NCBI GenBank assembly: GCA_028710895.1 | Contig: JAQTTH010000021.1 | Span: 1-64,000 of the forward strand | Source: Paludibacter sp. | Lineage (GTDB): Bacteria; Bacteroidota; Bacteroidia; Bacteroidales; Paludibacteraceae | Length of the DNA: 64,000 nucleotides | Direction of reading: 5' to 3' | Part shown: in pieces, positions 1 to 64,000 of the stretch | Numbering within the stretch: the first letter of the stretch is position 1 | How the letters are laid out: every line of letters begins with the position of its first letter | The notes under the pieces: generated by a model | Seen by the model: the letters and a program-made list of their open reading frames with translations, nothing else | Database searches by the model: none | What the model was told of the DNA's origin: nothing | Program-made: the position numbers and the translations under genes

Positions 1-1
1 T

Positions 2-52
2 TTTAAAGGGAGCGGCGAACTCCCGTTCAACATCCTGAAACGTGAAAAATAA
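2..52 (+). CDS. C-terminal tail of an unidentified protein (partial)
   Basis: An open frame entering from the left edge reads FKGSGELPFNILKREK and stops at TAA 50-52. The residues look like an ordinary protein C-terminus, but 16 residues are too few to name a family. No upstream part is visible, so it could be a chance open frame. Confidence 0.35.
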   Translation, partial: FKGSGELPFNILKREK

Positions 53-320
53 AAATAAGGTATTAATTAAGGAAACAGAACTATTCAAAGCCCTTCCCGT
101 AGGGAATTTAGTTCAACACACGCTCTTTTAGGTTTGCACTGTAATTAGAATTTTGAGAAGCGAGGTTGATTTCTTACCTCAGTTAGGCGTAGGTTTGAGT
201 TTTTTTTTCGTTAAGCATCTTTCCCTCAGTTCGCCGTAGGGTAGTTGGCGTGGCGGTTGTTTGTTTCTACGCTTCATAAAATTATTGCAACAATTTCGCT
301 TTTGTGTTAATGTAAATTAC
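53..320. other. non-coding intergenic stretch
   Basis: This stretch lies between the partial left-edge frame and the promoter of the thioredoxin-fold gene. It holds short GGG/CCC mini-palindromes (CCCGTAGGG near 99-107 and a related CGCCGTAGGG near 232) and T-runs, but no convincing gene or RNA. Some of it may be the terminator region of the left-hand gene. Confidence 0.4.
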
Positions 321-328
321 TATATTTG
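321..328 (+). promoter_or_regulatory. Bacteroidota -7 box (TATATTTG) for the thioredoxin-fold gene
   Basis: TATATTTG matches the Bacteroidota sigma-ABfr -7 consensus TAnnTTTG and lies 37 bp before the ATG. The only TTTG upstream (301-304) is 16 bp away instead of the usual 19-21, so the -33 element is weak or shifted. Confidence 0.55.
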
Positions 329-365
329 TCGGGCTAAAATTCACCCCACTAAAAAATAAAGAAAT

Positions 366-1700
366 ATGAAAAAACAGTTGCTCTTTGTTTCCGTCATTTT
401 TATTTCCATGCTGAGTTTCGGGCAGGGAATCGTGTTTGAGCACGGAACATGGAAAGATGTATTGGCAAAAGCGAAACAAACCAATAAGCCCATTTTTGTG
501 GATATATACACAACCTGGTGCGGTCCGTGTAAGAAAATGAGCAAAGATATTTTTCCACTGGCCGAAGTGGGGAAGGTATACAATGCCGACTTTGTGTGTT
601 ATCAGATTGACGCCGAAAAAGGCGAAGGCATTGATGTTGCCAAAAAGTACGAGGTACACTCTTATCCCACCTATCTGTTTATAAAAGCCGATGGGATGTT
701 GTTTTCGCGGGCGCTTGGTTCTATGCCGGCCGAAAATTTTATTGCAGTGGCAAAAACAGCGATGGCCGACCTGACCGATCCGAAACCGATAGGCGTTTGG
801 GAAAAAGAATATGCCGAAAAGAAAACCGATCCGGCTTTTCTGTTGGAGTATATGAACAAACGTTCGAAACTGGGTAAATCAAACGCGCAGCTTTTCGACG
901 AATACCTGGCTCTGTTACCTGCCGACCAACGTGCGTCGAAGGAAATTGTTGAAATTTATCAGAAGGAAGGTCAGTTTTTGAAAATGAATTCGTTTGCCTA
1001 CAAAAACCTGCAGGATAATGCCGTTTCGTTTTTCCCCAAGGTGGGAGGGTATGTTTACATTTACATGTCGCGTGCTATCGATAATTCGTTTCGCGAGGCA
1101 GCTTCAACCAAAAACGAAGCCTTGCTGCAGCAGGTAGTGGAAGCCAACGAAAAGCTTCCGCAAACAGCTGCGCGAAAAACAAAGGAAGAGCTGTATATGA
1201 ATTATTACAAGCGCACTGGCGATATGGAAAAATTCGTGAGTAATGCAACAGCCTATTGCGAAAGCGCTTTGATGAATATTTCGCCCGACTCCATTGCCCG
1301 GATTGATAAGAAAAAACTGCAGGAATTTGATGCAACTCCCCTTGCAGGAAAGATTGACTCCGCTCAGTTGGCACAACTAAAGGAATACCTAGCTCATGCC
1401 GAACGTAACCGCTACAGCCTGGCACTGAATGAGGTTGCCTGGGGTTTCTTCGAAAAAGTAACCGACGAAAAAGCACTTGCCAATGCCATCAGCTGGTCGA
1501 AACGCTCGGTGGAGATTTATCCCGAAAACCACATGTACATGGATACCTATGCAAATTTGCTGTACAAAGCCGGACGCAAGGACGAAGCACTGGCAAAAGA
1601 AAACGAAGCGTTGACGCTGGCCCAAAACGCCAAAGCCGATACCAAAGGCTACGAAGAAACGATAGCCAATATGAAGGCAGGCAAGAAAACCTGGAAATAA
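366..1700 (+). CDS. secreted thioredoxin-fold protein with helical C-terminus
   Basis: The 444-aa product begins with a Sec signal peptide (MKKQLLFVSVIFISMLSFGQ). A thioredoxin-fold domain follows at about residues 25-135 with the redox motif TWCGPCKKM and the cis-Pro loop SYPTYLFI, so the fold should be active in thiol-disulphide exchange in the periplasm. The remaining 300 residues are mostly helical; the last 100 (WSKRSVEIYPENHMY...) resemble a tetratricopeptide repeat and may bind a client. Families of this shape are common in Bacteroidota and usually lack an assigned substrate. The ATG follows an A-rich leader and a good -7 box. It stands alone, so context does not suggest a partner. Confidence 0.85.
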   Translation: MKKQLLFVSVIFISMLSFGQGIVFEHGTWKDVLAKAKQTNKPIFVDIYTTWCGPCKKMSKDIFPLAEVGKVYNADFVCYQIDAEKGEGIDVAKKYEVHSYPTYLFIKADGMLFSRALGSMPAENFIAVAKTAMADLTDPKPIGVWEKEYAEKKTDPAFLLEYMNKRSKLGKSNAQLFDEYLALLPADQRASKEIVEIYQKEGQFLKMNSFAYKNLQDNAVSFFPKVGGYVYIYMSRAIDNSFREAASTKNEALLQQVVEANEKLPQTAARKTKEELYMNYYKRTGDMEKFVSNATAYCESALMNISPDSIARIDKKKLQEFDATPLAGKIDSAQLAQLKEYLAHAERNRYSLALNEVAWGFFEKVTDEKALANAISWSKRSVEIYPENHMYMDTYANLLYKAGRKDEALAKENEALTLAQNAKADTKGYEETIANMKAGKKTWK

Positions 1701-1807
1701 ACAGAATTCACTTCCTCCTCGTTTTAAACGAGGGGGAGCTATATACAAATAAAGCTATTCAGGCAATGTCCCGAATAGCTTTATTTTATGTTTGTACGAT
1801 ATGGTAT

Positions 1808-2254
1808 TTATACTTTTTTTACGCGTACGGCATTCATGCCTTTGAGTCCGCGTTCCAGTTCGAAGGTCACTGTGTCGCCTTCTTTTACTTCCTGCAACAG
1901 TCCTTTCACGTGTACAAAGAATTTTTCCTGTGTCTCTAATTCCTTGATAAATCCGAAACCTTTGGAATCGTCGAAGAAATCAATTCTTCCTTTACGCTCG
2001 GTAGGTTGAGCCACATCTTCGCGGCGCGACACGCCAATCTCGATGGTAGATGCATCGATTTTTCTTTTTTTGGTTGGATCCGGCGGAGTGTCGGTAAGGT
2101 TGCCGTTTTCATCCACGTAGGCAATCATGCTGTCGAAGTCGCTATCGCCACCGTTGGCTTTGCGTTCTTCTTTTTTTTGTAATTTGTCTTTACGTTTTTT
2201 CAAACGTTTTTTCTCGTTGTCTTGTTTGTTGAAGGTGTTCTGCGATTTTGCCAT
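1808..2254 (-). CDS. cold-shock-domain RNA-binding protein with basic N-terminal extension
   Basis: The C-terminal 60 residues (about 88-148) form a cold-shock domain with RNP1 (KGFGFI) and RNP2 (FFVHV), which bind single-stranded RNA or DNA. The first 35 residues are strongly basic and low in complexity (KKRLKKRKDKLQKKEER), followed by an acidic linker, so the protein is about twice the size of CspA. Extended CSD proteins of this type are widespread in Bacteroidota. A reverse-strand -7 box (CAAAGATA, 2361-2368) implies a leader of about 100 nt, fitting the leader-dependent regulation of cold-shock genes. It is monocistronic and divergent from nuoA. Confidence 0.85.
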   Translation of the reverse strand: MAKSQNTFNKQDNEKKRLKKRKDKLQKKEERKANGGDSDFDSMIAYVDENGNLTDTPPDPTKKRKIDASTIEIGVSRREDVAQPTERKGRIDFFDDSKGFGFIKELETQEKFFVHVKGLLQEVKEGDTVTFELERGLKGMNAVRVKKV

Positions 2255-2360
2255 TAAAATTTTTAAATTATGTATGTGTTTGTTGCTGGAAGTGCCGGTA
2301 ATAAAGTGGCCGAGGAGAGTTGTTCAGGAAATTGATTCTCTGTTTCGTTTTTTCCGCTTG

Positions 2361-2368
2361 CAAAGATA
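2361..2368 (-). promoter_or_regulatory. -7 box for the cold-shock gene
   Basis: The reverse complement reads TATCTTTG, a match to TAnnTTTG. It predicts a long leader of about 100 nt before the ATG at 2254. No good -33 TTTG sits at 19 bp. Confidence 0.45.
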
Positions 2369-2699
2369 CGATAAAAAATCGGATTGTTTTTTAATATTGC
2401 CAATGTATGTGGAGCTATTGTTCTGACAATTATTATTTTGCTGTGAATTATTTCCACTTCAGGTTCCTTTTTCAGTAGTTGTGAAATCAGAATAATGAAA
2501 AAAAGTGATTTTCTTCACTGTCGGAGCTAAACATTATGGTCTTAAACCTTGTTTATCGCATACTTGCTTTGTCTAACAGAATAAATAAAGAAATTTTTAG
2601 CTAATCCAAGTCTTTTGTTTTCAGTAGAATAAGGTGTTTTATTTCATGTTTTTCTGCTGGTTAACAAGCTTTACGGACTCAATTACGGAAATTTTTCTT

Positions 2700-2707
2700 T
2701 AATTTTG
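2700..2707 (+). promoter_or_regulatory. -7 box of the nuo operon promoter
   Basis: TAATTTTG matches TAnnTTTG and lies 18 bp before the ATG at 2726. It predicts transcription starting near 2714 with a very short leader. The TTG at 2705 that extends the nuoA frame upstream lies inside this box and so cannot be the start. The -33 region is weak. Confidence 0.5.
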
Positions 2708-2725
2708 CACTCTAATTTTTTATCG

Positions 2726-3118
2726 ATGGAAAGAATATTTACAGCTACCGATTATCAGCCGGTTTTAATTCAGTTTTTTGTTGCAATATCCTTTGTAGCA
2801 ATCACTATGACGGTAACTCACCTGATTGTCAGTACCCGAAAAAGAGTGCGTACACTAAAAAAAGAAGAAAATTTCGAATGTGGAATTGAAATTCAGGGCA
2901 ATGCCCGCTTCCCTTTTTCGATAAAATATTTTCTTATCGCTATCCTTTTTGTGTTGTTCGATGTGGAAGTTATTTTCTTTTATCCGTGGGCTGTAAATTT
3001 CAAAGACGCCGATTGGAGTGGTTTTCTGAATATGCTTCTTTTTATGGGAATTTTTGTTTTTGGATTCTTCTATATTTTGAAAAAAGGAGCCTTCGACTGG
3101 AATAAAGAGCAGGAATAG
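2726..3118 (+). CDS. nuoA: NADH-quinone oxidoreductase subunit A
   Basis: This 130-aa membrane subunit of complex I has three predicted transmembrane helices and the family-typical stretch ENFECGIEIQGNARFPFSIKYFLIAILFVLFDVE, cited here by its key parts ECGIE and FDVEV. The cysteine of the ECG motif lies on the loop near the quinone site. I start at ATG 2726 because the upstream alternative lies inside the promoter. It is the first gene of a 14-gene operon and is followed by nuoB after a 74-bp spacer. Confidence 0.92.
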   Translation: MERIFTATDYQPVLIQFFVAISFVAITMTVTHLIVSTRKRVRTLKKEENFECGIEIQGNARFPFSIKYFLIAILFVLFDVEVIFFYPWAVNFKDADWSGFLNMLLFMGIFVFGFFYILKKGAFDWNKEQE

Positions 3119-3192
3119 TATTGAATGTAGAATGGAAAATGAAGGAATGAAAAATTTCAACATTCTAATAAAACTTTAAATAATAATCACTT

Positions 3193-3759
3193 ATGAGTGA
3201 GAATAAAGATAAAACATATACAGTAGTGGATGCTCCCGAAGGATATAGTGCTCCGGGATTTTTCGCCACTACATTGGATAAAGCGGTGGGGTTGGCGCGT
3301 AAAAATTCATTATGGCCCCTGCCTTTTGCCACTTCCTGTTGCGGTATCGAGTTTATGGCAACTATGGGAGCGCACTACGATTTAGGTCGTTTTGGTGCTG
3401 AGCGTTTGAGTTTCTCGCCCCGTCAGGCCGATTTGCTGATGGTGATGGGAACCATTGCCAAGAAAATGGCTCCGGTTGTACAACAGGTGTACGAGCAAAT
3501 GGCAGAGCCCCGTTGGGTGATTGCTGTTGGTGCCTGCGCGTCGAGCGGTGGAGTATTTGATACCTACAGTGTGTTGCAGGGAATTGATAAAGTGGTGCCG
3601 GTGGATGTGTACGTGCCTGGTTGTCCACCCCGTCCGGAGCAAATCATTGATGGGTTTATGAAAATTCAGGAGTTGGTTGGCAACGAACCGTTGCGTCGTC
3701 GCTACAGTGCCGAATACAAAGAGTTGCTTGAAAGCTACGGAATAAAAATAGACAGATAA
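3193..3759 (+). CDS. nuoB: NADH-quinone oxidoreductase subunit B
   Basis: This 188-aa peripheral-arm subunit carries cluster N2, the last iron-sulphur centre before quinone. The ligands are visible: the CC pair in TSCCGIEF, C in VGACASSGG and C in VPGCPPRPE. The fold is that of the [NiFe]-hydrogenase small-subunit family. The nuoC start follows 4 bp after the stop, as expected for tight coupling. Confidence 0.95.
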
Positions 3760-3762
3760 TTC

Positions 3763-4251
3763 ATGGAGAACAGCATATTACTTCAGGAGCTGAAAAGCAA
3801 ATTCGAAAAGAGCATTCTGTCAGTTGACGAAACAGCCGATATTCTGACTGTAACGGTTGCGGCAGATAGCATTAAACCGATTGTTGCATTTTTGAAGAAT
3901 GATCAGGATTTTATTTACCTGACCGATTTGTGCGGCATTCATTATCCTGAACTCGAAAAGGAATTGGGGGTGATTTATCATCTGCATAATCTGGTTGCAA
4001 ACAAACGTATCAGACTGAAAGCCTTTGTGACTAAAGCTAACCCGCAGATCGACAGCCTTGTTTCACTTTTCTCCGCAGCTAACTGGATGGAACGTGAAAC
4101 ATTTGATTTTTATGGGATTGACTTTGTCGGACATCCAAACCTGATTCGCATCCTGAACGTGGAATACATGGATTATCACCCCATGCGCAAAGAATATCCG
4201 CTGGAAGATGCAACGCGCAGTGATAAGGATGACAGCTTTTTTGGACGATAG
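3763..4251 (+). CDS. nuoC: NADH-quinone oxidoreductase subunit C
   Basis: The 162-aa product matches the 30-kDa subunit family, with the signature ERETFDFYGIDFVGHPNLIRIL and the C-terminal HPMRKEYPLE. It bridges NuoB and NuoD in the hydrophilic arm. In some Bacteroidota and enterobacteria nuoC and nuoD are fused; here they are separate, with a 66-bp repeat-containing spacer. Confidence 0.94.
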   Translation: MENSILLQELKSKFEKSILSVDETADILTVTVAADSIKPIVAFLKNDQDFIYLTDLCGIHYPELEKELGVIYHLHNLVANKRIRLKAFVTKANPQIDSLVSLFSAANWMERETFDFYGIDFVGHPNLIRILNVEYMDYHPMRKEYPLEDATRSDKDDSFFGR

Positions 4252-4277
4252 ATATTTAGTTGACAGTTTACAGTAGT

Positions 4278-4295
4278 GTCAGGTCGTGACCTGAC
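4278..4295. repeat. short palindromic element in the nuoC-nuoD spacer
   Basis: GTCAGGTC-GT-GACCTGAC is a perfect 8-bp inverted repeat with a 2-nt centre, next to an AGTTGACAGTTT unit. A GTG at 4276 abuts it and would extend nuoD upstream, but that places the palindrome inside the reading frame, so I take it as intergenic. It resembles the 44450-44478 palindrome in core and may be a dispersed REP-like element. Confidence 0.6.
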
Positions 4296-4317
4296 TAATA
4301 AAAGAGATTTAAAGAGA

Positions 4318-5532
4318 ATGAAAACCATAAATTCGGAACACCATTTAGATTTAACCCAGGTAGATGAAAAGGTTTACAGTACGCTGAACCTTGGACCGAC
4401 ACACCCTGCCACACATGGTATTTTCCAGAATGTGTTGACAATGAATGGTGAAACTATTGTGGGCGCTGAGCAAACAATCGGGTACATTCACCGGGCATTT
4501 GAGAAAATTGCCGAACGTCGTCCGTATTACCAAATCACAACGCTCACCGACCGGTTGAATTACTGTTCGTCGCCTATCAACAACATTGGCTGGCATCTGG
4601 CTGTAGAGAAATTGTTGGGTGTTGAAACCAATAAACGCGTTGATTATATGCGTATCATCGTGATGGAGCTTGCCCGTATTGCCGACCACCTTGTTTGTAA
4701 CAGCGTTATCGGGGTTGATAGTGGCGCATTGACCGGATTTGTGTACGTTTTCGAAGAACGTGAAGCTATTTACGAAATATACGAAGAACTTTGCGGTGCC
4801 CGACTGACTACAAATCTGGGGCGCGTGGGTGGTTTCGACCGCGATTTCTCACCATTGGCCATTCAAAAAATACGAACGTTGATGAAACGTTTGCCGAAAA
4901 TACTGCATGAATTTGAAAACCTGTTGATGCGTAACCGTATTTTTATGGACCGAACAGTAAACGTGGGCGGAATTTCTGCTGAGCGTGCGCTGAACTATGG
5001 ATTTAGCGGTCCAAATCTGCGTGCTACGGGTATCGACTACGATGTTCGTGTACAGGAGCCATATTCGTCGTACAACGATTTCGATTTCATTGTTCCGGTG
5101 GGAGAAAACGGCGATATTTACGATCGTTTTTGCGTGCGTCAAACCGAAATGTGGGAAAGTATAAAGATGATAAATACAGCGTTGGAAAACCTTCCTGAAG
5201 GAAAATTCTGTACCGAAGTTCCTGCTTTCTTTTTGCCCCCGAAAGAAGATGTCTACAGTAAAATGGAACCGCTTATCAGCCACTTCAAAATGGTGATGGG
5301 TGAGATTGACGTTCCGGAAAAAGAGATTTACAGTGCGGTGGAAGCCGGCAACGGCGAACTTGGATTTTACCTGGTGGCAGATGGTGGCCGTACGCCTTAC
5401 CGATTGCATTTCCGTCGCCCCGGCTTTATCTATTATCAGGCATTCCCTGAGATTATTGAAGGTGCGTCGCTTTCGGATGCTATCCTGACAATGAGTAGTA
5501 TGAACGTGATTGCAGGAGAACTGGATGCTTAA
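4318..5532 (+). CDS. nuoD: NADH-quinone oxidoreductase subunit D
   Basis: The 404-aa product is the 49-kDa subunit, related to the [NiFe]-hydrogenase large subunit, and forms the quinone pocket with NuoB. It has [10 protein letters not shown] (the quinone-site His and Thr region) near the N-terminus, [24 protein letters not shown] and the C-terminal [19 protein letters not shown] region. I choose ATG 4318, preceded by an A/G-rich AAAGAGA, over GTG 4276, which would encode the palindromic spacer. The product length then matches the family. Confidence 0.94.
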
Positions 5533-5584
5533 TTAGTTGACAGTTTATAGTTGACAGTTTATAGTTGAAAATACAAAAACAAAA

Positions 5585-6166
5585 ATGAGCGAAAAACAAT
5601 TTAAACATAAACTCTACGTAAAGAAAGGTCTTGATATTGCCTTTACGCCGGAGACCCTGACAAAAATACAGACGATTATTTCGCATTATCCCGAAGGGCA
5701 GCAAAAATCGGCCTTAATTCCTGTTTTGCACATTGCACAAGAGGAATTGGGTGGAAGTCTGAATGTGGACATTATGGATTATGTGGCCGGATTGCTAAAT
5801 ATTACCCCTATCGAAGTGTACGAAGTGGCAACTTTTTACTCGCAGTTTTACATTGATCCGGTTGGGAAATATGTAATTGAAGTGTGTCAGACAGGTCCTT
5901 GTGCCATTTGTGGTGGCGAAGACATTATCGCATACCTCGAGGAGAAATTGCAGATTAAAGTGGGTGAAACCACCGAAGACAAGCTGTTTTCGCTCAAAGC
6001 AGTGGAATGTCTGGGAGCCTGCGGAATGGCACCTGTGATGCAGGTGAATACCGAGTTCCACGAGTTTTTGGACCTAAAAAAGATAGATGAAATAATAGCG
6101 AAGCTGAGAAGCGAAAGCGAACTTAAGAAACCCGAAGAGCTGACATGGAAAGAAAGATTATCTTAG
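5585..6166 (+). CDS. nuoE: NADH-quinone oxidoreductase subunit E
   Basis: This 193-aa thioredoxin-like [2Fe-2S] protein of the NADH-input module shows the N1a ligands as CQTGPC and CLGAC. It works with NuoF, whose start lies inside this gene's 3' end, so the two are probably translationally coupled. The N-terminal helix-rich region (SHYPEGQQKSALIPVLHIAQEE, quoted in part) is typical. Its presence with nuoF and nuoG shows that this complex I takes electrons from NADH, whereas Bacteroides-type operons lack the three genes. Confidence 0.94.
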   Translation: MSEKQFKHKLYVKKGLDIAFTPETLTKIQTIISHYPEGQQKSALIPVLHIAQEELGGSLNVDIMDYVAGLLNITPIEVYEVATFYSQFYIDPVGKYVIEVCQTGPCAICGGEDIIAYLEEKLQIKVGETTEDKLFSLKAVECLGACGMAPVMQVNTEFHEFLDLKKIDEIIAKLRSESELKKPEELTWKERLS

Positions 6167-7503
6167 AAAATATAGAAGTTGAAGGCATTCGTTCGTTGGA
6201 AGTGTACCGTAAAAACGGCGGTTACAAATCCATTGAAAAAGCCCTGAAAACGATGACTCCCGACGAGGTGGTGAACGAAGTAAAAACTTCGGGATTGCGT
6301 GGTCGTGGTGGTGCCGGTTTCCCAACGGGTATGAAGTGGAGCTTTATCGATAAGAAAAGTGGTAATCCGCGTTACCTTGTTTGCAACGGCGACGAAAGTG
6401 AACCGGGTACATTTAAAGACCGCTACCTGCTGATGAACATTCCGCATCGCCTGGTGGAAGGAATGATTTGTTCGGCTTACGCACTGGGGGCAAACACAGC
6501 TTATATTTATGTGCGTGGAGAGTTTAAACAAGTGATTGGCATACTCAACGAAGCTATAAAAGAAAGTTACAAAGCCGGATTACTCGGTGAAAATATATTG
6601 GGGAGTGGCTACGATTTAGACTTGTATGTTCACACAGGTGCAGGAGCTTATATCTGCGGTGAAGAAACGGCTTTGCTCGAATCGCTCGAAGGCAAACGCG
6701 GAAATCCCCGGTTGAAACCACCATTTCCTGCTATCAAAGGTTTGTATGGCTGCCCGACGGTAGTAAACAACGTGGAAACACTCGCTAACATTGGCTGGAT
6801 TGTAAACAACGGGGGCGAAGAATATGCAAAAATTGGTATCGGTCGCAGCACCGGAACAAAACTGATTTCGGCTTGTGGAAATATCAATAACCCTGGCGTT
6901 TACGAAATAGAAATGGGCTTGCCGGTAGAGGAATTTATATACAGCGATAAATATTGTGGTGGTGTAAAAGGTGGCAAAGAGCTGAAAGCAGTAATACCCG
7001 GAGGTTCTTCGGTGCCAATTTTACCAAAAGAGTTGATTTTGAAGACTGCAGGAGGTGAACCACGCCTGATGACCTATGAATCGTTATCGGAAGGTGGATT
7101 TATTACAGGTTCTATGTTGGGTTCCGGTGGATTTATTGTGTACGACGAGGATGCCTGCATTGTGCGGAATACCTATAATTTCTCCCGTTTTTATCATCAC
7201 GAGTCGTGTGGACAATGTTCGCCTTGTCGCGAAGGAACAAGTTGGATGGAAAGCGTATTGCACCGCATCGAAAACGGCGAAGGCAAAATGAAAGACATAG
7301 ATTTGTTGGTAAGCATTGCTTCGAAAATTGAGGGAAACACCATTTGTCCGCTGGGCGATGCTGCTTCATGGCCTGTGGCAGCTGCCATTCGTCATTTCCG
7401 CCATGAATTTGAATTCCATGTGTTGCATCCGGAAATAGTGAAGAATGTAAAGCATGGCTCATTGGAAAAATACATGGAAGTTCCGGCTGTAACAGGGGAG
7501 TAA
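6145..7503 (+). CDS. nuoF: NADH-quinone oxidoreductase subunit F (NADH/FMN-binding)
   Basis: The 452-aa subunit holds the NADH site, FMN and cluster N3. Visible motifs are the glycine-rich GLRGRGGAGFPTG, NGDESEPGTFKDR, the FMN/NADH loop GAGAYICGEETAL and the N3 ligands in ESCGQCSPCREGT plus the distal C of NTICPLGDA. The start overlaps nuoE by 22 nt. The length is normal for the family. Confidence 0.96.
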   Translation: MERKIILENIEVEGIRSLEVYRKNGGYKSIEKALKTMTPDEVVNEVKTSGLRGRGGAGFPTGMKWSFIDKKSGNPRYLVCNGDESEPGTFKDRYLLMNIPHRLVEGMICSAYALGANTAYIYVRGEFKQVIGILNEAIKESYKAGLLGENILGSGYDLDLYVHTGAGAYICGEETALLESLEGKRGNPRLKPPFPAIKGLYGCPTVVNNVETLANIGWIVNNGGEEYAKIGIGRSTGTKLISACGNINNPGVYEIEMGLPVEEFIYSDKYCGGVKGGKELKAVIPGGSSVPILPKELILKTAGGEPRLMTYESLSEGGFITGSMLGSGGFIVYDEDACIVRNTYNFSRFYHHESCGQCSPCREGTSWMESVLHRIENGEGKMKDIDLLVSIASKIEGNTICPLGDAASWPVAAAIRHFRHEFEFHVLHPEIVKNVKHGSLEKYMEVPAVTGE

Positions 7504-7582
7504 AAGAACCCCTAAAAGCGAATAAGAGAAATAGCTATTTCAGTAGTAAATAGTAAATGATAAAATAGTAAATTCTTTCTTG

Positions 7583-8542
7583 ATGTTTAAGGTAACAATA
7601 GATAATAAAAGCATTGAAGTAGAACCGGGAACAACCATTCTGCAAGCTGCCCGTATGATAGGTGGCGATGTGGTTCCGCCGGCAATGTGCTACCATTCGG
7701 AGTTGAAAGACAGTGGTGGAAAATGTCGTTCGTGTATGGTGCGTGTGGCACAGGGCTCTGCAGCCGATCCTCGTCCAATGCCTAAGTTGGTGGCTTCGTG
7801 CCGCACCGAAGTGATGGATGGTATGGTGGTTGAGAACCTTACTTCGCCTCAGGTAGTGGACGCCCGTAAAGCTGTAGTTGAGTTTCTGCTGCTGAATCAC
7901 CCACTCGATTGTCCGGTTTGCGACCAGGCCGGTGAGTGCGATTTGCAAAACCTGAGTTACGAAAACGGCACCAGCGTTTCGCGTTTCGAAGAAGAAAAAC
8001 GTACGTACGAAAAGATTGATATCGGTAACCTGATTCAGTTTCACCCCAACCGGTGCATTTTGTGTTATCGTTGCGTGTATGCAGCCGACCAACTGACGGA
8101 TAAACGAACCCATGGTATTCTCTATCGTGGTGAAAAATCGGAAATTTCTACCTTTATTCATCAGGCCGTAGAGAATGATTTCTCGGGAAATATGATTGAT
8201 GTATGTCCTGTAGGAGCATTGACTGATAAAACATTCCGGTTCAAAAACCGTGTTTGGTTCCTGAAACCAATGGATGCCCACCGTGAATGTACAAAATGCA
8301 GTGGTAAAGCTACCATTTGGTTCCGTGGTGATGAAGTTTATCGCGTTACCGGACGAAAAGATAAATACGGCGAAGTGCATGACTTTATTTGCAACGAATG
8401 CCGCTTTGAGAAGAAAGAAAGTGCTGACTGGACAATTGAAGGGCCACGTAAGATAGAGTCGTACTCGGTTATCAATCAGAATCATTATCGGAATGTTGTA
8501 ATTCCTTCGGTTATTAACCCGATAAAAGAAACAATGGAATAG
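7583..8542 (+). CDS. nuoG: short NADH-quinone oxidoreductase subunit G
   Basis: The 319-aa product is an iron-sulphur subunit of the NADH module, about one third of the length of E. coli NuoG. It has the [2Fe-2S] set (C in AMCYH, CRSC, ASCRTE), the His/Cys N5 set HPLDCPVCDQAGEC, and a two-part [4Fe-4S] set CILCYRC with CPVGAL. The C-terminus keeps only the start of the molybdopterin-oxidoreductase domain, with paired cysteines CTKC and CNEC but without the third ligand of a typical N7 site; the rest of that domain is absent. Short forms also occur in other Bacteroidota, so this is probably functional. I start at ATG 7583, one codon inside the longest frame. Confidence 0.9.
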   Translation: MFKVTIDNKSIEVEPGTTILQAARMIGGDVVPPAMCYHSELKDSGGKCRSCMVRVAQGSAADPRPMPKLVASCRTEVMDGMVVENLTSPQVVDARKAVVEFLLLNHPLDCPVCDQAGECDLQNLSYENGTSVSRFEEEKRTYEKIDIGNLIQFHPNRCILCYRCVYAADQLTDKRTHGILYRGEKSEISTFIHQAVENDFSGNMIDVCPVGALTDKTFRFKNRVWFLKPMDAHRECTKCSGKATIWFRGDEVYRVTGRKDKYGEVHDFICNECRFEKKESADWTIEGPRKIESYSVINQNHYRNVVIPSVINPIKETME

Positions 8543-8544
8543 GT

Positions 8545-9597
8545 ATGGACATGACTTTTGTAATATATAAATTGATATTGTGTGTGGTTATCCTGCTCCT
8601 GAGTTTGGTAATTGCCATGTATGCCACACTTGCCGAGCGTAAGATAGCCGGATTTTTCCAGGATCGTCTTGGTCCGAACCGTGCCGGTACTTTTGGATTA
8701 CTTCAGCCTGTTGCCGACGGTCTTAAGCTTTTCATGAAAGAGGAATTTATGCCGGCCAATGCCGATAAAATTCTGTATATCATGGGCCCATCACTTACCA
8801 TGTTGGTAGCATTGTTAAGTAGTGCCGTTATTCCGTGGGGTGGATCGCTTATTATTGCCGGAAAAGAATTTGCGTTACAAGTAGCTGATATCAATATCGG
8901 TGTGTTGTATGTTTTTGCTGTTATTTCAATCGGAGTTTATGGCATTATGATTGGTGGCTGGGCGTCGAATAATAAATATGCCCTGATGGGAGCTGTTCGT
9001 GCTGCTTCGCAAATGATTAGCTACGAACTGGCAATGAGTATGTCAATTGTTACCATCGTTATGACTACCGGAAGTTTGAGCCTGAACGAAATAGTGGCTC
9101 AACAACATGGTATGAACTGGAATGTATTCACACAACCAATCGGATTTGTTGTGTTTGTAATTTGTGCTTTTGCTGAAACTAACCGGGCACCTTTTGACTT
9201 ACCTGAATGTGAAACCGAATTGATTGGTGGATATCATACCGAATATAGTTCGATGAAACTTGGTTTCTATCTGTTCTCGGAATATATCAACATGTTTATT
9301 TCGTCGGCCATGATTGCTTCGCTTTATTTTGGTGGCTATAATTTCCCTTTCATGGACGATTTAGGTTTGTCGCACAACATGATAACCATTATCGGAACCG
9401 TTGTGCTGTTTGCCAAAATATCATTCTTCGGATTCCTGTTTATGTGGATTCGCTGGACATTACCCCGTTTCCGCTACGACCAATTGATGCGTTTCGGATG
9501 GAAGGGACTATTGCCATGGGCTATTGCCAACATGATAATAACAGGTTTCATTTCGTTGTTGATAAAAAATAACTTCTTTGCATTTCTAACAAAATAA
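8545..9597 (+). CDS. nuoH: NADH-quinone oxidoreductase subunit H
   Basis: This 350-aa multi-helix subunit sits at the junction of the peripheral and membrane arms and helps form the quinone channel. Signatures include AERKIAGFFQDRLGPNRAG, LQPVADGLKLFMKEE, RAASQMISYELAM and AETNRAPFDLPECETELIGGYHTEY (quoted in part). Length and helix number fit the family. It follows nuoG by 2 bp and nuoI by 1 bp. Confidence 0.95.
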   Translation: MDMTFVIYKLILCVVILLLSLVIAMYATLAERKIAGFFQDRLGPNRAGTFGLLQPVADGLKLFMKEEFMPANADKILYIMGPSLTMLVALLSSAVIPWGGSLIIAGKEFALQVADINIGVLYVFAVISIGVYGIMIGGWASNNKYALMGAVRAASQMISYELAMSMSIVTIVMTTGSLSLNEIVAQQHGMNWNVFTQPIGFVVFVICAFAETNRAPFDLPECETELIGGYHTEYSSMKLGFYLFSEYINMFISSAMIASLYFGGYNFPFMDDLGLSHNMITIIGTVVLFAKISFFGFLFMWIRWTLPRFRYDQLMRFGWKGLLPWAIANMIITGFISLLIKNNFFAFLTK

Positions 9598-9598
9598 A

Positions 9599-10186
9599 AT
9601 GAATCAGGATTCAACTAAAATATCACTGACAAACCGTTCGAAGATGGTATCGAACAAAAAGATGACGTTGATTGAACGTTTCTATTTGCCGGCCATTTTC
9701 AAAGGAATGAGTATCACGATGAGTCACTTCTTCCGAAAGGAAACGACGATTCAGTATCCCGAAGTAAAGCGTCCGTTTTCGGATATTTACCGTGGATTGC
9801 ATGTGCTGAAACTCGACGATGAGGGTCGTGAGCGTTGTACAGCTTGTGGGTTATGTGCCCTTTCGTGTCCAGCCGAGGCTATCACCATGATTGCTGCCGA
9901 GCGTAAGGAAGACGAAAAACAGTTGTACCGCGAAGAAAAATATGCATCGGTTTACGAGATTAATATGCTTCGTTGCATTTTCTGCGGCGACTGCGAAACA
10001 GCTTGTCCGAAAGAAGCCATTTTTCTGACAAACAGAATTGTGCCAAGCGAGTACAAACGGACGAATTTCATATACGGCAAAGATGTGTTGGTAGAAAAAG
10101 CGGATGCCCGCGTGGATGTTTCGAAACGCCAGACACCCGAAGTGCTTGAGTTTAAAAAAGACAAAACGAAATCACATAATAAATGA
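9599..10186 (+). CDS. nuoI: NADH-quinone oxidoreductase subunit I
   Basis: The 195-aa ferredoxin-like subunit carries clusters N6a and N6b. The ligands are CTACGLCALSCP and CIFCGDCETACP, each a CxxCxxCxxxCP set. The N-terminus has an extension of about 20 residues (MNQDSTKISLTNRSK), and ATG 9662 is an alternative start. It passes electrons from NuoG to NuoB. A repeat-bearing spacer of 106 bp separates it from nuoJ. Confidence 0.93.
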   Translation: MNQDSTKISLTNRSKMVSNKKMTLIERFYLPAIFKGMSITMSHFFRKETTIQYPEVKRPFSDIYRGLHVLKLDDEGRERCTACGLCALSCPAEAITMIAAERKEDEKQLYREEKYASVYEINMLRCIFCGDCETACPKEAIFLTNRIVPSEYKRTNFIYGKDVLVEKADARVDVSKRQTPEVLEFKKDKTKSHNK

Positions 10187-10292
10187 TTTACAATTTTGCC
10201 ATTTACTATTTACCAGTTGGTAGCTCTGAGTAGAACTTGTAAATGGGACATAAATAGTAACTGGTAAATGAATAAATCGTAAATAAACGAAT
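10187..10292. repeat. nuoI-nuoJ spacer with inverted and direct micro-repeats
   Basis: The spacer holds ATTTACTATTTACCAGTT near its start and the inverted ATAGTAACTGGTAAAT near its end, plus further AAATAGTAA-type units. It could fold into a hairpin of about 11 bp. It resembles the low-complexity spacers elsewhere in this operon, and no gene is seen in it. Confidence 0.6.
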
Positions 10293-10793
10293 ATGCTTTC
10301 ACAATATCTCTTTTTCTTTCTGAGTTTTGTAGCCATTGTTTCGGCTTTGATGGTGCTACTGTCGAAGAAGCCTATACACAGTGTGTTATATCTCACATTG
10401 ACATTTTTTACGCTGGCAGGTCACTATATCCTGCTGAATGCTCAATTCCTTGCTGTGGTTCACATTATCGTATATGCCGGAGCTATCATGGTGCTTTTCC
10501 TTTTTACGGTTATGCTCCTGAACCTCAATATTGAAGGTGAGTTTCAGAAATCGACTATCATGAAATTTATTGCAGCCATTGGTGGTGGTATGATTTTTCT
10601 GGTGCTGATTGGTACGCTGAAGTCATTTGATGTGGCAACGGTTGGTAATCCGGAACTGACTCAGATAGGCCTTGTAAAAAACCTTGGTAAAACACTTTAC
10701 AGCGATTATTTATTACCATTCGAATTGTCGTCTATTCTGTTTTTATCGGCTATGGTGGGTGCTGTAATGTTAGGAAAAAAAGATAAACAATAA
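10293..10793 (+). CDS. nuoJ: NADH-quinone oxidoreductase subunit J
   Basis: The 166-aa membrane subunit has five predicted helices and the family core [26 protein letters not shown] (quoted in part: [13 protein letters not shown]), the pi-bulge helix involved in coupling. The stop is 5 bp before nuoK. Confidence 0.93.
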
Positions 10794-10798
10794 AAATT

Positions 10799-11128
10799 AT
10801 GGGAACTACAATTGCTCAAATACAAACCATTCCGTTGCAATACTATATTTTGTTTTGCTCGGCACTTTTCTCCATTGGCGTTATTGGTGTGTTGGCAAAA
10901 CGCAATGCGCTTGTGATTTTTATGTCGGTGGAATTGATGCTGAACTCTGCGAACTTATTGCTTACAGCTTTTTCGGCCTATCGCAACGATCCTGCAGGAC
11001 AAATATTTGTGTTTTTTATTATGGTGGTGGCTGCGGCCGAAGTAGCTATTGGTCTGGCACTCTTGGTGGTGGTGTACCGATCGACCAAAACCATCGATAT
11101 TAATGCGTTGAATAGACTAAAATGGTAA
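10799..11128 (+). CDS. nuoK: NADH-quinone oxidoreductase subunit K
   Basis: The 109-aa product is a three-helix, MrpC-like subunit. The two buried glutamates of the proton path are visible in SVELMLN and [11 protein letters not shown]. It is normal in length and translated directly after nuoJ. Confidence 0.94.
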
Positions 11129-11214
11129 ATAATCAATTGACAGTTGAAAATTGACAGTTGACAATCCTTGTTCGCTGAATTTATCAACTTTAAACTGTCA
11201 ACTATCAACTATAT
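11129..11214. repeat. nuoK-nuoL spacer built from TTGACAGTT-type units
   Basis: The spacer reads as AATTGACAGTTGAAAATTGACAGTTGACAA on the left (quoted in part: TTGACAGTT twice) and AAACTGTCAACTATCAACT on the right, so direct and inverted copies of one octamer-like unit face each other. The same unit occurs in the nuoC-nuoD and nuoD-nuoE spacers. No reading frame is convincing here. Confidence 0.6.
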
Positions 11215-13107
11215 ATGGAACTTATATCAATATTATTACTTGTTTTTCCGTTTCTGGGGTTTCTGATTATCGGTTTGCTGCAAAAGCACATGAACCGAAA
11301 TGTGTCGGGAATACTGGGTTCGGCTGTTATATGTATTAACCTCGTTTTGAGTGCCATTCTCTTCTGGCATGTCAGTAGCTCAAATCAAACGGTGCAAACG
11401 CAGTTGTTCGACTGGGTTAAATTTGCCGACATTTCCATTCCATTTGCCATTACGGTAGATCGCTTGTCGGCACTTATGCTAATGATTATAAACGGAGTCG
11501 GGTTGCTTATACATATCTATTCTATTGGGTATATGAAGGAAGATGAAGGCGTAAACCGCTTCTTTGCTTACCTCAATCTGTTCGTTTTCTTTATGCTGAC
11601 TTTGGTGTTGAGTTCCAATTACCTGATGTTGTTTATTGGTTGGGAAGGCGTAGGATTGTGTTCGTACCTGCTTATCGGTTTTTGGTATAAAGACCATGCG
11701 AATAACGATGCGGCGAAAAAGGCATTCATCATGAACCGTATTGGTGATTTGGGCTTCTTGCTTGGAATATTCATGCTTTACAGTACCTTCCACTCATTAA
11801 ATATCAGCGAAGTGTTAGCCAAAGCAAGTGTCATGCCTTCGGGCGATATGACATTGTTTTTCATCACACTTTGTCTGTTTATCGGTGCTACCGGTAAAAG
11901 TGCTCAGATTCCGCTTTTCACCTGGTTGCCAGACGCTATGGCGGGTCCAACACCCGTGTCGGCTTTGATACATGCTGCAACCATGGTTACAGCGGGTATT
12001 TACCTCATTGCCCGTTCGAGTGTGCTATTTGTACTTTCACCCGTTACAATGAATATCATTCTGGTAGTTGGTGCTGCAACGGCGCTTATTGGCGGCTTGG
12101 TTGCCATTTTCCAGAACGATATTAAAAAGATACTTGCCTATTCAACAGTCAGTCAGCTTGGCTTTTTGTTTATGGCGCTTGGGCTGGGTTCGTTCTCGGG
12201 AGCTATGTTCCATTTGACAACACACGCATTTTTCAAAGCGTTATTATTCCTGGCTGCCGGTAGTGTGATTCACGCCTTGAGTGGCGAACAGGACATTCGC
12301 AATATGGGCGGGTTGCGCAAGAAGATTCCATTTACATTTGCGTTGTTCATTATCGGTACAATAGCCATTTCGGGTATTCCGCCATTTGCCGGGTTTTTCT
12401 CGAAAGAAGTAATCCTGACTGCCGCTTTCGAGCACGGTTTGGGCATGGGCATTATCGCTACGGTTATTTCACTGATGACTACCATTTATATGTTCCGTTT
12501 GCTGTTCGTTGTGTTCTTCAAACCGGAGAGCAAAGCACTGAAAGCAAATCACCATGTACACGAATCGCCAAAGGTGATGACTTACCCAATGGCAGTGCTG
12601 GCTATTTTGTCTATGATTGCCGGCTTTGTGCAGTTACCAAAACTTTTCTCCGAAACACAGGGATTTGATACCTTTTTATTGCCTGTTTTTGCGAAAGCAA
12701 CTGGTTTGGCTGCGGTTTCGGAGCATGGACTCGACGTACAAACCGAGTGGATGATATTCCTGGTTCCATTGCTTGTCATTGCAGCATTGATAGTTGTAAG
12801 CTACAAACGTTTTGTAAACGCCAAAGAACTGACCGAAGCAAGCGGATTTTCGAAAGTGCTTGCCAATAAATTCTATTTCGACGAAATATACGATTTCTGT
12901 ATTGTGAAACCCCTCGGTTTTATCTCCGATATCTTCCGCGAATTTGTTGATCAAACCATTATCAATGGCATTGTGAATGGCGTGGGAAGGGGAACCTTGT
13001 TTGTTGGTAAGCGCCTTCGCCGTTTGCAAACAGGGAATGTAGGGTTTTATTTAGTGATAATGGTGTTCAGCATCATTGCCATTCTATTTTTTAATATAAT
13101 ACTATAA
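11215..13107 (+). CDS. nuoL: NADH-quinone oxidoreductase subunit L
   Basis: The 630-aa product is the distal antiporter-like proton-pumping subunit. Visible are the Glu/Lys-bearing core helices (GWEGVGLCSYLLIGFW, quoted in part), GKSAQIPLFTWLPDAMAGPTPVSALIHAATMV (in part: LPDAMAGPTPVS), and the C-terminal lateral helix region ending in hydrophobic residues. Length and motifs are typical. Confidence 0.95.
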   Translation: MELISILLLVFPFLGFLIIGLLQKHMNRNVSGILGSAVICINLVLSAILFWHVSSSNQTVQTQLFDWVKFADISIPFAITVDRLSALMLMIINGVGLLIHIYSIGYMKEDEGVNRFFAYLNLFVFFMLTLVLSSNYLMLFIGWEGVGLCSYLLIGFWYKDHANNDAAKKAFIMNRIGDLGFLLGIFMLYSTFHSLNISEVLAKASVMPSGDMTLFFITLCLFIGATGKSAQIPLFTWLPDAMAGPTPVSALIHAATMVTAGIYLIARSSVLFVLSPVTMNIILVVGAATALIGGLVAIFQNDIKKILAYSTVSQLGFLFMALGLGSFSGAMFHLTTHAFFKALLFLAAGSVIHALSGEQDIRNMGGLRKKIPFTFALFIIGTIAISGIPPFAGFFSKEVILTAAFEHGLGMGIIATVISLMTTIYMFRLLFVVFFKPESKALKANHHVHESPKVMTYPMAVLAILSMIAGFVQLPKLFSETQGFDTFLLPVFAKATGLAAVSEHGLDVQTEWMIFLVPLLVIAALIVVSYKRFVNAKELTEASGFSKVLANKFYFDEIYDFCIVKPLGFISDIFREFVDQTIINGIVNGVGRGTLFVGKRLRRLQTGNVGFYLVIMVFSIIAILFFNIIL

Positions 13108-13112
13108 AAGAG

Positions 13113-14537
13113 ATGATTATTGTACTTTTACTTGTCCTGCCTTTACTTGCGTCATTGATTTTATTCACGGGTAAGCTGGGAAAACATAGTAGAGAATTTG
13201 CCCTCATTGTTTCGTTGCTGGAGTTTGGCGTGGCATTGGTTGCCGGTTATGCTTTTACGTTTGCCAATCATAAAATTCTGAATCTAAGCCTGAATCTGAA
13301 GCAACTGCTTGATATAGATATTATCATCAATATCGATGCCGTTTCACTGTTGATGATTATGCTCACCACCTTGCTGGTGCCTGTTATCATTGCTTCAAAC
13401 AACAACCGCAAAGTACGTAACCATAATTTTTTCGGACTTATATTGTTGATGCAAATGGCCTTGATAGGTGTTTTCACAGCTTCGGAAATGATTCTGTTCT
13501 ATATCTTTTGGGAGCTTGCCATGATACCTATTTTCCTCATTACAGCTATCTGGGGCGGGCAAAACAGGTTGAAGATTAGTGTGAAGTTTCTTATTTATAC
13601 AGTGGTTGGTAGTTTTGCCATGCTCATTGCCATACTTTATTTGTACACGCTAACACCTGCTCCGCATTCGTTTAGTTTCGATGCATTTTATCATCTTAAA
13701 TTGCCTTATTCCGTTCAGGTGCCGGTGTTTTTGGCTTTCTTTTTAGCGTTTGCCATAAAAATTCCGTTGTTTCCGTTCCACTCGTGGCAGGCCGAAACTT
13801 ACAATGTTTCTCCCGTTCAGGGGTCGATGTTGCTGGCGGGTATTATGCTCAAAATGGGATTGTACGGTATCATTCGGTTTATACTTCCTATTTGTCCGGA
13901 CGTGGTGGCGGGTGGTTCGCTGATATTTTTACCGCTAATCCTTTTCGGGGTTATTTACGGAGCCATCATTGCTATTCGTCAGCCGAAACTAAAGAAAATG
14001 ATTGCCTTTGTATCGTTATCGCACGTGGGGATTATTGCCCTGGGATTGCTTTCAAACAATCATTACGGCATTGAAGGCGCTATTCTGCAAATGTTCTCGC
14101 ACGGTGTAAATGTAGTTGGATTTTTCCTTTGCTACCAGATCATTGTTATCCGTACAGGTACCGATATTATCAGCGATTTGGGTGGTATTGCCAGTGCAGC
14201 ACCGAAGTTTGCCACGCTGTTTCTGGTGGTGGTATTGGCTAATGTGGCCTTACCGCTGACAAATAGCTTTGTGGGTGAGTTCCTTATTCTGCTTGGTCTT
14301 TTCCAATCGAATATATACATTGCCGTGATTGCAGGTCTTACCATTATTTTGGGTGCTGTGTATATGCTCCGCATGTTTCAGCAGGTTATGTACGGACCGC
14401 AGACAGCCGTTACAACCAATTTCAGAGATCTGACTGTGCGGGAGATGTTACTCTTTGTACCAATCATTATATCCATATTTTTAGTCGGTGTTTATCCTTC
14501 GTTTGTGTTGCAAATGCTTCAAACGGCAGTGAAATAA
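13113..14537 (+). CDS. nuoM: NADH-quinone oxidoreductase subunit M
   Basis: The 474-aa antiporter-like subunit has FYIFWELAMIPIFLI with the conserved Glu, and IPLFPFHSWQAETYNVSPVQGSMLLAGIMLKMGLYG (in part: FHSWQAETYNVSPV). About 14 helices are expected. It follows nuoL by 5 bp. Confidence 0.95.
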   Translation: MIIVLLLVLPLLASLILFTGKLGKHSREFALIVSLLEFGVALVAGYAFTFANHKILNLSLNLKQLLDIDIIINIDAVSLLMIMLTTLLVPVIIASNNNRKVRNHNFFGLILLMQMALIGVFTASEMILFYIFWELAMIPIFLITAIWGGQNRLKISVKFLIYTVVGSFAMLIAILYLYTLTPAPHSFSFDAFYHLKLPYSVQVPVFLAFFLAFAIKIPLFPFHSWQAETYNVSPVQGSMLLAGIMLKMGLYGIIRFILPICPDVVAGGSLIFLPLILFGVIYGAIIAIRQPKLKKMIAFVSLSHVGIIALGLLSNNHYGIEGAILQMFSHGVNVVGFFLCYQIIVIRTGTDIISDLGGIASAAPKFATLFLVVVLANVALPLTNSFVGEFLILLGLFQSNIYIAVIAGLTIILGAVYMLRMFQQVMYGPQTAVTTNFRDLTVREMLLFVPIIISIFLVGVYPSFVLQMLQTAVK

Positions 14538-14571
14538 AAGCTCTCATAACTCAATACTCAAAACTACATTC

Positions 14572-15951
14572 ATGTACGCTATAATAACCATTTCCATTGT
14601 TGCCATTATCGTTCTTTTCTTTGGAGCCATCGAAAAGAAAGCGCCCCTGCTGCCTGTTGTTTATGTTGGACTTTCGCTGGCTTTCATCCTCAATTTAGTG
14701 GGTTGGAATCAATCGGTTCATTATTACAACGAAATGTATATTGCCGATAATTTCAGTATTGCTTTCAATGGCGTGCTTATATTCACTACCCTGTTGGTTT
14801 TTATATTTGCTCCGGTATACTACAAGCCCGTGAAGCGTCCGCTAGAAGATATTTATGCCCTGATACTTTTCGCGTTGGTGGGTAGTTTGATTATGACAGC
14901 CTTCGGTAACCTGCTGATGTTATTTGTCGGTATCGAAACCCTGTCGTTGTCGCTCTATATTTTGGCAGGTAGCAAGAAGTTCGATCCCAACTCCAACGAG
15001 GCAGCCATGAAATACTTCCTGACGGGTTCGTTTGCATCCGGTTTCCTGTTGTTTGGTATTGCCCTGTTGTATGGTGCCAGCGGAAGCATGAACCTGGAAG
15101 CTATCAAACAATACGTGATACTCAATCAGGCTCACATGCCGGGCATGCTCACCATTGGTTTGTTGCTCGTAGCCATTGGTATGACGTTCAAAATTGGTGC
15201 TGCGCCTTTCCATTTCTGGGCGCCCGATGTGTACGAAGGTTCGCCAACACTCATTACAACTTTTATGGCTACGGTGGGTAAAGTAGCGGCTATTGCGGCG
15301 TTTTTTCGCCTAATGAGTTCCAGCTTTGCCGAGGTGGAAAGCATTTGGAAACTCACACTTACCATTTTTGCTGTTGCCACCATTCTTATCGGTAACCTTT
15401 CGGCTTTTTATCAGGACAATGTAAAGCGTATGTTTGCCTATTCCGGCATTGCCCACGCCGGTTATATGCTTATTGCCGTTATTGCGCTGAAACAACAAGC
15501 CGCGGGTGTATTGCTGCTTTATTCCATGTCGTACACAATTGCCACTATAACGGCTTTTGCGGTACTTATTCTGGTGCGCGAGGAGACTGGTACATTTTCT
15601 ATCAAAGCGTTCAATGGACTGGCTAAACACAACCCACGTGAAGCCTTTGCCATGACCATTGCGATGCTTTCGCTGGCAGGTATTCCGCCCCTGGTTGGGT
15701 TTGCAGCTAAATACAACCTGTTTGTATCGGCTATCGGACAGGGAAACCTGCCGCTTGTTATCGTTGCCATCATTGGTTCCATGATTAGCGTGTATTTCTA
15801 CATTCGCCCCGTTATAGCCATGTACGCCAAACTTCCCTCAGGGACAGCGGCTATCGATTCGAGCAGCAACTACAAAAAACAAATTACACTGGCAGCTGTA
15901 CTGATGATTTTGCTGGGTTTAATTCCGGGAGTGTTCGTGAATTTGATTTAG
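14572..15951 (+). CDS. nuoN: NADH-quinone oxidoreductase subunit N
   Basis: The 459-aa product is the third antiporter-like subunit and the last gene of the operon. FVGIETLSLSLYILAG contains the conserved Glu, and FHFWAPDVYEGSPTLITTFMA (in part: APDVYEGSP) is the family signature. The final 26 bp of coding sequence recur at 45769-45794. A strong hairpin terminator follows. Confidence 0.95.
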   Translation: MYAIITISIVAIIVLFFGAIEKKAPLLPVVYVGLSLAFILNLVGWNQSVHYYNEMYIADNFSIAFNGVLIFTTLLVFIFAPVYYKPVKRPLEDIYALILFALVGSLIMTAFGNLLMLFVGIETLSLSLYILAGSKKFDPNSNEAAMKYFLTGSFASGFLLFGIALLYGASGSMNLEAIKQYVILNQAHMPGMLTIGLLLVAIGMTFKIGAAPFHFWAPDVYEGSPTLITTFMATVGKVAAIAAFFRLMSSSFAEVESIWKLTLTIFAVATILIGNLSAFYQDNVKRMFAYSGIAHAGYMLIAVIALKQQAAGVLLLYSMSYTIATITAFAVLILVREETGTFSIKAFNGLAKHNPREAFAMTIAMLSLAGIPPLVGFAAKYNLFVSAIGQGNLPLVIVAIIGSMISVYFYIRPVIAMYAKLPSGTAAIDSSSNYKKQITLAAVLMILLGLIPGVFVNLI

Positions 15952-15976
15952 AAGAATTAAGATTGATACATACAAT

Positions 15977-16024
15977 AAAAGCAGATGGTTTCATCTGCTT
16001 TTGTTATTCTTACAATAAGAATAA
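15977..16024 (+). terminator. nuo operon terminator
   Basis: A perfect 11-bp stem (AAAAGCAGATG / CATCTGCTTTT, loop GTTT) is followed at 16004-16024 by a second perfect 9-bp stem (TTATTCTTA / TAAGAATAA). The first ends in TTTT. The first hairpin has an inverted 26-bp copy at 45826-45851. Confidence 0.75.
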
Positions 16025-16098
16025 TCTCTCCGACAAAGAGCACTTTATGCTTATTTTATTGATAGTCTTGTCCTACAAGACAAGTTTCCGCTGCTTTT

Positions 16099-16941
16099 TT
16101 AGTTGAGTATTTCCTCAAACGTCATTGTTTTGTCTACCTTGTGTTTTTTGTATTGTGCCACCACGGTGCAGCACTCGGTATAGGCGTCGTGTTCAAACAT
16201 CAGTATATGGTTCTTTTCGGCAGCTTCGTCGAGGAGGATTTTCTTTTCGTCCATGGCCGAAATGGGGAAAATGTCGTAAGACGAAATCCAGGCTAGGGGC
16301 ACATTGGCAGCCAGGGGAATAACATCGCCCACATACACAAGGGTTTTGTTTCCGAGGTTGATGTAACTAACCAACTGACCCACCGTGTGGCCGTTGTAAA
16401 TACGCACTTCCACTTCGGGGCAGATAAACTGATTCTCGCTTACCAAATTTAGTTTCCCTGCTTCGTAAACCGGAACAATGTTTTCGGGGAAATAGGAATC
16501 GCCCTCGCGCACGTTGGGATTCAGAAAGTTTTCCCACTGCGCTTTTCCCACCCAATGAGTTGCGTTTGGGAATACAAGCTCCACACCCGATTTGTCGCTG
16601 TTGAACCGGGTTGTTCCCCCGCAATGGTCGAAATGCAGATGGGTGAAAATAATATCGGTAATGTCGGTACAGCTGTAACCAAGCTTGCTTAATTCGGTAT
16701 CGAAATTAATAACGTTTTTGAAACCATAGTATTTCAGGTAGTCGAGCTGTTTGTCGCCCGTTCCGGTATCAATCAATATCAGTCGCTCACCGGTATCAAC
16801 GAGCAACAGTCGCATGTTTATGTGGCAATGATTCTCTTCGTCGCACGGATAGCGTTTCTGCCATACTTTTTTGGGTACCACACCAAAGGCTGCTCCACCG
16901 TCGACGTGGAAAGTTCCTGCTTCAATTTTATGTATTTTCAT
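16099..16941 (-). CDS. metallo-beta-lactamase-fold hydrolase
   Basis: The 280-aa cytoplasmic product has the metal-binding motif HLHFDHCGGT (HxHxDH) and downstream histidines in YNGHTVGQLVS and FEHDAYTE, giving two metal sites. The closest subgroup by overall look is the lactonase/AttM-like branch (LLVDTGERLILIDTGTG), which opens lactone rings, but the substrate cannot be read from sequence. It is a single gene, convergent with nuoN and divergent from the Mur-like gene. Confidence 0.85.
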   Translation of the reverse strand: MKIHKIEAGTFHVDGGAAFGVVPKKVWQKRYPCDEENHCHINMRLLLVDTGERLILIDTGTGDKQLDYLKYYGFKNVINFDTELSKLGYSCTDITDIIFTHLHFDHCGGTTRFNSDKSGVELVFPNATHWVGKAQWENFLNPNVREGDSYFPENIVPVYEAGKLNLVSENQFICPEVEVRIYNGHTVGQLVSYINLGNKTLVYVGDVIPLAANVPLAWISSYDIFPISAMDEKKILLDEAAEKNHILMFEHDAYTECCTVVAQYKKHKVDKTMTFEEILN

Positions 16942-17033
16942 TTGTTTTAGTTTGTCTGAATAATGGGGTTGTGTAAGTTCCTGGTGATAAGCTAAGAAGG
17001 CTTAAAACGTTATGAACTTGACGAACTTTTTAG

Positions 17034-17041
17034 TACATTTG
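17034..17041 (+). promoter_or_regulatory. -7 box for the Mur-like gene
   Basis: TACATTTG matches TAnnTTTG. It lies downstream of the ATG at 17012, which shows that ATG cannot be the start codon and supports the start at 17099, leaving a leader of about 50 nt. Confidence 0.5.
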
Positions 17042-17098
17042 CGCTTTAAACGCTATTTTCCTACAAAAATAAGTAAAAACATTTATCTTACCAACCGT

Positions 17099-18031
17099 AT
17101 GCAACGAGTCCATTTTATTGCCATTGGTGGAGAAGCCATACAAAACTTAGCAATTGCCCTGAGCAAGAAAAACAGTTTTCTTGTAACAGGTTCGGATAGT
17201 GAAATCTCTGAATCGGGGCGTATACGGCTGAAAGAATGCCGCGTGTTGCCCGACGAGTTGGGTTGGTTTCCCGATAAAATTTACAAAGGATTACAAGCAG
17301 TAGTGTTGGGCGAAAGCGTTATGCCCGACAATCCGGAACTAATGCGTGCCAAGGAACTCGGGCTGAAAATACATTCGATGCCCGAATTTATTTTTCAGCA
17401 AACGCGTAGTAAAACCCGCATTGTGGTGGCCGGAAGTCATGGTAAACGGATTACTACCGCCATGATTCTGTATGTGTTGAAACAACTTAAAATGGATGCT
17501 GATTATGTGGTGAGTGCTCCAATTGATGGTTCTTCAAATCGAGTGAAACTTTCATATGAATCGCGCATTGCGGTATTCGAAGGAGAAGAATCGCAAACAT
17601 CGGCTATTGATACCCGTCCGAAGTTTCATTTATACAAGCCTCACATTGCCGTTATTACAGGCATTGCAAAAGAGTGTGGGACGATTTTTGGTGGTTTTGA
17701 GAATTACGTGCAGCAATTCCGAAAATTTGCCGACCTGATGGAAGTTCAGGGACGGTTGATTTACTATGCAGGTGATGAACGACTGAATGAAATTGCTGAA
17801 AGCCTTCGGCGGGACATTGTGCCGTTTCCGTACAGTACACCCGACCACGAAGCGAAAGATGGACGAACATACCTGAAAACAAAATATGGCGAAATTCCGT
17901 TAATGTTCACCGGAGAGTATAACCTGCAAAATATGGATGCAGCCCGTTTAGCCTGTCGCCAGATTGGTGTGAGCGACGAGCAATTCTATTCCGTAATTTC
18001 GGGGTTTAGCGATGAATCAGGTTTGAAGTAA
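17099..18031 (+). CDS. degenerate, C-terminally truncated Mpl-like Mur ligase homologue
   Basis: The 310-aa product aligns by eye to the peptidoglycan-recycling ligase Mpl: an N-terminal Rossmann part (HFIAIGGEAIQNLAIALS), a P-loop part and a central domain (RPKFHLYKP). Three features argue against ligase activity. The P-loop reads GSHGKRIT, with Arg where GKT is required (R117). The EGDEY-like metal segment reads EGEES, and the usual DH pair after the SGIAW-like segment is replaced by KECGT. The third, C-terminal domain that binds the incoming peptide is absent (family about 450 aa). The frame is intact and uses neighbour-like codons, so it may be a retained pseudoenzyme. I chose ATG 17099 from the promoter position and the Mpl-like N-terminus. 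Confidence 0.8.
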   Translation: MQRVHFIAIGGEAIQNLAIALSKKNSFLVTGSDSEISESGRIRLKECRVLPDELGWFPDKIYKGLQAVVLGESVMPDNPELMRAKELGLKIHSMPEFIFQQTRSKTRIVVAGSHGKRITTAMILYVLKQLKMDADYVVSAPIDGSSNRVKLSYESRIAVFEGEESQTSAIDTRPKFHLYKPHIAVITGIAKECGTIFGGFENYVQQFRKFADLMEVQGRLIYYAGDERLNEIAESLRRDIVPFPYSTPDHEAKDGRTYLKTKYGEIPLMFTGEYNLQNMDAARLACRQIGVSDEQFYSVISGFSDESGLK

Positions 18032-18096
18032 AAACAAAAAAATACGTTTTCGTATTGTTGAAAACAGACGCGAAACGATAAAATATCACAACTGAA

Positions 18097-18516
18097 ATGA
18101 CAGAAAAACAACTATTACTTGATAACCGCTATATGCGCATGGCTCGTATCTGGGCCGAGAATTCCTATTGCGAACGCCGTAAAGTAGGTGCTTTGTTGGT
18201 AAAAAATCAAATGATTATTTCGGATGGGTACAATGGCACCCCTTCAGGATTCGAAAATAAATGTGAAGACGAAAACAATGTGTCGAAACCCTACGTTTTA
18301 CACGCTGAAGCTAACGCAATAAGTAAAGTGGCACGCTCGCACAACAGCAGCGATAACGCAACGCTGTATGTGACTGCTTCACCTTGTATTGAATGTGCCA
18401 AGCTGATTATTCAGGCCGGTATAAAAAGAGTGGTGTACGGCGAAAAATACCGTATCATGGATGGTGTTGAATTATTGGAACGTGCCGGTATTGAAATTAT
18501 TTATCTGGAAGACTGA
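18097..18516 (+). CDS. deoxycytidylate (dCMP) deaminase
   Basis: The 139-aa zinc enzyme converts dCMP to dUMP for thymidylate synthesis. The zinc and proton-shuttle motif is HAEANAI and the second zinc motif is SPCIECAK (PCxxC). The N-terminal segment RMARIWAENSYCERRKVGALLV is typical of the ComEB-type dCMP deaminase branch. Length is normal. The S41 peptidase gene follows after 35 bp and may be co-transcribed. Confidence 0.92.
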   Translation: MTEKQLLLDNRYMRMARIWAENSYCERRKVGALLVKNQMIISDGYNGTPSGFENKCEDENNVSKPYVLHAEANAISKVARSHNSSDNATLYVTASPCIECAKLIIQAGIKRVVYGEKYRIMDGVELLERAGIEIIYLED

Positions 18517-18551
18517 TTGGGGTTGGTCTGATGTAAAAATGAACTGATTGT

Positions 18552-20147
18552 ATGAATAAAAAGAATGTATCACTGGTTATAATTGTATTTCTATCGTTGA
18601 TCGGTGGAATGTTACTCGGGAATTTACTCTCGAACAGAGCTAATGGTGTTTCGATGTTCTCACATAGTGGTCGCAGCAAAGTGGATGATTTACTTTCAAT
18701 CATAAATAGTCATTATGTCGATACTGTGAACATGAACGAGATGCGTGAAGGCTTGATGACTGATTTAGTCGCGAAGCTCGATCCACATTCGGTGTATATA
18801 CCTGCTTCCGATTTGGAAAATGTGAACAGTGAGTTGGAAGGTAGTTTTAGTGGAATTGGTGTGCAGTTTAATATACAGAATGACACGGTTATGATTGTGT
18901 CGGTAATTAGTGGTGGACCCTCGGAAAAAGTGGGCTTGTTGGCCGGTGACCGTATTGTACAGGTAAATGACACAGCCTTCGTCGGTAAGAAAATTACGAA
19001 CGAGAAAGTAATGAAAAAGCTTCGTGGCAAGGCCGGAACAATTGTGAAGCTGGGCGTACGTCGTCATAAGTCTAAAGAAATACTGAAATACTCCATTACC
19101 CGTGGAGCTATTCCCGTAAATTCAGTGGATATTGCCTATATGATTGAACCCGGAGTTGGTTTTATCAAGGTAAACAAATTTGCTTCGACAACCTATTCCG
19201 AGTTTCTGGATGCTATTGCTAAACTTCGCAACGGAGGCGCTAAAAAATATATTATCGACTTGCGTGAAAACAGCGGTGGATTGATGGATCAGGCTATCAG
19301 TATGGTGAATGAATTCCTTCCGGGAGGTCGTATGATTGTTTATTCCAAAGGGAAAGCATATCCTCGGTCGGAAGCAAAATCTGACGGAAAAGGAAGCTGC
19401 ATAAACCAACCGATTGTAGTGTTGATTGATGAATTCTCGGCTTCTGCCAGCGAAATTTTCTCCGGGGCAATTCAGGACAACGACCGTGGATTGATTATTG
19501 GCCGTCGCTCTTTCGGTAAAGGGCTCGTGCAACAACAAATGGAGTTGAAAGATGGTTCTGCCATCCGATTGACTGTTGCCCGCTATTATACTCCTTCGGG
19601 ACGTAGTATTCAGAAACCATATGTGAAAGGTAAAGCAGAAGCGTATGAAATGGATATTATGAACCGTTATAAACACGGTGAATTTGATAGTAAGGATAGC
19701 ATCCGCGTTGCCGATTCGCTCAAATATAAAACGGTTGGAGGTCGCACAGTATACGGTGGAGGCGGAATTATGCCCGATATTTTTGTGCCGCGCGATACAA
19801 GTGAGTTTACACCTTATCTGAATAAAGTGATCAATTACGGTTATCTGTACCAATATGCGTTTCAATATAGCGACAAGAACAGAGACCGGTTGAAACCCAT
19901 CAAATCGTGGACAGCCATGGAGCGCTATCTTGATGGTCAGAATCTCATAGCCGATTTTGTACAGTTTGCTTCTACAAAGGGCATCACGCCGAACCAGGCT
20001 CAGATTAATATCTCGAAACGATTCTTACTGTCACAACTCAAAGCATATATCTCACGAAACTCATTGGGCGATTCGGGTTTCTATCCATTGCTTTACAAAG
20101 ATGATAAAACAGTGAGAAAAGCATTGGAACAGTTGAAGAAGAAATAA
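18552..20147 (+). CDS. S41 family C-terminal-processing peptidase
   Basis: The 531-aa product starts with a signal or anchor helix (LVIIVFLSLIGGMLLG), then has a PDZ domain (about 85-175) and the S41 protease core. The Ser/Lys dyad is visible as S298 in DEFSASASEIF and K323 in RSFGKGLVQQ, with the 25-residue spacing seen in Prc/CtpA. It should act in the periplasm on protein C-termini. The C-terminal 120 residues are a family-specific extension. A strong bidirectional terminator follows. Confidence 0.93.
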   Translation: MNKKNVSLVIIVFLSLIGGMLLGNLLSNRANGVSMFSHSGRSKVDDLLSIINSHYVDTVNMNEMREGLMTDLVAKLDPHSVYIPASDLENVNSELEGSFSGIGVQFNIQNDTVMIVSVISGGPSEKVGLLAGDRIVQVNDTAFVGKKITNEKVMKKLRGKAGTIVKLGVRRHKSKEILKYSITRGAIPVNSVDIAYMIEPGVGFIKVNKFASTTYSEFLDAIAKLRNGGAKKYIIDLRENSGGLMDQAISMVNEFLPGGRMIVYSKGKAYPRSEAKSDGKGSCINQPIVVLIDEFSASASEIFSGAIQDNDRGLIIGRRSFGKGLVQQQMELKDGSAIRLTVARYYTPSGRSIQKPYVKGKAEAYEMDIMNRYKHGEFDSKDSIRVADSLKYKTVGGRTVYGGGGIMPDIFVPRDTSEFTPYLNKVINYGYLYQYAFQYSDKNRDRLKPIKSWTAMERYLDGQNLIADFVQFASTKGITPNQAQINISKRFLLSQLKAYISRNSLGDSGFYPLLYKDDKTVRKALEQLKKK

Positions 20148-20163
20148 AATTCCTTCAGGGATA

Positions 20164-20212
20164 CAAATAAGAAAAGGGTTTCACCACAACGGTGAAACCC
20201 TTTTCTTATTTG
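20164..20212. terminator. bidirectional terminator
   Basis: A perfect 22-bp inverted repeat with a 5-nt loop (ACAAC) and a GGGTTTCACC core lies between the convergent S41 peptidase and GH13 genes. A/T-runs flank both sides, so it can stop transcripts from both. Confidence 0.85.
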
Positions 20213-20222
20213 CAATTACAGT

Positions 20223-23000
20223 TTATTGTTTAATAATCTTGTGTATGCTTTTCCCCTGGAGGGTATTTACTTCGAGTAAGTAAAGTCCGTTAGAGAGGTT
20301 CGTTACATCCATCTCATTACTGTTGTTCACAGCTTTAATCAACGAACCCTGCAGATTGTATAGTTCTGTATTTCTCACTGCAGTGGAGCTTGTAATAAAT
20401 ACTTTTCCATTGGTAGTAGTTGGGTAAACTTTGCAATCCGTGTCAGCAACAGGATTGGAAACTGCATTTGGCAGGTTAATCTGACGATCGGTAAATACCA
20501 ACAAATCGCCCGGCTGCATGGTAATCGGTGCATACGGATTTGATACCGCATAAGGCTGACCTGTCAGAAGGTTATACCAAACTCCTGTACTTGGGAAAGC
20601 CGGATAAGCAGTTGCAGCAACTGTATTGAAGTTCCCCAGAACAACCATATTCAAATCGGCGTGTGTAAGCCCGATTCTTCTGCCCGAAGTCCAGTCGTTT
20701 ATGCCAATATTATAGGAAAAATTACCCTGAGTGAAAGCAGTTGGGTACATTTTACGTAATGTAATGATTTTGGCAGAAGCATCGGCTGCCGCTTTTCGTT
20801 GTGGAAGGCTTAACCAACCCCAGGCCGGTTGTTTTTCGTTTGTGCGACCACCATTTGAGTTGATAGAATAGTCATAACCCATTTCGCCAAATTCATAGAT
20901 CATTTTCGGACCGGGAACAAGGGTTGTGAATGCTATATTTAGCGGAACACGGCTAATGCGGGTAACCGAATCCGTTGCAATAGTTCCATTTCCATACAAT
21001 TTGGCTTTGTTGAAATTGCGCTCTTCGTCATGACTTTCGGCATAGCCTACCCAGTTGCGGGGCGAAGCCACAAGGCCGCCAAAGTCACTGCTTGACTGAT
21101 ATCCCATGGCTGACTGCGAAAATGCATTGTTCATATTTCTCCATAAATACATGCCTTCAGAGGCGTATTTATTTTCTTCAGCATTACCATCGCTGTTACT
21201 ACCATACCCCAAAAACTCTAAAATAAACATGACATCGCCTTTTGCTGATTTTGCAGCGTTGTAGTAGTCGGTCAGATTATTTACTCTGGATTGATCGTAA
21301 TTGCTGATGGCAGGTTCACCGGTTGTAACATTTTGTGTGAATCCTTTAGCCAGGTCCATACGGTAACCATCCACTTTATACTCTGTAATCCAGTATTGCA
21401 TTACGCGTTTGAAGTATTCTTTTGTAGCTGTGGAACTATGATTAAAGTCATTGTATACGCTGTATGGGTGAGGAGCAGTAACATTCATATAAGGATTGTT
21501 TGCTGCAGGTCTGCTGTTTGCCGAATCCCAATAAAGAAGGGCTAGCGGGCAAGTCCCGGAAGCCTGATTGAAAACCATATCCAGAATTACACCCATTCCA
21601 CGTTTATGACATTCGTCAATGAATTTTTTATACATATCGGGGGTACCATAGGCCTTGTCGGGTGCAAAGTAATGGTTTGGATTATAACCCCAACTGTTGT
21701 TTCCATCAAATTCCTGTATAGGCATTAATTCTACAGCAGTGATTCCCAGATTTTTCAGGTAATCAAGCTTTGCAATGGCTGCTTCCAATGATTTTTCTTT
21801 TGTGAAATCACGTAGAAGTAATTCGTATATCACAACATTTTCGCGGGAAGGCATATTGAATGATGGTATCTCCCAATTGTATGCTGTTTTTGCGGTTTGA
21901 AGTGTTGCCACCAACCCATCCGTTTTTCCTACAGGATATGGTTTTAAGTTTGGGAAAATTGAATAATATTGGTTTATCCACTGGTCATTCCAGGGGTCAA
22001 GAACTAATTCAGTATAGGGGTCGCTGGATTTTAATGTGCCGTCAACAAGATATTGGAAAGCATACATTTTACCGGGTGTGAGACCGGTAAGCGTTATCCA
22101 CCAGTAATCCCCATCTTTATTTAGTTGATAAGCATTTAGTTGTGTCCAGTTGTTGAAATCGCCAATCACAAATACATTTGATTTCCCGGGTGCATATAAA
22201 ATAAGAGTAGCAGTGCTGTTGTCGATATAATTGATTCCGTCTTTCAGGCCTGCAGGTCTTGCTGCAGTTGTTACCGGAGCCGGAACACATATATAGGCCG
22301 TATCATATACTGTTGTGTTGCTGACAGTGGCTGATGCAATTAATGTATAATCTGATGCTGCATTAAAAGCATATGAGGTTGTAAGGCTTGTTGAATCAGC
22401 AGTTGACGATTTGATTACAGTTCCATTTACAGATATTTGTAAAGCTGCTGCAACCGAAGAATTTGCTTTCAGGGTGAGATTTGTACCTGCAGTTATAGTT
22501 CCATCTGCAGCCGGACTAACAAAAGCTACGTTTAAACCCGATTGATATACATTTACAAAAATGTCACCTCCGCTGGCTGTTTTTCCGGTCTTGCTTCCAT
22601 CCGCATTCCTGAAAACAAGTGCAATTTGTTTTATGCTTTCATCAGAAGGAACTCCCAAAAACGATTGGATGTTTGGTCCAATAGATAGTCTCCATAGGTT
22701 TGTTCCAATATTGGTGAGCATGTTTTTGGTCGTGTTGGCTTTCGTGTCGGTGGCACTTGTTGGCCATGACGTTAACACGTATTTCCAGTCGGACGAACTA
22801 CTGCTTTTCGAAGTAATTACTCCAATATGAGCGTAAATACCGGTTGTCAGTCCTTTTAGACCGGCAGATCCGGCTGAGGCATCGAAAATAATATCAAATG
22901 AACCACCTGTTTGCGTAATAAAGGTGGGGTTGGTAGTCACTTGTGCCCAGCACCAGGTTGAAATGATACTTACAACCAATAAAGTCAAGATTTTTTTCAT
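20223..23000 (-). CDS. T9SS-exported GH13 alpha-glucan hydrolase with N-terminal starch-binding-like domains
   Basis: The 925-aa product has a signal peptide (to about residue 20), an N-terminal beta-rich module (25-150), an immunoglobulin-like module (155-240), a CBM48/E-set module (about 255-345; VFVIGDFNNW) and a GH13 barrel from about 385. The catalytic set is intact: nucleophile D549 (DGYRMDLA), acid/base E595 (FILEFLG) and D658 (ESHDEER). The last 70 residues (KVYPTTTNGKVFI to the end, NLSNGLYLLEV) are a T9SS sorting domain, so the enzyme is exported across the outer membrane. It is a pullulanase/amylase-type enzyme; exact specificity is unknown. It has its own promoter and a possible LacI-type site upstream. 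Confidence 0.92.
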   Translation of the reverse strand: MKKILTLLVVSIISTWCWAQVTTNPTFITQTGGSFDIIFDASAGSAGLKGLTTGIYAHIGVITSKSSSSSDWKYVLTSWPTSATDTKANTTKNMLTNIGTNLWRLSIGPNIQSFLGVPSDESIKQIALVFRNADGSKTGKTASGGDIFVNVYQSGLNVAFVSPAADGTITAGTNLTLKANSSVAAALQISVNGTVIKSSTADSTSLTTSYAFNAASDYTLIASATVSNTTVYDTAYICVPAPVTTAARPAGLKDGINYIDNSTATLILYAPGKSNVFVIGDFNNWTQLNAYQLNKDGDYWWITLTGLTPGKMYAFQYLVDGTLKSSDPYTELVLDPWNDQWINQYYSIFPNLKPYPVGKTDGLVATLQTAKTAYNWEIPSFNMPSRENVVIYELLLRDFTKEKSLEAAIAKLDYLKNLGITAVELMPIQEFDGNNSWGYNPNHYFAPDKAYGTPDMYKKFIDECHKRGMGVILDMVFNQASGTCPLALLYWDSANSRPAANNPYMNVTAPHPYSVYNDFNHSSTATKEYFKRVMQYWITEYKVDGYRMDLAKGFTQNVTTGEPAISNYDQSRVNNLTDYYNAAKSAKGDVMFILEFLGYGSNSDGNAEENKYASEGMYLWRNMNNAFSQSAMGYQSSSDFGGLVASPRNWVGYAESHDEERNFNKAKLYGNGTIATDSVTRISRVPLNIAFTTLVPGPKMIYEFGEMGYDYSINSNGGRTNEKQPAWGWLSLPQRKAAADASAKIITLRKMYPTAFTQGNFSYNIGINDWTSGRRIGLTHADLNMVVLGNFNTVAATAYPAFPSTGVWYNLLTGQPYAVSNPYAPITMQPGDLLVFTDRQINLPNAVSNPVADTDCKVYPTTTNGKVFITSSTAVRNTELYNLQGSLIKAVNNSNEMDVTNLSNGLYLLEVNTLQGKSIHKIIKQ

Positions 23001-23040
23001 GTATTTGTTCGTAATTTTAAGGGAATTGAATAATCTGTCG

Positions 23041-23048
23041 CAAATATA
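23041..23048 (-). promoter_or_regulatory. -7 box for the T9SS GH13 gene
   Basis: On the reverse strand this reads TATATTTG, a full match to TAnnTTTG, 40 bp before the ATG at 23000. No clear -33 TTTG is present, which would suit an activator-dependent promoter. Confidence 0.5.
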
Positions 23049-23103
23049 CTTGATTATGTATCAGATAAAATACATTCCTGAGTGGAGAATTTAATTATTC
23101 AAC

Positions 23104-23115
23104 GCAATCGTTTGC
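23104..23115. promoter_or_regulatory. possible LacI-type operator upstream of the T9SS GH13 gene
   Basis: GCAATCGTTTGC differs by one base from the perfect core GCAAACGTTTGC at 32444-32455. Its core begins 56 bp from the -7 box, against 57 bp at susC. It is also part of a hairpin (GCAATC/GATTGC followed by T-runs on the + strand), so a terminator role is the competing reading, although no forward gene needs one. Confidence 0.4.
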
Positions 23116-23140
23116 AAGATTGCTTTTTTGTGTTTTTTTG

Positions 23141-24061
23141 TCAATGGTTTGAAAGTTGAATTTTGGGTAGCAGGAATTCAAATGGAGCATTTAATCGCTG
23201 ACTCCAGGCTACTTCATTGTGCTCAGCTTTTTCAACTACTTTTGATAAGTAATTACTTGCTCCATAGCCTTTCCCTTTTGCAATTAAATCAACAAAGGAT
23301 TGAGTTAACTCATAAGGTTTGTCGCTTTCCCCCGTACCATAATCAAAGTAAAGCTTGTGCCCCCAGGGCGTTGCCATATTGCTCCGCAAATACTGAAATA
23401 CAGCCGTAGGGATTTCATAATTAGGCTCTATGGAACTTAACCAGGCTGTAGACATGCATGCAGCACCACTGAATATATCCGGATATTCCGAAATAGCATA
23501 CACCGAAATGAGTCCGCCCATGCTCGAACCCATTACAAATGTATGCTCTTTATCGGAATAAGTAGAATAGTTTTTATCAATGAATGGTTTGACTTCGGAA
23601 ACTAAAAACTTCAAATAATTATCGCCGTTTGCACCCTTGCCGTTACAATATTTACCGGACACCAGTTTTTGAGTTTTATCGTCAAGAAGGTTAAAGATCT
23701 TAGTTGGAAAATACTCCGAAATACGTTCAGAACCATTATTCCAAATCCCCACAATTATACAGGACTCTATCTTTTTGTTAGCGATTAGCTGTGATACAAC
23801 TTCGTCTGCTTTCCATTCTTTTTTGTTCCATGTCAGTGTGCTGTCAAAAAGCATCTGCCCATCGTGCATGTAAATCACACTGTATTTCCTGGATTTATTG
23901 TAACCCGAAGGGAGCCAAACATCAATGTTTCGGCCCGGGATGAACTGAGACTGAAAGTTTTCATGCCTGACTATGCTGCCCGAAGACACTTTCGGTAAAT
24001 TTTGTCCAACGAAATGACCTGTAATTAGAAGCAGCGTGAATGACAATAGCTTTTTTTTCAT
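23141..24061 (-). CDS. secreted alpha/beta-hydrolase, putative esterase (esterase D family)
   Basis: The 306-aa product has a signal peptide (MKKKLLSFTLLLITGHFVGQ) and an esterase core like those of Fes/ferri-enterobactin and feruloyl esterase relatives. The nucleophile elbow is GSSMGGL, the oxyanion region SVIYMHDGQMLFD and the catalytic His lies in EKAEHNEVAW. It follows the GH13 lipoprotein gene by 11 bp and ends the left-reading amylase operon, so it may remove acyl groups from glucan or act on another sugar ester. The substrate is not shown by sequence. Confidence 0.82.
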   Translation of the reverse strand: MKKKLLSFTLLLITGHFVGQNLPKVSSGSIVRHENFQSQFIPGRNIDVWLPSGYNKSRKYSVIYMHDGQMLFDSTLTWNKKEWKADEVVSQLIANKKIESCIIVGIWNNGSERISEYFPTKIFNLLDDKTQKLVSGKYCNGKGANGDNYLKFLVSEVKPFIDKNYSTYSDKEHTFVMGSSMGGLISVYAISEYPDIFSGAACMSTAWLSSIEPNYEIPTAVFQYLRSNMATPWGHKLYFDYGTGESDKPYELTQSFVDLIAKGKGYGASNYLSKVVEKAEHNEVAWSQRLNAPFEFLLPKIQLSNH

Positions 24062-24072
24062 GGCTGTGATCT

Positions 24073-25473
24073 TTATTTCTTAATATAAACCAGTACTGAA
24101 TAGCCCCATGGCTTCAATTGATATACCGCATCCTTTTTAATTGTGATTGGTTCGCCCAGATAAACTGCAAAATCAGGTGTAAGTTCGTCGCTTATTCTAA
24201 AGTTTTGCTCTTTCGAAGTTAGGTTGAACAGGCAAAGAATTTGTGTTTTGGAATTTTGACGAACAAAACAAAGTACATTATCTGAATTAGTATTTCTTAT
24301 TCCAAAGAATCCTGCCGTGTAGCTTGTATTCCAAAGAGCTTTATTTCCATGCTTCAGGTCATTCAATTTGGTTATCAATTCTTTTCGGGCATAGTTTTTA
24401 AACCCAACTGTATCCTTGTCGAAGAATTTGAGCCGTTTTTTCAATGGTTCTTCCTGACCGGTATAAGTCAACGGCATCCCAGGAAGCATGTACGTCAATA
24501 CCGTAAAAGCATCAACCGGTGCTTCGCCTAATCGTTCGTATTCACTTCCACTCCAGGTATTTTCATCATGGTTCGTAATAAATTGCATTCTCAAATCTTC
24601 GGGTTGAAATCTTTTCGATTCACTTTCAAAATGTTTAATTAAGTCATTTGTATTCTTTTTTCCTTTGGCAATTTCATTGATGATATCTTTGAGTGGCCAG
24701 TCATAAGTCATATCAAATGCTTTGTGAATTACAGGTTCGCCATCTTCGGCAAGGAAAAAACAACCGGGTTTAATTTCATCAATAGCCTTGCGTGCATGTA
24801 TCCAGAAACTGAGTGGAATCATACCGGCAACATCGCAACGGAACCCATCGATATCGGCATTCTTCACCCAGTAAGCCATGGCATCAATCATGGCCCGACG
24901 CAATTCAGGATTGCTATAGTTTAAGTCGGCAGTATCGTCCCAGTCTGTTCCCGCTGGGCGAATAATATTGCCTAAACTATCTTTTGTATACCAATCGGAA
25001 TGAGCCTTTATCCAGACATTATCCCACGAAGTATGGTTGGCTACCCAGTCGATGATTACATGCATTCCCAGTTTATGAGCTTCTGAAACAAGATCTTTGA
25101 AATCAGCTTCCGTACCGAATTCCGGATTAATGGCCTGATAATCTTTAATCGAATAATAGCTTCCGAGTGTGCCTTTTCTGTTTTTTACCCCAATCGGATT
25201 AATTGGCATCATCCAAATGATGTCTACACCCATTTCTTTCAATCGCGGTAATTCTTTTTGAAATGCTTTAAACGTTCCTTCCGGAGTGTATTGACGTGTG
25301 TTTACTTCGTAAATACTTGCACTTTTTGCCCATTCAGGCACGGTTTTTTTATACTCAATCGAATCCATCAAATTCTCGGTTTTAGCCGACTGAGTTTTAC
25401 ACGAAATCATTGAACCTGTAACTGCAATTGCCAGAATCAGCAATGAGATAAGAGGAAAAATAGCTTTTCTCAT
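24073..25473 (-). CDS. GH13 alpha-amylase-type lipoprotein
   Basis: The 466-aa product carries a lipoprotein signal with lipobox SMISC (C25), so it should sit in a membrane facing periplasm or surface. The GH13 catalytic set is complete: D214 (DGFRCDVA), E243 (FLAEDGEP) and D303 (TNHDENTW). The barrel starts directly after the linker and a short C-terminal beta domain ends the protein. It lies 27 bp after the SusA-like gene and belongs to the same transcript. It probably makes short maltodextrins. Confidence 0.92.
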   Translation of the reverse strand: MRKAIFPLISLLILAIAVTGSMISCKTQSAKTENLMDSIEYKKTVPEWAKSASIYEVNTRQYTPEGTFKAFQKELPRLKEMGVDIIWMMPINPIGVKNRKGTLGSYYSIKDYQAINPEFGTEADFKDLVSEAHKLGMHVIIDWVANHTSWDNVWIKAHSDWYTKDSLGNIIRPAGTDWDDTADLNYSNPELRRAMIDAMAYWVKNADIDGFRCDVAGMIPLSFWIHARKAIDEIKPGCFFLAEDGEPVIHKAFDMTYDWPLKDIINEIAKGKKNTNDLIKHFESESKRFQPEDLRMQFITNHDENTWSGSEYERLGEAPVDAFTVLTYMLPGMPLTYTGQEEPLKKRLKFFDKDTVGFKNYARKELITKLNDLKHGNKALWNTSYTAGFFGIRNTNSDNVLCFVRQNSKTQILCLFNLTSKEQNFRISDELTPDFAVYLGEPITIKKDAVYQLKPWGYSVLVYIKK

Positions 25474-25500
25474 ATTAAATATTTAGTTTGAATTAGAAGT

Positions 25501-27351
25501 TTATTTTGATGGGAATTCAAGAATCAGGGTAGTTTCCTTTGGAACAAGAATAGATGTTGAAAGTTCATATAACTTTCCAGACATTAGGTCTTTTCCTGTC
25601 GTAACTCCATTCAGATTCTCTGCGAAGCGTTCGGTTTTAAGTGTTTGGTCTGTTTCATTGTTGTTCATAATTACCATTATTTTTTCTTTTTCGTTGTAAC
25701 GGAAATAAACGTATACATCGTTTTCAGGCGTGTAATGGGTCAATAATCCGGTGTGAATAACCGCTTTGTTTTTACGCCAGTTCAGTAATTTTGACATGAA
25801 ATCAAAGTAATTTTTCTGAATTTCTGTACGACCTGTTGGATTGAAAGCATTGATTGAATCACCTGGCCACCCACCCGGAAAATCCTGACGAATTGCCCCA
25901 TCACCTTTATCTTTGTTACCACCCATTCCTATTTCAGTACCATAGTATATTTGAGGAATTCCGCGTGTTGTCATTAAGAAGGACATAGCCATTTTAAATT
26001 TTTCAAGATTATTTTTGCACGTGAAATTAAGTTGCTGGGTATCATGATTTTCAGCAAAAACGAGCAAATTGTTGACATCCGGATATAAATAATCACTTGC
26101 AATGATATTGTAAAGTTTGTTCATCCCAACATCTTCCCACGGTTTTCCATGTTCGTTAAAACAGGTCAAAAGTGCTCGTTGCAGTACAAAATCCATAACA
26201 GATGGCAATTCAGAATTGAAATTTTGCTGGTTCACCGAATTTCTTTGCCAAAATGCAATATCAACCGTTTGAGGCAACGAAATTTCACCTACGATATTAA
26301 ATTTTGGATATTCATTCATAATGGCTTTTGACCATTGTGCCATAGCATCTTTATCGTTGTATTGATATGTATCCATTCTTATTCCATCAAGATTCGAAGA
26401 TTCAATCCACCAGATTGAATTTTGAATAAAATATGTCATAAAATAAGCGTTTTTTTGATTCATATCAGGCATAGAAGTATCAAACCAGCCATCAATAAAT
26501 AGTTTCTTATCAACATTAGCTGCATGAGTATCTTTTATCGTACTTGCCTTGTGAGTAGTGTAGGTCATTGATGGCCATTGATGAATCCAGTCTTCGAAAG
26601 GCAAATCATTCATCCACCACGACCATATTCCACAATGGTTCGAAACCATATCCATGATAACTTTTAATCCTTTTTGATGAGACGCTTCAACAAAGGCTGA
26701 ATATTCATCATTGCTACCAAAGCGGGGATCAATTTTAGAATAATCGCTAATTGCATAACCGTGATAACTATATTTTTTGTAATTATTTTCCTGAACCGGT
26801 GTACACCAAATGGCAGTTGCCCCAAGTTCTTTGATATAATCCAAATGATCCTGAATTCCCTTAATGTCGCCACCATGTCGCCCTGAATCAAATGAACGAT
26901 CCGCTTTCTCGGGCTGTGATTCGATGTTGTCATTATTCGGATTCCCATTGGCAAATCGATCGGGCATTAGGAGATAAATAACATCAGCACTCGAAAAACC
27001 GATGCGTTCTGCTGAACCCTGACGGCGATTTTTAAGTTCGTATTCAAATTTCAAGTCTTCTTTCTGGGGTTGTTTCAATGTAATATTGAATTTTCCAGCT
27101 TTGGCAACTTTGGCGTCTATCGTCAGATTTACAAATAAATAATTCGGACTACAGGCTCGATTAACCTTAACGACGTGTATCCCGGGATAGTTTATTTCTA
27201 CATTTCGATTGCAAATTTCTGTGCCATGAATAAGAAGTTGAAGTTGGGTGTTTTTCATTCCCACCCACCAAAAGGCCGGTTCTACACGCTCAATTTGTGC
27301 CTGAATATTGATAGCACAGAAAACAAATAGGATAAGAAGTAATTTCTTCAT
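25501..27351 (-). CDS. SusA-like GH13 neopullulanase/cyclomaltodextrinase
   Basis: The 616-aa periplasmic enzyme has a signal peptide (MKKLLLILFVFCAINIQAQ), an N-terminal Ig-like domain starting RVEPAFWWVGM and a GH13 barrel from about residue 120. Catalytic residues are D327 (DGIRMDTY), E356 (IVGEISLP) and D437 (ENHDTQQ). It should cut imported oligosaccharides to glucose and maltose. I use ATG 27351, not the upstream ATG 27375, because the -7 box at 27386-27393 puts the transcript start between them. A paralogue of the same architecture sits at 36129. Confidence 0.92.
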   Translation of the reverse strand: MKKLLLILFVFCAINIQAQIERVEPAFWWVGMKNTQLQLLIHGTEICNRNVEINYPGIHVVKVNRACSPNYLFVNLTIDAKVAKAGKFNITLKQPQKEDLKFEYELKNRRQGSAERIGFSSADVIYLLMPDRFANGNPNNDNIESQPEKADRSFDSGRHGGDIKGIQDHLDYIKELGATAIWCTPVQENNYKKYSYHGYAISDYSKIDPRFGSNDEYSAFVEASHQKGLKVIMDMVSNHCGIWSWWMNDLPFEDWIHQWPSMTYTTHKASTIKDTHAANVDKKLFIDGWFDTSMPDMNQKNAYFMTYFIQNSIWWIESSNLDGIRMDTYQYNDKDAMAQWSKAIMNEYPKFNIVGEISLPQTVDIAFWQRNSVNQQNFNSELPSVMDFVLQRALLTCFNEHGKPWEDVGMNKLYNIIASDYLYPDVNNLLVFAENHDTQQLNFTCKNNLEKFKMAMSFLMTTRGIPQIYYGTEIGMGGNKDKGDGAIRQDFPGGWPGDSINAFNPTGRTEIQKNYFDFMSKLLNWRKNKAVIHTGLLTHYTPENDVYVYFRYNEKEKIMVIMNNNETDQTLKTERFAENLNGVTTGKDLMSGKLYELSTSILVPKETTLILEFPSK

Positions 27352-27385
27352 AAATGTATTTTTATTGAAATTCATTATTTAGTTG

Positions 27386-27393
27386 CAAATATA
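27386..27393 (-). promoter_or_regulatory. internal -7 box before the SusA-like gene
   Basis: The reverse strand reads TATATTTG, matching TAnnTTTG, just after the terminator that follows susD. The two GH13 genes and the esterase can therefore be transcribed separately from susCD. Confidence 0.5.
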
Positions 27394-27401
27394 GCTAATT
27401 T

Positions 27402-27442
27402 AAAAAAGAAAAGCCTGAACCTTTCATAGCTCAGACTTTTCT
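27402..27442 (-). terminator. terminator after susD
   Basis: On the reverse strand AGAAAAGTCTGA pairs with TCAGGCTTTTCT (one central mismatch) and is followed by TTTTTT, a classic intrinsic terminator. It separates susCD from the amylase genes and could set their ratio by partial read-through. Confidence 0.7.
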
Positions 27443-27467
27443 GATTGTATTATATTAATCTTTCGGA

Positions 27468-29144
27468 TTAATAACCCGGATTTTGAGTCAGATTTGGATT
27501 TGCATTCAAATCATTTGCTGGTATTGGAAATAAATTAAATTCTATTGGAAAATCTTTCCCAGCAGCTTCGTTTGCTTTCCAATCCCAGGTGTAACCTGTT
27601 GGACCACCATATCTATTATACCTAATTAAGTCAATTCTACGTTGACCTTCAAAAAAGAATTCGCGGGCTTTTTCATCTAACACACCATCTAAATCAATCG
27701 AAGACTTTGCTGTAGCTCCAGCTCTCGAACGCAGAGCATTAACGGCTGTTAATGGCTCATAACCAGCCACCTTTGCAGCACCACGTAACACTGCTTCTGC
27801 ATAAGTTAGATATGCTTCAGCAACTCGCATCAGCGGAACATCCATATCAGTATATTTGGGGTCGTTGGGAGCTGCACCATCTGCACGAAGGTTTGTGAAT
27901 TTAATTACCTGATAACCTTCCTTAAAAATACCGGGAGCAGAAATTTTCAAATTTACACTAACAGATTTTTTGTCAAATAATGCCCTATTATCTTTTATAG
28001 ATTTAAATCCGTTTTTTGGATCAAGACTCCCGGTTGTCAAATCAGATGCATTCGAGAAAAAACCATTAACGCTACTACCATCAGTGGTAACAGTAAAAAA
28101 CTTTTTTATCAATGCAACTCTTGTTCTATTTCCACCCCAACCTTCTGTGGTTCCCCAAGCAGCCATATCAGTAGTATGTGTAGATGCGATCAAAAATAAA
28201 GAAGTTCCCCATGCTTTTGTTTTAACTCCATCTGCTGCAATTGGAAAAATAATTTCCTGAGGAGCTGTATTTACAGATGAACCATCAATTGTACCAGCAT
28301 TATCTGCCATAAATAATTGACGGTAACTTGGATTTAAAATATAACCGGAATCAATTACTTTTTTTGCATAAATTGCAGCATCATCCCAACGGGTAGTACC
28401 GGCTACTGCTGCTGCAGTGGCGGAAGCAGGAACTGCAGTATAAACTTCGGAATTCAGGTATAATCTCGACAACAATAACCAAGCCGCAGCTTTATCAACT
28501 CTATAGTAGGGTGCAGTACGAGGTTCATACATATCGGTTTGACATTCTAACAACTCTTTTTCTACCCAAGCAAATAAAAGCGCTCGTTTAATTTGTTTTG
28601 GAGGAGTTAAACTAACAACTTCAGTAAAAGGCACATTACCAAAGAAATCCAACAAGTAATAATATGCTGTAGCACGTAAGAAACGTACTTCCGCTCTTTG
28701 TTTAACGGTAGAATCATCTGTTTTCCCAACAGTCTGTTCCAAAAAATGGTTGCAAACTGTCACAGTGAAATACAAACGGGCATAAAGTCCATCGGTAATT
28801 GTACTTTGTGAAGTCCAGTTATTAAAGTTTAATTCCAATACTTCAGCATCTCCCCAAGAACAAATCGCTTCATCGGTTGATAATTCATTACAATTCCATA
28901 GACAACGGTAGATTGAGAATCTTCCTTCGTCTAATCCCTCAATATCGCTATTTCCAGATGGGCCTTCCTGACCGGTCAATGCAAATGAAGCATATGTTTT
29001 TGCAAAAACCTCATCTTGATTGAATGTCTGAGTTTTCTGTGGGTTGATTGGAATAACATTTAAATCATTAACACAAGACACAGAAAGAAATACTATCGTA
29101 ATCAGTGCAATGAAGTATGTTGTTTTGTTTTTGATATTTTTCAT
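27468..29144 (-). CDS. SusD/RagB-family nutrient-binding outer-membrane lipoprotein
   Basis: The 558-aa product has a lipoprotein signal with lipobox SVSC (C25), then the helical SusD fold with TPR-like repeats (RAEVRFLRATAYYYLLDFFGNVPF is diagnostic; short form RATAYYYLLDFFGNVP) and the C-terminal RRIDLIRYNRYG and FPIPANDLNANPNLTQNPGY (short form). It forms the lid of the SusC transporter and binds the glucan at the surface. It follows susC by 27 bp, as in most such pairs. Confidence 0.95.
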   Translation of the reverse strand: MKNIKNKTTYFIALITIVFLSVSCVNDLNVIPINPQKTQTFNQDEVFAKTYASFALTGQEGPSGNSDIEGLDEGRFSIYRCLWNCNELSTDEAICSWGDAEVLELNFNNWTSQSTITDGLYARLYFTVTVCNHFLEQTVGKTDDSTVKQRAEVRFLRATAYYYLLDFFGNVPFTEVVSLTPPKQIKRALLFAWVEKELLECQTDMYEPRTAPYYRVDKAAAWLLLSRLYLNSEVYTAVPASATAAAVAGTTRWDDAAIYAKKVIDSGYILNPSYRQLFMADNAGTIDGSSVNTAPQEIIFPIAADGVKTKAWGTSLFLIASTHTTDMAAWGTTEGWGGNRTRVALIKKFFTVTTDGSSVNGFFSNASDLTTGSLDPKNGFKSIKDNRALFDKKSVSVNLKISAPGIFKEGYQVIKFTNLRADGAAPNDPKYTDMDVPLMRVAEAYLTYAEAVLRGAAKVAGYEPLTAVNALRSRAGATAKSSIDLDGVLDEKAREFFFEGQRRIDLIRYNRYGGPTGYTWDWKANEAAGKDFPIEFNLFPIPANDLNANPNLTQNPGY

Positions 29145-29171
29145 ATTTGTATTTTATTAAATGTATTGATA

Positions 29172-32100
29172 TTAAAAGTTTAAACTTACACCTAATACTG
29201 TAATCATAGGACGAGGATAGATATTATTGTCAATACCTCCATAAATTTCAGGATCTAATCCAGTATATTTAGTAACTACAAACGGATTCTGAACAGTTGC
29301 ATAAATACGTCCGGTTGATATAACTTTAAATAAGTCTTTAAAGCTATAACCCAATGTGATATTATCGCATTTCAAAAATGAAGCATTCTGAACAAAATGG
29401 TCAGACATATATGAAGATGTAGAAGTCCCTTGATAATTGTCAGCAAAAGCGCTGATAGGTTTGTTTTGGAAATAACCAAGTGCATTCCATAGACCTTCTT
29501 TTGCAACATTTATTGTTCCCGACTGAACTGCATTGTACATATAATTGCCAATACTTGCTCTCAATGTAAACCCGAAATCAAAATTTTTATAGATCAATTT
29601 TGATGCAAGTCCCATAGTTACATCCGGATTTTGACTGTGATAATAATATTTGTCCTTTTCATTTATTATACCATCTGGATTCCTATCAACGAATGCATCA
29701 GTGGCAGTATATTTTCCTCCTGCAGGATTAACTGCACCTTCTTCAATAGGTCGGCCATTAGCATCATACTTCTGTTGATAGACCCAGTAAGAATAAGTAG
29801 GATGACCAACATTGTAAACTTGTGTAGTTCCCTGGAATGTTCCACCAGTGCTAACATAATAATCAGTTCCACTTCCGGAAGTTAATTTTGTGATTAAATT
29901 TCTATTATACGCAACATTATATCCAATTTCCCAAGTAACTTCTTTCGTTGTAATAGGTTTTGCATTAATAGAAAATTCCACTCCCCTGTTTTCTAATGTT
30001 CCAATATTGCTAATTACCTTATTCTTAAAATTAGTTCCAGCAGGAACATTAACTACATTTATTAGATCTACAGAATTTCGATAATAATAATCAATTGAAC
30101 CTGTAATTCTATTATTTAAGAATCCATAGTCAAAACCGCCATTCCAAGTGGTTGTTTGCTCCCATTTTAAATTTTTATTATATGCATCTGGTTTTGAAGT
30201 TTGGTAATAAACATTCCCAAAAGGATAATATGCACCTGTAATATTCGAAGTATAGATTGGAATATATGGATAATCACCCTGAAGTATATTCTGTTGACCA
30301 GTAATACCATAGCCTAATCGTAATTTTAACTCAGAAAACAGATCTACACTTTTTATAATTTCCTCTTCACTTAATTTCCAAGCAACTGCTGCAGCAGGAA
30401 ATAGACCCCAACGATTTTCAGATGAAAAACGAGAGCTACCATCGTTACGTAAGGTGAATGTAGCAAGATATTTACTAGCATAAGCATAGTTAAGTCTTCC
30501 AAAGAATGATACCAAAAAACTTTCAGTTTTCCATGCGTCAGGCTTGTAATCATGTCCAACTAAATCCGGTGTTCTTGAATCGACAACGTTTTTTACAATT
30601 CCTTCATAAACACTACTACCTTCACGATAAAAATGTTGCCATTCATATCCACCCATTACATCAAATTTATGTTTATCAATTTCCTTTGCATATTGTAAAT
30701 AGCCATTCAATGAAGTATTCGATTTTGATTCTTTTGTAAACCCAGTACGGCCCCATGGACTGTCGCCAGCAGATAAAGAATCTATATTGAGAGTTTGAAT
30801 ACCATCTGAAACTTCCATACCTAAATTTAAGTGCGCTCTAAGCTCAGGCAAAAAATGAAATTTATAATCAAATTCAGCATTTCCTATGAAATCTTTTGCA
30901 TTAGATACATCCTTCTTTTGTTCTAATGTTGCAACAGGATTAGCTGTACCCAATGTAGTACCTGTTACAGCTCTCCATTGCCAGTAACCACCATAAGGTG
31001 CAAATTTTGGATCAGTAGAAGTAACTGGTTGTGTCGGATCCATGTATGCAGCAGCACCAACAACTCCGGCATCTGCATATCTGTTTTTTACCAACATGGC
31101 CTTAGCATTCAAATTTATCTTTAAATGGTCATCAAAAAATGAAGGGCTTAAATTAAAACCACCCATTAAACGTTCAAAATTCGATGTCTTTATAATACCA
31201 TTCTGATTGGTGTATCCAATCGAAACACGATATGGCATTTTTAAATAATTACCAGTCACACTTAAATTGTGATCATGACTAATGGCTGTTTGAAAAATTT
31301 GTTTATACCAATTTGTATTTTCTGTTCCTAAGGTATTCCTTATTTGTGTCGGAACAGTATTTTTTGTGTCTGAGGGATCACCAGGAACGGGATTTGCCCA
31401 AAGTGAGTCAACCAAAGTGCGAAATTGATCACCAGTTAGTACATCAAAAGTTTTTTTGACTGTGCTCATAGAGATATTTCCATCGTATGAAACATGCATT
31501 TTTGCATTCTTGTCAGCTCTTTTGGTTGTAATAATAATTACTCCATTAGATGCCCTGGAACCATAAATGGCTGTTGCAGAAGCATCTTTCAATACTGTAA
31601 AGCTTTCAATATCGTTTGGATTAATGCTGCTTAAAGGATTTGCAACCCCTTTAATTCCATCATTATCCATAGCCAATCCATCAATAACATACAATGGATC
31701 ATTACTAGCATTTAACGAAGATCCTCCACGAATACGAATCGTTGCTCCACCTCCTGGGGTACCACCTCCAGAAGTTACAACTACCCCTGCAATTTTACCT
31801 GCTATAAGATCTTGCGCATTAGTAGTTAAACCACGGTTCAGTTTGTCAGGTTTAATTGCCGTAAGTGAACCGGTTGCATCGTTTTTCTTTACGACACCAT
31901 ATCCAATTGCAACTACTTCGCCAAGAGCAACAGAATTTTCTTTTAATTGAATAACAAGGCTTGTTTTTCCCGATACAGGGACTTCGACAGGTAGATAGCC
32001 AAGATATTTGACTATTAAAGTGGCATTTGATGGAACAGCGATTGTAAATACACCATCCAGATTTGTAATAACACCTTTAGTGCCTCCTTTTTGTGTAACG

Positions 32101-32249
32101 CTGGCTCCGAGAATTGGATCTCCATTGGCAGCATCTTTCACTACTCCGGATACTGATATTTGTTGTGCATTGGCAGAGATGCCAAAAACAAACATCGCTA
32201 AAACGGCTACTAATGAGCGTAATTTGAGCTTAAAGTGATTGTACTTCAT
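29172..32249 (-). CDS. SusC/RagA-family TonB-dependent outer-membrane transporter
   Basis: The 1025-aa product has a signal peptide, a carboxypeptidase-like regulatory domain (ISVSGVVKDAANGDPILGASV...), a TonB box region, a plug (about 130-250, IRGGSSLNASNDPLYVIDG in part) and a long beta-barrel ending in LGVSLNF with a terminal Phe. It imports oligosaccharides bound by its SusD partner, powered by TonB. The surrounding GH13 genes point to alpha-glucans. The promoter lies at 32380-32409, downstream of the LacI-type operator. Confidence 0.96.
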   Translation of the reverse strand: MKYNHFKLKLRSLVAVLAMFVFGISANAQQISVSGVVKDAANGDPILGASVTQKGGTKGVITNLDGVFTIAVPSNATLIVKYLGYLPVEVPVSGKTSLVIQLKENSVALGEVVAIGYGVVKKNDATGSLTAIKPDKLNRGLTTNAQDLIAGKIAGVVVTSGGGTPGGGATIRIRGGSSLNASNDPLYVIDGLAMDNDGIKGVANPLSSINPNDIESFTVLKDASATAIYGSRASNGVIIITTKRADKNAKMHVSYDGNISMSTVKKTFDVLTGDQFRTLVDSLWANPVPGDPSDTKNTVPTQIRNTLGTENTNWYKQIFQTAISHDHNLSVTGNYLKMPYRVSIGYTNQNGIIKTSNFERLMGGFNLSPSFFDDHLKINLNAKAMLVKNRYADAGVVGAAAYMDPTQPVTSTDPKFAPYGGYWQWRAVTGTTLGTANPVATLEQKKDVSNAKDFIGNAEFDYKFHFLPELRAHLNLGMEVSDGIQTLNIDSLSAGDSPWGRTGFTKESKSNTSLNGYLQYAKEIDKHKFDVMGGYEWQHFYREGSSVYEGIVKNVVDSRTPDLVGHDYKPDAWKTESFLVSFFGRLNYAYASKYLATFTLRNDGSSRFSSENRWGLFPAAAVAWKLSEEEIIKSVDLFSELKLRLGYGITGQQNILQGDYPYIPIYTSNITGAYYPFGNVYYQTSKPDAYNKNLKWEQTTTWNGGFDYGFLNNRITGSIDYYYRNSVDLINVVNVPAGTNFKNKVISNIGTLENRGVEFSINAKPITTKEVTWEIGYNVAYNRNLITKLTSGSGTDYYVSTGGTFQGTTQVYNVGHPTYSYWVYQQKYDANGRPIEEGAVNPAGGKYTATDAFVDRNPDGIINEKDKYYYHSQNPDVTMGLASKLIYKNFDFGFTLRASIGNYMYNAVQSGTINVAKEGLWNALGYFQNKPISAFADNYQGTSTSSYMSDHFVQNASFLKCDNITLGYSFKDLFKVISTGRIYATVQNPFVVTKYTGLDPEIYGGIDNNIYPRPMITVLGVSLNF

Positions 32250-32379
32250 GCAGTAAGTTTTTTTAAGGTTGAAACTTTGTTTTAAATATGAAATGTGCGT
32301 TTAATAAATTGTTCATATGCAGCAACTTGTTTTGAAAGTTACAACTCTGAAGAATCAATTTTACGCAACATTTACGAGG

Positions 32380-32409
32380 CAAAAATAGAGGATTAAACTT
32401 TATTTACAA
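32380..32409 (-). promoter_or_regulatory. susC promoter (-33 and -7 boxes)
   Basis: On the reverse strand the -7 box is TATTTTTG (32387-32380) and a TTG lies at 32409-32407, giving the ideal 19-bp spacer. The predicted transcript start is near 32373, leaving a leader of about 120 nt. Confidence 0.6.
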
Positions 32410-32441
32410 TCTTCATTATCTATTAATGTTTCGATTTTGCT

Positions 32442-32457
32442 CCGCAAACGTTTGCGG
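32442..32457. promoter_or_regulatory. LacI-type palindromic operator between susC and the LacI gene
   Basis: CCGCAAACGTTTGCGG is a perfect 16-bp palindrome with the central CG and the A/C/G pattern typical of LacI-family sites. It lies between the two divergent genes, 57 bp from the susC -7 box and 54 bp from the lacI -7 box (measured from the 12-bp core). A position upstream of both -33 boxes suits activation or looping more than simple blocking. Confidence 0.75.
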
Positions 32458-32508
32458 CAGATAAATTTAAAATTCAATCAAATAATTTTTTATTCGGATA
32501 AACTGTTT

Positions 32509-32516
32509 TACTTTTG
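32509..32516 (+). promoter_or_regulatory. -7 box of the lacI operon
   Basis: TACTTTTG matches TAnnTTTG. The predicted transcript start near 32523 leaves a leader of about 135 nt before the ATG at 32659. No good -33 element sits at the right distance, so expression may depend on a regulator. Confidence 0.5.
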
Positions 32517-32658
32517 CAATAGATATTGTAATGATGAAAATTTTAAAGAAACAACATTTGTCTTCTTTGTGTTTTTATTATTTGATATTCATAGCCTTAT
32601 ATCGTTTTTACCAGCTGATTTTTGGAAGCAACTTTTTTTTGACTGCTAAAATTATTGT

Positions 32659-33669
32659 ATGAAGAAACCACAAATTACTATTAAGGATATTGCCCGTGAG
32701 CTTAATATTTCTCCTTCTACAGTTTCACGAGCCCTTAAGAATCATCCCGACATTAGCCAAAGTACAAAAGATGCAGTCAATAAATATGCAAAGGACTTCA
32801 ACTACAGACCTAATGCATTGGCTTTAAGCCTTCGTACAAGTAAAAACAATACAATTGGCGTTATCGTTCCTGAAATAAATAACTATTTTTTCTCATCGGT
32901 TCTCTCCGGTATTGAGGAAGTTGCTAATAAAGAGGATTTTAATGTAATTCTGTGCCAATCAAGCGAGAATTTTGAAAAAGAAATAAGGGATACTCAAGCC
33001 CTTGTAGCCGCACGTGTTTCAGGTGTTCTGGCCTCACTTTGTAAGCATACAACCAACTACGACCATTTTCAGGACATAGTTGATAACGATATTCCACTGG
33101 TTTTTTTCGACCGTATTTGCATTGGTATTAATACCGACCGCGTAGTTGTTGATGATTATGCAGGTGCTTTTGCCGCTGTCGAATATTTGATACAATCAGG
33201 CTGTAAACGGATTGCATTTTACAGCTCTCCCTTTCACCTGGAAATTTCAAAGAATCGAAAAAACGGATACCTGGATGCATTACGGAAATATGGACTTTCT
33301 GTTGATGACTCGCTTATCCGGGTTTGCGATACACGCGAAGAGGCTATTATTATTACTCCGGAAATATTGGACAGGCCTAACAGACCCGATGGTTTTTTTG
33401 CCATAAATGACCACTGTGCCGCGGGAATCCTTTATGCCGTAAAGTTGGCCAAATTGCGCGTGCCCGAAGATATTGCCATCATGGGTTTCTCCGACGGTGA
33501 ACTGGCAAAGGCTTGTGATCCAATGCTTAGCACGGTAGAGCAGCATGGGTATGAAATGGGAAAACATGCAGCCACTCTTTTGTTGGACAAAATAAATGGA
33601 ATTACTCACGGTCAGTATACAAATAAAATAGTGCGAACAAATTTAATTATTCGCGGAACTACCCGCTAA
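32659..33669 (+). CDS. LacI-family transcriptional regulator of the alpha-glucan locus
   Basis: The 336-aa product has an N-terminal helix-turn-helix (TIKDIARELNISPSTVSRAL, about residues 6-25), a hinge helix (NYRPNALALSLRT) and a periplasmic-binding-protein-like effector domain (TIGVIVPEINNYFFSSVLSG at its start, in part). It is divergent from susC and heads an operon of sugar genes, with a perfect palindromic operator in the gap, so it very likely senses maltose or a maltodextrin. Whether it activates or represses cannot be read directly; the operator position favours activation. Confidence 0.92.
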   Translation: MKKPQITIKDIARELNISPSTVSRALKNHPDISQSTKDAVNKYAKDFNYRPNALALSLRTSKNNTIGVIVPEINNYFFSSVLSGIEEVANKEDFNVILCQSSENFEKEIRDTQALVAARVSGVLASLCKHTTNYDHFQDIVDNDIPLVFFDRICIGINTDRVVVDDYAGAFAAVEYLIQSGCKRIAFYSSPFHLEISKNRKNGYLDALRKYGLSVDDSLIRVCDTREEAIIITPEILDRPNRPDGFFAINDHCAAGILYAVKLAKLRVPEDIAIMGFSDGELAKACDPMLSTVEQHGYEMGKHAATLLLDKINGITHGQYTNKIVRTNLIIRGTTR

Positions 33670-33696
33670 ACTTCAAACATTACAAACCCTAATATC

Positions 33697-35082
33697 ATGA
33701 TTCAAGAAAATTCACAAGCACAATCAGTAAAAATAAAACCCCATTTTTCATTTTTCCAGATTTTGTCACTCAGCATGGGATTTCTCGGAATCCAATTTGG
33801 GTATGCATTGCAGAATGCTAATGCAAGTCGTATTTTGCAGACGTTTGGTGCTGATATTGAGCAACTTTCATGGTTTTGGTTAGCAGCTCCAATTACGGGT
33901 ATGATAATTCAACCAATAATTGGTCATTATTCCGATCATACCTGGACAAAACTTGGTCGTCGTCGCCCATTTTTTCTCGTTGGGGCTATCCTGGCTGCTA
34001 TTGCATTGATATTGATGCCTAACGCGGGAGTCTTTGCAAATGTATTGCCAGCCATGTTTATTGGAGCCGGATTTTTGATGATTATGGATGCCTCATTTAA
34101 TGTAGCGATGGAGCCTTTCAGGGCTTTAGTGGCTGATATGCTTCCTGTTGATCAGAGTACGTTGGGTTTTTCCATCCAGACATTTTTAATTGGAATTGGA
34201 GCAGTTATTGGTTCGTGGTTGCCTTATGTTTTGGCGGAATGGGTTGGAATTTCGAAAGTTGCAACGAATGGGGGAATACCGGACAATGTTGTTTTTTCAT
34301 TTTACATTGGTGCGGCTGTAATGATAGTTACAATTCTTTGGACTGTTTTCACAACAAAAGAATATTCGCCTGAAGAAATGTCACATTTTAATCCCAACAA
34401 CGAAGCTGTTCCTGAAGAAACAATCCGCTTCTCCAATATATTTCGGGATATTGCTGCTATGCCAAAGACAATGAAACAACTCGGATTGGTTCAGTTTTTC
34501 ACATGGATTGCTTTGTTCGGAATGTGGGTATTTACAACTCCCGCTGTCGCACAACATGTTTATGGTCTCGCTGTTGGTGATACGCATTCAATGAAATATC
34601 AGGAAGCCGGTAACTGGGTTGGAATTATTTTTGGAGTATATAACGCTGTAGCAATGGTGTATGCTTTACTTTTGCCGGTGATAGCTCATAAAATTGGTCG
34701 GAAATTGACGCATAGTATTTCATTGACAGCCGGGGCAATTGGCTTGTTATCCATCTATTTTATTACAACTCCTACAACATTGATTTTTTCCATGATTGGG
34801 ATTGGCATGGCTTGGGGAAGTATTTTGTCAATGCCCTACGCTATTTTAGCACCTGCACTTCCTATTCGCAAAATGGGCATTTATATGGGCATTTTCAATA
34901 TTTTCATTACAGTTCCACAAATAGTGAATGGATTATTTGGTGGGATGATTGTGAAGAGATTGTTTGATTCTCAGGCAATTTATGCGTTGATTATGTCAGG
35001 TTGTTTTTTACTTATTGCTGCAATAAGTGTTTTGTGGGTTGAAGATAAAATTCAGATAAACCATAAGCATGAAGAAATTTAA
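33697..35082 (+). CDS. MFS sugar/proton symporter, SLC45 / GPH-like
   Basis: The 461-aa inner-membrane transporter has about 12 helices and the SLC45-type features FGYALQNANASRI near the N-terminus, GHYSDHTWTKLGRRRPFFL (in part: TKLGRRRPFF) in loop 2-3, and PFRALVADMLP. This group moves sucrose, maltose and related glucosides with protons. It lies 27 bp after the lacI gene and before the GH65 remnant, so maltose or maltodextrin uptake into the cytoplasm is the likely task. Confidence 0.88.
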   Translation: MIQENSQAQSVKIKPHFSFFQILSLSMGFLGIQFGYALQNANASRILQTFGADIEQLSWFWLAAPITGMIIQPIIGHYSDHTWTKLGRRRPFFLVGAILAAIALILMPNAGVFANVLPAMFIGAGFLMIMDASFNVAMEPFRALVADMLPVDQSTLGFSIQTFLIGIGAVIGSWLPYVLAEWVGISKVATNGGIPDNVVFSFYIGAAVMIVTILWTVFTTKEYSPEEMSHFNPNNEAVPEETIRFSNIFRDIAAMPKTMKQLGLVQFFTWIALFGMWVFTTPAVAQHVYGLAVGDTHSMKYQEAGNWVGIIFGVYNAVAMVYALLLPVIAHKIGRKLTHSISLTAGAIGLLSIYFITTPTTLIFSMIGIGMAWGSILSMPYAILAPALPIRKMGIYMGIFNIFITVPQIVNGLFGGMIVKRLFDSQAIYALIMSGCFLLIAAISVLWVEDKIQINHKHEEI

Positions 35083-35109
35083 AATTGCTCAAATAAACTA
35101 TACTAAATT

Positions 35110-36105
35110 ATGACTAATTATAATCAAATAGATCCCTGGTGTATCGTTGAAGAAGGTTTTCTGCCTGAAAGTCAGCTTACTTCCGAAAAAGCCCTTAGTA
35201 TGGGAAATGGTCATATGTCTAACAATGCCCGTTTTGAGGAGTATAACTCGAATGAACGACAGATTGAATCTTATGTTTCGGGTGTTATAAAATTTGCAGA
35301 ATTAAAGGATAATTCATCTGATCAACTTTCAAATCTCCCTGACTGGCTATCTTTAAATGTGCGGTTAAATGCAGAAATGCTTGATTTAGCATGTTGCGAA
35401 ATTGTGAATTACCGTCGGGTACTAAATATGCAGCAAGGTTTTTTGGAGCGGACTTTCGAAGTAAAAACACCTGCCGGATATCACATTGAAGTGTCAGTTC
35501 AGCGGTTTCTTAGTTTGGCTCAAACCGAAGTGGGTGCGATTAGGTATATTTTGAAATTATTAAATTTCGAAGGTCGTGTTGCTTTTGTTCCGGTGATTGA
35601 TGGTGATTTCAATACTGTTGTTGAACCTCAATGGAATGTGTTGCAATCCAGAACCCAACAGGATGTTGCTCATTTGTGGATTCAGACCCGACGAACGAAT
35701 TTTCAGGTTTGTTCGGCTATGACCTATGAATTGTTTAAGAATAATGCTCCGGTTAAAGCAAATGCAACTAAAATTGAGAAACAAAAAGTTGCCGGTTTTT
35801 CAGTTGGTGCCGATGTGAAAACGGGCGATACCATATGTATTTATAAGTATTTCTCGGTACTAAGTTCATTGGATCATGATTACAAGGAGCTAACAACCAA
35901 ATCCTGCGAGTTGGCACTTAAAGCTAAGCATAGTGCGTGGAATTATCTTTTTGCAGAGCACAGTCTGGCGTGGGCTCAAAAATGGGAATCCACAGACTTG
36001 AATGAGAATGGCGATCTAAAAGCATTGCAAACCGCAAGATACGAGGTGTTTCGTCAGAATCAGCTCGCTGTAAAGATTCCTGCTACGAATCCGGGTTTAT
36101 TTTAA
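35110..36105 (+). pseudogene. truncated GH65 (maltose-phosphorylase-like) N-terminal domain
   Basis: The 331-aa frame matches the N-terminal beta-sandwich domain of GH65 phosphorylases (start PWCIVEEGF; SMGNGHMSNNARFEEY; helical linker with SLAWAQKWES). It stops after ARYEVFRQNQLAVKIP, where the (alpha/alpha)6 catalytic barrel with its acid Glu and phosphate site should begin; full enzymes have about 750 residues. The next gene starts 23 bp later, so about 1.3 kb seems deleted. The frame is otherwise open and in a tight operon, so a stand-alone domain cannot be excluded. Confidence 0.75.
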
Positions 36106-36128
36106 TTTATACAATTGGTCATTTCTAT

Positions 36129-37973
36129 ATGAAAAAATACATTCTTCTAACTCTGATAGTTTTTACGGTGTTTCAACTTACTGCCAAAACTCAGTCATGG
36201 ACTCAACGGGTTGAACCAACGTTTTGGTGGACAGATATGCATCAATCGGAATTCCAGCTGATGCTTTACGGCGTAGATTTGAAGTCAGCCGAAATTACGA
36301 TTAATTACCCCGGGGTGACTATCGCTCGTAAAAGCGAAACGGATAATTCGAACTATGTTTTTCTGTACCTGAATGTGGCAAAAGGAACTCAGCCTGGTAA
36401 GTTTAATATCGAACTAAAAAAAGGAAATAAGAAGCAGGTAATTGCTTACGAACTTAAAAAGCGTCGGGATGGCTCTGCCCTGCGAAAAAGTTTTACCGAA
36501 GCCGATGCCATTTATTTACTCATGCCCGACCGGTTTGCCAACGGAAATACACAAAACGATTCCGTTACAGGATACCATCAAGGTGTTCACCGCGAGATTT
36601 CGGGTGCCAGGCATGGTGGTGATATTGATGGAATTATTTCAAAAATCCCGTATCTGGCCGATTTAGGTATAACTACTTTATGGACAACTCCACTTTTCGA
36701 TAATAACGACACCAACTATTCCTACCACCATTACGGCTGTTCCGATTATTATAAGATTGATCCACGCTTTGGAAAGAATGATGATTATTTGAGACTTTCA
36801 AATGTTTGTCATTCAAACGGGTTGAAATTGATTATTGATGTGGTTCCAAATCATTGCGGTTCGTCGCATTGGTGGGCGAAGGATTTGCCTTCGAAAAATT
36901 GGTTTAATACCTGGCCCACATATACTTCTTCGAACTACCGCATGACTGCCTGGACTGATCCTCATGCAGCCGAATCGGATAAATACCGATTGACACACGG
37001 TTGGTTTGCCCCCAATATGCCCGACTTAAATCTTCAGAACCAACTGCTTTTCGATTATTTGCGTCAGGTGTATGTGTTTTGGATTGAATCGGCTAACATT
37101 GATGGCATGCGTGTGGACACTTATCCTTATAACGATATTAAAACGGCTGCCCGGTTTATTAAATCTATCAGGGACGAATATCCAAACATGAATGTGGTGG
37201 GCGAGTGCTGGATAAAAACACCTGCAGAGATTGCTTATTATCAATCGGGGAATAACAACAAGGATGGTTTTGATTCGCAACTGACAAGCGTGATGGATTT
37301 TTGCCTGAAAGATGTTTTCTCAGCTACATTCAACGAAACTGAAAGTTGGGATGGCGGCCTGGCCCGGTTTTACTCCCTGTTTGCTCAGGATTTTGTATAT
37401 GCAAATCCAAACATGATTATGAATTTTTTGGATAACCATGATATAGACCGTTATTCAACGGCTGTAAAACGCGACGTGAACAAATACAAGATGGGATTGG
37501 CCATGTTGATTACAGCCCGTGGTTATCCACAGATTTATTATGGAACTGAAATTATGATAGACGGTAAGCCCGGCGATTATCAGGGTCATCGATTTGATTT
37601 CCCGGGTGGTTGGGCCGCGGATAGCCGTAATGCGTTCACTTCTTATGGAAGAACAACTGCTGAAAACGAGGTGTTTAATTACCTGAAAACCCTTTTGAAT
37701 TACCGAAAGAATAATACGGTGCTTCAAAGTGGAGCGATGAAGCAGTTTATTCCCGAAAATGGTTTGTATGTTTATTTCAGGTATAATAATGAGAAGACGA
37801 TTATGGTGATTGCCAATAATAATACCGATGCAAAAGAGCTTAATATAAACAGGTTTGGCGAAATGCTTTCGGGAAAATCAATTGGAACGGAGATAACAAC
37901 CGGAAAAAACTTCGATCTGCAAGCTCCTGTTTCAATTACCGGAAAAACAGTTTTAGTTTTAGACGTTCATTAA
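36129..37973 (+). CDS. second SusA-like GH13 neopullulanase/cyclomaltodextrinase
   Basis: The 614-aa product has a signal peptide (to about residue 20), the same N-terminal Ig-like domain as the 25501 enzyme (RVEPTFWWTDM) and a complete GH13 barrel: D330 (DGMRVDTY), E359 (VVGECWI) and D438 (LDNHDID). The two SusA-like proteins are clear paralogues on either side of the regulatory gap. It should act in the periplasm on imported dextrins. It lies 23 bp after the GH65 remnant and 19 bp before the DUF4153 gene. Confidence 0.92.
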   Translation: MKKYILLTLIVFTVFQLTAKTQSWTQRVEPTFWWTDMHQSEFQLMLYGVDLKSAEITINYPGVTIARKSETDNSNYVFLYLNVAKGTQPGKFNIELKKGNKKQVIAYELKKRRDGSALRKSFTEADAIYLLMPDRFANGNTQNDSVTGYHQGVHREISGARHGGDIDGIISKIPYLADLGITTLWTTPLFDNNDTNYSYHHYGCSDYYKIDPRFGKNDDYLRLSNVCHSNGLKLIIDVVPNHCGSSHWWAKDLPSKNWFNTWPTYTSSNYRMTAWTDPHAAESDKYRLTHGWFAPNMPDLNLQNQLLFDYLRQVYVFWIESANIDGMRVDTYPYNDIKTAARFIKSIRDEYPNMNVVGECWIKTPAEIAYYQSGNNNKDGFDSQLTSVMDFCLKDVFSATFNETESWDGGLARFYSLFAQDFVYANPNMIMNFLDNHDIDRYSTAVKRDVNKYKMGLAMLITARGYPQIYYGTEIMIDGKPGDYQGHRFDFPGGWAADSRNAFTSYGRTTAENEVFNYLKTLLNYRKNNTVLQSGAMKQFIPENGLYVYFRYNNEKTIMVIANNNTDAKELNINRFGEMLSGKSIGTEITTGKNFDLQAPVSITGKTVLVLDVH

Positions 37974-37992
37974 ACTTCTAATTTTTACGAAT

Positions 37993-39750
37993 ATGAAAAA
38001 GTTCTCGTTCAAAGTTTGGTTGGAAAAAATCCAATTGGTAGCGCAACGTTTTCCGTTTACGCTGTTCTTTTTGCTTGGTTTGGCTTTTTTGTTTTTTCTG
38101 CAAATAAACAAACAGGGTATGGAAATTCAGCCCCATACCTGGACTTTCTTTTCGTTGGGCATCGTATTAAGCCTTTCAGTAAGCTTGTTTTCGGAAGACT
38201 ATAAATTTATTTTGGTCAGAGTTGGATTGAATTTGGTAGCGATACTTTTATTGTTGGGATACTGCTATACATTGCCGGCCAAATTTCTTCCGGTAGACTT
38301 CTATCAGACAATAGCACTCGGAATTGTATTTGTGCTTTCGACATTCGTTGTTTCGTTTTTGAAGAAAAACAACGATATTTCCTTTTGGGAATTCGGTAAA
38401 ACGAATATTCTTCAGTTGGTTATAACTTTTATTTTCGCACAGGTGCTGATGTTGGGTTTGAGTCTGGCAGTATTATCGTTGAAAGAATTGTTCAAAATTG
38501 ATGTGCAGCACGAAGTATATCAAAACCTGGCTGTAATTTGCTATGCCATATTTGCACCCATTTATTTCCTGACAAACATTCCCGATGAAACAGAAAAGCG
38601 GAAACAGGAATATACGTTTGAGAAGTTTCTCAAAATTCTTGGTCTGTATATCTTATTGCCCATTCTGGCTCTTTACACATTAATTTTGTATGTATATCTT
38701 CTCCAGATAATATTTAAATGGGAGCTTCCGAACGGTTGGGTATCAACATTGGTTTCAGTATTGGGACTCGGAGGTTTTTTGTGTATGCTCATTCTGTTTC
38801 CACTGCGGTTGGAAAAAGAAAATAAGATCGTAAACTTTCTTTCAAGGAACTTCCCGTTGCTCTTATTCCCGCTTTTGGTGTTGATGACAATTGGTATTTT
38901 CCGCCGGTTGGACGATTATGGCCTGACAGTGAACCGGCTTTATGTGATGTTGCTGAACTTCTGGCTTTATGGAATCAGTATTTATCTGTTTATTTCAAAA
39001 GCCAATCATCTGAAATGGATTATTGTATCTTTTGCAACTGTACTTTTGCTTTCATCTATAGGGCCTTTGAGTGTTTTCAGCATAACAAAACATTCGATGA
39101 TAAGAGACGTGAAACAATTACTCACCGAATCTCAGCTATTGAAAAATGGAAAAGTGATTGATAACACGAATAATGCGATTAAAATCGATTCACTTACAAC
39201 AGTAAGATTGTCGGGGAAAATTCATTATACGATTGAAACCTTTGGTCCGGAGAACATTCAACGTTTTTTCAAAGATTCGATACAGAAGTTGAGTTCATCG
39301 GACATCGACAAAAAGTTGGGTCTGAATGAAAAGTATTTGTCCGGTAATAACCGTTCCCGAAATCCCACGGATACACAATATTTTAATGCTTCGCTACCAT
39401 TTAATGAGGCAAGTATTGATATTAAGGATTATAGTTCCTATCTGCGAATTCGACGGGAAAACGACACCGAAGAGGTTTATAAGGGCAAGGACTTTGTTGT
39501 GAAATACCACAAAAATGCACTTTTGATTTCAAAACCAACAGATAAGCAGTATGCTATTTCCATTCCGTTGAAACAGCAATTGAAAAAGATATTTAATTCG
39601 AATAAAAAAGGAACGGAATATTCTTTGTCCGAATTGTCATTAACCGGCTCGGGTTATATGTTGATTATAAATAACCTGAATGGATTTTACACGCCCCAAT
39701 CGGATAGCATAACCATCACAAATTTACACGCAACAATATTCCTCAAATAG
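37993..39750 (+). CDS. DUF4153-family membrane protein
   Basis: The 585-aa product has about 11 hydrophobic helices in the first 370 residues (FTLFFLLGLAFLFFLQI, SLGIVLSLSVSLFSED, ILGLYILLPILALYTLILYVY in part), then a soluble C-terminal part of about 210 residues. The pattern and the VSLFSED and LPILALYTLILYVY stretches match DUF4153. The family has no assigned function. Its place between two GH13 genes in one operon is unusual and suggests either a role in sugar sensing or transport, or simple hitch-hiking. Confidence 0.8.
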   Translation: MKKFSFKVWLEKIQLVAQRFPFTLFFLLGLAFLFFLQINKQGMEIQPHTWTFFSLGIVLSLSVSLFSEDYKFILVRVGLNLVAILLLLGYCYTLPAKFLPVDFYQTIALGIVFVLSTFVVSFLKKNNDISFWEFGKTNILQLVITFIFAQVLMLGLSLAVLSLKELFKIDVQHEVYQNLAVICYAIFAPIYFLTNIPDETEKRKQEYTFEKFLKILGLYILLPILALYTLILYVYLLQIIFKWELPNGWVSTLVSVLGLGGFLCMLILFPLRLEKENKIVNFLSRNFPLLLFPLLVLMTIGIFRRLDDYGLTVNRLYVMLLNFWLYGISIYLFISKANHLKWIIVSFATVLLLSSIGPLSVFSITKHSMIRDVKQLLTESQLLKNGKVIDNTNNAIKIDSLTTVRLSGKIHYTIETFGPENIQRFFKDSIQKLSSSDIDKKLGLNEKYLSGNNRSRNPTDTQYFNASLPFNEASIDIKDYSSYLRIRRENDTEEVYKGKDFVVKYHKNALLISKPTDKQYAISIPLKQQLKKIFNSNKKGTEYSLSELSLTGSGYMLIINNLNGFYTPQSDSITITNLHATIFLK

Positions 39751-39759
39751 AACATATTT

Positions 39760-42132
39760 ATGAAACGCACGCACTTATTTATAGTCTACGTACTTTTTCT
39801 GGGCCTGACGGCTTGTCAGCCAAAACTGAATTTCCCGACGCAATCGGACAATAATAAGAATCTGAATTCTTTATTGACCCTCAATATCGGTGATAATATC
39901 GTATATGTCCAGGACTTTATTCTGAATCCTGCTGATGTAGATTCAATTACAAGTTCTTCCAACGAACTGAAATTTAATGTATCTGCCGATAAAAAGACAG
40001 TGGATATTATTGCATCATCCAAAATGAAAGCATTTGCCGATGTGAAATTGTGGGTGAAAAATACTCCTTATTCTATTCCATGCCGCCGAACGGATAAAAT
40101 TGACTACACATTTACATTCGATCCGCAGGGGAAACAGTATGCGAATGTTCAAATTGCCGGACAGATGAACGATTGGACCGCTTCGGCAACACCCGATTTG
40201 AAACTGAACGACAAAGGGTTGTACGAAGTGACTTTGAATCTCAGTCCCGGTACTTATTTGTATCAATTGGCTTTGGATGGTGTTCAAAATCATGACCCGA
40301 CCAATCCGAATAAAGTAGACAACGGATATGGTAAATTCAATTCGATTATGCAGGTTGAAGGAAAAAATGATAAATTCCCCCGACTTTATACAGAACGTTT
40401 CAGCAGCAAAACAATTACGTTGTCAGTAGAAAACAAGGCCAAAGAAGTATTTGTTTACTGGCAAAATTTCCAGTTACCGGCACGTTTTATCGATGCCGGT
40501 TCGGACGAAATAACGTTTGATATTCCTGCCGAAGCCCATAAACTGAACCGTTCGTTTATTCGTGTTTGGGCAAGTAATAAGTACGGGGTCAGCAATGATT
40601 TGCTGATTCCGCTTGAAAACGGACAAGTGCTGACTAAAGCAAAGGATTTGACGCGTTCCGACAAACAGGCTCAGATTATTTATTTTATGCTGGTAGACCG
40701 GTTTATGAATGGTGATAAATCAAATGATCATCCCATGAATCGTCCCGATGTGAATCACAAAGTAGATTATTGGGGTGGCGATTTGGCCGGATTGCAGCAA
40801 AAAATTGAAGATGGTTATTTTGAAAAGCTGGGAGCAAATACCTTGTGGATTTCGCCGCTGAACCAAAATCCAACAACGCCTTACGGCTATTATGCACCGG
40901 CTAAAACAAAGTTCTCGGGTTATCATGGTTACTGGCCTGTTTCGTCGTCTAAAGTTGATTTTCGTTTTGGAACGAACAACGAATTCAAGACCTTGGTAGG
41001 CGTTGCTCATAAAAACAACATCAATGTGTTGCTTGATTATGTTGCTCACCACGTACACAACGAGCATCCATTCTACAAACAGCACCCGGAATATGCCACT
41101 TCGTTGTATTTGCCCGATGGAACTCTGAATACGGAGCGTTGGGACGATCACAGACTAACAACCTGGTTCGATACCTTTATGCCAACGCTCGATTTATCGA
41201 ATCCAAAAGTGGTGGATATGATGACCGATTCGGCCATGTTCTGGTTAAAAGAATTCAATCTGGATGGTTTCCGTCACGATGCCTGCAAGCACATTACCGA
41301 GCAATTCTGGCGGGAACTGACTCTGAAAATTAAAAAACAAAATCAGGGTAAAAGCCTGTATCAGATTGGTGAAACATACGGAAGTCCCAAACTTATTTCG
41401 AGCTACCTCACAACCGGAATGCTCGACGGACAATTCGATTTTAATGTGTATGATGTGGCAAATACCACTTTTGCCGGAGTAGGAGGGAGCAATTTGCAAC
41501 AGGTTCAAACCATTCTGAATGCTAGTTTATATACCTATGGCGGTCATAACCTGATGGGGAATATTTCCGGCAATCACGACAAACCACGTTTTATGGCTTT
41601 TGCTTCGGGCGATTTGAAGTTTGGAGAAGATTCCAAAGCAGCAGGTTGGAACCGTGTGATTGGTATTACTGATTCTACTGCTTACGATAAATTGCTGTTG
41701 ATGCATACCTTCAACCTCACTATTCCGGGTATTCCCGTAATTTATTATGGCGACGAAATTGGACTGACAGGAGCTAACGACCCAGATTGCCGCCGTATGA
41801 TGCGTTTTGATGGATGGAATAACCGCGAAGCGAAACTTTGGAAAAGCGTTTCTACGTTGGCACATTTGCGCACAAGTAATGCGGTACTTCTGTATGGCGA
41901 TTTTATCAATATCAAAACCACAAGCGACAGTTGGGTATATGCCCGCAAGTACTTCGATAAAGAGGCCATTGTGGTGATTAATAATTCGTCCAAAGCAAAA
42001 ACTATTGAAGTATCCTTGCCTGCCTCGCTAAAATCAAGTACTTTTGGGTCCACTTTCAAGCATCACTTCTCTGTTTCTAACGGAAAACTGAAGATTGAAA
42101 TGCCGGCTTACAGTTCGGATGTGCTACTATAA
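39760..42132 (+). CDS. surface GH13 alpha-amylase lipoprotein (SusG-like role)
   Basis: The 790-aa product has lipobox GLTAC (C19), a beta module (25-105), a CBM48/E-set module (about 115-200; QIAGQMNDW), a further beta module (210-290) and a GH13 barrel from about 305. The catalytic set is D507 (DGFRHDAC), E538 (QIGETYG) and D607 (SGNHDKPR). It probably stands on the outer membrane and opens large alpha-glucans for the SusCD pair. It starts 9 bp after the DUF4153 stop. Confidence 0.92.
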   Translation: MKRTHLFIVYVLFLGLTACQPKLNFPTQSDNNKNLNSLLTLNIGDNIVYVQDFILNPADVDSITSSSNELKFNVSADKKTVDIIASSKMKAFADVKLWVKNTPYSIPCRRTDKIDYTFTFDPQGKQYANVQIAGQMNDWTASATPDLKLNDKGLYEVTLNLSPGTYLYQLALDGVQNHDPTNPNKVDNGYGKFNSIMQVEGKNDKFPRLYTERFSSKTITLSVENKAKEVFVYWQNFQLPARFIDAGSDEITFDIPAEAHKLNRSFIRVWASNKYGVSNDLLIPLENGQVLTKAKDLTRSDKQAQIIYFMLVDRFMNGDKSNDHPMNRPDVNHKVDYWGGDLAGLQQKIEDGYFEKLGANTLWISPLNQNPTTPYGYYAPAKTKFSGYHGYWPVSSSKVDFRFGTNNEFKTLVGVAHKNNINVLLDYVAHHVHNEHPFYKQHPEYATSLYLPDGTLNTERWDDHRLTTWFDTFMPTLDLSNPKVVDMMTDSAMFWLKEFNLDGFRHDACKHITEQFWRELTLKIKKQNQGKSLYQIGETYGSPKLISSYLTTGMLDGQFDFNVYDVANTTFAGVGGSNLQQVQTILNASLYTYGGHNLMGNISGNHDKPRFMAFASGDLKFGEDSKAAGWNRVIGITDSTAYDKLLLMHTFNLTIPGIPVIYYGDEIGLTGANDPDCRRMMRFDGWNNREAKLWKSVSTLAHLRTSNAVLLYGDFINIKTTSDSWVYARKYFDKEAIVVINNSSKAKTIEVSLPASLKSSTFGSTFKHHFSVSNGKLKIEMPAYSSDVLL

Positions 42133-42156
42133 ACTTTCAATTGTCAACTAACAAAT

Positions 42157-42654
42157 ATGATTCAAATTAAAGACAGCGTATTAGCTGCTGCGGCCGAAGA
42201 GGGCATGGACGAATTCCTACAGGTATTTACAGATGCTTATCTGGAAACGATTGGTGGAAATCTGAATGCCGAAACTATGCCCCTGCTCAACGGTTCGCAA
42301 CATACCTTGTTGGCCTGGCATTTTTTCTGCACTGAAATGCGCGATGGCGGATTTGTGCAACTCATTCAGAATGGTTATGGCGGTTATATTTTCGAAAATC
42401 CGTTTGCAAAAGCTATCAAGCAATTTGGTGCAGCCGAATTGGCCAAACTGATTTACCGTGCCAAGGAAATTTACGACCCCAACAAGGCCGCATTGGAGCG
42501 CGAAACAACCGATGAGGAATTCAATGCACTCTATGTTGACTTTGAAGCATTCGACGATTTAGAGGAAATCTATTTCGATATCGAAGAACAACAAACAGCC
42601 CTTATTGCCGCTTATGTCGACAATCATATTGCCGACTTTGCCGAAATCGTTTAA
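42157..42654 (+). CDS. DUF4375-family cytoplasmic protein
   Basis: The 165-aa acidic product matches DUF4375 (DMP19-like) through LLAWHFFCTEMRDGGFVQLIQNGYG (in part: EMRDGGFVQLIQNG) and IFENPFAKAIKQFG. It has no signal peptide or known catalytic motif. It is the last gene of the lacI operon by spacing, although its task in glucan use is unknown. A long hairpin follows. Confidence 0.75.
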   Translation: MIQIKDSVLAAAAEEGMDEFLQVFTDAYLETIGGNLNAETMPLLNGSQHTLLAWHFFCTEMRDGGFVQLIQNGYGGYIFENPFAKAIKQFGAAELAKLIYRAKEIYDPNKAALERETTDEEFNALYVDFEAFDDLEEIYFDIEEQQTALIAAYVDNHIADFAEIV

Positions 42655-42661
42655 ACTTCCC

Positions 42662-42725
42662 CAACATAATGATATTTAAAACGCGTCAACTGATTTTTTC
42701 GGTTGGCGCGTTTTAAATTATGTTG
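42662..42725 (+). terminator. terminator of the lacI-amylase operon
   Basis: A long imperfect stem is built from CAACATAAT/ATTATGTTG outside, ATTTAAAACGCG/CGCGTTTTAAAT in the middle and CAAC/GTTG inside, with a T-rich loop. It ends the seven-gene right-reading operon. Confidence 0.75.
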
Positions 42726-42882
42726 AATGCCCACTTTACAATAACGGAAGGTAACCCAACATATACTTTGCCTGTTTTTATTATTTGCACATACTATTAA
42801 ACATTATTTATACTAAATGCAAAATATGCTCGTTAATTCATAAACGCAGTATTAACTCTTCACCCATTTAGTCCTGAATGTA

Positions 42883-43395
42883 ATGAACAGGAAAATCAAA
42901 TTCAACACGTTAGCTATTTATATGTGTCTTATACTTGCAGGTACAGGACTCACAGGCTGCCTGCACAAATATAAGCCAAGCGATAATTCACCCTTAATTA
43001 AGGAAATGCCGATGCCTGATCCGAATAATAGCAATTATTCTCCGGAATCGTACCAACAGGAAATCACTACGGATGAAGATAAGATCTATGACGTTGTAGA
43101 ACAAATGCCCGTATTTCCGGGTGGTGAGTCAGAATTAAAATATTTCATTACAAAAAATCTGAAATACCCTACCATTGCGCAAGATAATGACGTCCAAGGT
43201 AAAGTGATTATTCGATTCGTTGTTACAAGAACCGGCAACGTTGAAAACCCACAGATATTGAGATCACTCGATGCTGGTTGTGATAGAGAAGCCATGCGAG
43301 TTGTAAGATCGTTACCCCGGTTTATCCCGGGAAAACAAAATGGTGTAAATGTGAGCGTTTGGTATACAATGCCAATCAAATTTAGACTTGAGTAG
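42883..43395 (+). CDS. lipoprotein with TonB C-terminal domain
   Basis: The 170-aa product has a lipoprotein-like signal (lipobox GLTGC) in place of the usual TonB membrane anchor. The C-terminal TonB domain (about 70-170) includes MPVFPGGESELKYFITKNLKYP, in part FPGGESELKYF, and IRFVVTRTGNVENPQIL. Lipid-anchored TonB-domain proteins are frequent in Bacteroidota and need not energise a transporter. The next lipoprotein gene follows after 49 bp. Confidence 0.85.
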   Translation: MNRKIKFNTLAIYMCLILAGTGLTGCLHKYKPSDNSPLIKEMPMPDPNNSNYSPESYQQEITTDEDKIYDVVEQMPVFPGGESELKYFITKNLKYPTIAQDNDVQGKVIIRFVVTRTGNVENPQILRSLDAGCDREAMRVVRSLPRFIPGKQNGVNVSVWYTMPIKFRLE

Positions 43396-43444
43396 CATTC
43401 AATCCATAATAGTAGAAATACAAACAATTTTAAAATCAATCATT

Positions 43445-44428
43445 ATGAAGAAATCAGCCTATCTATTACTAATTGTTTTATTGTCTTTTTCCTGTACTAA
43501 AGAGCCAAAACAGACAGAAGAAAATGTTACGACACTCATGAGTTTAAAATCAAATGAAGTACAGGATCAACATATAAGGAAAGTACAATCAGTAGAAGCT
43601 CCACCGGCACTCCGTTCATCGGATGTTTCAATTGCAACCGTTCAGGGTTCTGATGACATGAATGGCAAAGACATTGCCGATATAAAAGAAGTTGTAACGG
43701 CTGAAAACGGGGAACCAGTGGTTGTACCCGACAAGGTAAAATCCGAAGTGATCAAAAACAAAATTATAAAAGATGGACGTTTAGGTTTACAAGTAACTAA
43801 TCTGGAAGTTGCGAAAAAACAAATCGATTCACTGGTAAAATCTACTGGCGGTTACTATGCCAACGAAAACCTGAAAAACTCGGATAACCAATCGGGTTAC
43901 GAACTTGTTATCCGTATTCCGGTTGTGAACTTCGAACGATTTGTGAGTTTTGCCGAAAAAGGTAGTGCAAAAGTGCTTTACAAAGAAATTCAGGCACGCG
44001 ACGTTACCGAAGAATTTGTAGATTTGAATACACGGATTAATAGCAAGCGCAATTCCCTGACAAGGTATAATGAAATCATGAAGAAAGCTAATTCGGTAAA
44101 AGATATTATCGAAATTGAAGAATCTATCCGGGTGTTGCAAGAAGAAATTGAAAGCAGCGAAGGCAGGTTACGCTATCTGAATAGTTGTGTAGATTACAGC
44201 ACACTAAATATGACCATTTCCACCGAGAAAGACTTCACTTTCAAACCTGCTAAGAGGGATAGTTTCTGGGAAAAACTCAAAGAATCGGTTGCTGATGGTT
44301 GGTACGGATTGGTTGACTTTATTTTGGAATTCTTTGGATCATGGCCGTACTTAATTTTGATTATACCTGGCGTTCTCTTCATCTGGAGATGGATTAAACG
44401 CCGCAGAGCAAGGAAACAAAAAGAATAA
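43445..44428 (+). CDS. DUF4349-family lipoprotein
   Basis: The 327-aa product has lipobox LSFSC, a beta/alpha domain with DGRLGLQVTNLEVAKKQID, a central coiled coil (RINSKRNSLTRYNEIMKKA, about 195-255), and one C-terminal transmembrane helix (WPYLILIIPGVLFIW) followed by a basic tail. This layout is that of DUF4349 envelope proteins, whose role is unknown. I use ATG 43445 because it gives a proper signal peptide; the longer frame from 43388 overlaps the TonB-like gene. Confidence 0.85.
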   Translation: MKKSAYLLLIVLLSFSCTKEPKQTEENVTTLMSLKSNEVQDQHIRKVQSVEAPPALRSSDVSIATVQGSDDMNGKDIADIKEVVTAENGEPVVVPDKVKSEVIKNKIIKDGRLGLQVTNLEVAKKQIDSLVKSTGGYYANENLKNSDNQSGYELVIRIPVVNFERFVSFAEKGSAKVLYKEIQARDVTEEFVDLNTRINSKRNSLTRYNEIMKKANSVKDIIEIEESIRVLQEEIESSEGRLRYLNSCVDYSTLNMTISTEKDFTFKPAKRDSFWEKLKESVADGWYGLVDFILEFFGSWPYLILIIPGVLFIWRWIKRRRARKQKE

Positions 44429-44449
44429 TAATCAGTTTTCATTCTATGC

Positions 44450-44478
44450 GTAGGGACAGGTTGCTATCCTGTCCCTAC
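44450..44478. repeat. palindromic dispersed-repeat-like element
   Basis: GTAGGGACAGG and CCTGTCCCTAC are perfect 11-bp arms around TTGCTAT. There is no T-run, and the arms look like the small GTAGGG-type palindromes found scattered in many genomes. It lies between the DUF4349 gene and the convergent T9SS cargo gene and could also act as a weak bidirectional stop. Confidence 0.6.
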
Positions 44479-44582
44479 ATATGAGATGATATATACCAAC
44501 TCTTCCGGGTATATTCAATATATTCTCATTTGGGACAAATAGAAACTCTACTGTAGGCAAAGTGAGCGGGATTTTATAAACA

Positions 44583-45578
44583 CTATCGCCTTTTCAGCAC
44601 CTTATACACCCTGCTGCCCGAGGCTGTGTGAAGTGTGCAGAAGTAAATTCCATTGCTGTAGCCCGACAGATTAAATTCTGTTATCGGATTTTCGCGGCTG
44701 CCCGATACCACTTGCACAACCCTTCCCAATGCATCGCTTATATTCACCGAATATACAGACATCGTGCCTGTAACTATCCGTACTTTGCCACTTGTAGGGT
44801 TCGGGTAAATCATCTCAGGCACATCTCCCACTTTAGGCAACGCAGTTTGCAACCGTATATAATGAGCACAGTTTACATCTGCCAACCGGCAATTCTCGTA
44901 TATGGTGCTGTCGTTTTGATACATGCAAAATAGTTGCGTATATTCTGATGTTGAAGAAAGGATTGAGTAACTAGCAAAAGGGTCTGCGGGATTGCCGATG
45001 CCTTCGTACCAATAAACCGGCTTACCAGTTTCGCTTTGGAACGTAAAACGCTTATGCTTACCCGAACTGGTTTCAATGGAGTCGATACCTGACAGTGTGT
45101 AACTTACATTCGAAGGTAGTTTGTCACCAATATTTAAAGAAAAATCATACAGCAAACTTTCATAATTTGTACTTGACATTCTATAAACTTTCTTAGTTTC
45201 AACATCTTCTCGTAGTAGGGTATATAAAATCTCATGGTCATATTCCACATAGCGATCAACTAAATGATTTGGTATTTTTATATATATCAAAAATACTTTT
45301 TGATAAGTATTCCCATTAATAGCCGTATCGCCATTGCAAAAAATGTATCTACTCTGATAACCCTCCCATGTACTCCAAACAACAAACCATTTCGAGTTAT
45401 TTAAGAACCGGGCGTATTGAGTTGTGTTGTTCTTCTGTCGAATAGATAAAGGACTGCTTATATTATTAGTATAATCATTATACTCAGTTATAGGTTTTTT
45501 GACAGGTTCTGTAGCAAGTAGGTAACTGGCGAAGAGTAATGAGATTGTAAGCAGGCTTAGTGATTGATTTTTACACAT
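44583..45578 (-). CDS. T9SS cargo protein of unknown function
   Basis: The 331-aa product has a signal peptide (SLSLLTISLLFASYLLA) and a C-terminal T9SS type A sorting domain (MIYPNPTSGKVRI ... ISDALGRVV ... LSGYSNGIYFCTL). The middle 200 residues show no family I recognise; they contain several aromatic-rich beta-like stretches. A -7 box (reverse TACATTTG, 45648-45655) lies 70 bp upstream. It should be exported to the surface or medium. Confidence 0.82.
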   Translation of the reverse strand: MCKNQSLSLLTISLLFASYLLATEPVKKPITEYNDYTNNISSPLSIRQKNNTTQYARFLNNSKWFVVWSTWEGYQSRYIFCNGDTAINGNTYQKVFLIYIKIPNHLVDRYVEYDHEILYTLLREDVETKKVYRMSSTNYESLLYDFSLNIGDKLPSNVSYTLSGIDSIETSSGKHKRFTFQSETGKPVYWYEGIGNPADPFASYSILSSTSEYTQLFCMYQNDSTIYENCRLADVNCAHYIRLQTALPKVGDVPEMIYPNPTSGKVRIVTGTMSVYSVNISDALGRVVQVVSGSRENPITEFNLSGYSNGIYFCTLHTASGSRVYKVLKRR

Positions 45579-45768
45579 TTTTTTTGATTTAAATAGTACG
45601 AGAGCATTTTTTTTACTTTATGTAAAAAATCAACTTATTTGTATGGGCAAATGTATGAAAATAAGGAAACAGAAAACAAAAGGATAATTTCATTTTTCAA
45701 CAATAAATGACCATTCATTCCGATAACTTATCTCGCTTAATGATTGGTATATCCGCAAGGTCGGAGAG

Positions 45769-45815
45769 TAATTCCGGGAGTGTTCGTGAATTTGGTTTAA
45801 AAGAATACGATATTA
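45769..45815 (+). repeat. duplicated 3' end of nuoN
   Basis: The 26 bases from TAATTCCGGG to GTGAATTTG are identical to 15920-15945, the last codons of nuoN, and similarity continues through TTTA and AAGAAT past the stop. A nuoN-like terminator hairpin follows in both places. It is a remnant of duplication or recombination about 30 kb away from the intact gene. Confidence 0.7.
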
Positions 45816-45816
45816 T

Positions 45817-45860
45817 ATAGACAACAAAAGCAGATGAAACCATCTGCTTTTGTTGTCTAT
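45817..45860. terminator. 20-bp perfect hairpin, inverted copy of the nuo terminator
   Basis: The arms start ATAGACAACAAAAGCAGATG and pair perfectly over 20 bp around the loop AAAC. The inner 26 bp are the exact reverse complement of the nuo terminator at 15977-16002. It probably stops the TPR gene that ends at 45888. Confidence 0.75.
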
Positions 45861-45887
45861 GCCGCAATGAAGTTTAGATAGATTCAA

Positions 45888-46723
45888 CTATTTTTTTGCA
45901 GGATAATTAATCTTGAAATATTGTTTTAAATATCTACTTCCATCTTTCTCTCCTAAATCAGCAGCTTTTTTGTAATCAGAAATAGCCAATTCTTTTTTTT
46001 CTAGTTTTTTATAAAGTGCTCCTCTATTTAAATATATTATGGGATTATGTGAGTCGATTTTAATTGCAGTGTTATAGTCCCTGAATGCTAATTCATTCTT
46101 ATTTAGAATTTGTCCGTACAAACTAGCTCTATTCAGATACGTTACTATTTCAGTTGGATTAATTTGAATTGCCGTATTATAATCGCTAATAGCCAATTCA
46201 AATTTACCTAACTTCTTGTATGCATTTCCTCTGTTGGTAAAAACTCTAATATCCTTGGGACTATTCTTAATTTCAGAGCTGTAGTCATTGATAGCTGAAT
46301 CAGGTTTATCAAGGTCCAGATATGCATTTCCACGATTATAATAAACTTCTTGCAGTTTGGGGTTAATATTTATTGCAGAAGTATAATCAGATATCTCCAA
46401 GTCTAATTCACCTTGCTCATGGTACATTAATCCTCGATTTATATATGCAAGATCATCTGTTGAGTTTATCTTTATTGCGGTAGTCATATCTTCAATTGCA
46501 AGATCAAATTTACCTTGCTTGTAATAACAAATAGAGCGATTAAAGTAACTCTCTTCATTTGTAGAGTCAACTTTAATTGCCGATGTAAAATCTTTAAGAG
46601 CCAATTCTAAATATCCTTTCTCGATATTTTTTTCCCACGGGCAATATAAAATTTTGCATCGTGCTGTATACAAGATGCAAGAGTAAGTGTAACGAAACTT
46701 AGAATTAATAATTTTGTTTTCAT
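45888..46723 (-). pseudogene. TPR-repeat lipoprotein with a one-base frameshift
   Basis: The long frame from 46673 downward encodes six to seven TPR units of the type YFNRSICYYKQGKFDLAIEDM. Upstream in another frame lies a proper lipoprotein start at 46723 (MKTKLLILSFVTLTLASC, lipobox LASC). The two meet at a run of seven A on the coding strand (46627-46633): eight A would give a continuous 278-aa protein reading YIARGKKNIEKGYLELALKDF across the join, a good first TPR. I therefore annotate one gene with a single-base loss. It may be a sequencing error, phase variation or early decay. The RDD gene lies upstream on the same strand. Confidence 0.75.
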
Positions 46724-46782
46724 TATGTTCTTATTTTATTACAAACCGGTTATTCCAACAGCTTCACTCTATCAATCAAATT

Positions 46783-47205
46783 TTACTTTAAACTCTTTCT
46801 TGCATCTACAACTGTCGTTTTTGAAGCTAAATCATGCCACATACGATGCTCTTCATTTAAAAATATCGAAAATGGATCAATTGGAATTAAGCGAACTAGA
46901 TTTCGTATTAAAACTTGTTTTAACCGCAACATCCCTTTTGATTTTTGATACTCAATGATTTTTAGTTTCAGCAGTTTCTTTCCTAATGTACGACTTAAAT
47001 AATATTCAGCGAAACAAAAATAAACAAGATAAATACTTAGTATAAGAAGATTATCTAACTGTGGAGTTTGTACGTTGGAAATTTCAACTCCGTTATATAC
47101 TTGTTCGAATATCTCTACGCAGTTTGTCAGAACTAAGATTATAACGCCATCAATGTAAATAGCAAAGAATCTTCTAATTATATAAACCATAATCATTGTT
47201 TTCAA
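46783..47205 (-). CDS. RDD-family membrane protein
   Basis: The 140-aa product shows the RDD pattern: an N-terminal helix with RRFFAIYIDGVIIL, a second helix around LSIYLVYFCFAEYYLSRTLGKKLLKLKI (in part: SRTLGKKLLKLKI) and the C-terminal MWHDLASKTTVV. RDD proteins are small membrane proteins, some linked to ion exchange; no specific role can be given. ATG 47190 is an alternative start. Confidence 0.82.
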   Translation of the reverse strand: MKTMIMVYIIRRFFAIYIDGVIILVLTNCVEIFEQVYNGVEISNVQTPQLDNLLILSIYLVYFCFAEYYLSRTLGKKLLKLKIIEYQKSKGMLRLKQVLIRNLVRLIPIDPFSIFLNEEHRMWHDLASKTTVVDARKSLK

Positions 47206-47384
47206 TATTTATACCCACTGCCCACCTCCCATATTTCCATGCAAATATAATTCTTTTAAGTGAAAAGATGATACATTACGCAATGAAAAGGGTTCTTCAT
47301 TGTTTTACATATTCATTGCAAATGTTTTTAAGGCTATTTCGCAAACGAAAGATGCTATTGCGGAATATAAACCTATAAAAACGT
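47206..47384. other. non-coding stretch before the 21-bp repeats
   Basis: The stretch is AT-rich, with no credible gene. One short frame of about 60 codons lacks family features. CGCAAACG at 47340-47347 resembles a LacI half-site but lacks the second half. Confidence 0.4.
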
Positions 47385-47541
47385 GAATGAAATAGTAAAA
47401 AATAAGAATGTAAATATGTATTATGCGAATGAAATATGTAATTACACGAACTAATTATTTAATTACATGAATGAAATATTCAATTATACGAATGAAAGTA
47501 TGTATTACGTGAATAAAAGTATGTATTGCGCGAATGTACAC
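47385..47541. repeat. 21-bp degenerate tandem repeat array
   Basis: Seven full units and a partial eighth, each starting GAATGAAAtatgtAattaca-like (GAATG or GAAT at the left, AATTAC/ATTACG/ATTGCG at the right), follow at exact 21-bp steps from 47385. Stops occur in the frames I checked, so it is not coding. The 21-bp step is two helical turns. It lies about 270 bp before topA. Confidence 0.75.
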
Positions 47542-47812
47542 GACCATTTTGTTGAAGTAAGTTATCAATGCAGAATGACGACAACTAAATTTCTGATTTT
47601 TATCTATAACTTCAGCATTCCGTAATAAGCTAAAATTGATTTGCCGATAAGCCTAAATACCTACGAAATAGGAGAAAGTTTGACATTTAGACCTTATTTT
47701 AGCCTTTATTTAATAAAAAACAAAAATAATGTGCTGAAAATTTGGCTCGTACCTACATGTTTTTGTTATTTTGCACCCGATTTGAACCATCATACACCTA
47801 ACTAATCGTTTT
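47542..47812. other. upstream region of topA
   Basis: No gene is seen. A near-match to the -7 box (TTATTTTG, about 47769-47776) lies about 40 bp before the topA ATG and may be its promoter. Confidence 0.4.
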
Positions 47813-50239
47813 ATGCCAAAAAATCTTGTCATAGTAGAGTCCCCTGCCAAAGCAAAAACCATAGAAAAGTTTCTTGGAAAAGACTATCAGGTAATGTCCA
47901 GTTTCGGGCATATCCGCGATTTGGCTGAAAAGGGTCTTGGAATTGATTTCGAAAATAATTACAAACCGGATTATGTGGTTTCAACCGACAAGAAGAAATT
48001 AGTTGCCGAGCTGAAGAAAGCAACGAAGGATTCGGAAACGATTTGGCTTGCTTCCGATGAGGACCGCGAGGGAGAAGCCATTGCCTGGCACTTGTACGAA
48101 GAGCTGAAACTCAAAAAAGAAAATACACGCCGCATTGTTTTTCACGAGATTACAAAGGATGCGATTCTTCATGCTATCGAACATCCCCGCGACATAGATG
48201 TAAACCTAGTGGATGCGCAACAGGCACGCCGTGTGCTCGACCGCATTGTAGGTTTCGAGCTTTCACCAATTTTGTGGCGCAAAGTTCGTCCGTCTTTGTC
48301 GGCCGGCCGTGTACAGTCGGTGGCTGTTCGCCTGATTGTGGAGCGCGAACGAGAAATTAATCAGTTTACGGCAGAAGCAAATTACCGGGTTAGTGCTGTG
48401 TTTACATCGGTGGATGCTAACGGCAAACCGGTGGAACTGAAAGCAGAACTTCCACAACGCTTTGCTACTAAAGCCGAAGCAGAGGCATTTCTTGAAATAT
48501 GCAACGGCGCACAATTCAGCGTTGACAATATTATAACCAAGCCGGCCAAAAAATCTCCGGCACCACCATTCACCACTTCAACGCTACAGCAGGAAGCTGC
48601 CCGTAAGCTGGGATTTTCGGTAGCGCAAACTATGCAGGTGGCACAGCGACTATACGAAGCCGGTAAGATTACCTACATGCGTACCGACTCGGTGAACCTG
48701 TCGGATTTGGCACTGGGTACTTCCAAAGCTGAAATTATCAGCATGGCAGGCGAAAAATACGTGCATATCCGCAAGTTCAACACCAAATCCAAAGGAGCTC
48801 AGGAAGCGCACGAGGCCATTCGTCCGTCGTATATGAATGCGCACACCGTGGACGGAACTTCGCAGGAAAAGCGCTTGTACGAACTGATTTGGAAACGTAC
48901 AATCGCGTCGCAAATGTCGGATGCCGAACTGGAAAAAACATCCATCTATATAAGTGTTTCGGGAAGCAAACTCCAGTTTGTGGCTTCGGGCGAAGTAATT
49001 GTGTTCGACGGTTTCCTGAAAGTATACATGGAATCGACCGACGACGAAACGGATGCTGAAAACGAATCGCTGTTGCCGGCTATGAAGAATGGCGAAACGC
49101 TTCACTATACCGAAATAGTTGCTCAGGAGCGTTTCTCGCAAAAACCACCGCGCTACGGCGAAGCAAGTTTGGTTCGTAAAATGGAAGAGTTGGGAATTGG
49201 TCGCCCGTCGACGTATGCGCCAACAATATCTACCATCCAAAACCGTTTGTATGTTGAAAAGGGCGATCGTCCGGCCGAAAAGCGTGAGTACAATGTACTC
49301 AAACTGAAAGCAGGAAAGATTACCGATAAGATAAAAGAAGAAAATACAGGAGCCGAAAAATCGAAACTGTTCCCTACCGATATAGGTACAGTGGTAAACG
49401 ACTTCCTGACTGAATATTTCCCGGGCATTCTGAACTATAACTTTACGGCTGAGGTTGAAAAGGAATTTGATAACATTGCCGATGGAGATATTAAATGGAC
49501 GGTTGCCATTGATAAATTCTATAAAGCGTTCCATCCGATTGTGCTGGATACCATGCAAAATTCCGAACGTCAGGTGGGCGAACGCATCCTGGGTGTTGAC
49601 CCAACGAGTGGTCGTCAACTTTCGGTAAAAATTGGGAAATATGGTCCGTTGGCTCAGATTGGGACTGTGGAAGAAGAAGAGAAACCAGTGTTTGCTTCGC
49701 TTCTGAAATCGCAATCTATCGAAAGCATTACCATGGAAGAAGCGTTGGAATTGTTCAAGCTTCCACGTCAGGTGGGTGAATTCGAAGGCAAAGTAATGAC
49801 AGTGGCTATCGGTCGTTTTGGTCCGTATATCCGTCACGATTCTACCTTCTATTCGTTGCCAAAAACAGATGACCCGATGGAAGTAACAACAGAACGTGCC
49901 ATTGAGATTATTGAAGAAAAACGCGAAGTTGAAAGGAACCGGGTTATTCAAACCCTGGGCGAAAACGGCGAGATACAGGTATTGAACGGTCGTTTTGGAC
50001 CTTATTTCACCTGCGATAAGGTCAATTATAAGATCTTCCCAAAAGGAACCGATCCATTGACACTTACACTTGAGCGATGCCAGGAACTGATTGCCGCTCA
50101 GCCGGAGGCAGCAAACAAAAAGAAACCTTTCGGACGTAAAGGAGCTGCTGCTAAACCTGCAAAAGCCGAGAAGGAAATAAAGGCAAAGCCTAAAGCGAAA
50201 GTAAAGGCGAAAGCAAAACCTGCTGCCAAAAAGAAATAA
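47813..50239 (+). CDS. topA: DNA topoisomerase I
   Basis: The 808-aa type IA enzyme relaxes negative supercoils. It has the TOPRIM domain (NLVIVESPAKAKTIEKFLG in part; acidic LASDEDREGEAIAWH), the active Tyr in ITYMRTDSVNLS, and GAQEAHEAIRPS. Instead of the zinc ribbons of E. coli TopA it has C-terminal repeat modules of the GRFGPY type (KIGKYGPLAQIG, AIGRFGPYIRH, NGRFGPYFTC), then a Lys/Ala-rich tail (KAKPKAKVKAKAKP). This is the common Bacteroidota layout. Confidence 0.96.
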   Translation: MPKNLVIVESPAKAKTIEKFLGKDYQVMSSFGHIRDLAEKGLGIDFENNYKPDYVVSTDKKKLVAELKKATKDSETIWLASDEDREGEAIAWHLYEELKLKKENTRRIVFHEITKDAILHAIEHPRDIDVNLVDAQQARRVLDRIVGFELSPILWRKVRPSLSAGRVQSVAVRLIVEREREINQFTAEANYRVSAVFTSVDANGKPVELKAELPQRFATKAEAEAFLEICNGAQFSVDNIITKPAKKSPAPPFTTSTLQQEAARKLGFSVAQTMQVAQRLYEAGKITYMRTDSVNLSDLALGTSKAEIISMAGEKYVHIRKFNTKSKGAQEAHEAIRPSYMNAHTVDGTSQEKRLYELIWKRTIASQMSDAELEKTSIYISVSGSKLQFVASGEVIVFDGFLKVYMESTDDETDAENESLLPAMKNGETLHYTEIVAQERFSQKPPRYGEASLVRKMEELGIGRPSTYAPTISTIQNRLYVEKGDRPAEKREYNVLKLKAGKITDKIKEENTGAEKSKLFPTDIGTVVNDFLTEYFPGILNYNFTAEVEKEFDNIADGDIKWTVAIDKFYKAFHPIVLDTMQNSERQVGERILGVDPTSGRQLSVKIGKYGPLAQIGTVEEEEKPVFASLLKSQSIESITMEEALELFKLPRQVGEFEGKVMTVAIGRFGPYIRHDSTFYSLPKTDDPMEVTTERAIEIIEEKREVERNRVIQTLGENGEIQVLNGRFGPYFTCDKVNYKIFPKGTDPLTLTLERCQELIAAQPEAANKKKPFGRKGAAAKPAKAEKEIKAKPKAKVKAKAKPAAKKK

Positions 50240-50255
50240 CGAAATAGTATTGATT

Positions 50256-51293
50256 ATGCGAAATATAATTATATTGTCGCTTCTGCTGATAGCTAATTTG
50301 TTTGCAGGAGCTCAGTCCTTTTCTCTCACATCGGGAGAGTCGGTTTTGGTTTATTCATTACCCAAAACCCAGTTCAGCATTGAAGTGGAAACGGAAAAGG
50401 TAACACAAAAGCCGGGTATGTTTTACCGGTATTCGGAGCGTTACCTGGCCACAACCAATGTAATTACCCAGGAAAAAACAATTTACCGGCTGAAAGGTAT
50501 TAAAGTAACAGCTCAGGCTGTTGCCGATTCAACACGTACTTATTCGTTTGTTCCAACAAAAGACCTGCAAACAAACCACCTGACAGTAAACTCAAAAGGG
50601 ATACTTTGTGGGGTGAATGTGGCGTTGAATGAAAAAACTATTATCAAGAACCTGATTAAGAATACGGTTGAAGAAAGTGCAGGTTCAGCTAATCTGCTGC
50701 CCTTGGGCGAAGAATATATGATGGCCGGATCGGAAGCTAAACTGGCCGAGGGTGCTGCCAAACAAATTTACCGCATTCGCGAAAGCCGCATGAGCCTGCT
50801 CACAGCCGATGTAGAGAAAATGCCAGCTGATGGTGCTTCTTTTAAATCGATGCTGGATGGGATGAATAAAATGGAACGCGACCTGACTGATTTGTTCGTT
50901 GGTAAAACAATTACCGAAACGCAAACCCGTAGAATCAGTATAACACCTGCAAAAGCCATGTCGAACGAAGTTATATTCAGACTATCAGCTCTGCGCGGTG
51001 TTGTGGCAACCGATGATTTAGGCGGTGATCCTTATTTTATCACAATAACTCCTTCGGTCATCAAAACTGTCGCACCCGATCCAAAGGCCAAACAAGGCAA
51101 ACCGGCACTTTATTATATCCTGCCTGCAACTACCAATGTATCAATCAGCAACGGTATAAATACAGTGTACTCAGAAAAATTTGAAGTTCCTCAGTTTGGG
51201 GTTACAGTTCCGTTGTACGATGAATTTTTCAAACAAGCGAAAGTAAAAGTTCAGATAGATCCGCAAACCGGCAGACTCCTGAGCATCGACTAA
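50256..51293 (+). CDS. DUF4831-family secreted protein
   Basis: The 345-aa product has a signal peptide (NIIILSLLLIANLFAGAQ) and matches DUF4831 through GESVLVYSLPKTQFSIEVETEK (in part: VLVYSLPKTQ), MFYRYSERYLATTNVI and the C-terminal VTVPLYDEFF and IDPQTGRLLSI. The family is found in Bacteroidota and has no known function. ATG 50256 is preferred over a TTG at 50250. It follows topA by 16 bp and ends at a terminator. Confidence 0.85.
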   Translation: MRNIIILSLLLIANLFAGAQSFSLTSGESVLVYSLPKTQFSIEVETEKVTQKPGMFYRYSERYLATTNVITQEKTIYRLKGIKVTAQAVADSTRTYSFVPTKDLQTNHLTVNSKGILCGVNVALNEKTIIKNLIKNTVEESAGSANLLPLGEEYMMAGSEAKLAEGAAKQIYRIRESRMSLLTADVEKMPADGASFKSMLDGMNKMERDLTDLFVGKTITETQTRRISITPAKAMSNEVIFRLSALRGVVATDDLGGDPYFITITPSVIKTVAPDPKAKQGKPALYYILPATTNVSISNGINTVYSEKFEVPQFGVTVPLYDEFFKQAKVKVQIDPQTGRLLSID

Positions 51294-51316
51294 AATACAC
51301 ATTTGTCCACTTCATA

Positions 51317-51350
51317 AAATAGCATTATCCTCCAAGGGGTAATGCTATTT
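51317..51350 (+). terminator. terminator after the DUF4831 gene
   Basis: AAATAGCATTA pairs with TAATGCTATTT, extended by CC/GG, and seven to eight T follow. This is a standard intrinsic terminator. Confidence 0.85.
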
Positions 51351-51413
51351 TTTTGCCGTTTAAATATCCACAATTTAAGGTGATTTTTACACATTGAATA
51401 AATTAAGACCATC

Positions 51414-51421
51414 TACATTTG
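51414..51421 (+). promoter_or_regulatory. -7 box for the pectinesterase gene
   Basis: TACATTTG matches TAnnTTTG. A TTG at 51394-51396 lies 17 bp upstream, slightly short of the usual spacing. The leader would be about 75 nt. Confidence 0.5.
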
Positions 51422-51505
51422 TATAGTTTATCAACTCCGGAATTTAGTGGGGTTCATTCTCATGTCCAAAGTCTTAATCTATAAATACAATAAATTTAAT
51501 CACGT

Positions 51506-54500
51506 ATGAAAAAAACATGTTACTTCTTAATTGCCCTGTTTGTGACTTTGAGTCACGCTTACGGGCAGGTGGGCAAAACGAATACCCGTTCTCAATCATC
51601 AACAGCTTTGATTGATGCATGGGATTTTGGTGCTGAGCAGCTCGATGCTGCTGTTTATAACAATCAACTCACAGTTGCTGTCATTAATGGTTGGTATGCC
51701 GGTACTATTACTCCGGGTTCTGTATCAACAACTAATGTTTTTCCGGCCAGTTTCGCATCTGTTGGCGGATTGAGCTGGACAGGTGGTTCAAACGACCGCT
51801 TAAGAACGACTAATACTGCATTGACCCGCTATGATACTAACATAGCAAGTGCTGTTGGTTATACTGGTCGTTTGTATCAGAACGGAGCCGGTACAACTAC
51901 TCCTGCACGATATTTTACTTTTGTATTGAATGAGGATGACGAGGTAACAGTTGTTGCACGGGCGGACGCTGCGGGTAAAATTAATTTTACAAATTCGTTA
52001 TCAGGCCAGGCTGATTCTTATATTACAGCTACTGACATAGTGCCATTGAAGTTTGTGGCTAAAACTGCCGGAAGTTATAAGATTTATGATTCATCGGGCA
52101 AACCGAGTTATTTTCGTATTCTCCGCAAAGCTGCAACTTACAAAATAATGACCGGTACAATCAACACAACTGAAGGTGCTGATATTCCTGCCGGATACGG
52201 AATTACGTATACAAATGCTGCAGGTAAATCATGGACGGCAACAGTAGCAAACGATAACACCTATAGCGTTACTGTACCTTCGGGCTATAACTACACAGTA
52301 AGTATGGCAAATGCAAATGGGTATGTAATTACAACTACAAAAGCAGTGGCAGTGGCTGATGCTTCTGTTCCATTTGATCTCTCTATCAAAAAAGTGAGTC
52401 TCTTTACAGTTAGCGGAGCTATTTCCGGCTTGGGAACTTCTATATCCAAACTTAGCTTGACATTTACTCCTGCACTAGCCTCAAGTTATGTCCCTGAACC
52501 AGTAATCAATACTGCTGCTGCAACATATACAGTTCAGTTAGAAGCCAATAATAGTTATATTGTTGCTGCGAAAGGAGTAAATGATTATGCTATTTCAGAT
52601 AATGCAATCGTTGTGGCTCAGGCAGCTGTAACAAAAGATATCGTTTTTGCTCCAAAACCTGTATATGCTGTAACGATCGATGCATCTTCGCTGAATGCTT
52701 CTCAGCAAGCAGCTCTCACAACAACGTTCACGAATCTGAACGAATCGGGCTACACATATACATTTGCCCCGGGAACTCAGGTTTTGTTGCGCGATGGAAC
52801 ATATTCGATAGCTTGTAGCGGTTTAGATGCTTACCCACTCCAGCTGGCACTTACATCGAATTTGAAAGTTAACGGTGCGGCAACTTCGAAAACACTGGCA
52901 TTTTCTCCTGTAACAAACTGGTCGTTTGACGATGCTACAATCACAACATCTACCACTTCGTACAAAGGAATGTTGTTTACAGGAACTGCCTCGAATGAAA
53001 TAGCTAAGGGTCATTTGGTAATAAGTGGTACAGCAACAGTGAAGGTACCTGTTACCCCAGGGCAAAAGGTAATAGTTACGTATTATTATTCAGCTAACTT
53101 TACAGTTGAAGGTGGAACGGCCATTACAACAGCCAGCAATAGTACAACTTTACTCGAAACCGCACAATATACTTATCCCGGATCATCTGCAGGGGTTGTT
53201 ACAATTGCCAATGTTAGCGGAACAACCTATATTACTGATGTTACAGTTGTAAATACAATACCGTATGTAGCAACAATCACAGTTGGTCCGGATAAAAACT
53301 ATCAATCAGTAAATGATGCGCTGGCAGCAGTTCGTGCAATGGTTCGACCTGCCAGAGAGCGTGTAAAGATAATGATAGATCCGGGTAATTATGAGGAAAT
53401 GTTGGTGGTGGATGTTGATAGTGTGTCGCTTATCAATGCTTCTGCAACACCATCTATCGGTTTACTTGGTCAGGGAGTGAATATTGATGCTAATGCTGTA
53501 AGAATAACATCCTATTATGGGCATGGATATAATTATTACAGTATGGGTACAAACCAACGCTGGAGTGCCGATGCATTGCGCGTGAATAAAGAAAATGGTT
53601 ATACAAACTATGCTAATACAGGTGCCGGAACAACTAATAACTCGTACTGGAATGCCACCGTAATTGTTTCTGCAGCAGGTTTTCAGGCTCAAAACATTAT
53701 TTTTGAAAATTCGTACAACCAATACGTATCAAAGAAAGAGTCGGAAGATGTGGTTGTTGAATGGGTTTCGGCTGGAAAAGGAACACGCCCAACAACCCTG
53801 GGGAGTGTGGCTGTTCAAAACAAAAGTTTTGTAGAAAGAGCAGCTGCTATTGCTTATACTAAAAGTGGAGATAAGAGTGTCCTTTACAAATGCCGTGTGG
53901 TAGGACGTCAGGATTCATTCTATGGGGCTGAAGGTGCTCGTGTTGTAAGTTATAAAGGCTCATTGATGGGTGGTACCGATTATATTTTCGGTGGAATGAC
54001 ATTGGTTGCTTATATGAGCGATTTGGCAATGAATACAAGCGAAACAAATACCGACGTGGCTTATATTACCGCAGCTCAGCAAACAACAGCCCGGGGATAC
54101 CTGATGTATGGTTGTACAGTTACTTCAGCTAAGCCCGGAACTGAGACTGCTTCAACTTACCTTTCAAAACCGGGAGAGTTTGGTCGTCCATGGGCCGCTA
54201 CCACCAGTGAAGTTGTTTTCTATAACACGACAATCGAAGCTACAAATAATCCTTCATTTGCAGGCAAGTCACTTATTGCACCAGAAGCCTGGTTAAATAC
54301 ACTGAGCGGTACTTCCAATAAATGTTACGAGTATGGTACAATCGAATTATCGGGAGAAAATAATCAGTCAAGTCGTGCTGCATGGTCTACTGTTTTATCA
54401 ACTCCCACTCTGACTGATGCTACTGCTATTAATACATTCAATTTTACGAAAGGCACAGATAACTGGGATCCGATTCCTACGTACATCGCACTGGAATCAG

Positions 54501-54748
54501 GTGGTTTAAGCACAGCACTATCGGCATTACAACCCGCAGCTTTGGTTCAGATTAATACAAAGGGGAGCCAAATCTTTATTTCCAATGTAAATACGGACAC
54601 TCACATCTATGTGTATGCCATTGATGGCTCAAAGTTGAAAGCATTTGATACAAATGTAGATGTGAATTTTTCTCTTGCCAGGGGGATTTGGATTGTAAAG
54701 GCCCGGTCTGCCGCAGGAAACAAAACAACTAAAGTTCTCATTAACTAG
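51506..54748 (+). CDS. T9SS-exported CE8 pectinesterase with N-terminal beta modules
   Basis: The 1080-aa product has a signal peptide (YFLIALFVTLSHAYGQ), several beta-rich modules up to about residue 590, and a right-handed beta-helix pectin methylesterase domain (about 590-980). Signatures are YQSVNDALAAV, a GRQDSFYG motif with the catalytic Asp region, GGTDYIFG with the second Asp, and GEFGRPWA with the conserved Arg/Trp. The C-terminal 75 residues (QIFISNVNTDTHIYVYAIDGS to the end, in part) look like a T9SS sorting domain. It removes methyl esters from pectin outside the cell. The GH28 gene downstream on the same strand completes a pectin pair. Confidence 0.9.
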   Translation: MKKTCYFLIALFVTLSHAYGQVGKTNTRSQSSTALIDAWDFGAEQLDAAVYNNQLTVAVINGWYAGTITPGSVSTTNVFPASFASVGGLSWTGGSNDRLRTTNTALTRYDTNIASAVGYTGRLYQNGAGTTTPARYFTFVLNEDDEVTVVARADAAGKINFTNSLSGQADSYITATDIVPLKFVAKTAGSYKIYDSSGKPSYFRILRKAATYKIMTGTINTTEGADIPAGYGITYTNAAGKSWTATVANDNTYSVTVPSGYNYTVSMANANGYVITTTKAVAVADASVPFDLSIKKVSLFTVSGAISGLGTSISKLSLTFTPALASSYVPEPVINTAAATYTVQLEANNSYIVAAKGVNDYAISDNAIVVAQAAVTKDIVFAPKPVYAVTIDASSLNASQQAALTTTFTNLNESGYTYTFAPGTQVLLRDGTYSIACSGLDAYPLQLALTSNLKVNGAATSKTLAFSPVTNWSFDDATITTSTTSYKGMLFTGTASNEIAKGHLVISGTATVKVPVTPGQKVIVTYYYSANFTVEGGTAITTASNSTTLLETAQYTYPGSSAGVVTIANVSGTTYITDVTVVNTIPYVATITVGPDKNYQSVNDALAAVRAMVRPARERVKIMIDPGNYEEMLVVDVDSVSLINASATPSIGLLGQGVNIDANAVRITSYYGHGYNYYSMGTNQRWSADALRVNKENGYTNYANTGAGTTNNSYWNATVIVSAAGFQAQNIIFENSYNQYVSKKESEDVVVEWVSAGKGTRPTTLGSVAVQNKSFVERAAAIAYTKSGDKSVLYKCRVVGRQDSFYGAEGARVVSYKGSLMGGTDYIFGGMTLVAYMSDLAMNTSETNTDVAYITAAQQTTARGYLMYGCTVTSAKPGTETASTYLSKPGEFGRPWAATTSEVVFYNTTIEATNNPSFAGKSLIAPEAWLNTLSGTSNKCYEYGTIELSGENNQSSRAAWSTVLSTPTLTDATAINTFNFTKGTDNWDPIPTYIALESGGLSTALSALQPAALVQINTKGSQIFISNVNTDTHIYVYAIDGSKLKAFDTNVDVNFSLARGIWIVKARSAAGNKTTKVLIN

Positions 54749-54758
54749 AAGTTCAAAT

Positions 54759-54807
54759 AAAAACAAAAAGAGTTTCTCCAATTACCGGAGAAACTCTTTT
54801 TGTTTTT
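54759..54807. terminator. terminator between the pectinesterase and GH28 genes
   Basis: A perfect 21-bp inverted repeat (core AGAGTTTCTCC / GGAGAAACTCT) with a 7-nt loop is flanked by A and T runs. It shows that the two pectin genes have separate transcripts. Confidence 0.85.
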
Positions 54808-54839
54808 AGATTAAGTGTGGAATACTAAAAAATAATCAG

Positions 54840-54847
54840 TAGTTTTG
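54840..54847 (+). promoter_or_regulatory. -7 box for the GH28 gene
   Basis: TAGTTTTG matches TAnnTTTG, 23 bp before the ATG. This suits the terminator just upstream, but the leader is very short. Confidence 0.45.
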
Positions 54848-54870
54848 CTTACTCAATCTTCAAATATTAA

Positions 54871-56253
54871 ATGATGAAACGCATTGCATTTTCAGTAATA
54901 CTTATAATTGCTGCTTCCATATCAGCTTCTGCCAAGAGCCCAATAATCGATGTGAAAAGTATTCTCAAAAATATTGTTGCACCTGCTTTCCCCGATAAGA
55001 AGTTTAATATCCTCGATTTTGGAGCTATAAATGATGGTATTACCGATTCGCGGGTGGCCATAAACAATGCTATAACTGCTTGCAGCAATGCGCGTGGAGG
55101 AATTGTCCTTGTTCCGGCCGGAAAGTATTATGTGGCAGGTTCAATCATTCTTAAAAGTAATGTAAATCTGAATCTGGCTGATGGAGCAGAGATTATATTC
55201 AGCTCCAGGCCACAGGATTATGCTCCTTTTGTTCTTACCACCTGGGAAGGGACGGAGTTATTCAACTACTCTCCCCTGGTTTATGCTTATCACGTCTCAA
55301 ATGTTGCCATTACAGGCAAAGGTACATTGAATGGTAGCGCCACAACCAGTTTTGCCACATGGCGACCACAAGGTTCTAACATGCAGGATAAAATCCGGCA
55401 AATGGGTATCAATCAGGTACCTGTGAACCAACGAAACTTTGGTTTGGATTCCCGTTTACCACCCAGCATGATTGAATTTTTCGGTTGTTCAAATGTCTTG
55501 GTTCAGGACATTCATATTCTCGATGCACCTTACTGGATTATTCATCCGGTATTTTGCAACAATGTGACTGTTCGTGGGGTAGAAACAACCAGCAATAACC
55601 TGAACAATGATGGTTGCGACCCGGAATATACCCGTAATGTATTGATTGAAAATTGTACGTTTAATGTGGGTGACGATGCCATTGCTATCAAAGCCGGACG
55701 GGATCAGGATGGTTGGCGAATAGGGCAGCCAACTGAAAATATTGTTATTCGCAATTGTCGTTTCAATTCAAAATGCAACGGACTTTGCATTGGTAGCGAA
55801 ATGTCGGCCGGGGTTCAGAATGTGTTTATGGAAAACGTCAAAATAAAGAACTCATTGAGTGGTATTTATTTTAAATCCAATCTCGACAGAGGTGGCTTTA
55901 TCCGCAATGTGTGGATTCGAAATATCGAAATTGACAGCGTTCGGTCTGCATTGGTTCGGTTCGAGACAAACTATCATGGCAGCAGAGGTGGCTTTCACCC
56001 AACGCTTTTTCAAAACTTCCTGATTGAGAATGTTACGGGAGATCGTTCGGGTGAATGTGGATTTTATGCGGTAGGAATTGATAAATATCCGTTGAAAGAC
56101 ATTACACTGAAAAACATTAAGTTGAGGAGTTGTAAAACTCCATACATTATGCGCAATACGGAACATGTAACTTTTGAGAACGTTGAACTGGGTGGAATTA
56201 CTTTGCCGAAATATCCGGAAGAAACAAAAGAAGCTGCCTTACATTCGTATTGA
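54871..56253 (+). CDS. GH28-family protein (polygalacturonase-like, divergent active site)
   Basis: The 460-aa product has a signal peptide (AFSVILIIAASISASA) and a beta-helix GH28 domain starting FNILDFGAINDGITDS. The acidic motifs NNDGCDPE and VGDDAIAIK are present. Two usual active-site motifs differ: the His of GHG is Asn (CNGLCIGSEMS) and the RIK segment reads YFKSNLDRGG. This suits a Bacteroidota GH28 subgroup whose substrate may not be plain homogalacturonan. Adjacency to the CE8 gene supports pectin as target. A second ATG at 54874 is equally possible. Confidence 0.88.
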   Translation: MMKRIAFSVILIIAASISASAKSPIIDVKSILKNIVAPAFPDKKFNILDFGAINDGITDSRVAINNAITACSNARGGIVLVPAGKYYVAGSIILKSNVNLNLADGAEIIFSSRPQDYAPFVLTTWEGTELFNYSPLVYAYHVSNVAITGKGTLNGSATTSFATWRPQGSNMQDKIRQMGINQVPVNQRNFGLDSRLPPSMIEFFGCSNVLVQDIHILDAPYWIIHPVFCNNVTVRGVETTSNNLNNDGCDPEYTRNVLIENCTFNVGDDAIAIKAGRDQDGWRIGQPTENIVIRNCRFNSKCNGLCIGSEMSAGVQNVFMENVKIKNSLSGIYFKSNLDRGGFIRNVWIRNIEIDSVRSALVRFETNYHGSRGGFHPTLFQNFLIENVTGDRSGECGFYAVGIDKYPLKDITLKNIKLRSCKTPYIMRNTEHVTFENVELGGITLPKYPEETKEAALHSY

Positions 56254-56282
56254 TTACTGACTTCGGAACCCTCAATTCGACG

Positions 56283-57167
56283 TTAAAAACGTTTTTTTAC
56301 AAGCACCTTAAGGCCATCAGCAACTGTTTTTACAATAATCTCTTTGCCTTCTTCGTATGGTTCGCCATCAAAGTGAAATGGACCCGATTCTTCGCGCTGA
56401 AGCGTAATATTATCGGCTCTGAGGGTTGTCATAAACAGATCCTTGTCAATTGTTTTGGCAAAGAGTTGTAACGCCAACGTCGGTATGGCAATGACCGGAA
56501 AATTACTCATGATGGAGATATCAATTTTTCCATCCTGCACGCTCGCTTGTGGAGCTATGTAAGCGTTATTTCCCCATTGCGATGCATTGGCAAACGTAAG
56601 AACAAAAGCTTTTGCATTCAGGTCGATGTCCTGTCCAATCAAATGGTAGTTTTGTGACTTGTAACTGAAGTATCCGGTGATAATTTTCTCGATATAACTC
56701 ATAACACCACGCTTTTTGCCCTTGGCAAATTCGGTGCTTACGTAAGCGTCGAAGCCGGTACCACAGGTGCAAAAGAATGGTTGATTGTTTACAAGGCCAT
56801 AATCCATAAGTATAGATTCGGAATGGTTGAGTTGTTGAATGGCTTTTCGAACGTTCATGGGTATGCCCAAATGGCGGGCCAATCCATTTCCTGAACCAAT
56901 AGGGACAATTCCAAGCGAAGTGTTTGTATGAGTTAAAGCACGTCCTATTTCATTGACAGTTCCATCGCCTCCTACTGCTACAACAATATCAAATCCCTGT
57001 TCCACAAATTCTTTGGCTAGTTCAGTGCCATGACCACGATATTGTGTGACGATAACCTGAGATTCAAAAACAGCAGCATCCAATTCTTCGAGAATCATTC
57101 CCGGCAAATCATGTTTCTTGCCTGTTCCCGACTTTGGGTTTATGATAAAAGCAATTTTCTTTCTCAT
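56283..57167 (-). CDS. diacylglycerol kinase-family lipid kinase (YegS/BmrU type)
   Basis: The 294-aa cytoplasmic product has the NPKSGTG start, the nucleotide motif VAVGGDGTVNEIG and the PIGSGNGLARHLG segment of the DAGK catalytic family; the C-terminal beta domain includes GPFHFDGEPYE. It phosphorylates a lipid such as diacylglycerol; the substrate is not defined. It is convergent with the GH28 gene and divergent from rnr. Confidence 0.9.
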   Translation of the reverse strand: MRKKIAFIINPKSGTGKKHDLPGMILEELDAAVFESQVIVTQYRGHGTELAKEFVEQGFDIVVAVGGDGTVNEIGRALTHTNTSLGIVPIGSGNGLARHLGIPMNVRKAIQQLNHSESILMDYGLVNNQPFFCTCGTGFDAYVSTEFAKGKKRGVMSYIEKIITGYFSYKSQNYHLIGQDIDLNAKAFVLTFANASQWGNNAYIAPQASVQDGKIDISIMSNFPVIAIPTLALQLFAKTIDKDLFMTTLRADNITLQREESGPFHFDGEPYEEGKEIIVKTVADGLKVLVKKRF

Positions 57168-57276
57168 TATTGTCTACAACTCAGTTGGTTTTGGATTGCG
57201 AAAGTACAAATAATTTATCAATTTCAATCAAATTAAGAATTCGTTACAAAAAAACTATTCATATCAATGCAATGTT

Positions 57277-57284
57277 GTATATTT
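57277..57284 (+). promoter_or_regulatory. -7 box for rnr
   Basis: TATATTTG matches TAnnTTTG. The predicted leader is about 95 nt. No -33 TTTG at the right distance is seen. Confidence 0.45.
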
Positions 57285-57386
57285 GCATGAGATAAGATGC
57301 TCTCCACATCTTTCATTTTTACGATTCCCAAAACGATTGACACAAAACGGGTTTAAACCGTTCAATTTTTCTAATTTTATAATCCC

Positions 57387-59528
57387 ATGGCCAAAAAGAA
57401 ACAGAAATCAGGCTCAAGTACCCGCGTTCGTAAAACAGAACTGGTTCGGAACATTATCAATATCTTCAATGAAAATCCCGAAAAGACATTCAATTACAAA
57501 CTGATATCAACATTAATGGATATTAAGTCCGAATCGCAACGGGTATTTATCAATCAATTACTCTACGAACTATTAGATGAAGATTTTCTGGTGGAAATTT
57601 CGCGTGGCAAGTTTAAGGTCAATTCGCGCGGTGGTTATATCGAAGGAGTTATTGAGCGGCAGGGTGTCAAAACGTATTTGCTTCCTGATGATGGCGGTGA
57701 ACTCGTGTTTATTCCGGAGCGAAAAACCAATCATGCGTTACTCAAGGATCGTGTGAAGGTGTTTCTGTATGCCCATCGGCGTGGTCAACAACCCGAAGGA
57801 GAGGTAGTGGAGATTATCAAACGCGCTCAGGATACTTTCGTGGGTGTGTTGGAAGTGTCGGAAAACTATGCTTTTCTGATTCTGGATAACCGCATTATGA
57901 CCAACGATATTTTTATTCCCAAAAACAAATTGAATGGTGGAACGAACGGTCAGAAGGTTGTTGTAAAATTGTTGGCATGGGAACCAAACGCCAAAAACCC
58001 TGTAGGAGAAGTGATTGATGTACTGGGTGATAAAGGAGATAATACTACCGAAATGCACGCTATTTTGGCCGAATTTGGATTGCCGTATAAATATCCGGCC
58101 GATGTGGAGGCGGCAGCCAACAAAATGGATGCAGGAATTACTCCCGATGAAATAGCCAAGCGCGTTGATATGCGAAATATAACTACGTTTACTATCGACC
58201 CACGTGATGCCAAGGACTTTGACGATGCGTTGTCGTTGCGTAAACTGGATAACGGACTTTGGGAAGTGGGTGTTCATATTGCCGATGTAACACATTATGT
58301 ACGTCCGGATAGCATTATCGAAAAAGAAGCACTGGAGCGTGCCACTTCGGTTTATTTGGTCGACCGCACCATTCCTATGCTCCCCGAACATTTATCGAAC
58401 GGTATCTGCTCGCTTCGTCCAAACGAAGAAAAACTGACCTATTCGGTTATCTTTCAGTTGAATGATAAGGCCGAGATCAAACATTATGATATTGCCAAAA
58501 CGGTGATATGCAGCGACCGCCGTTTTACATACGAGGAAGCACAGGCTATTATAGAAACCGGTGAGGGCGATTATAAAGAAGAAGTGCTGACGATGGATCG
58601 CTTAGCAAAACTACTTCGCGAGAAACGATTTGCCGCGGGTGCCATTGCCTTTGATCGGGTAGAGGTACGCTTCGAAATTGACGAAAAGGGTAAACCGACC
58701 TCGGTATTCTTCAAAGAACAAAAAGATTCGAATAAGCTGGTTGAAGAGTTTATGTTGTTGGCCAACAAAACGGTGGCAACGCATATTGGTCGTGTTCATC
58801 AGGGACAAAAAGCCAAAACATTCGTATACCGTATTCACGACGTGCCAAATCCCGATAAACTGGAAACTTTCTCGGTATTTATCAAGCGTTTTGGCTATAA
58901 CCTGAAAACGTCGGGCAAGCAATCGGCAGTTTCAAGTTCAATCAATGCGTTGCTCGATGCAGTGCAGGGCAAGAAAGAGCAAAACCTGATTGAAACGCTG
59001 GCTATCCGCTCTATGGCAAAAGCCATTTATTCTACTTCTAATATGGGGCATTATGGTTTGGCTTTTGATTTTTACACGCACTTTACATCGCCAATTCGTC
59101 GTTATCCGGATATGATGGTGCATCGTTTGCTCGAAAAATATGCTGCAGGTGGCAAAAGTGTGAATGCTTCGGAATACGAAGATTATTGTCAGCACAGTTC
59201 GGACATGGAGCAACTGGCAGCTAATGCTGAGCGGGCTTCTATCAAATATAAACAGGTTGAATTTATGTCGGACCGTATCGGGCAGGTATTCGATGGCGTC
59301 ATTTCGGGTGTTACTGAATGGGGTATTTATGTGGAGTTAGTCGAAAATAAGTGCGAAGGAATGATTCCTATCCGCGATTTGGACGATGACTATTATACGT
59401 TTGATGACAAAAACTACTGCCTCGAAGGGCGTCGCTACCATAAAAAGTACCAATTGGGCGACGAAATTACGGTAAAAGTAGCTAAAGCCAATCTGGATAA
59501 GAAGCAATTAGACTTCGTATTAGCGTAA
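57387..59528 (+). CDS. rnr: ribonuclease R
   Basis: The 713-aa exoribonuclease has an N-terminal winged-helix part, two cold-shock domains (about 80-220), the RNB catalytic domain with the metal-binding aspartates in TIDPRDAKDFDDALS, the HYGLAFDFYTHFTSPIRRYPDMMVHRLL block (in part: FTSPIRRYPD), and a C-terminal S1 domain (GQVFDGVISGVTEWGIYVEL in part). It degrades structured RNA 3' to 5'. Length is normal. Confidence 0.95.
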   Translation: MAKKKQKSGSSTRVRKTELVRNIINIFNENPEKTFNYKLISTLMDIKSESQRVFINQLLYELLDEDFLVEISRGKFKVNSRGGYIEGVIERQGVKTYLLPDDGGELVFIPERKTNHALLKDRVKVFLYAHRRGQQPEGEVVEIIKRAQDTFVGVLEVSENYAFLILDNRIMTNDIFIPKNKLNGGTNGQKVVVKLLAWEPNAKNPVGEVIDVLGDKGDNTTEMHAILAEFGLPYKYPADVEAAANKMDAGITPDEIAKRVDMRNITTFTIDPRDAKDFDDALSLRKLDNGLWEVGVHIADVTHYVRPDSIIEKEALERATSVYLVDRTIPMLPEHLSNGICSLRPNEEKLTYSVIFQLNDKAEIKHYDIAKTVICSDRRFTYEEAQAIIETGEGDYKEEVLTMDRLAKLLREKRFAAGAIAFDRVEVRFEIDEKGKPTSVFFKEQKDSNKLVEEFMLLANKTVATHIGRVHQGQKAKTFVYRIHDVPNPDKLETFSVFIKRFGYNLKTSGKQSAVSSSINALLDAVQGKKEQNLIETLAIRSMAKAIYSTSNMGHYGLAFDFYTHFTSPIRRYPDMMVHRLLEKYAAGGKSVNASEYEDYCQHSSDMEQLAANAERASIKYKQVEFMSDRIGQVFDGVISGVTEWGIYVELVENKCEGMIPIRDLDDDYYTFDDKNYCLEGRRYHKKYQLGDEITVKVAKANLDKKQLDFVLA

Positions 59529-59616
59529 AAAAGCTAAAATATGGGACGTTTCTGTTTTGTAAATCAGCAAATTACCCGCTTGGGATTGGTATGGCACAAC
59601 TTTTTTCGGGAAACTG

Positions 59617-59647
59617 TTTGTAAAACCCAAAAATAGCGCTATCTTTG
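59617..59647 (+). promoter_or_regulatory. promoter of the tRNA-Arg gene
   Basis: TTTG (59617-59620) and TATCTTTG (59640-59647) are separated by exactly 19 bp, the ideal Bacteroidota housekeeping promoter. Transcription would begin about 14 bp before the mature tRNA. Confidence 0.8.
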
Positions 59648-59667
59648 CACTCGCAAAACAAAGCAAT

Positions 59668-59741
59668 GGCTGCGTAGCTCAACTGAATAGAGTACCACAC
59701 TACGGATGTGGGGGTTACAGGTTTGAATCCTGTCGCGGTCA
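59668..59741 (+). tRNA. tRNA-Arg (anticodon ACG)
   Basis: A full cloverleaf can be drawn: acceptor GGCTGCG with CGCGGTC (two G-U pairs), D-stem GCTC/GAGT, anticodon stem CCACA/TGTGG around CTACGGA (anticodon ACG), five-base variable loop and T-stem ACAGG/CCTGT. The 3' CCA is not encoded. The D-loop AACTGAATA has A at the usual G19 and the T-loop TTTGAAT has T at the usual C56, so the tertiary 19-56 pair would be A-U. Confidence 0.93.
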
Positions 59742-59756
59742 CTTTTTTAAATAATT

Positions 59757-59797
59757 AAACTCCTTGATAATCAAAGTGTTATCAAGGAGTTTTTGTT
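59757..59797 (+). terminator. terminator of tRNA-Arg
   Basis: AAACTCCTTGATAA pairs perfectly with TTATCAAGGAGTTT around an 8-nt loop and is followed by T-rich sequence. Confidence 0.85.
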
Positions 59798-59947
59798 TTA
59801 TATTAGGTTAATTTCCCCGCATTTTCCCCATCTTGCTCGAAAATTGATTATTTTTCTAGATAGTTTAACTTTGTTTCGGGGTAAAATAAGATAAATAATT
59901 ACGAATTGTAAGTTGTGCTTCTTACTAGTACAGATTCAAACCAGACA

Positions 59948-59982
59948 AATAAAAAAATCCCCGGCATTTTTTTATTGCCAGG
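59948..59982. terminator. hairpin downstream of the 60030 gene
   Basis: AATCCCCGGCA and TTGCCAGGGATT form a near-perfect stem around a T-rich loop, with an A-run on the left that becomes a T-run on the reverse strand. It probably terminates the reverse-strand gene ending at 60030. Confidence 0.6.
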
Positions 59983-60029
59983 GATTGAAACTCATTATTG
60001 AGCCTAGTGATAGTGAACATTGTGTATCT

Positions 60030-60473
60030 TTATTCTTTTGGTGTATTATCGACTGTCTTTTCTTCAATCAAAATTCCGTTTTCAAACTTTAGATATATGT
60101 TTGTTTCGTAGATTGACTCATATCCCATATGAATGTATTCCAATAGCTCTCCAGATTGAATTTTCAGCGTTCCATTAACCCAATGGGCAAATACCTCAGA
60201 TTGTCCGGGAAAGAGCTTCTGCATGGCAGAAATTGGTTCGTCTGAATCATTGCCTTTCCTACTTCTTATTTGACTCGGAGATTGAATGTCTATTAGATAA
60301 ATTTTACCTTCATCGATTTTCCATGTTGCACTGTATCCTCTGTAGCATGCTGTATTTACAGCAGTAAATAACTTTTCTACTTTGTTATCATACAGATAGC
60401 TCGATAGAGGTTCACAAGCAAGAGTGTACTCATTATTATCAATGAAAATGCGATCTCCGATTTGGGCGGTCAT
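60030..60473 (-). CDS. protein of unknown function
   Basis: The 147-aa product has no signal peptide, membrane helix or motif I recognise. It looks like a compact beta-rich cytoplasmic protein (RIFIDNNEYTLACEPLSSYL in part; YSATWKIDEGKIYLIDI; FAHWVNGTLKIQSGELL). It is a single gene in the AT-rich region after the tRNA. Proteins of this size and composition are often partners or immunity proteins in accessory regions, but nothing here proves that. Confidence 0.65.
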   Translation of the reverse strand: MTAQIGDRIFIDNNEYTLACEPLSSYLYDNKVEKLFTAVNTACYRGYSATWKIDEGKIYLIDIQSPSQIRSRKGNDSDEPISAMQKLFPGQSEVFAHWVNGTLKIQSGELLEYIHMGYESIYETNIYLKFENGILIEEKTVDNTPKE

Positions 60474-60618
60474 TTAGTTAAGGTTTATATTAGTGAGAGC
60501 AAAAATAAAAATAAAATCCCAGATTCACTCAATAGATACAATATCATAAGGATAAAAATTCAATAATGCTTTATAATAAATTTTAAGTTGACATAATTTT
60601 TAAATGATTTATTTTTCA
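60474..60618. other. AT-rich non-coding stretch
   Basis: No gene or clear signal is seen between the start of the 60030 gene and the 40-bp repeats. Confidence 0.4.
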
Positions 60619-60727
60619 TGTAAAGAAAAATGCGAAATCTTTCCATATTGAAAGAATGTGTAAAGAAAATCGGAAAATCTTTCCAGATCAAAAGAACGTG
60701 TAAAGAAAAATGCAAAATCTTTATGAA
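60619..60727. repeat. 40-bp tandem repeat, about 2.7 copies
   Basis: Units start TGTAAAGAAAA at 60619, 60659 and 60699. Each contains AAAGA ... AAATCTTT, so it can form a small hairpin. The copies differ at several positions. There are no spacers, so it is not a CRISPR array. It lies just upstream of the promoter of the histone H1-like gene. Confidence 0.75.
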
Positions 60728-60773
60728 AAATTCATAATTAAGCTGCTTGAGATAACTTTTGAAAATATATTTA

Positions 60774-60802
60774 TTGGTATTATCCCGAAATGTTTATATT
60801 TG
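60774..60802 (+). promoter_or_regulatory. promoter of the histone H1-like gene
   Basis: The -7 box TATATTTG (60795-60802) matches TAnnTTTG and a TTG at 60774-60776 lies 18 bp upstream. The leader to the ATG at 60860 would be about 50 nt. Confidence 0.6.
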
Positions 60803-60859
60803 CATCCGGAATTGTGACTTTACAAGTAGCTAAATTATAAACTAAACAAAATTAAAGAA

Positions 60860-61036
60860 ATGGAAGAATTGGTAGCTAAGATTAAAGGAGAATTTGAAGC
60901 ATTTGCTAAAGATGCAGATTTGCAAACCGAAAAAGGAAACAAAGCAGCAGGTACTCGTGCTCGTAAAGCATCTTTGGATTTGGAGAAATTACTGAAAGAA
61001 TTCAGAAAAGTCTCATTGAGTGAATCGAAGAAATAA
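60860..61036 (+). CDS. histone H1-like DNA-binding protein
   Basis: This 58-aa frame starts MEELVAKIKGEFEAFAKDAD and contains the diagnostic stretch KGNKAAGTRARKASLDLEKL and LKEFRKVSL. That is the pattern of the small histone H1-like (Hc1-type) proteins of Bacteroidota, which coat DNA as abundant basic helical proteins. It has its own promoter, an AAAGAAATG start context and a strong terminator, as expected for a highly expressed single gene. Confidence 0.85.
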   Translation: MEELVAKIKGEFEAFAKDADLQTEKGNKAAGTRARKASLDLEKLLKEFRKVSLSESKK

Positions 61037-61050
61037 TCGTAATGAAATTA

Positions 61051-61094
61051 AATAAAAAGACCTGATTATAAGCTGAAAATCAGGTCTTTTTATT
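61051..61094 (+). terminator. terminator of the histone H1-like gene
   Basis: Perfect 17-bp arms (core AAAAAGACCTGATT / AATCAGGTCTTTTT) surround a 10-nt loop with a T-rich tail. Confidence 0.85.
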
Positions 61095-61202
61095 TTGAAT
61101 TTCTAAATTCTTTTTATTGAAACTTTGATTTAATTGGTATAGTTATGGCTTTCTGAGACAAAAAAACAACTGATATTCATACTGAAAGTCGAATGGTTCT
61201 TG

Positions 61203-61227
61203 CTTTTAGAGCAACTTGCTCTAAAAG
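61203..61227. repeat. 12-bp perfect palindrome downstream of the ubiquitin-like operon
   Basis: CTTTTAGAGCAA-C-TTGCTCTAAAAG has perfect 12-bp arms and no T-run. It may be a weak terminator for the reverse operon ending at 61352 or a protein-binding site. Its TTTTAG...CTAAAA ends recur in the palindromes at 63364-63377 and 63408-63437. Confidence 0.6.
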
Positions 61228-61351
61228 TATATAGATAATATGTGAGTTTTATTACTAGGCTTGCTTCGAAAGTCACACTTTAATTAGTAAATCCTACTTC
61301 AAAGTACAGGGATTTATCTATGGTGAATACTTATGTGAATGATTAATTTCA

Positions 61352-61702
61352 TTATTTCCGTTTCCTTCTTTTCTTCCGATAATTTTTGACTGATTTAGAT
61401 TTTGCATCTGTTTTTAAATCGAAATAATCAAACCAACTACGAGCCCACCTTACGTTGTTATTTGTTATGAAATAATGGGATCTGCAATTCAAATTCCAAC
61501 TCCCTATTGAAGGTGTCAACGAAACGCTATCACCATCAAAACTAAGTTTCCATCCATTCTTTGATATTGGAGTTACAACCTCATTTCCACAACCACACAC
61601 GCATTTGTGTATGGCTGTGCAAAATGTAATAGAAACATATAATATCCCTTCTTCAATTTCATCAGGAATATATTCTACAAATCTATGTGTTAGTGTCATC
61701 AT
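61352..61702 (-). CDS. DUF6527-family protein, ubiquitin-like operon component
   Basis: The 116-aa product matches DUF6527: HKCVCGCGNEVVTPIS with three cysteines in a metal-site pattern, WKLSFDGDSVSLTPSIGSW, CRSHYFI, and a very basic C-terminal tail. Such proteins are typically encoded next to ThiF/E1 and multiubiquitin genes; a role as peptidase or processing factor for the ubiquitin-like protein is plausible but is inference here. The start overlaps the E1 gene by 20 nt, so it is translationally coupled. A second Met directly follows the first. Confidence 0.85.
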   Translation of the reverse strand: MMTLTHRFVEYIPDEIEEGILYVSITFCTAIHKCVCGCGNEVVTPISKNGWKLSFDGDSVSLTPSIGSWNLNCRSHYFITNNNVRWARSWFDYFDLKTDAKSKSVKNYRKKRRKRK

Positions 61703-62858
61703 TAGTTAATTGAGAAACATTAATCGAATAACTTGTATTATGCTCTTGCTTCAAATCTTGATAAAAGCCAGATAGCTTTTTCCATTTAATGACTGCTAAA
61801 ACTGCATTCAGAGAATTCAGATCTGCAATTTGAATATTCGTAGCATATTCATTATTTACATCATCTCCACAAGAAATTCGACTCGCTAAATGATCATTTT
61901 TATCTTTAGTTCCTGTTGTAACACGTAAAGTTCCAACTAAACAATCATCAACTGTATTCACTCCAAGTCCAACATCAAAAAATGGTATTTCGTGAGATAA
62001 TAGAAAATCAATTATTGTTTTCTTTATGGCCTCCTTATCAATTGCCAGAAACACATAATTAGCACCTGCAATCTCAGAGATATTGAATTCGTCAATATAA
62101 TAAGGATGCGATATTATATGTTTGTGCATATTAGAATAGCCTGATTTATAATAATCTGTTTTGTTATGAAGCATATCTAGTTCATCGATTGACGCAGCAC
62201 CCGGCGAACGAAATGCATTATGCACTAGAAATTTATCTCCATCGTACAAATGAATTTCTGAAACAGGAGTTTTCGCCACTAAATCCAGAATATATGCACC
62301 AGTTCCACCTAGCCCAATAATTACAATTTTCTGACCTTCAAATTTTTCGCTGATCAAATTAATATTTGCTCTGCTTGAATTGGTGTCAATGTATTGAAAA
62401 ACGGATTCTTCTTCAGAATCAATGATTGGTTTAAATGTTTTTGCCGTAGCAGTATTATCTATTGCCCTTGCTTGGGCAGAAATCATTTCTTCATATCTGG
62501 TTACTTTTTTATAGTAATCAGGATAACCTTCATTTGGTTTGTTGGAAAATGAATGGTCAACAACGATACCATTACCAAAATTTTGAATCCCTGTAGTGTG
62601 TTGGATTCCAGTCATCTTTTTCCCATCCTTTTCACATGGGTGTTCACCAATGAAGTGTATAACATGGTTATCTGGGCTAACGACCCTTGATCCACTCATA
62701 GTTAATGTTGAAACTAATGTTCCGAACTTAACCTCTATTGAAGAGTTTACGTAAGGTATATGGTGGATAAGTAAATATCCACCTTTTACCTCAATTTCGT
62801 AACCTTCATCCCTGAGTTGCTTCAAATCAGGACTACGAACGATTAGTTGCTGTGACAT
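61683..62858 (-). CDS. E2-like (DUF6791) / ThiF-type E1 fusion
   Basis: The 391-aa product has two parts. Residues 1 to about 160 match DUF6791 (IHFIGEHPCEKDG; VVDHSFSNKP; YPDYYKKVTRYEEMI), thought to be an E2-like domain; C75 in EHPC is a candidate but unproved acceptor residue. Residues about 170-360 form the ThiF/E1 adenylation fold: the nucleotide loop VIIGLGGTGAYIL, LYDGDKFLVHNAFR and the acidic loop FFDVGLG. The protein should adenylate the C-terminus of the ubiquitin-like partner and may pass it to the E2-like domain in cis. The start overlaps the multiubiquitin gene by 26 nt. Confidence 0.88.
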   Translation of the reverse strand: MSQQLIVRSPDLKQLRDEGYEIEVKGGYLLIHHIPYVNSSIEVKFGTLVSTLTMSGSRVVSPDNHVIHFIGEHPCEKDGKKMTGIQHTTGIQNFGNGIVVDHSFSNKPNEGYPDYYKKVTRYEEMISAQARAIDNTATAKTFKPIIDSEEESVFQYIDTNSSRANINLISEKFEGQKIVIIGLGGTGAYILDLVAKTPVSEIHLYDGDKFLVHNAFRSPGAASIDELDMLHNKTDYYKSGYSNMHKHIISHPYYIDEFNISEIAGANYVFLAIDKEAIKKTIIDFLLSHEIPFFDVGLGVNTVDDCLVGTLRVTTGTKDKNDHLASRISCGDDVNNEYATNIQIADLNSLNAVLAVIKWKKLSGFYQDLKQEHNTSYSINVSQLTNDDTNT

Positions 62859-63318
62859 TGAATACCATTTGATTTTTTACAAACACAACATCTCCTTTTA
62901 CCATTGAATTTTCTTCATTTTGTTTTGGTCCATTGGCGTAAGTTACCGTATAAACAGTAGCTTCATTTTCTACAGCATTCGGGAATGCAAGTTTTACAAC
63001 CTCTTCATAACTGATTTTCCTTTCATTCCATTCTTTTGGTCGCCCATTTACAATAATAGTGATTGGCTTAAACTCATCCACATGAGCCGAATAAAATTTT
63101 TCAATTCCCGGTCTTGCCAAATCAATTTTTGTATCATCCATAATTGGTTCATCCTCCCATGGACGTTTTATCGCCAAAAATAGTTTATCACTTTGAGGAA
63201 TATTCCCCAATTGTCTTACTTGAGCACCTGTAATGTACTGTTGCTCCCATTTGTAATTTTTCTCATTAATAATGAGATGAAGAACGTGGTCTTCGTTGTT
63301 CTGGTAATCTTGTTTCAT
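62833..63318 (-). CDS. multiubiquitin-domain protein (two ubiquitin-like folds)
   Basis: The 161-aa product has two beta-grasp domains, about residues 11-82 (VLHLIINEKNYKWEQQYITG in part; KFYSAHVDE) and 83-161 (ITIIVNGRPKEWNERKISYE in part; VFVKNQMVFNVTATNRS). Both start with the beta-hairpin and helix of ubiquitin, as in the multiubiquitin family. The C-terminus ends TNRS and not GG, so conjugation would use the native tail or need trimming. It is the first gene of a three-gene operon and the likely substrate of the E1/E2-like enzyme. Confidence 0.88.
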   Translation of the reverse strand: MKQDYQNNEDHVLHLIINEKNYKWEQQYITGAQVRQLGNIPQSDKLFLAIKRPWEDEPIMDDTKIDLARPGIEKFYSAHVDEFKPITIIVNGRPKEWNERKISYEEVVKLAFPNAVENEATVYTVTYANGPKQNEENSMVKGDVVFVKNQMVFNVTATNRS

Positions 63319-63358
63319 ACCTACGAATTTAAATTTTAAATTTTTCTCAACTTTAGCC

Positions 63359-63387
63359 TTGAAATTTTAGCTAAAATGTTACTTTTG
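63359..63387 (+). promoter_or_regulatory. promoter of the sigma-factor gene
   Basis: The -7 box TACTTTTG (63380-63387) matches TAnnTTTG and TTG (63359-63361) lies 18 bp upstream. The transcript would begin near 63394. Confidence 0.6.
63364..63377. promoter_or_regulatory. palindrome in the sigma-factor promoter spacer
   Basis: ATTTTAGCTAAAAT is a perfect 14-bp palindrome lying between the TTG (63359-63361) and the -7 box (63380-63387), so a bound protein would block the sigma-factor promoter. Confidence 0.5.
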
Positions 63388-63407
63388 TAGCAACATTTCA
63401 TAATAAC

Positions 63408-63437
63408 TACTAAAAGCGTTACCACGGTTTTTAGTAG
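63408..63437 (+). promoter_or_regulatory. inverted repeat in the sigma-factor leader
   Basis: CTACTAAAA (63408-63416) pairs with TTTTAGTAG (63429-63437) around 12 nt. The right arm ends one base before the ATG at 63439, so in RNA the hairpin would cover the ribosome-binding region; in DNA it may be an operator. Confidence 0.55.
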
Positions 63438-63438
63438 T

Positions 63439-64000
63439 ATGTATAGAAAGCAGATGCAAAGCTGGTTACAATTTAAAGACAAACCCACAATTGAGCTTAT
63501 TAAGCAGATTCAAAAAAGAACAGATCCAAAGGAAATTTCTTTTTCAGAGTCTGCTTTTCATGCATTTGTATTTAGATTTGAAGGGGATGTCACAAAAAAA
63601 GCAGAGGTAATTTGTGGAAGCTGGGGTTTCAATATAGAGGAAACAATTGAAATTGTACAAAATGTATTTAAAAAGTTTTGGAGATATCCAAAGTTCAATG
63701 TTGAAAAGAAAAAAGAACAGAATCTTGATAAAGCTGTTATATTATATCTATATGGTATCGCTAGAAATGAACTAACAGATTATTTCAATAAAAAAAATGG
63801 ATTAAAGCTATCCCCATATGATGGTAGTGAGGAATTAGTCTATGATTTGCCCGAAATGCCTATTCTTGATGATCAAGCAGATTACAATGTAGATGTTCAG
63901 CTTTCCAAAATAAGATTAAAAGCAATTAAGGCCGCATTAGAAACACTCTCAGAAAAACACAAAATTATTTATTTGACTTATAGTTCATACGAATATTCAG
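63439..64000 (+). CDS. RNA polymerase sigma-70/ECF-like factor (partial, cut by window end)
   Basis: The frame starts MYRKQMQSWLQFKDKPTIEL and is open to the edge (187 codons). FVFRFEGDVTKKAEVICGSWG, IEIVQNVFKKFWRYPKFN and LYGIARNELTDYFNKKNG resemble sigma region 2 with its helix that binds core polymerase and the -10 element; an acidic linker and the beginning of region 4 (ALETLSEKHKIIYLTY) follow. It is divergent from the multiubiquitin operon, 120 bp away, with palindromes in the gap. It could control that operon; this is inference. The C-terminus lies outside the window. Confidence 0.75.
   Translation, partial: MYRKQMQSWLQFKDKPTIELIKQIQKRTDPKEISFSESAFHAFVFRFEGDVTKKAEVICGSWGFNIEETIEIVQNVFKKFWRYPKFNVEKKKEQNLDKAVILYLYGIARNELTDYFNKKNGLKLSPYDGSEELVYDLPEMPILDDQADYNVDVQLSKIRLKAIKAALETLSEKHKIIYLTYSSYEYS

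Follow-up and report, generated by a model that had tools for sequence, protein, structure and literature searches.

A ubiquitin-like operon of Paludibacter sp. faced by an ECF-like sigma factor whose module recurs beside known immune operons

The DNA analysed here, called the window below, is a stretch of 64,000 nucleotides from Paludibacter sp. (positions 1 to 64,000 of contig JAQTTH010000021.1, assembly GCA_028710895.1). The contig runs 5.9 kb beyond the window and holds there the rest of a sigma factor gene and an overlapping partner gene. The features at this end of the window are the following (E-values from Pfam):

59668-59742: tRNA-Arg
61352-61702, reverse strand: DUF6527 metal-binding-type protein, 116 aa (PF20137, 4.1e-24)
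61683-62858, reverse strand: DUF6791 joined to a ThiF/E1-like adenylation domain, 391 aa (PF20590, 5.1e-61; ThiF, 2.9e-9)
62833-63318, reverse strand: double ubiquitin-like protein (Ubl), 161 aa (Multi_ubiq, PF14452, 9.9e-30, two stretches)
63380-63387, forward strand: TACTTTTG, a match to the pattern TAnnTTTG, pointing at the sigma gene
63406-63438, reverse strand: conserved inverted-repeat-like DNA element in the sigma/Ubl gap (nhmmer)
63439-64000, forward strand: ECF-like sigma factor truncated by the window end (63439-64140 in the contig, 233 aa)
64121-64909 of the contig, after the sigma gene: partner, a sigma-partner N-terminus fused to a DarG-C-terminal-type domain, 262 aa

The original prediction described three overlapping reverse genes encoding a double Ubl, an E2-like/E1 fusion and a DUF6527 protein; all three were found in place, and the profile search that it proposed gave the Pfam matches listed. 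The overlaps are 20 bp (DUF6527/DUF6791-ThiF) and 26 bp (DUF6791-ThiF/Ubl). The predicted gap of 120 bp between Ubl and the divergent sigma gene is correct when counted from the ATG at 63439; M6 (63454) is the likely sigma start, since most homologues begin there. GC content is 0.34-0.35 in the operon genes and 0.30 in sigma and partner, for 0.40 in the whole window. The proposal of an accessory system in an AT-rich stretch beyond a tRNA agrees with the tRNA-Arg and the low GC, but a search of the contig for exact copies, 12-22 bases long, of the tRNA 3' end gave none, so integration at this tRNA is not supported and operon insertion at tRNA-Arg was rejected. Phage carriage of the E1 was also rejected, as a phage collection gave no match.

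The operon type is not new, since it was predicted in 2006 (row 6e, PMC1779556), and the original prediction had already noted that multiubiquitin, ThiF/E1 and DUF6527 neighbourhoods are known from comparative genomics. With this prediction, NCBI names on plasmids and a Ubl structure in the PDB, novelty of the operon itself was rejected. The operon may have a role in defence.

The window Ubl ends in TNRS and not in GG, as first noted, and a C-terminal Ser was present in 78 of 78 distinct Ubls; the L042 and L058 Ubls are interrupted by contig ends, and Ubl was unrecognised in some loci (for example L045, L077 and L096-L098). The alignment with the multi-ubiquitin protein of PDB 9cd2 (8.5e-23) reaches the last residue. 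The Ubl/E1 overlap is 26 bp in 73 of the 78, and we considered whether the terminal Ser is merely a by-product of it. This was rejected, because the Ser codon is not constant at its third position (TCA 36, TCG 24, TCT 14, TCC 3, AGC 1); by frame this would alter the E1 residue, and the Ser is kept.

Conservation of the E1 was scored on the window protein and 67 of 81 distinct relatives, 14 having been removed manually, among them near-duplicates and sequences with extended starts. In this alignment the adenylation residues D208, N214, R217, K233 and D274 are present in 68/68 sequences, and C75, within an HPC motif, in 65/68. A Cys occupies column 330, the usual place of the E1 Cys, in 6/68, and column 272 in 55/68. 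The AF2 model (mean pLDDT 91.8) has Citrobacter BubCD chains as best PDB fold matches (6.6e-13), and the whole-protein fold search gave E1-type matches only among the top 50 listed. The N-terminal domain had been predicted to be E2-like. In the model its DUF6791 part forms a helix and four strands, then HPC; profile comparisons gave this idea no sequence support, as DUF6791 resembled neither PDB sequences nor a CBASS E2 nor either of two E2-like candidates. An E2 fold, defined as a UBC fold with a catalytic Cys, is unproven despite the conserved C75. The protein has no Pfam match to a JAB domain. The strict non-glycine Ubl C-terminus, together with the lack of a conserved Cys at the usual E1 place, predicts an unusual chemistry. 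The DUF6527 protein carries a Cys/His signature, C34-x3-C38-x34-C73-x2-H76, with C34, C36, C38, C73 and H76 invariant in 8/8 sequences, and is probably the 'Y' protein of 6e operons.

The divergent gene had been read as a sigma-70/ECF-like factor. The window protein matches TIGR02937 (2.6e-9 over residues 39-225) with 36.9 bits, below the curated cut-off of 42.9, and Pfam Sigma70_r2 with an E-value of only 0.1; the relative L034 scores 60.7 bits, above the TIGR02937 cut-off. ECF sigma factors have sigma-70 regions 2 and 4, and on the TIGR02937 matches the protein was placed among them, although the window member itself stays below the curated cut-offs.

Absence of the sigma gene from other loci had been named as what would refute its pairing with the operon. 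In a sample of 80 of at least 537 operon relatives (75 after dropping identical E1s), a sigma-like gene faces the operon in 12, and it also does so in the window and in G219, G262 and G588. It is divergent from and adjoining Ubl in 12/12 (tiny ORFs aside). An M78 peptidase is present in 11 of these 12, and the order sigma, partner-sized gene, M78 is found in 10/12, the last two genes being fused in L052 and M78 absent from L066. L087 is counted as a sigma since it groups with L052 and L066 by BLAST (it has no NCBIfam match), and the L090 match is weak (0.002). Other controllers, or none found, account for the remaining 68 of this sample. Among 295 genomes of the order, DUF6791 occurs in 8, the sigma in 7 and both in 5, where they are adjacent in 5/5; 0.19 shared genomes were expected (hypergeometric 6e-8, relatedness ignored). 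The pairing of the Ubl operon with a divergent sigma factor is real.

The typical module in most relatives consists of the sigma, a partner of about 100-150 aa and a CapP-like M78 peptidase. The window partner, which lies beyond the window end and was therefore absent from the original prediction, differs in its second half. By hhalign its N-terminus matches the family of small partners (6.1e-8), while its C-terminus matches the DarG model NF048014 (2.5e-9); the top fold for the C-terminus was the DarTG chain 7yk3_B (E 6.3e-3, probability 1.00, TM 0.56 by target), the fold search giving no match at 0.001. No M78 peptidase was found by tblastn in positions 58000-69903 of the contig. Of the 22 main-family partners listed that adjoin a peptidase, 21 have an [AV][AV]RxG motif and one has a near-variant (the partners of G419, where no small partner was called, and of L082 are not on this list). 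The motif is present in 0/4 partners with a DarG-C-terminal-type domain, window included, and a second group of sigmas has three peptidase-linked partners that lack it (L084, L087, L090). In G394 and G343, DarG-type identity comes from a match to the window protein (neither has an NCBIfam match) and the partner N-termini were judged by eye; since these loci span only 3.6 kb, a peptidase may lie farther off. Most other matches to the window DarG-type protein are open frames of 568-748 aa, and G566 has a short DarG-type protein after an HsdS-like gene (by eye), not after a sigma.

The sigma/Ubl gap contains two signals. TAnnTTTG, the Bacteroidota -7 promoter pattern, lies no more than 130 bp from the sigma start in 15/19 loci, against 11% in shuffles. 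The second is the element at 63406-63438, whose right arm extends into TAACGC-N15-TGAA on the operon strand. Its model was seeded on 8 of 18 gaps, the window being one seed; every nhmmer match below E 0.01 in 1.48 Mb lay in a gap preceding a module sigma gene, with such matches in only 2 of 10 non-seed gaps. The window element is the only site in its own genome, up to 3 mismatches. The element is largely specific to sigma/operon gaps.

The sigma module also occurs away from the Ubl operon. The same sigma family faces CBASS operons in five loci (G027, G476, G516, G382, G492), an operon that we label Bub-type in G480, a Bil-like operon in G440 and a Pycsar operon in L163, whose gap also carries the element. 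In G027 the peptidase matches PADLOC capP (7.6e-66), and CapP is its sole PDB match at E 0.01. The phylum sample has 12 loci with a strong sigma match, and in 5 of them we recognised no immune operon; a weak sigma match in G255, followed by other genes, was set aside as it looks like an ordinary ECF sigma. Neither the element nor these other operons figured in the original prediction.

We consider it fairly probable that the Ubl operon of the window is an accessory one, controlled by its own inhibitor-gated sigma factor. First, the housekeeping sigma factor and RNA polymerase would make sigma and partner from the TAnnTTTG promoter, and the partner N-terminus, a putative anti-sigma, would keep the sigma inactive. 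Second, a signal would remove the partner, and the sigma would bring RNA polymerase to the DNA element (63406-63438), so that Ubl, DUF6791-E1 and DUF6527 are expressed. For most relatives that have the sigma, the CapP-like M78 peptidase would act as trigger, with the response to ssDNA expected by analogy with CapP, and it would cleave the partner near the [AV][AV]RxG motif. There are precedents: CalpL cleaves the anti-sigma CalpT, releasing CalpS (PMC12751052), and Csx29 cleaves Csx30, the inhibitor of CASP-sigma (PMC10028731). In the window the peptidase half would have been replaced by the DarG-C-terminal-type domain, and we propose for this reason release by ligand binding or targeted degradation. 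The E1 domain would then adenylate the C-terminal Ser of Ubl and pass Ubl on via C75 of DUF6791, with DUF6527 choosing the target.

As the element is partly palindromic, it is equally compatible with a promoter and with binding by a dimeric repressor. The partner could then be a DNA-binding repressor of the CapH kind acting on it, with the sigma-like gene auxiliary or autoregulatory and induction by derepression, which we regard as unlikely. The PADLOC capH model does match the small partner (2e-18), but it also matches true HTH/XRE proteins, so that the name is not specific for the partner. By our own inverted-repeat score the element beat 40 shuffles in 5 of 18 gaps, the window not among them, and XRE + M78 pairs occupy the same divergent place in 20 of the 80 loci sampled from at least 537 relatives; however, Pfam detected no HTH in the window partner, in the DarG-type relative of G219 or in the L034 small partner, hhalign gave no profile similarity to the one XRE relative compared, and the gene adjoining the operon is the sigma, not the partner.

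It is still less probable that the sigma is a mere neighbour, as defence islands gather unrelated genes, the Ubl operon having its own housekeeping promoter. This would account for the 68 of the 80 relatives (of at least 537) that lack the sigma; ECF genes are also frequent, with some match at 1e-6 in 339 of 395 genomes of the phylum. It does not fit the invariable divergent position, the order with partner and M78, or the recurrence of sigma and element described above; a chance neighbourhood was rejected on the order-sample co-occurrence, the other immune operons, the DNA element and the 12 of 80 relatives (of at least 537). That the window partner is a toxin-neutralising antitoxin restraining a toxic sigma or Ubl operon is very improbable, as its DarG match comes with no macrodomain, no DarT-like protein was found in a scan of nine proteins of the contig, among them sigma and partner, and its N-terminus is common to peptidase-linked partners.

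Control by an inhibitor-gated sigma is the reading we favour for the window. Taken over all loci, sequence comparison suggests a common, apparently undescribed, sigma-based way of switching bacterial immunity on. CapW, CapH+CapP and CapK+CapS are known DNA-damage controllers, and these are repressor-based. We lean, by a small degree, toward a fourth class of controllers, in which a small anti-sigma would restrain an ECF-type sigma and swappable C-terminal modules would decide what becomes of the anti-sigma. Such a module would be either a DarG-C-terminal-type domain that senses or an [AV][AV]RxG site at which a CapP-type peptidase cuts; the cassette would move as a unit among CBASS, Pycsar, Ubl, Bub-type and Bil-like operons and, unlike the repressors, activate them positively. 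If so, positive sigma-based control would join the repressor-based controllers, and the Ubl operon, which is poorly understood, would be tied by a shared switch to systems accepted as antiphage. Induction of the sigma switch by DNA damage or phage would imply the same for the Ubl system, making the function of the operon directly testable.

Among known systems, the window operon is close to the 6e polyUbl operons in which a domain X replaces JAB, sharing with them a tandem Ubl, an E1-like domain, a non-JAB N-terminal domain and a small metal-binding protein. As described, 6e operons encode a protein with one to three Ub-like repeats and an E1-like protein with a JAB or sometimes another N-terminal domain (PMC1779556), and both are found here; in our reading DUF6791 is domain X. 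The window signature C-x3-C-x34-C-x2-H differs slightly in spacing and C/H order from the 6e signature C-x3-C-x35-38-H-x2-C. Some, not all, 6e operons have an inactive E2/RWD-like gene or fusion, for which the three operon proteins gave no Pfam match. The 6e table row names no Bacteroidetes, and 'sigma factor' does not appear in the main text (PMC1779556).

The closest solved E1 is that of Citrobacter BubCD, and the multi-ubiquitin protein 9cd2, a close relative of the Ubl, ends in TDKS. Bub, as defined from PDB titles, has a separate BubB gene and an E1 fused to a D part, neither of which is in the window operon; DUF6791 stands in place of the D part, and E1 column 330 has no conserved Cys. 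Bub operons often lie near CapW or CapH+CapP controllers (219/544, PMC13373217). The window partner resembles DarTG in its DarG-type C-terminal domain, fused here to a sigma-partner N-terminus; the partner has no match to the DarG macrodomain, and DarT was not found among the nine contig proteins scanned. As in CapH+CapP, the relatives have a CapP-kind M78 peptidase beside divergent immune operons (none was found at positions 58000-69903 of the window's contig), but with a sigma and a partner without detected HTH in place of an HTH repressor. Finally, CalpL/CalpT/CalpS and Csx29/Csx30/CASP-sigma likewise unite a protease, an inhibitor and an ECF-type sigma in one immune module. Their proteases are described as CRISPR-activated Lon or CHAT enzymes, whereas the modules studied here have an M78 peptidase or else a DarG-type domain. 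Cleavage of an anti-sigma by the protease of the module would, for the modules studied here, follow from gene order and motif; and, unlike in those systems, the target operon here would be the immune system itself.

The original prediction assigned three reverse-strand genes to a double ubiquitin-like (Ubl) protein, an E2-like/E1 fusion (here DUF6791-ThiF, with ThiF as the E1-like part) and a DUF6527 protein. All three genes, which overlap one another, pass the Pfam cut-offs. The features discussed here are:

61352-61702, reverse strand: DUF6527 gene
61683-62858, reverse strand: DUF6791-ThiF gene
62833-63318, reverse strand: Ubl (Multi_ubiq) gene
63406-63438: inverted-repeat-like DNA element, in the gap between sigma gene and operon
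C36:64121-64909: partner gene (262 aa), overlapping the sigma gene by 20 bp

The same three genes are placed together by the NCBI annotation of plasmids. According to Iyer et al. (2006; PMC1779556), operon type 6e comprises a tandem Ubl, a metal-binding protein and an E1-like protein whose N-terminal domain is JAB or another one; the operon of the window, whose host belongs to Bacteroidota, almost certainly falls within an already predicted type. Between the tRNA and the operon, 60860-61036 encodes a protein of 58 aa that matches histone H1-like Hc1 (PF07432, 5.9e-23). In G588 (L135 10742-11942), the DUF6791 and E1 halves occupy two overlapping frames (155 + 251 aa), through a genuine division of the gene, a frameshift or an error in the sequence. 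A subtilase (cluster c4 by BLAST clustering) is found near the operon in 14 loci (L030 2251-4740; PF00082, 6.3e-17 for L030), adjoined in 11 of them by a companion of about 366-414 aa (c7). Two 92,608 bp contigs (L033, L035), deposited as Pontibacter mangrovi and Amaricoccus solimangrovi, carry an identical E1 at the same place, probably through contamination of one assembly.

Contig C36 extends to 69903, and the divergent gene, read beyond the window, encodes an ECF-like sigma factor of 233 aa on the forward strand (TIGR02937, 2.6e-9 across residues 39-225, under the curated cut-off). Its pairing with the operon recurs elsewhere. Among 295 genomes of the order, 8 have DUF6791, 7 the sigma gene and 5 both, adjacent in all five (expected overlap 0.19; hypergeometric 6e-8, relatedness ignored). 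Among 80 of at least 537 operon relatives, the 80 coming from named records, 12 have a divergent sigma-like gene, followed in 11 by an M78 peptidase; the window, G219, G262 and G588 are four further sigma-paired loci. It is likely that the sigma factor controls the Ubl operon.

The module (sigma, small partner and CapP-like peptidase) is also found beside other immune operons. A sigma match at 1e-6 was present in 339 of 395 genomes of the phylum sample; besides the window genome, G000, only 12 had strong matches (E <= 7.5e-33), below which a gap extends to 1.3e-13, the level at which matches to ordinary ECF factors set in. The sigma gene faces an immune operon in seven of these 12:

G588: DUF6791 type
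G480: Bub type (Multi_ubiq and ThiF by Pfam; JAB part and label by eye)
G440: Bil-like (BilD 4.8e-15, Prok-JAB 7.9e-6)
G476, G516, G382, G492: CBASS (cyclase models, 1.4e-116 or better)

No immune operon was recognised by eye in the other five. The G027 module adjoins a CBASS operon that encodes an effector, a cyclase and an E2. The G027 peptidase matches PADLOC capP (7.6e-66), and in the PDB it matches CapP alone at E 0.01. One Chryseobacterium plasmid carries the module with Pycsar, and one Segatella plasmid carries it beside genes without informative names. G000 contains a second module, of the peptidase type (C2:99-1906), whose far side is truncated by the contig end, together with the operon expected opposite it. 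In three related genomes (L143, L144, L146), no immune operon was recognised beside the module, which is located close to the same set of genes (ribosome-maturation-type by eye) and is possibly a fixed stress switch.

Small partners of the main family are 99-140 aa long. The N-terminus of the window partner matches them (hhalign, 57 columns, E 6.1e-8), as does a two-protein profile made with the 264 aa G219 partner, which has the same N-terminus; both end in a DarG-C-terminal-type domain (NF048014, 2.5e-9 for the window, 5.1e-11 for G219). In the AF2 model of the window partner (pLDDT 75; residues 1-8 and 41-72 below 50), no PDB fold matched at 0.001, the top match being DarTG chain 7yk3_B (E 6.3e-3, probability 1.00). 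Proteins of G394 and G343 match the C-terminus of the window partner (3e-49 and 1e-35) and directly follow a sigma-like gene; NCBIfam gave neither a name. In G343, a caspase-like protein comes just after this pair (L151 390-1223; PF00656, 3.4e-14). At L052 (2892-4526), a 544 aa protein adjoining a sigma-like gene combines, by eye, a partner-like N-terminus, M78 and a macrodomain. We consider the partner to be probably an anti-sigma factor; the DarG-type domain might tentatively be proposed as the release point.

A motif, [AV][AV]RxG, lies near the C-terminus of 21 of the 22 listed main-family partners beside a peptidase, the Segatella partner having a near-variant. It was found in none of four DarG-type partners. 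Four partners belonging to a second sigma group, those of L087, L084, L090 and L066, also lack it; all of these but L066 have an M78 peptidase. Because of this distribution in the main family, the motif fits a candidate peptidase target site.

A model of the gap element was built from 8 gaps and scanned over 1.48 Mb of retrieved DNA; every match with E below 0.01 lay in a gap upstream of a module sigma gene. Two were non-seed (G480 and the C2 copy of G000), and a four-locus scan added a third, in the Pycsar plasmid gap (E 0.0011). The model missed 8 of 18 listed gaps (G516 at E 4.1), and a simple inverted-repeat score exceeded 40 shuffles in 5 of 18, the window lying outside these five. By eye, the element reads roughly TAACGG-N14-16-T[GA]AA on the operon strand, with deviations, and a second TAACGG-type copy lies nearer the operon in G027, G588, L069 and L078. 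G000 has a single site when up to 3 mismatches are allowed. TAnnTTTG is present upstream of the sigma gene in 15 of 19 loci, versus 11% in shuffles.

LexA responds to DNA damage. Other controllers were surveyed by profiles in the same 80 of at least 537 relatives: XRE with M78 in 20 divergent and 4 same-direction loci, M78 without recognised XRE in 8 and 5, XRE without M78 in 2 and WYL in 2. No controller was detected by profiles in 27, some with little upstream sequence. Of the 27, L064 and L091 have a LexA-like gene directly upstream, and L054 and L059 have a kinase/STAS-like pair that gave weak matches. According to PMC13373217, known members of such types of controller respond to DNA damage.

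The sigma module, an apparently undescribed variant of controller, is well supported as a genomic unit; its predicted switch mechanism is proposed from sequence. In the literature covered, no description was found of CBASS, Bub, Bil or polyUbl operons being controlled by a sigma factor; since that coverage was limited and PADLOC already recognises the small partner with its capH model, the family may have been noticed before.

The Citrobacter BubCD E1 is the nearest solved relative of the window E1, by sequence and by fold. Adenylation residues D208, N214, R217, K233 and D274 are invariant across 68 E1 proteins, and 65 of the 68 keep C75, which lies in the HPC motif of DUF6791. At column 330 of the E1 half, where the window protein carries a cysteine, 6 of the 68 have one. 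Apart from these, cysteine is frequent only in columns 272 (55/68, beside D274) and 363 (20/68). In the AF2 model (pLDDT 91.8), DUF6791 shows a helix and four strands before the HPC motif, an arrangement that presumably resembles E2 enzymes; profile searches gave no support for E2-likeness. MccB activates a non-glycine C-terminus, Asn. Because of the conservation of the E1, of C75 and of the Ubl C-terminus (Ser in all 78 distinct Ubls recognised), a reasonable predicted route is that this non-glycine end would be activated, then passed directly to C75. The alignment with the PDB multi-ubiquitin protein 9cd2 reaches the last residue of the window Ubl, and 9cd2 also ends in Ser. In the Bub-type Ubl from G480, the last residue is Ala.
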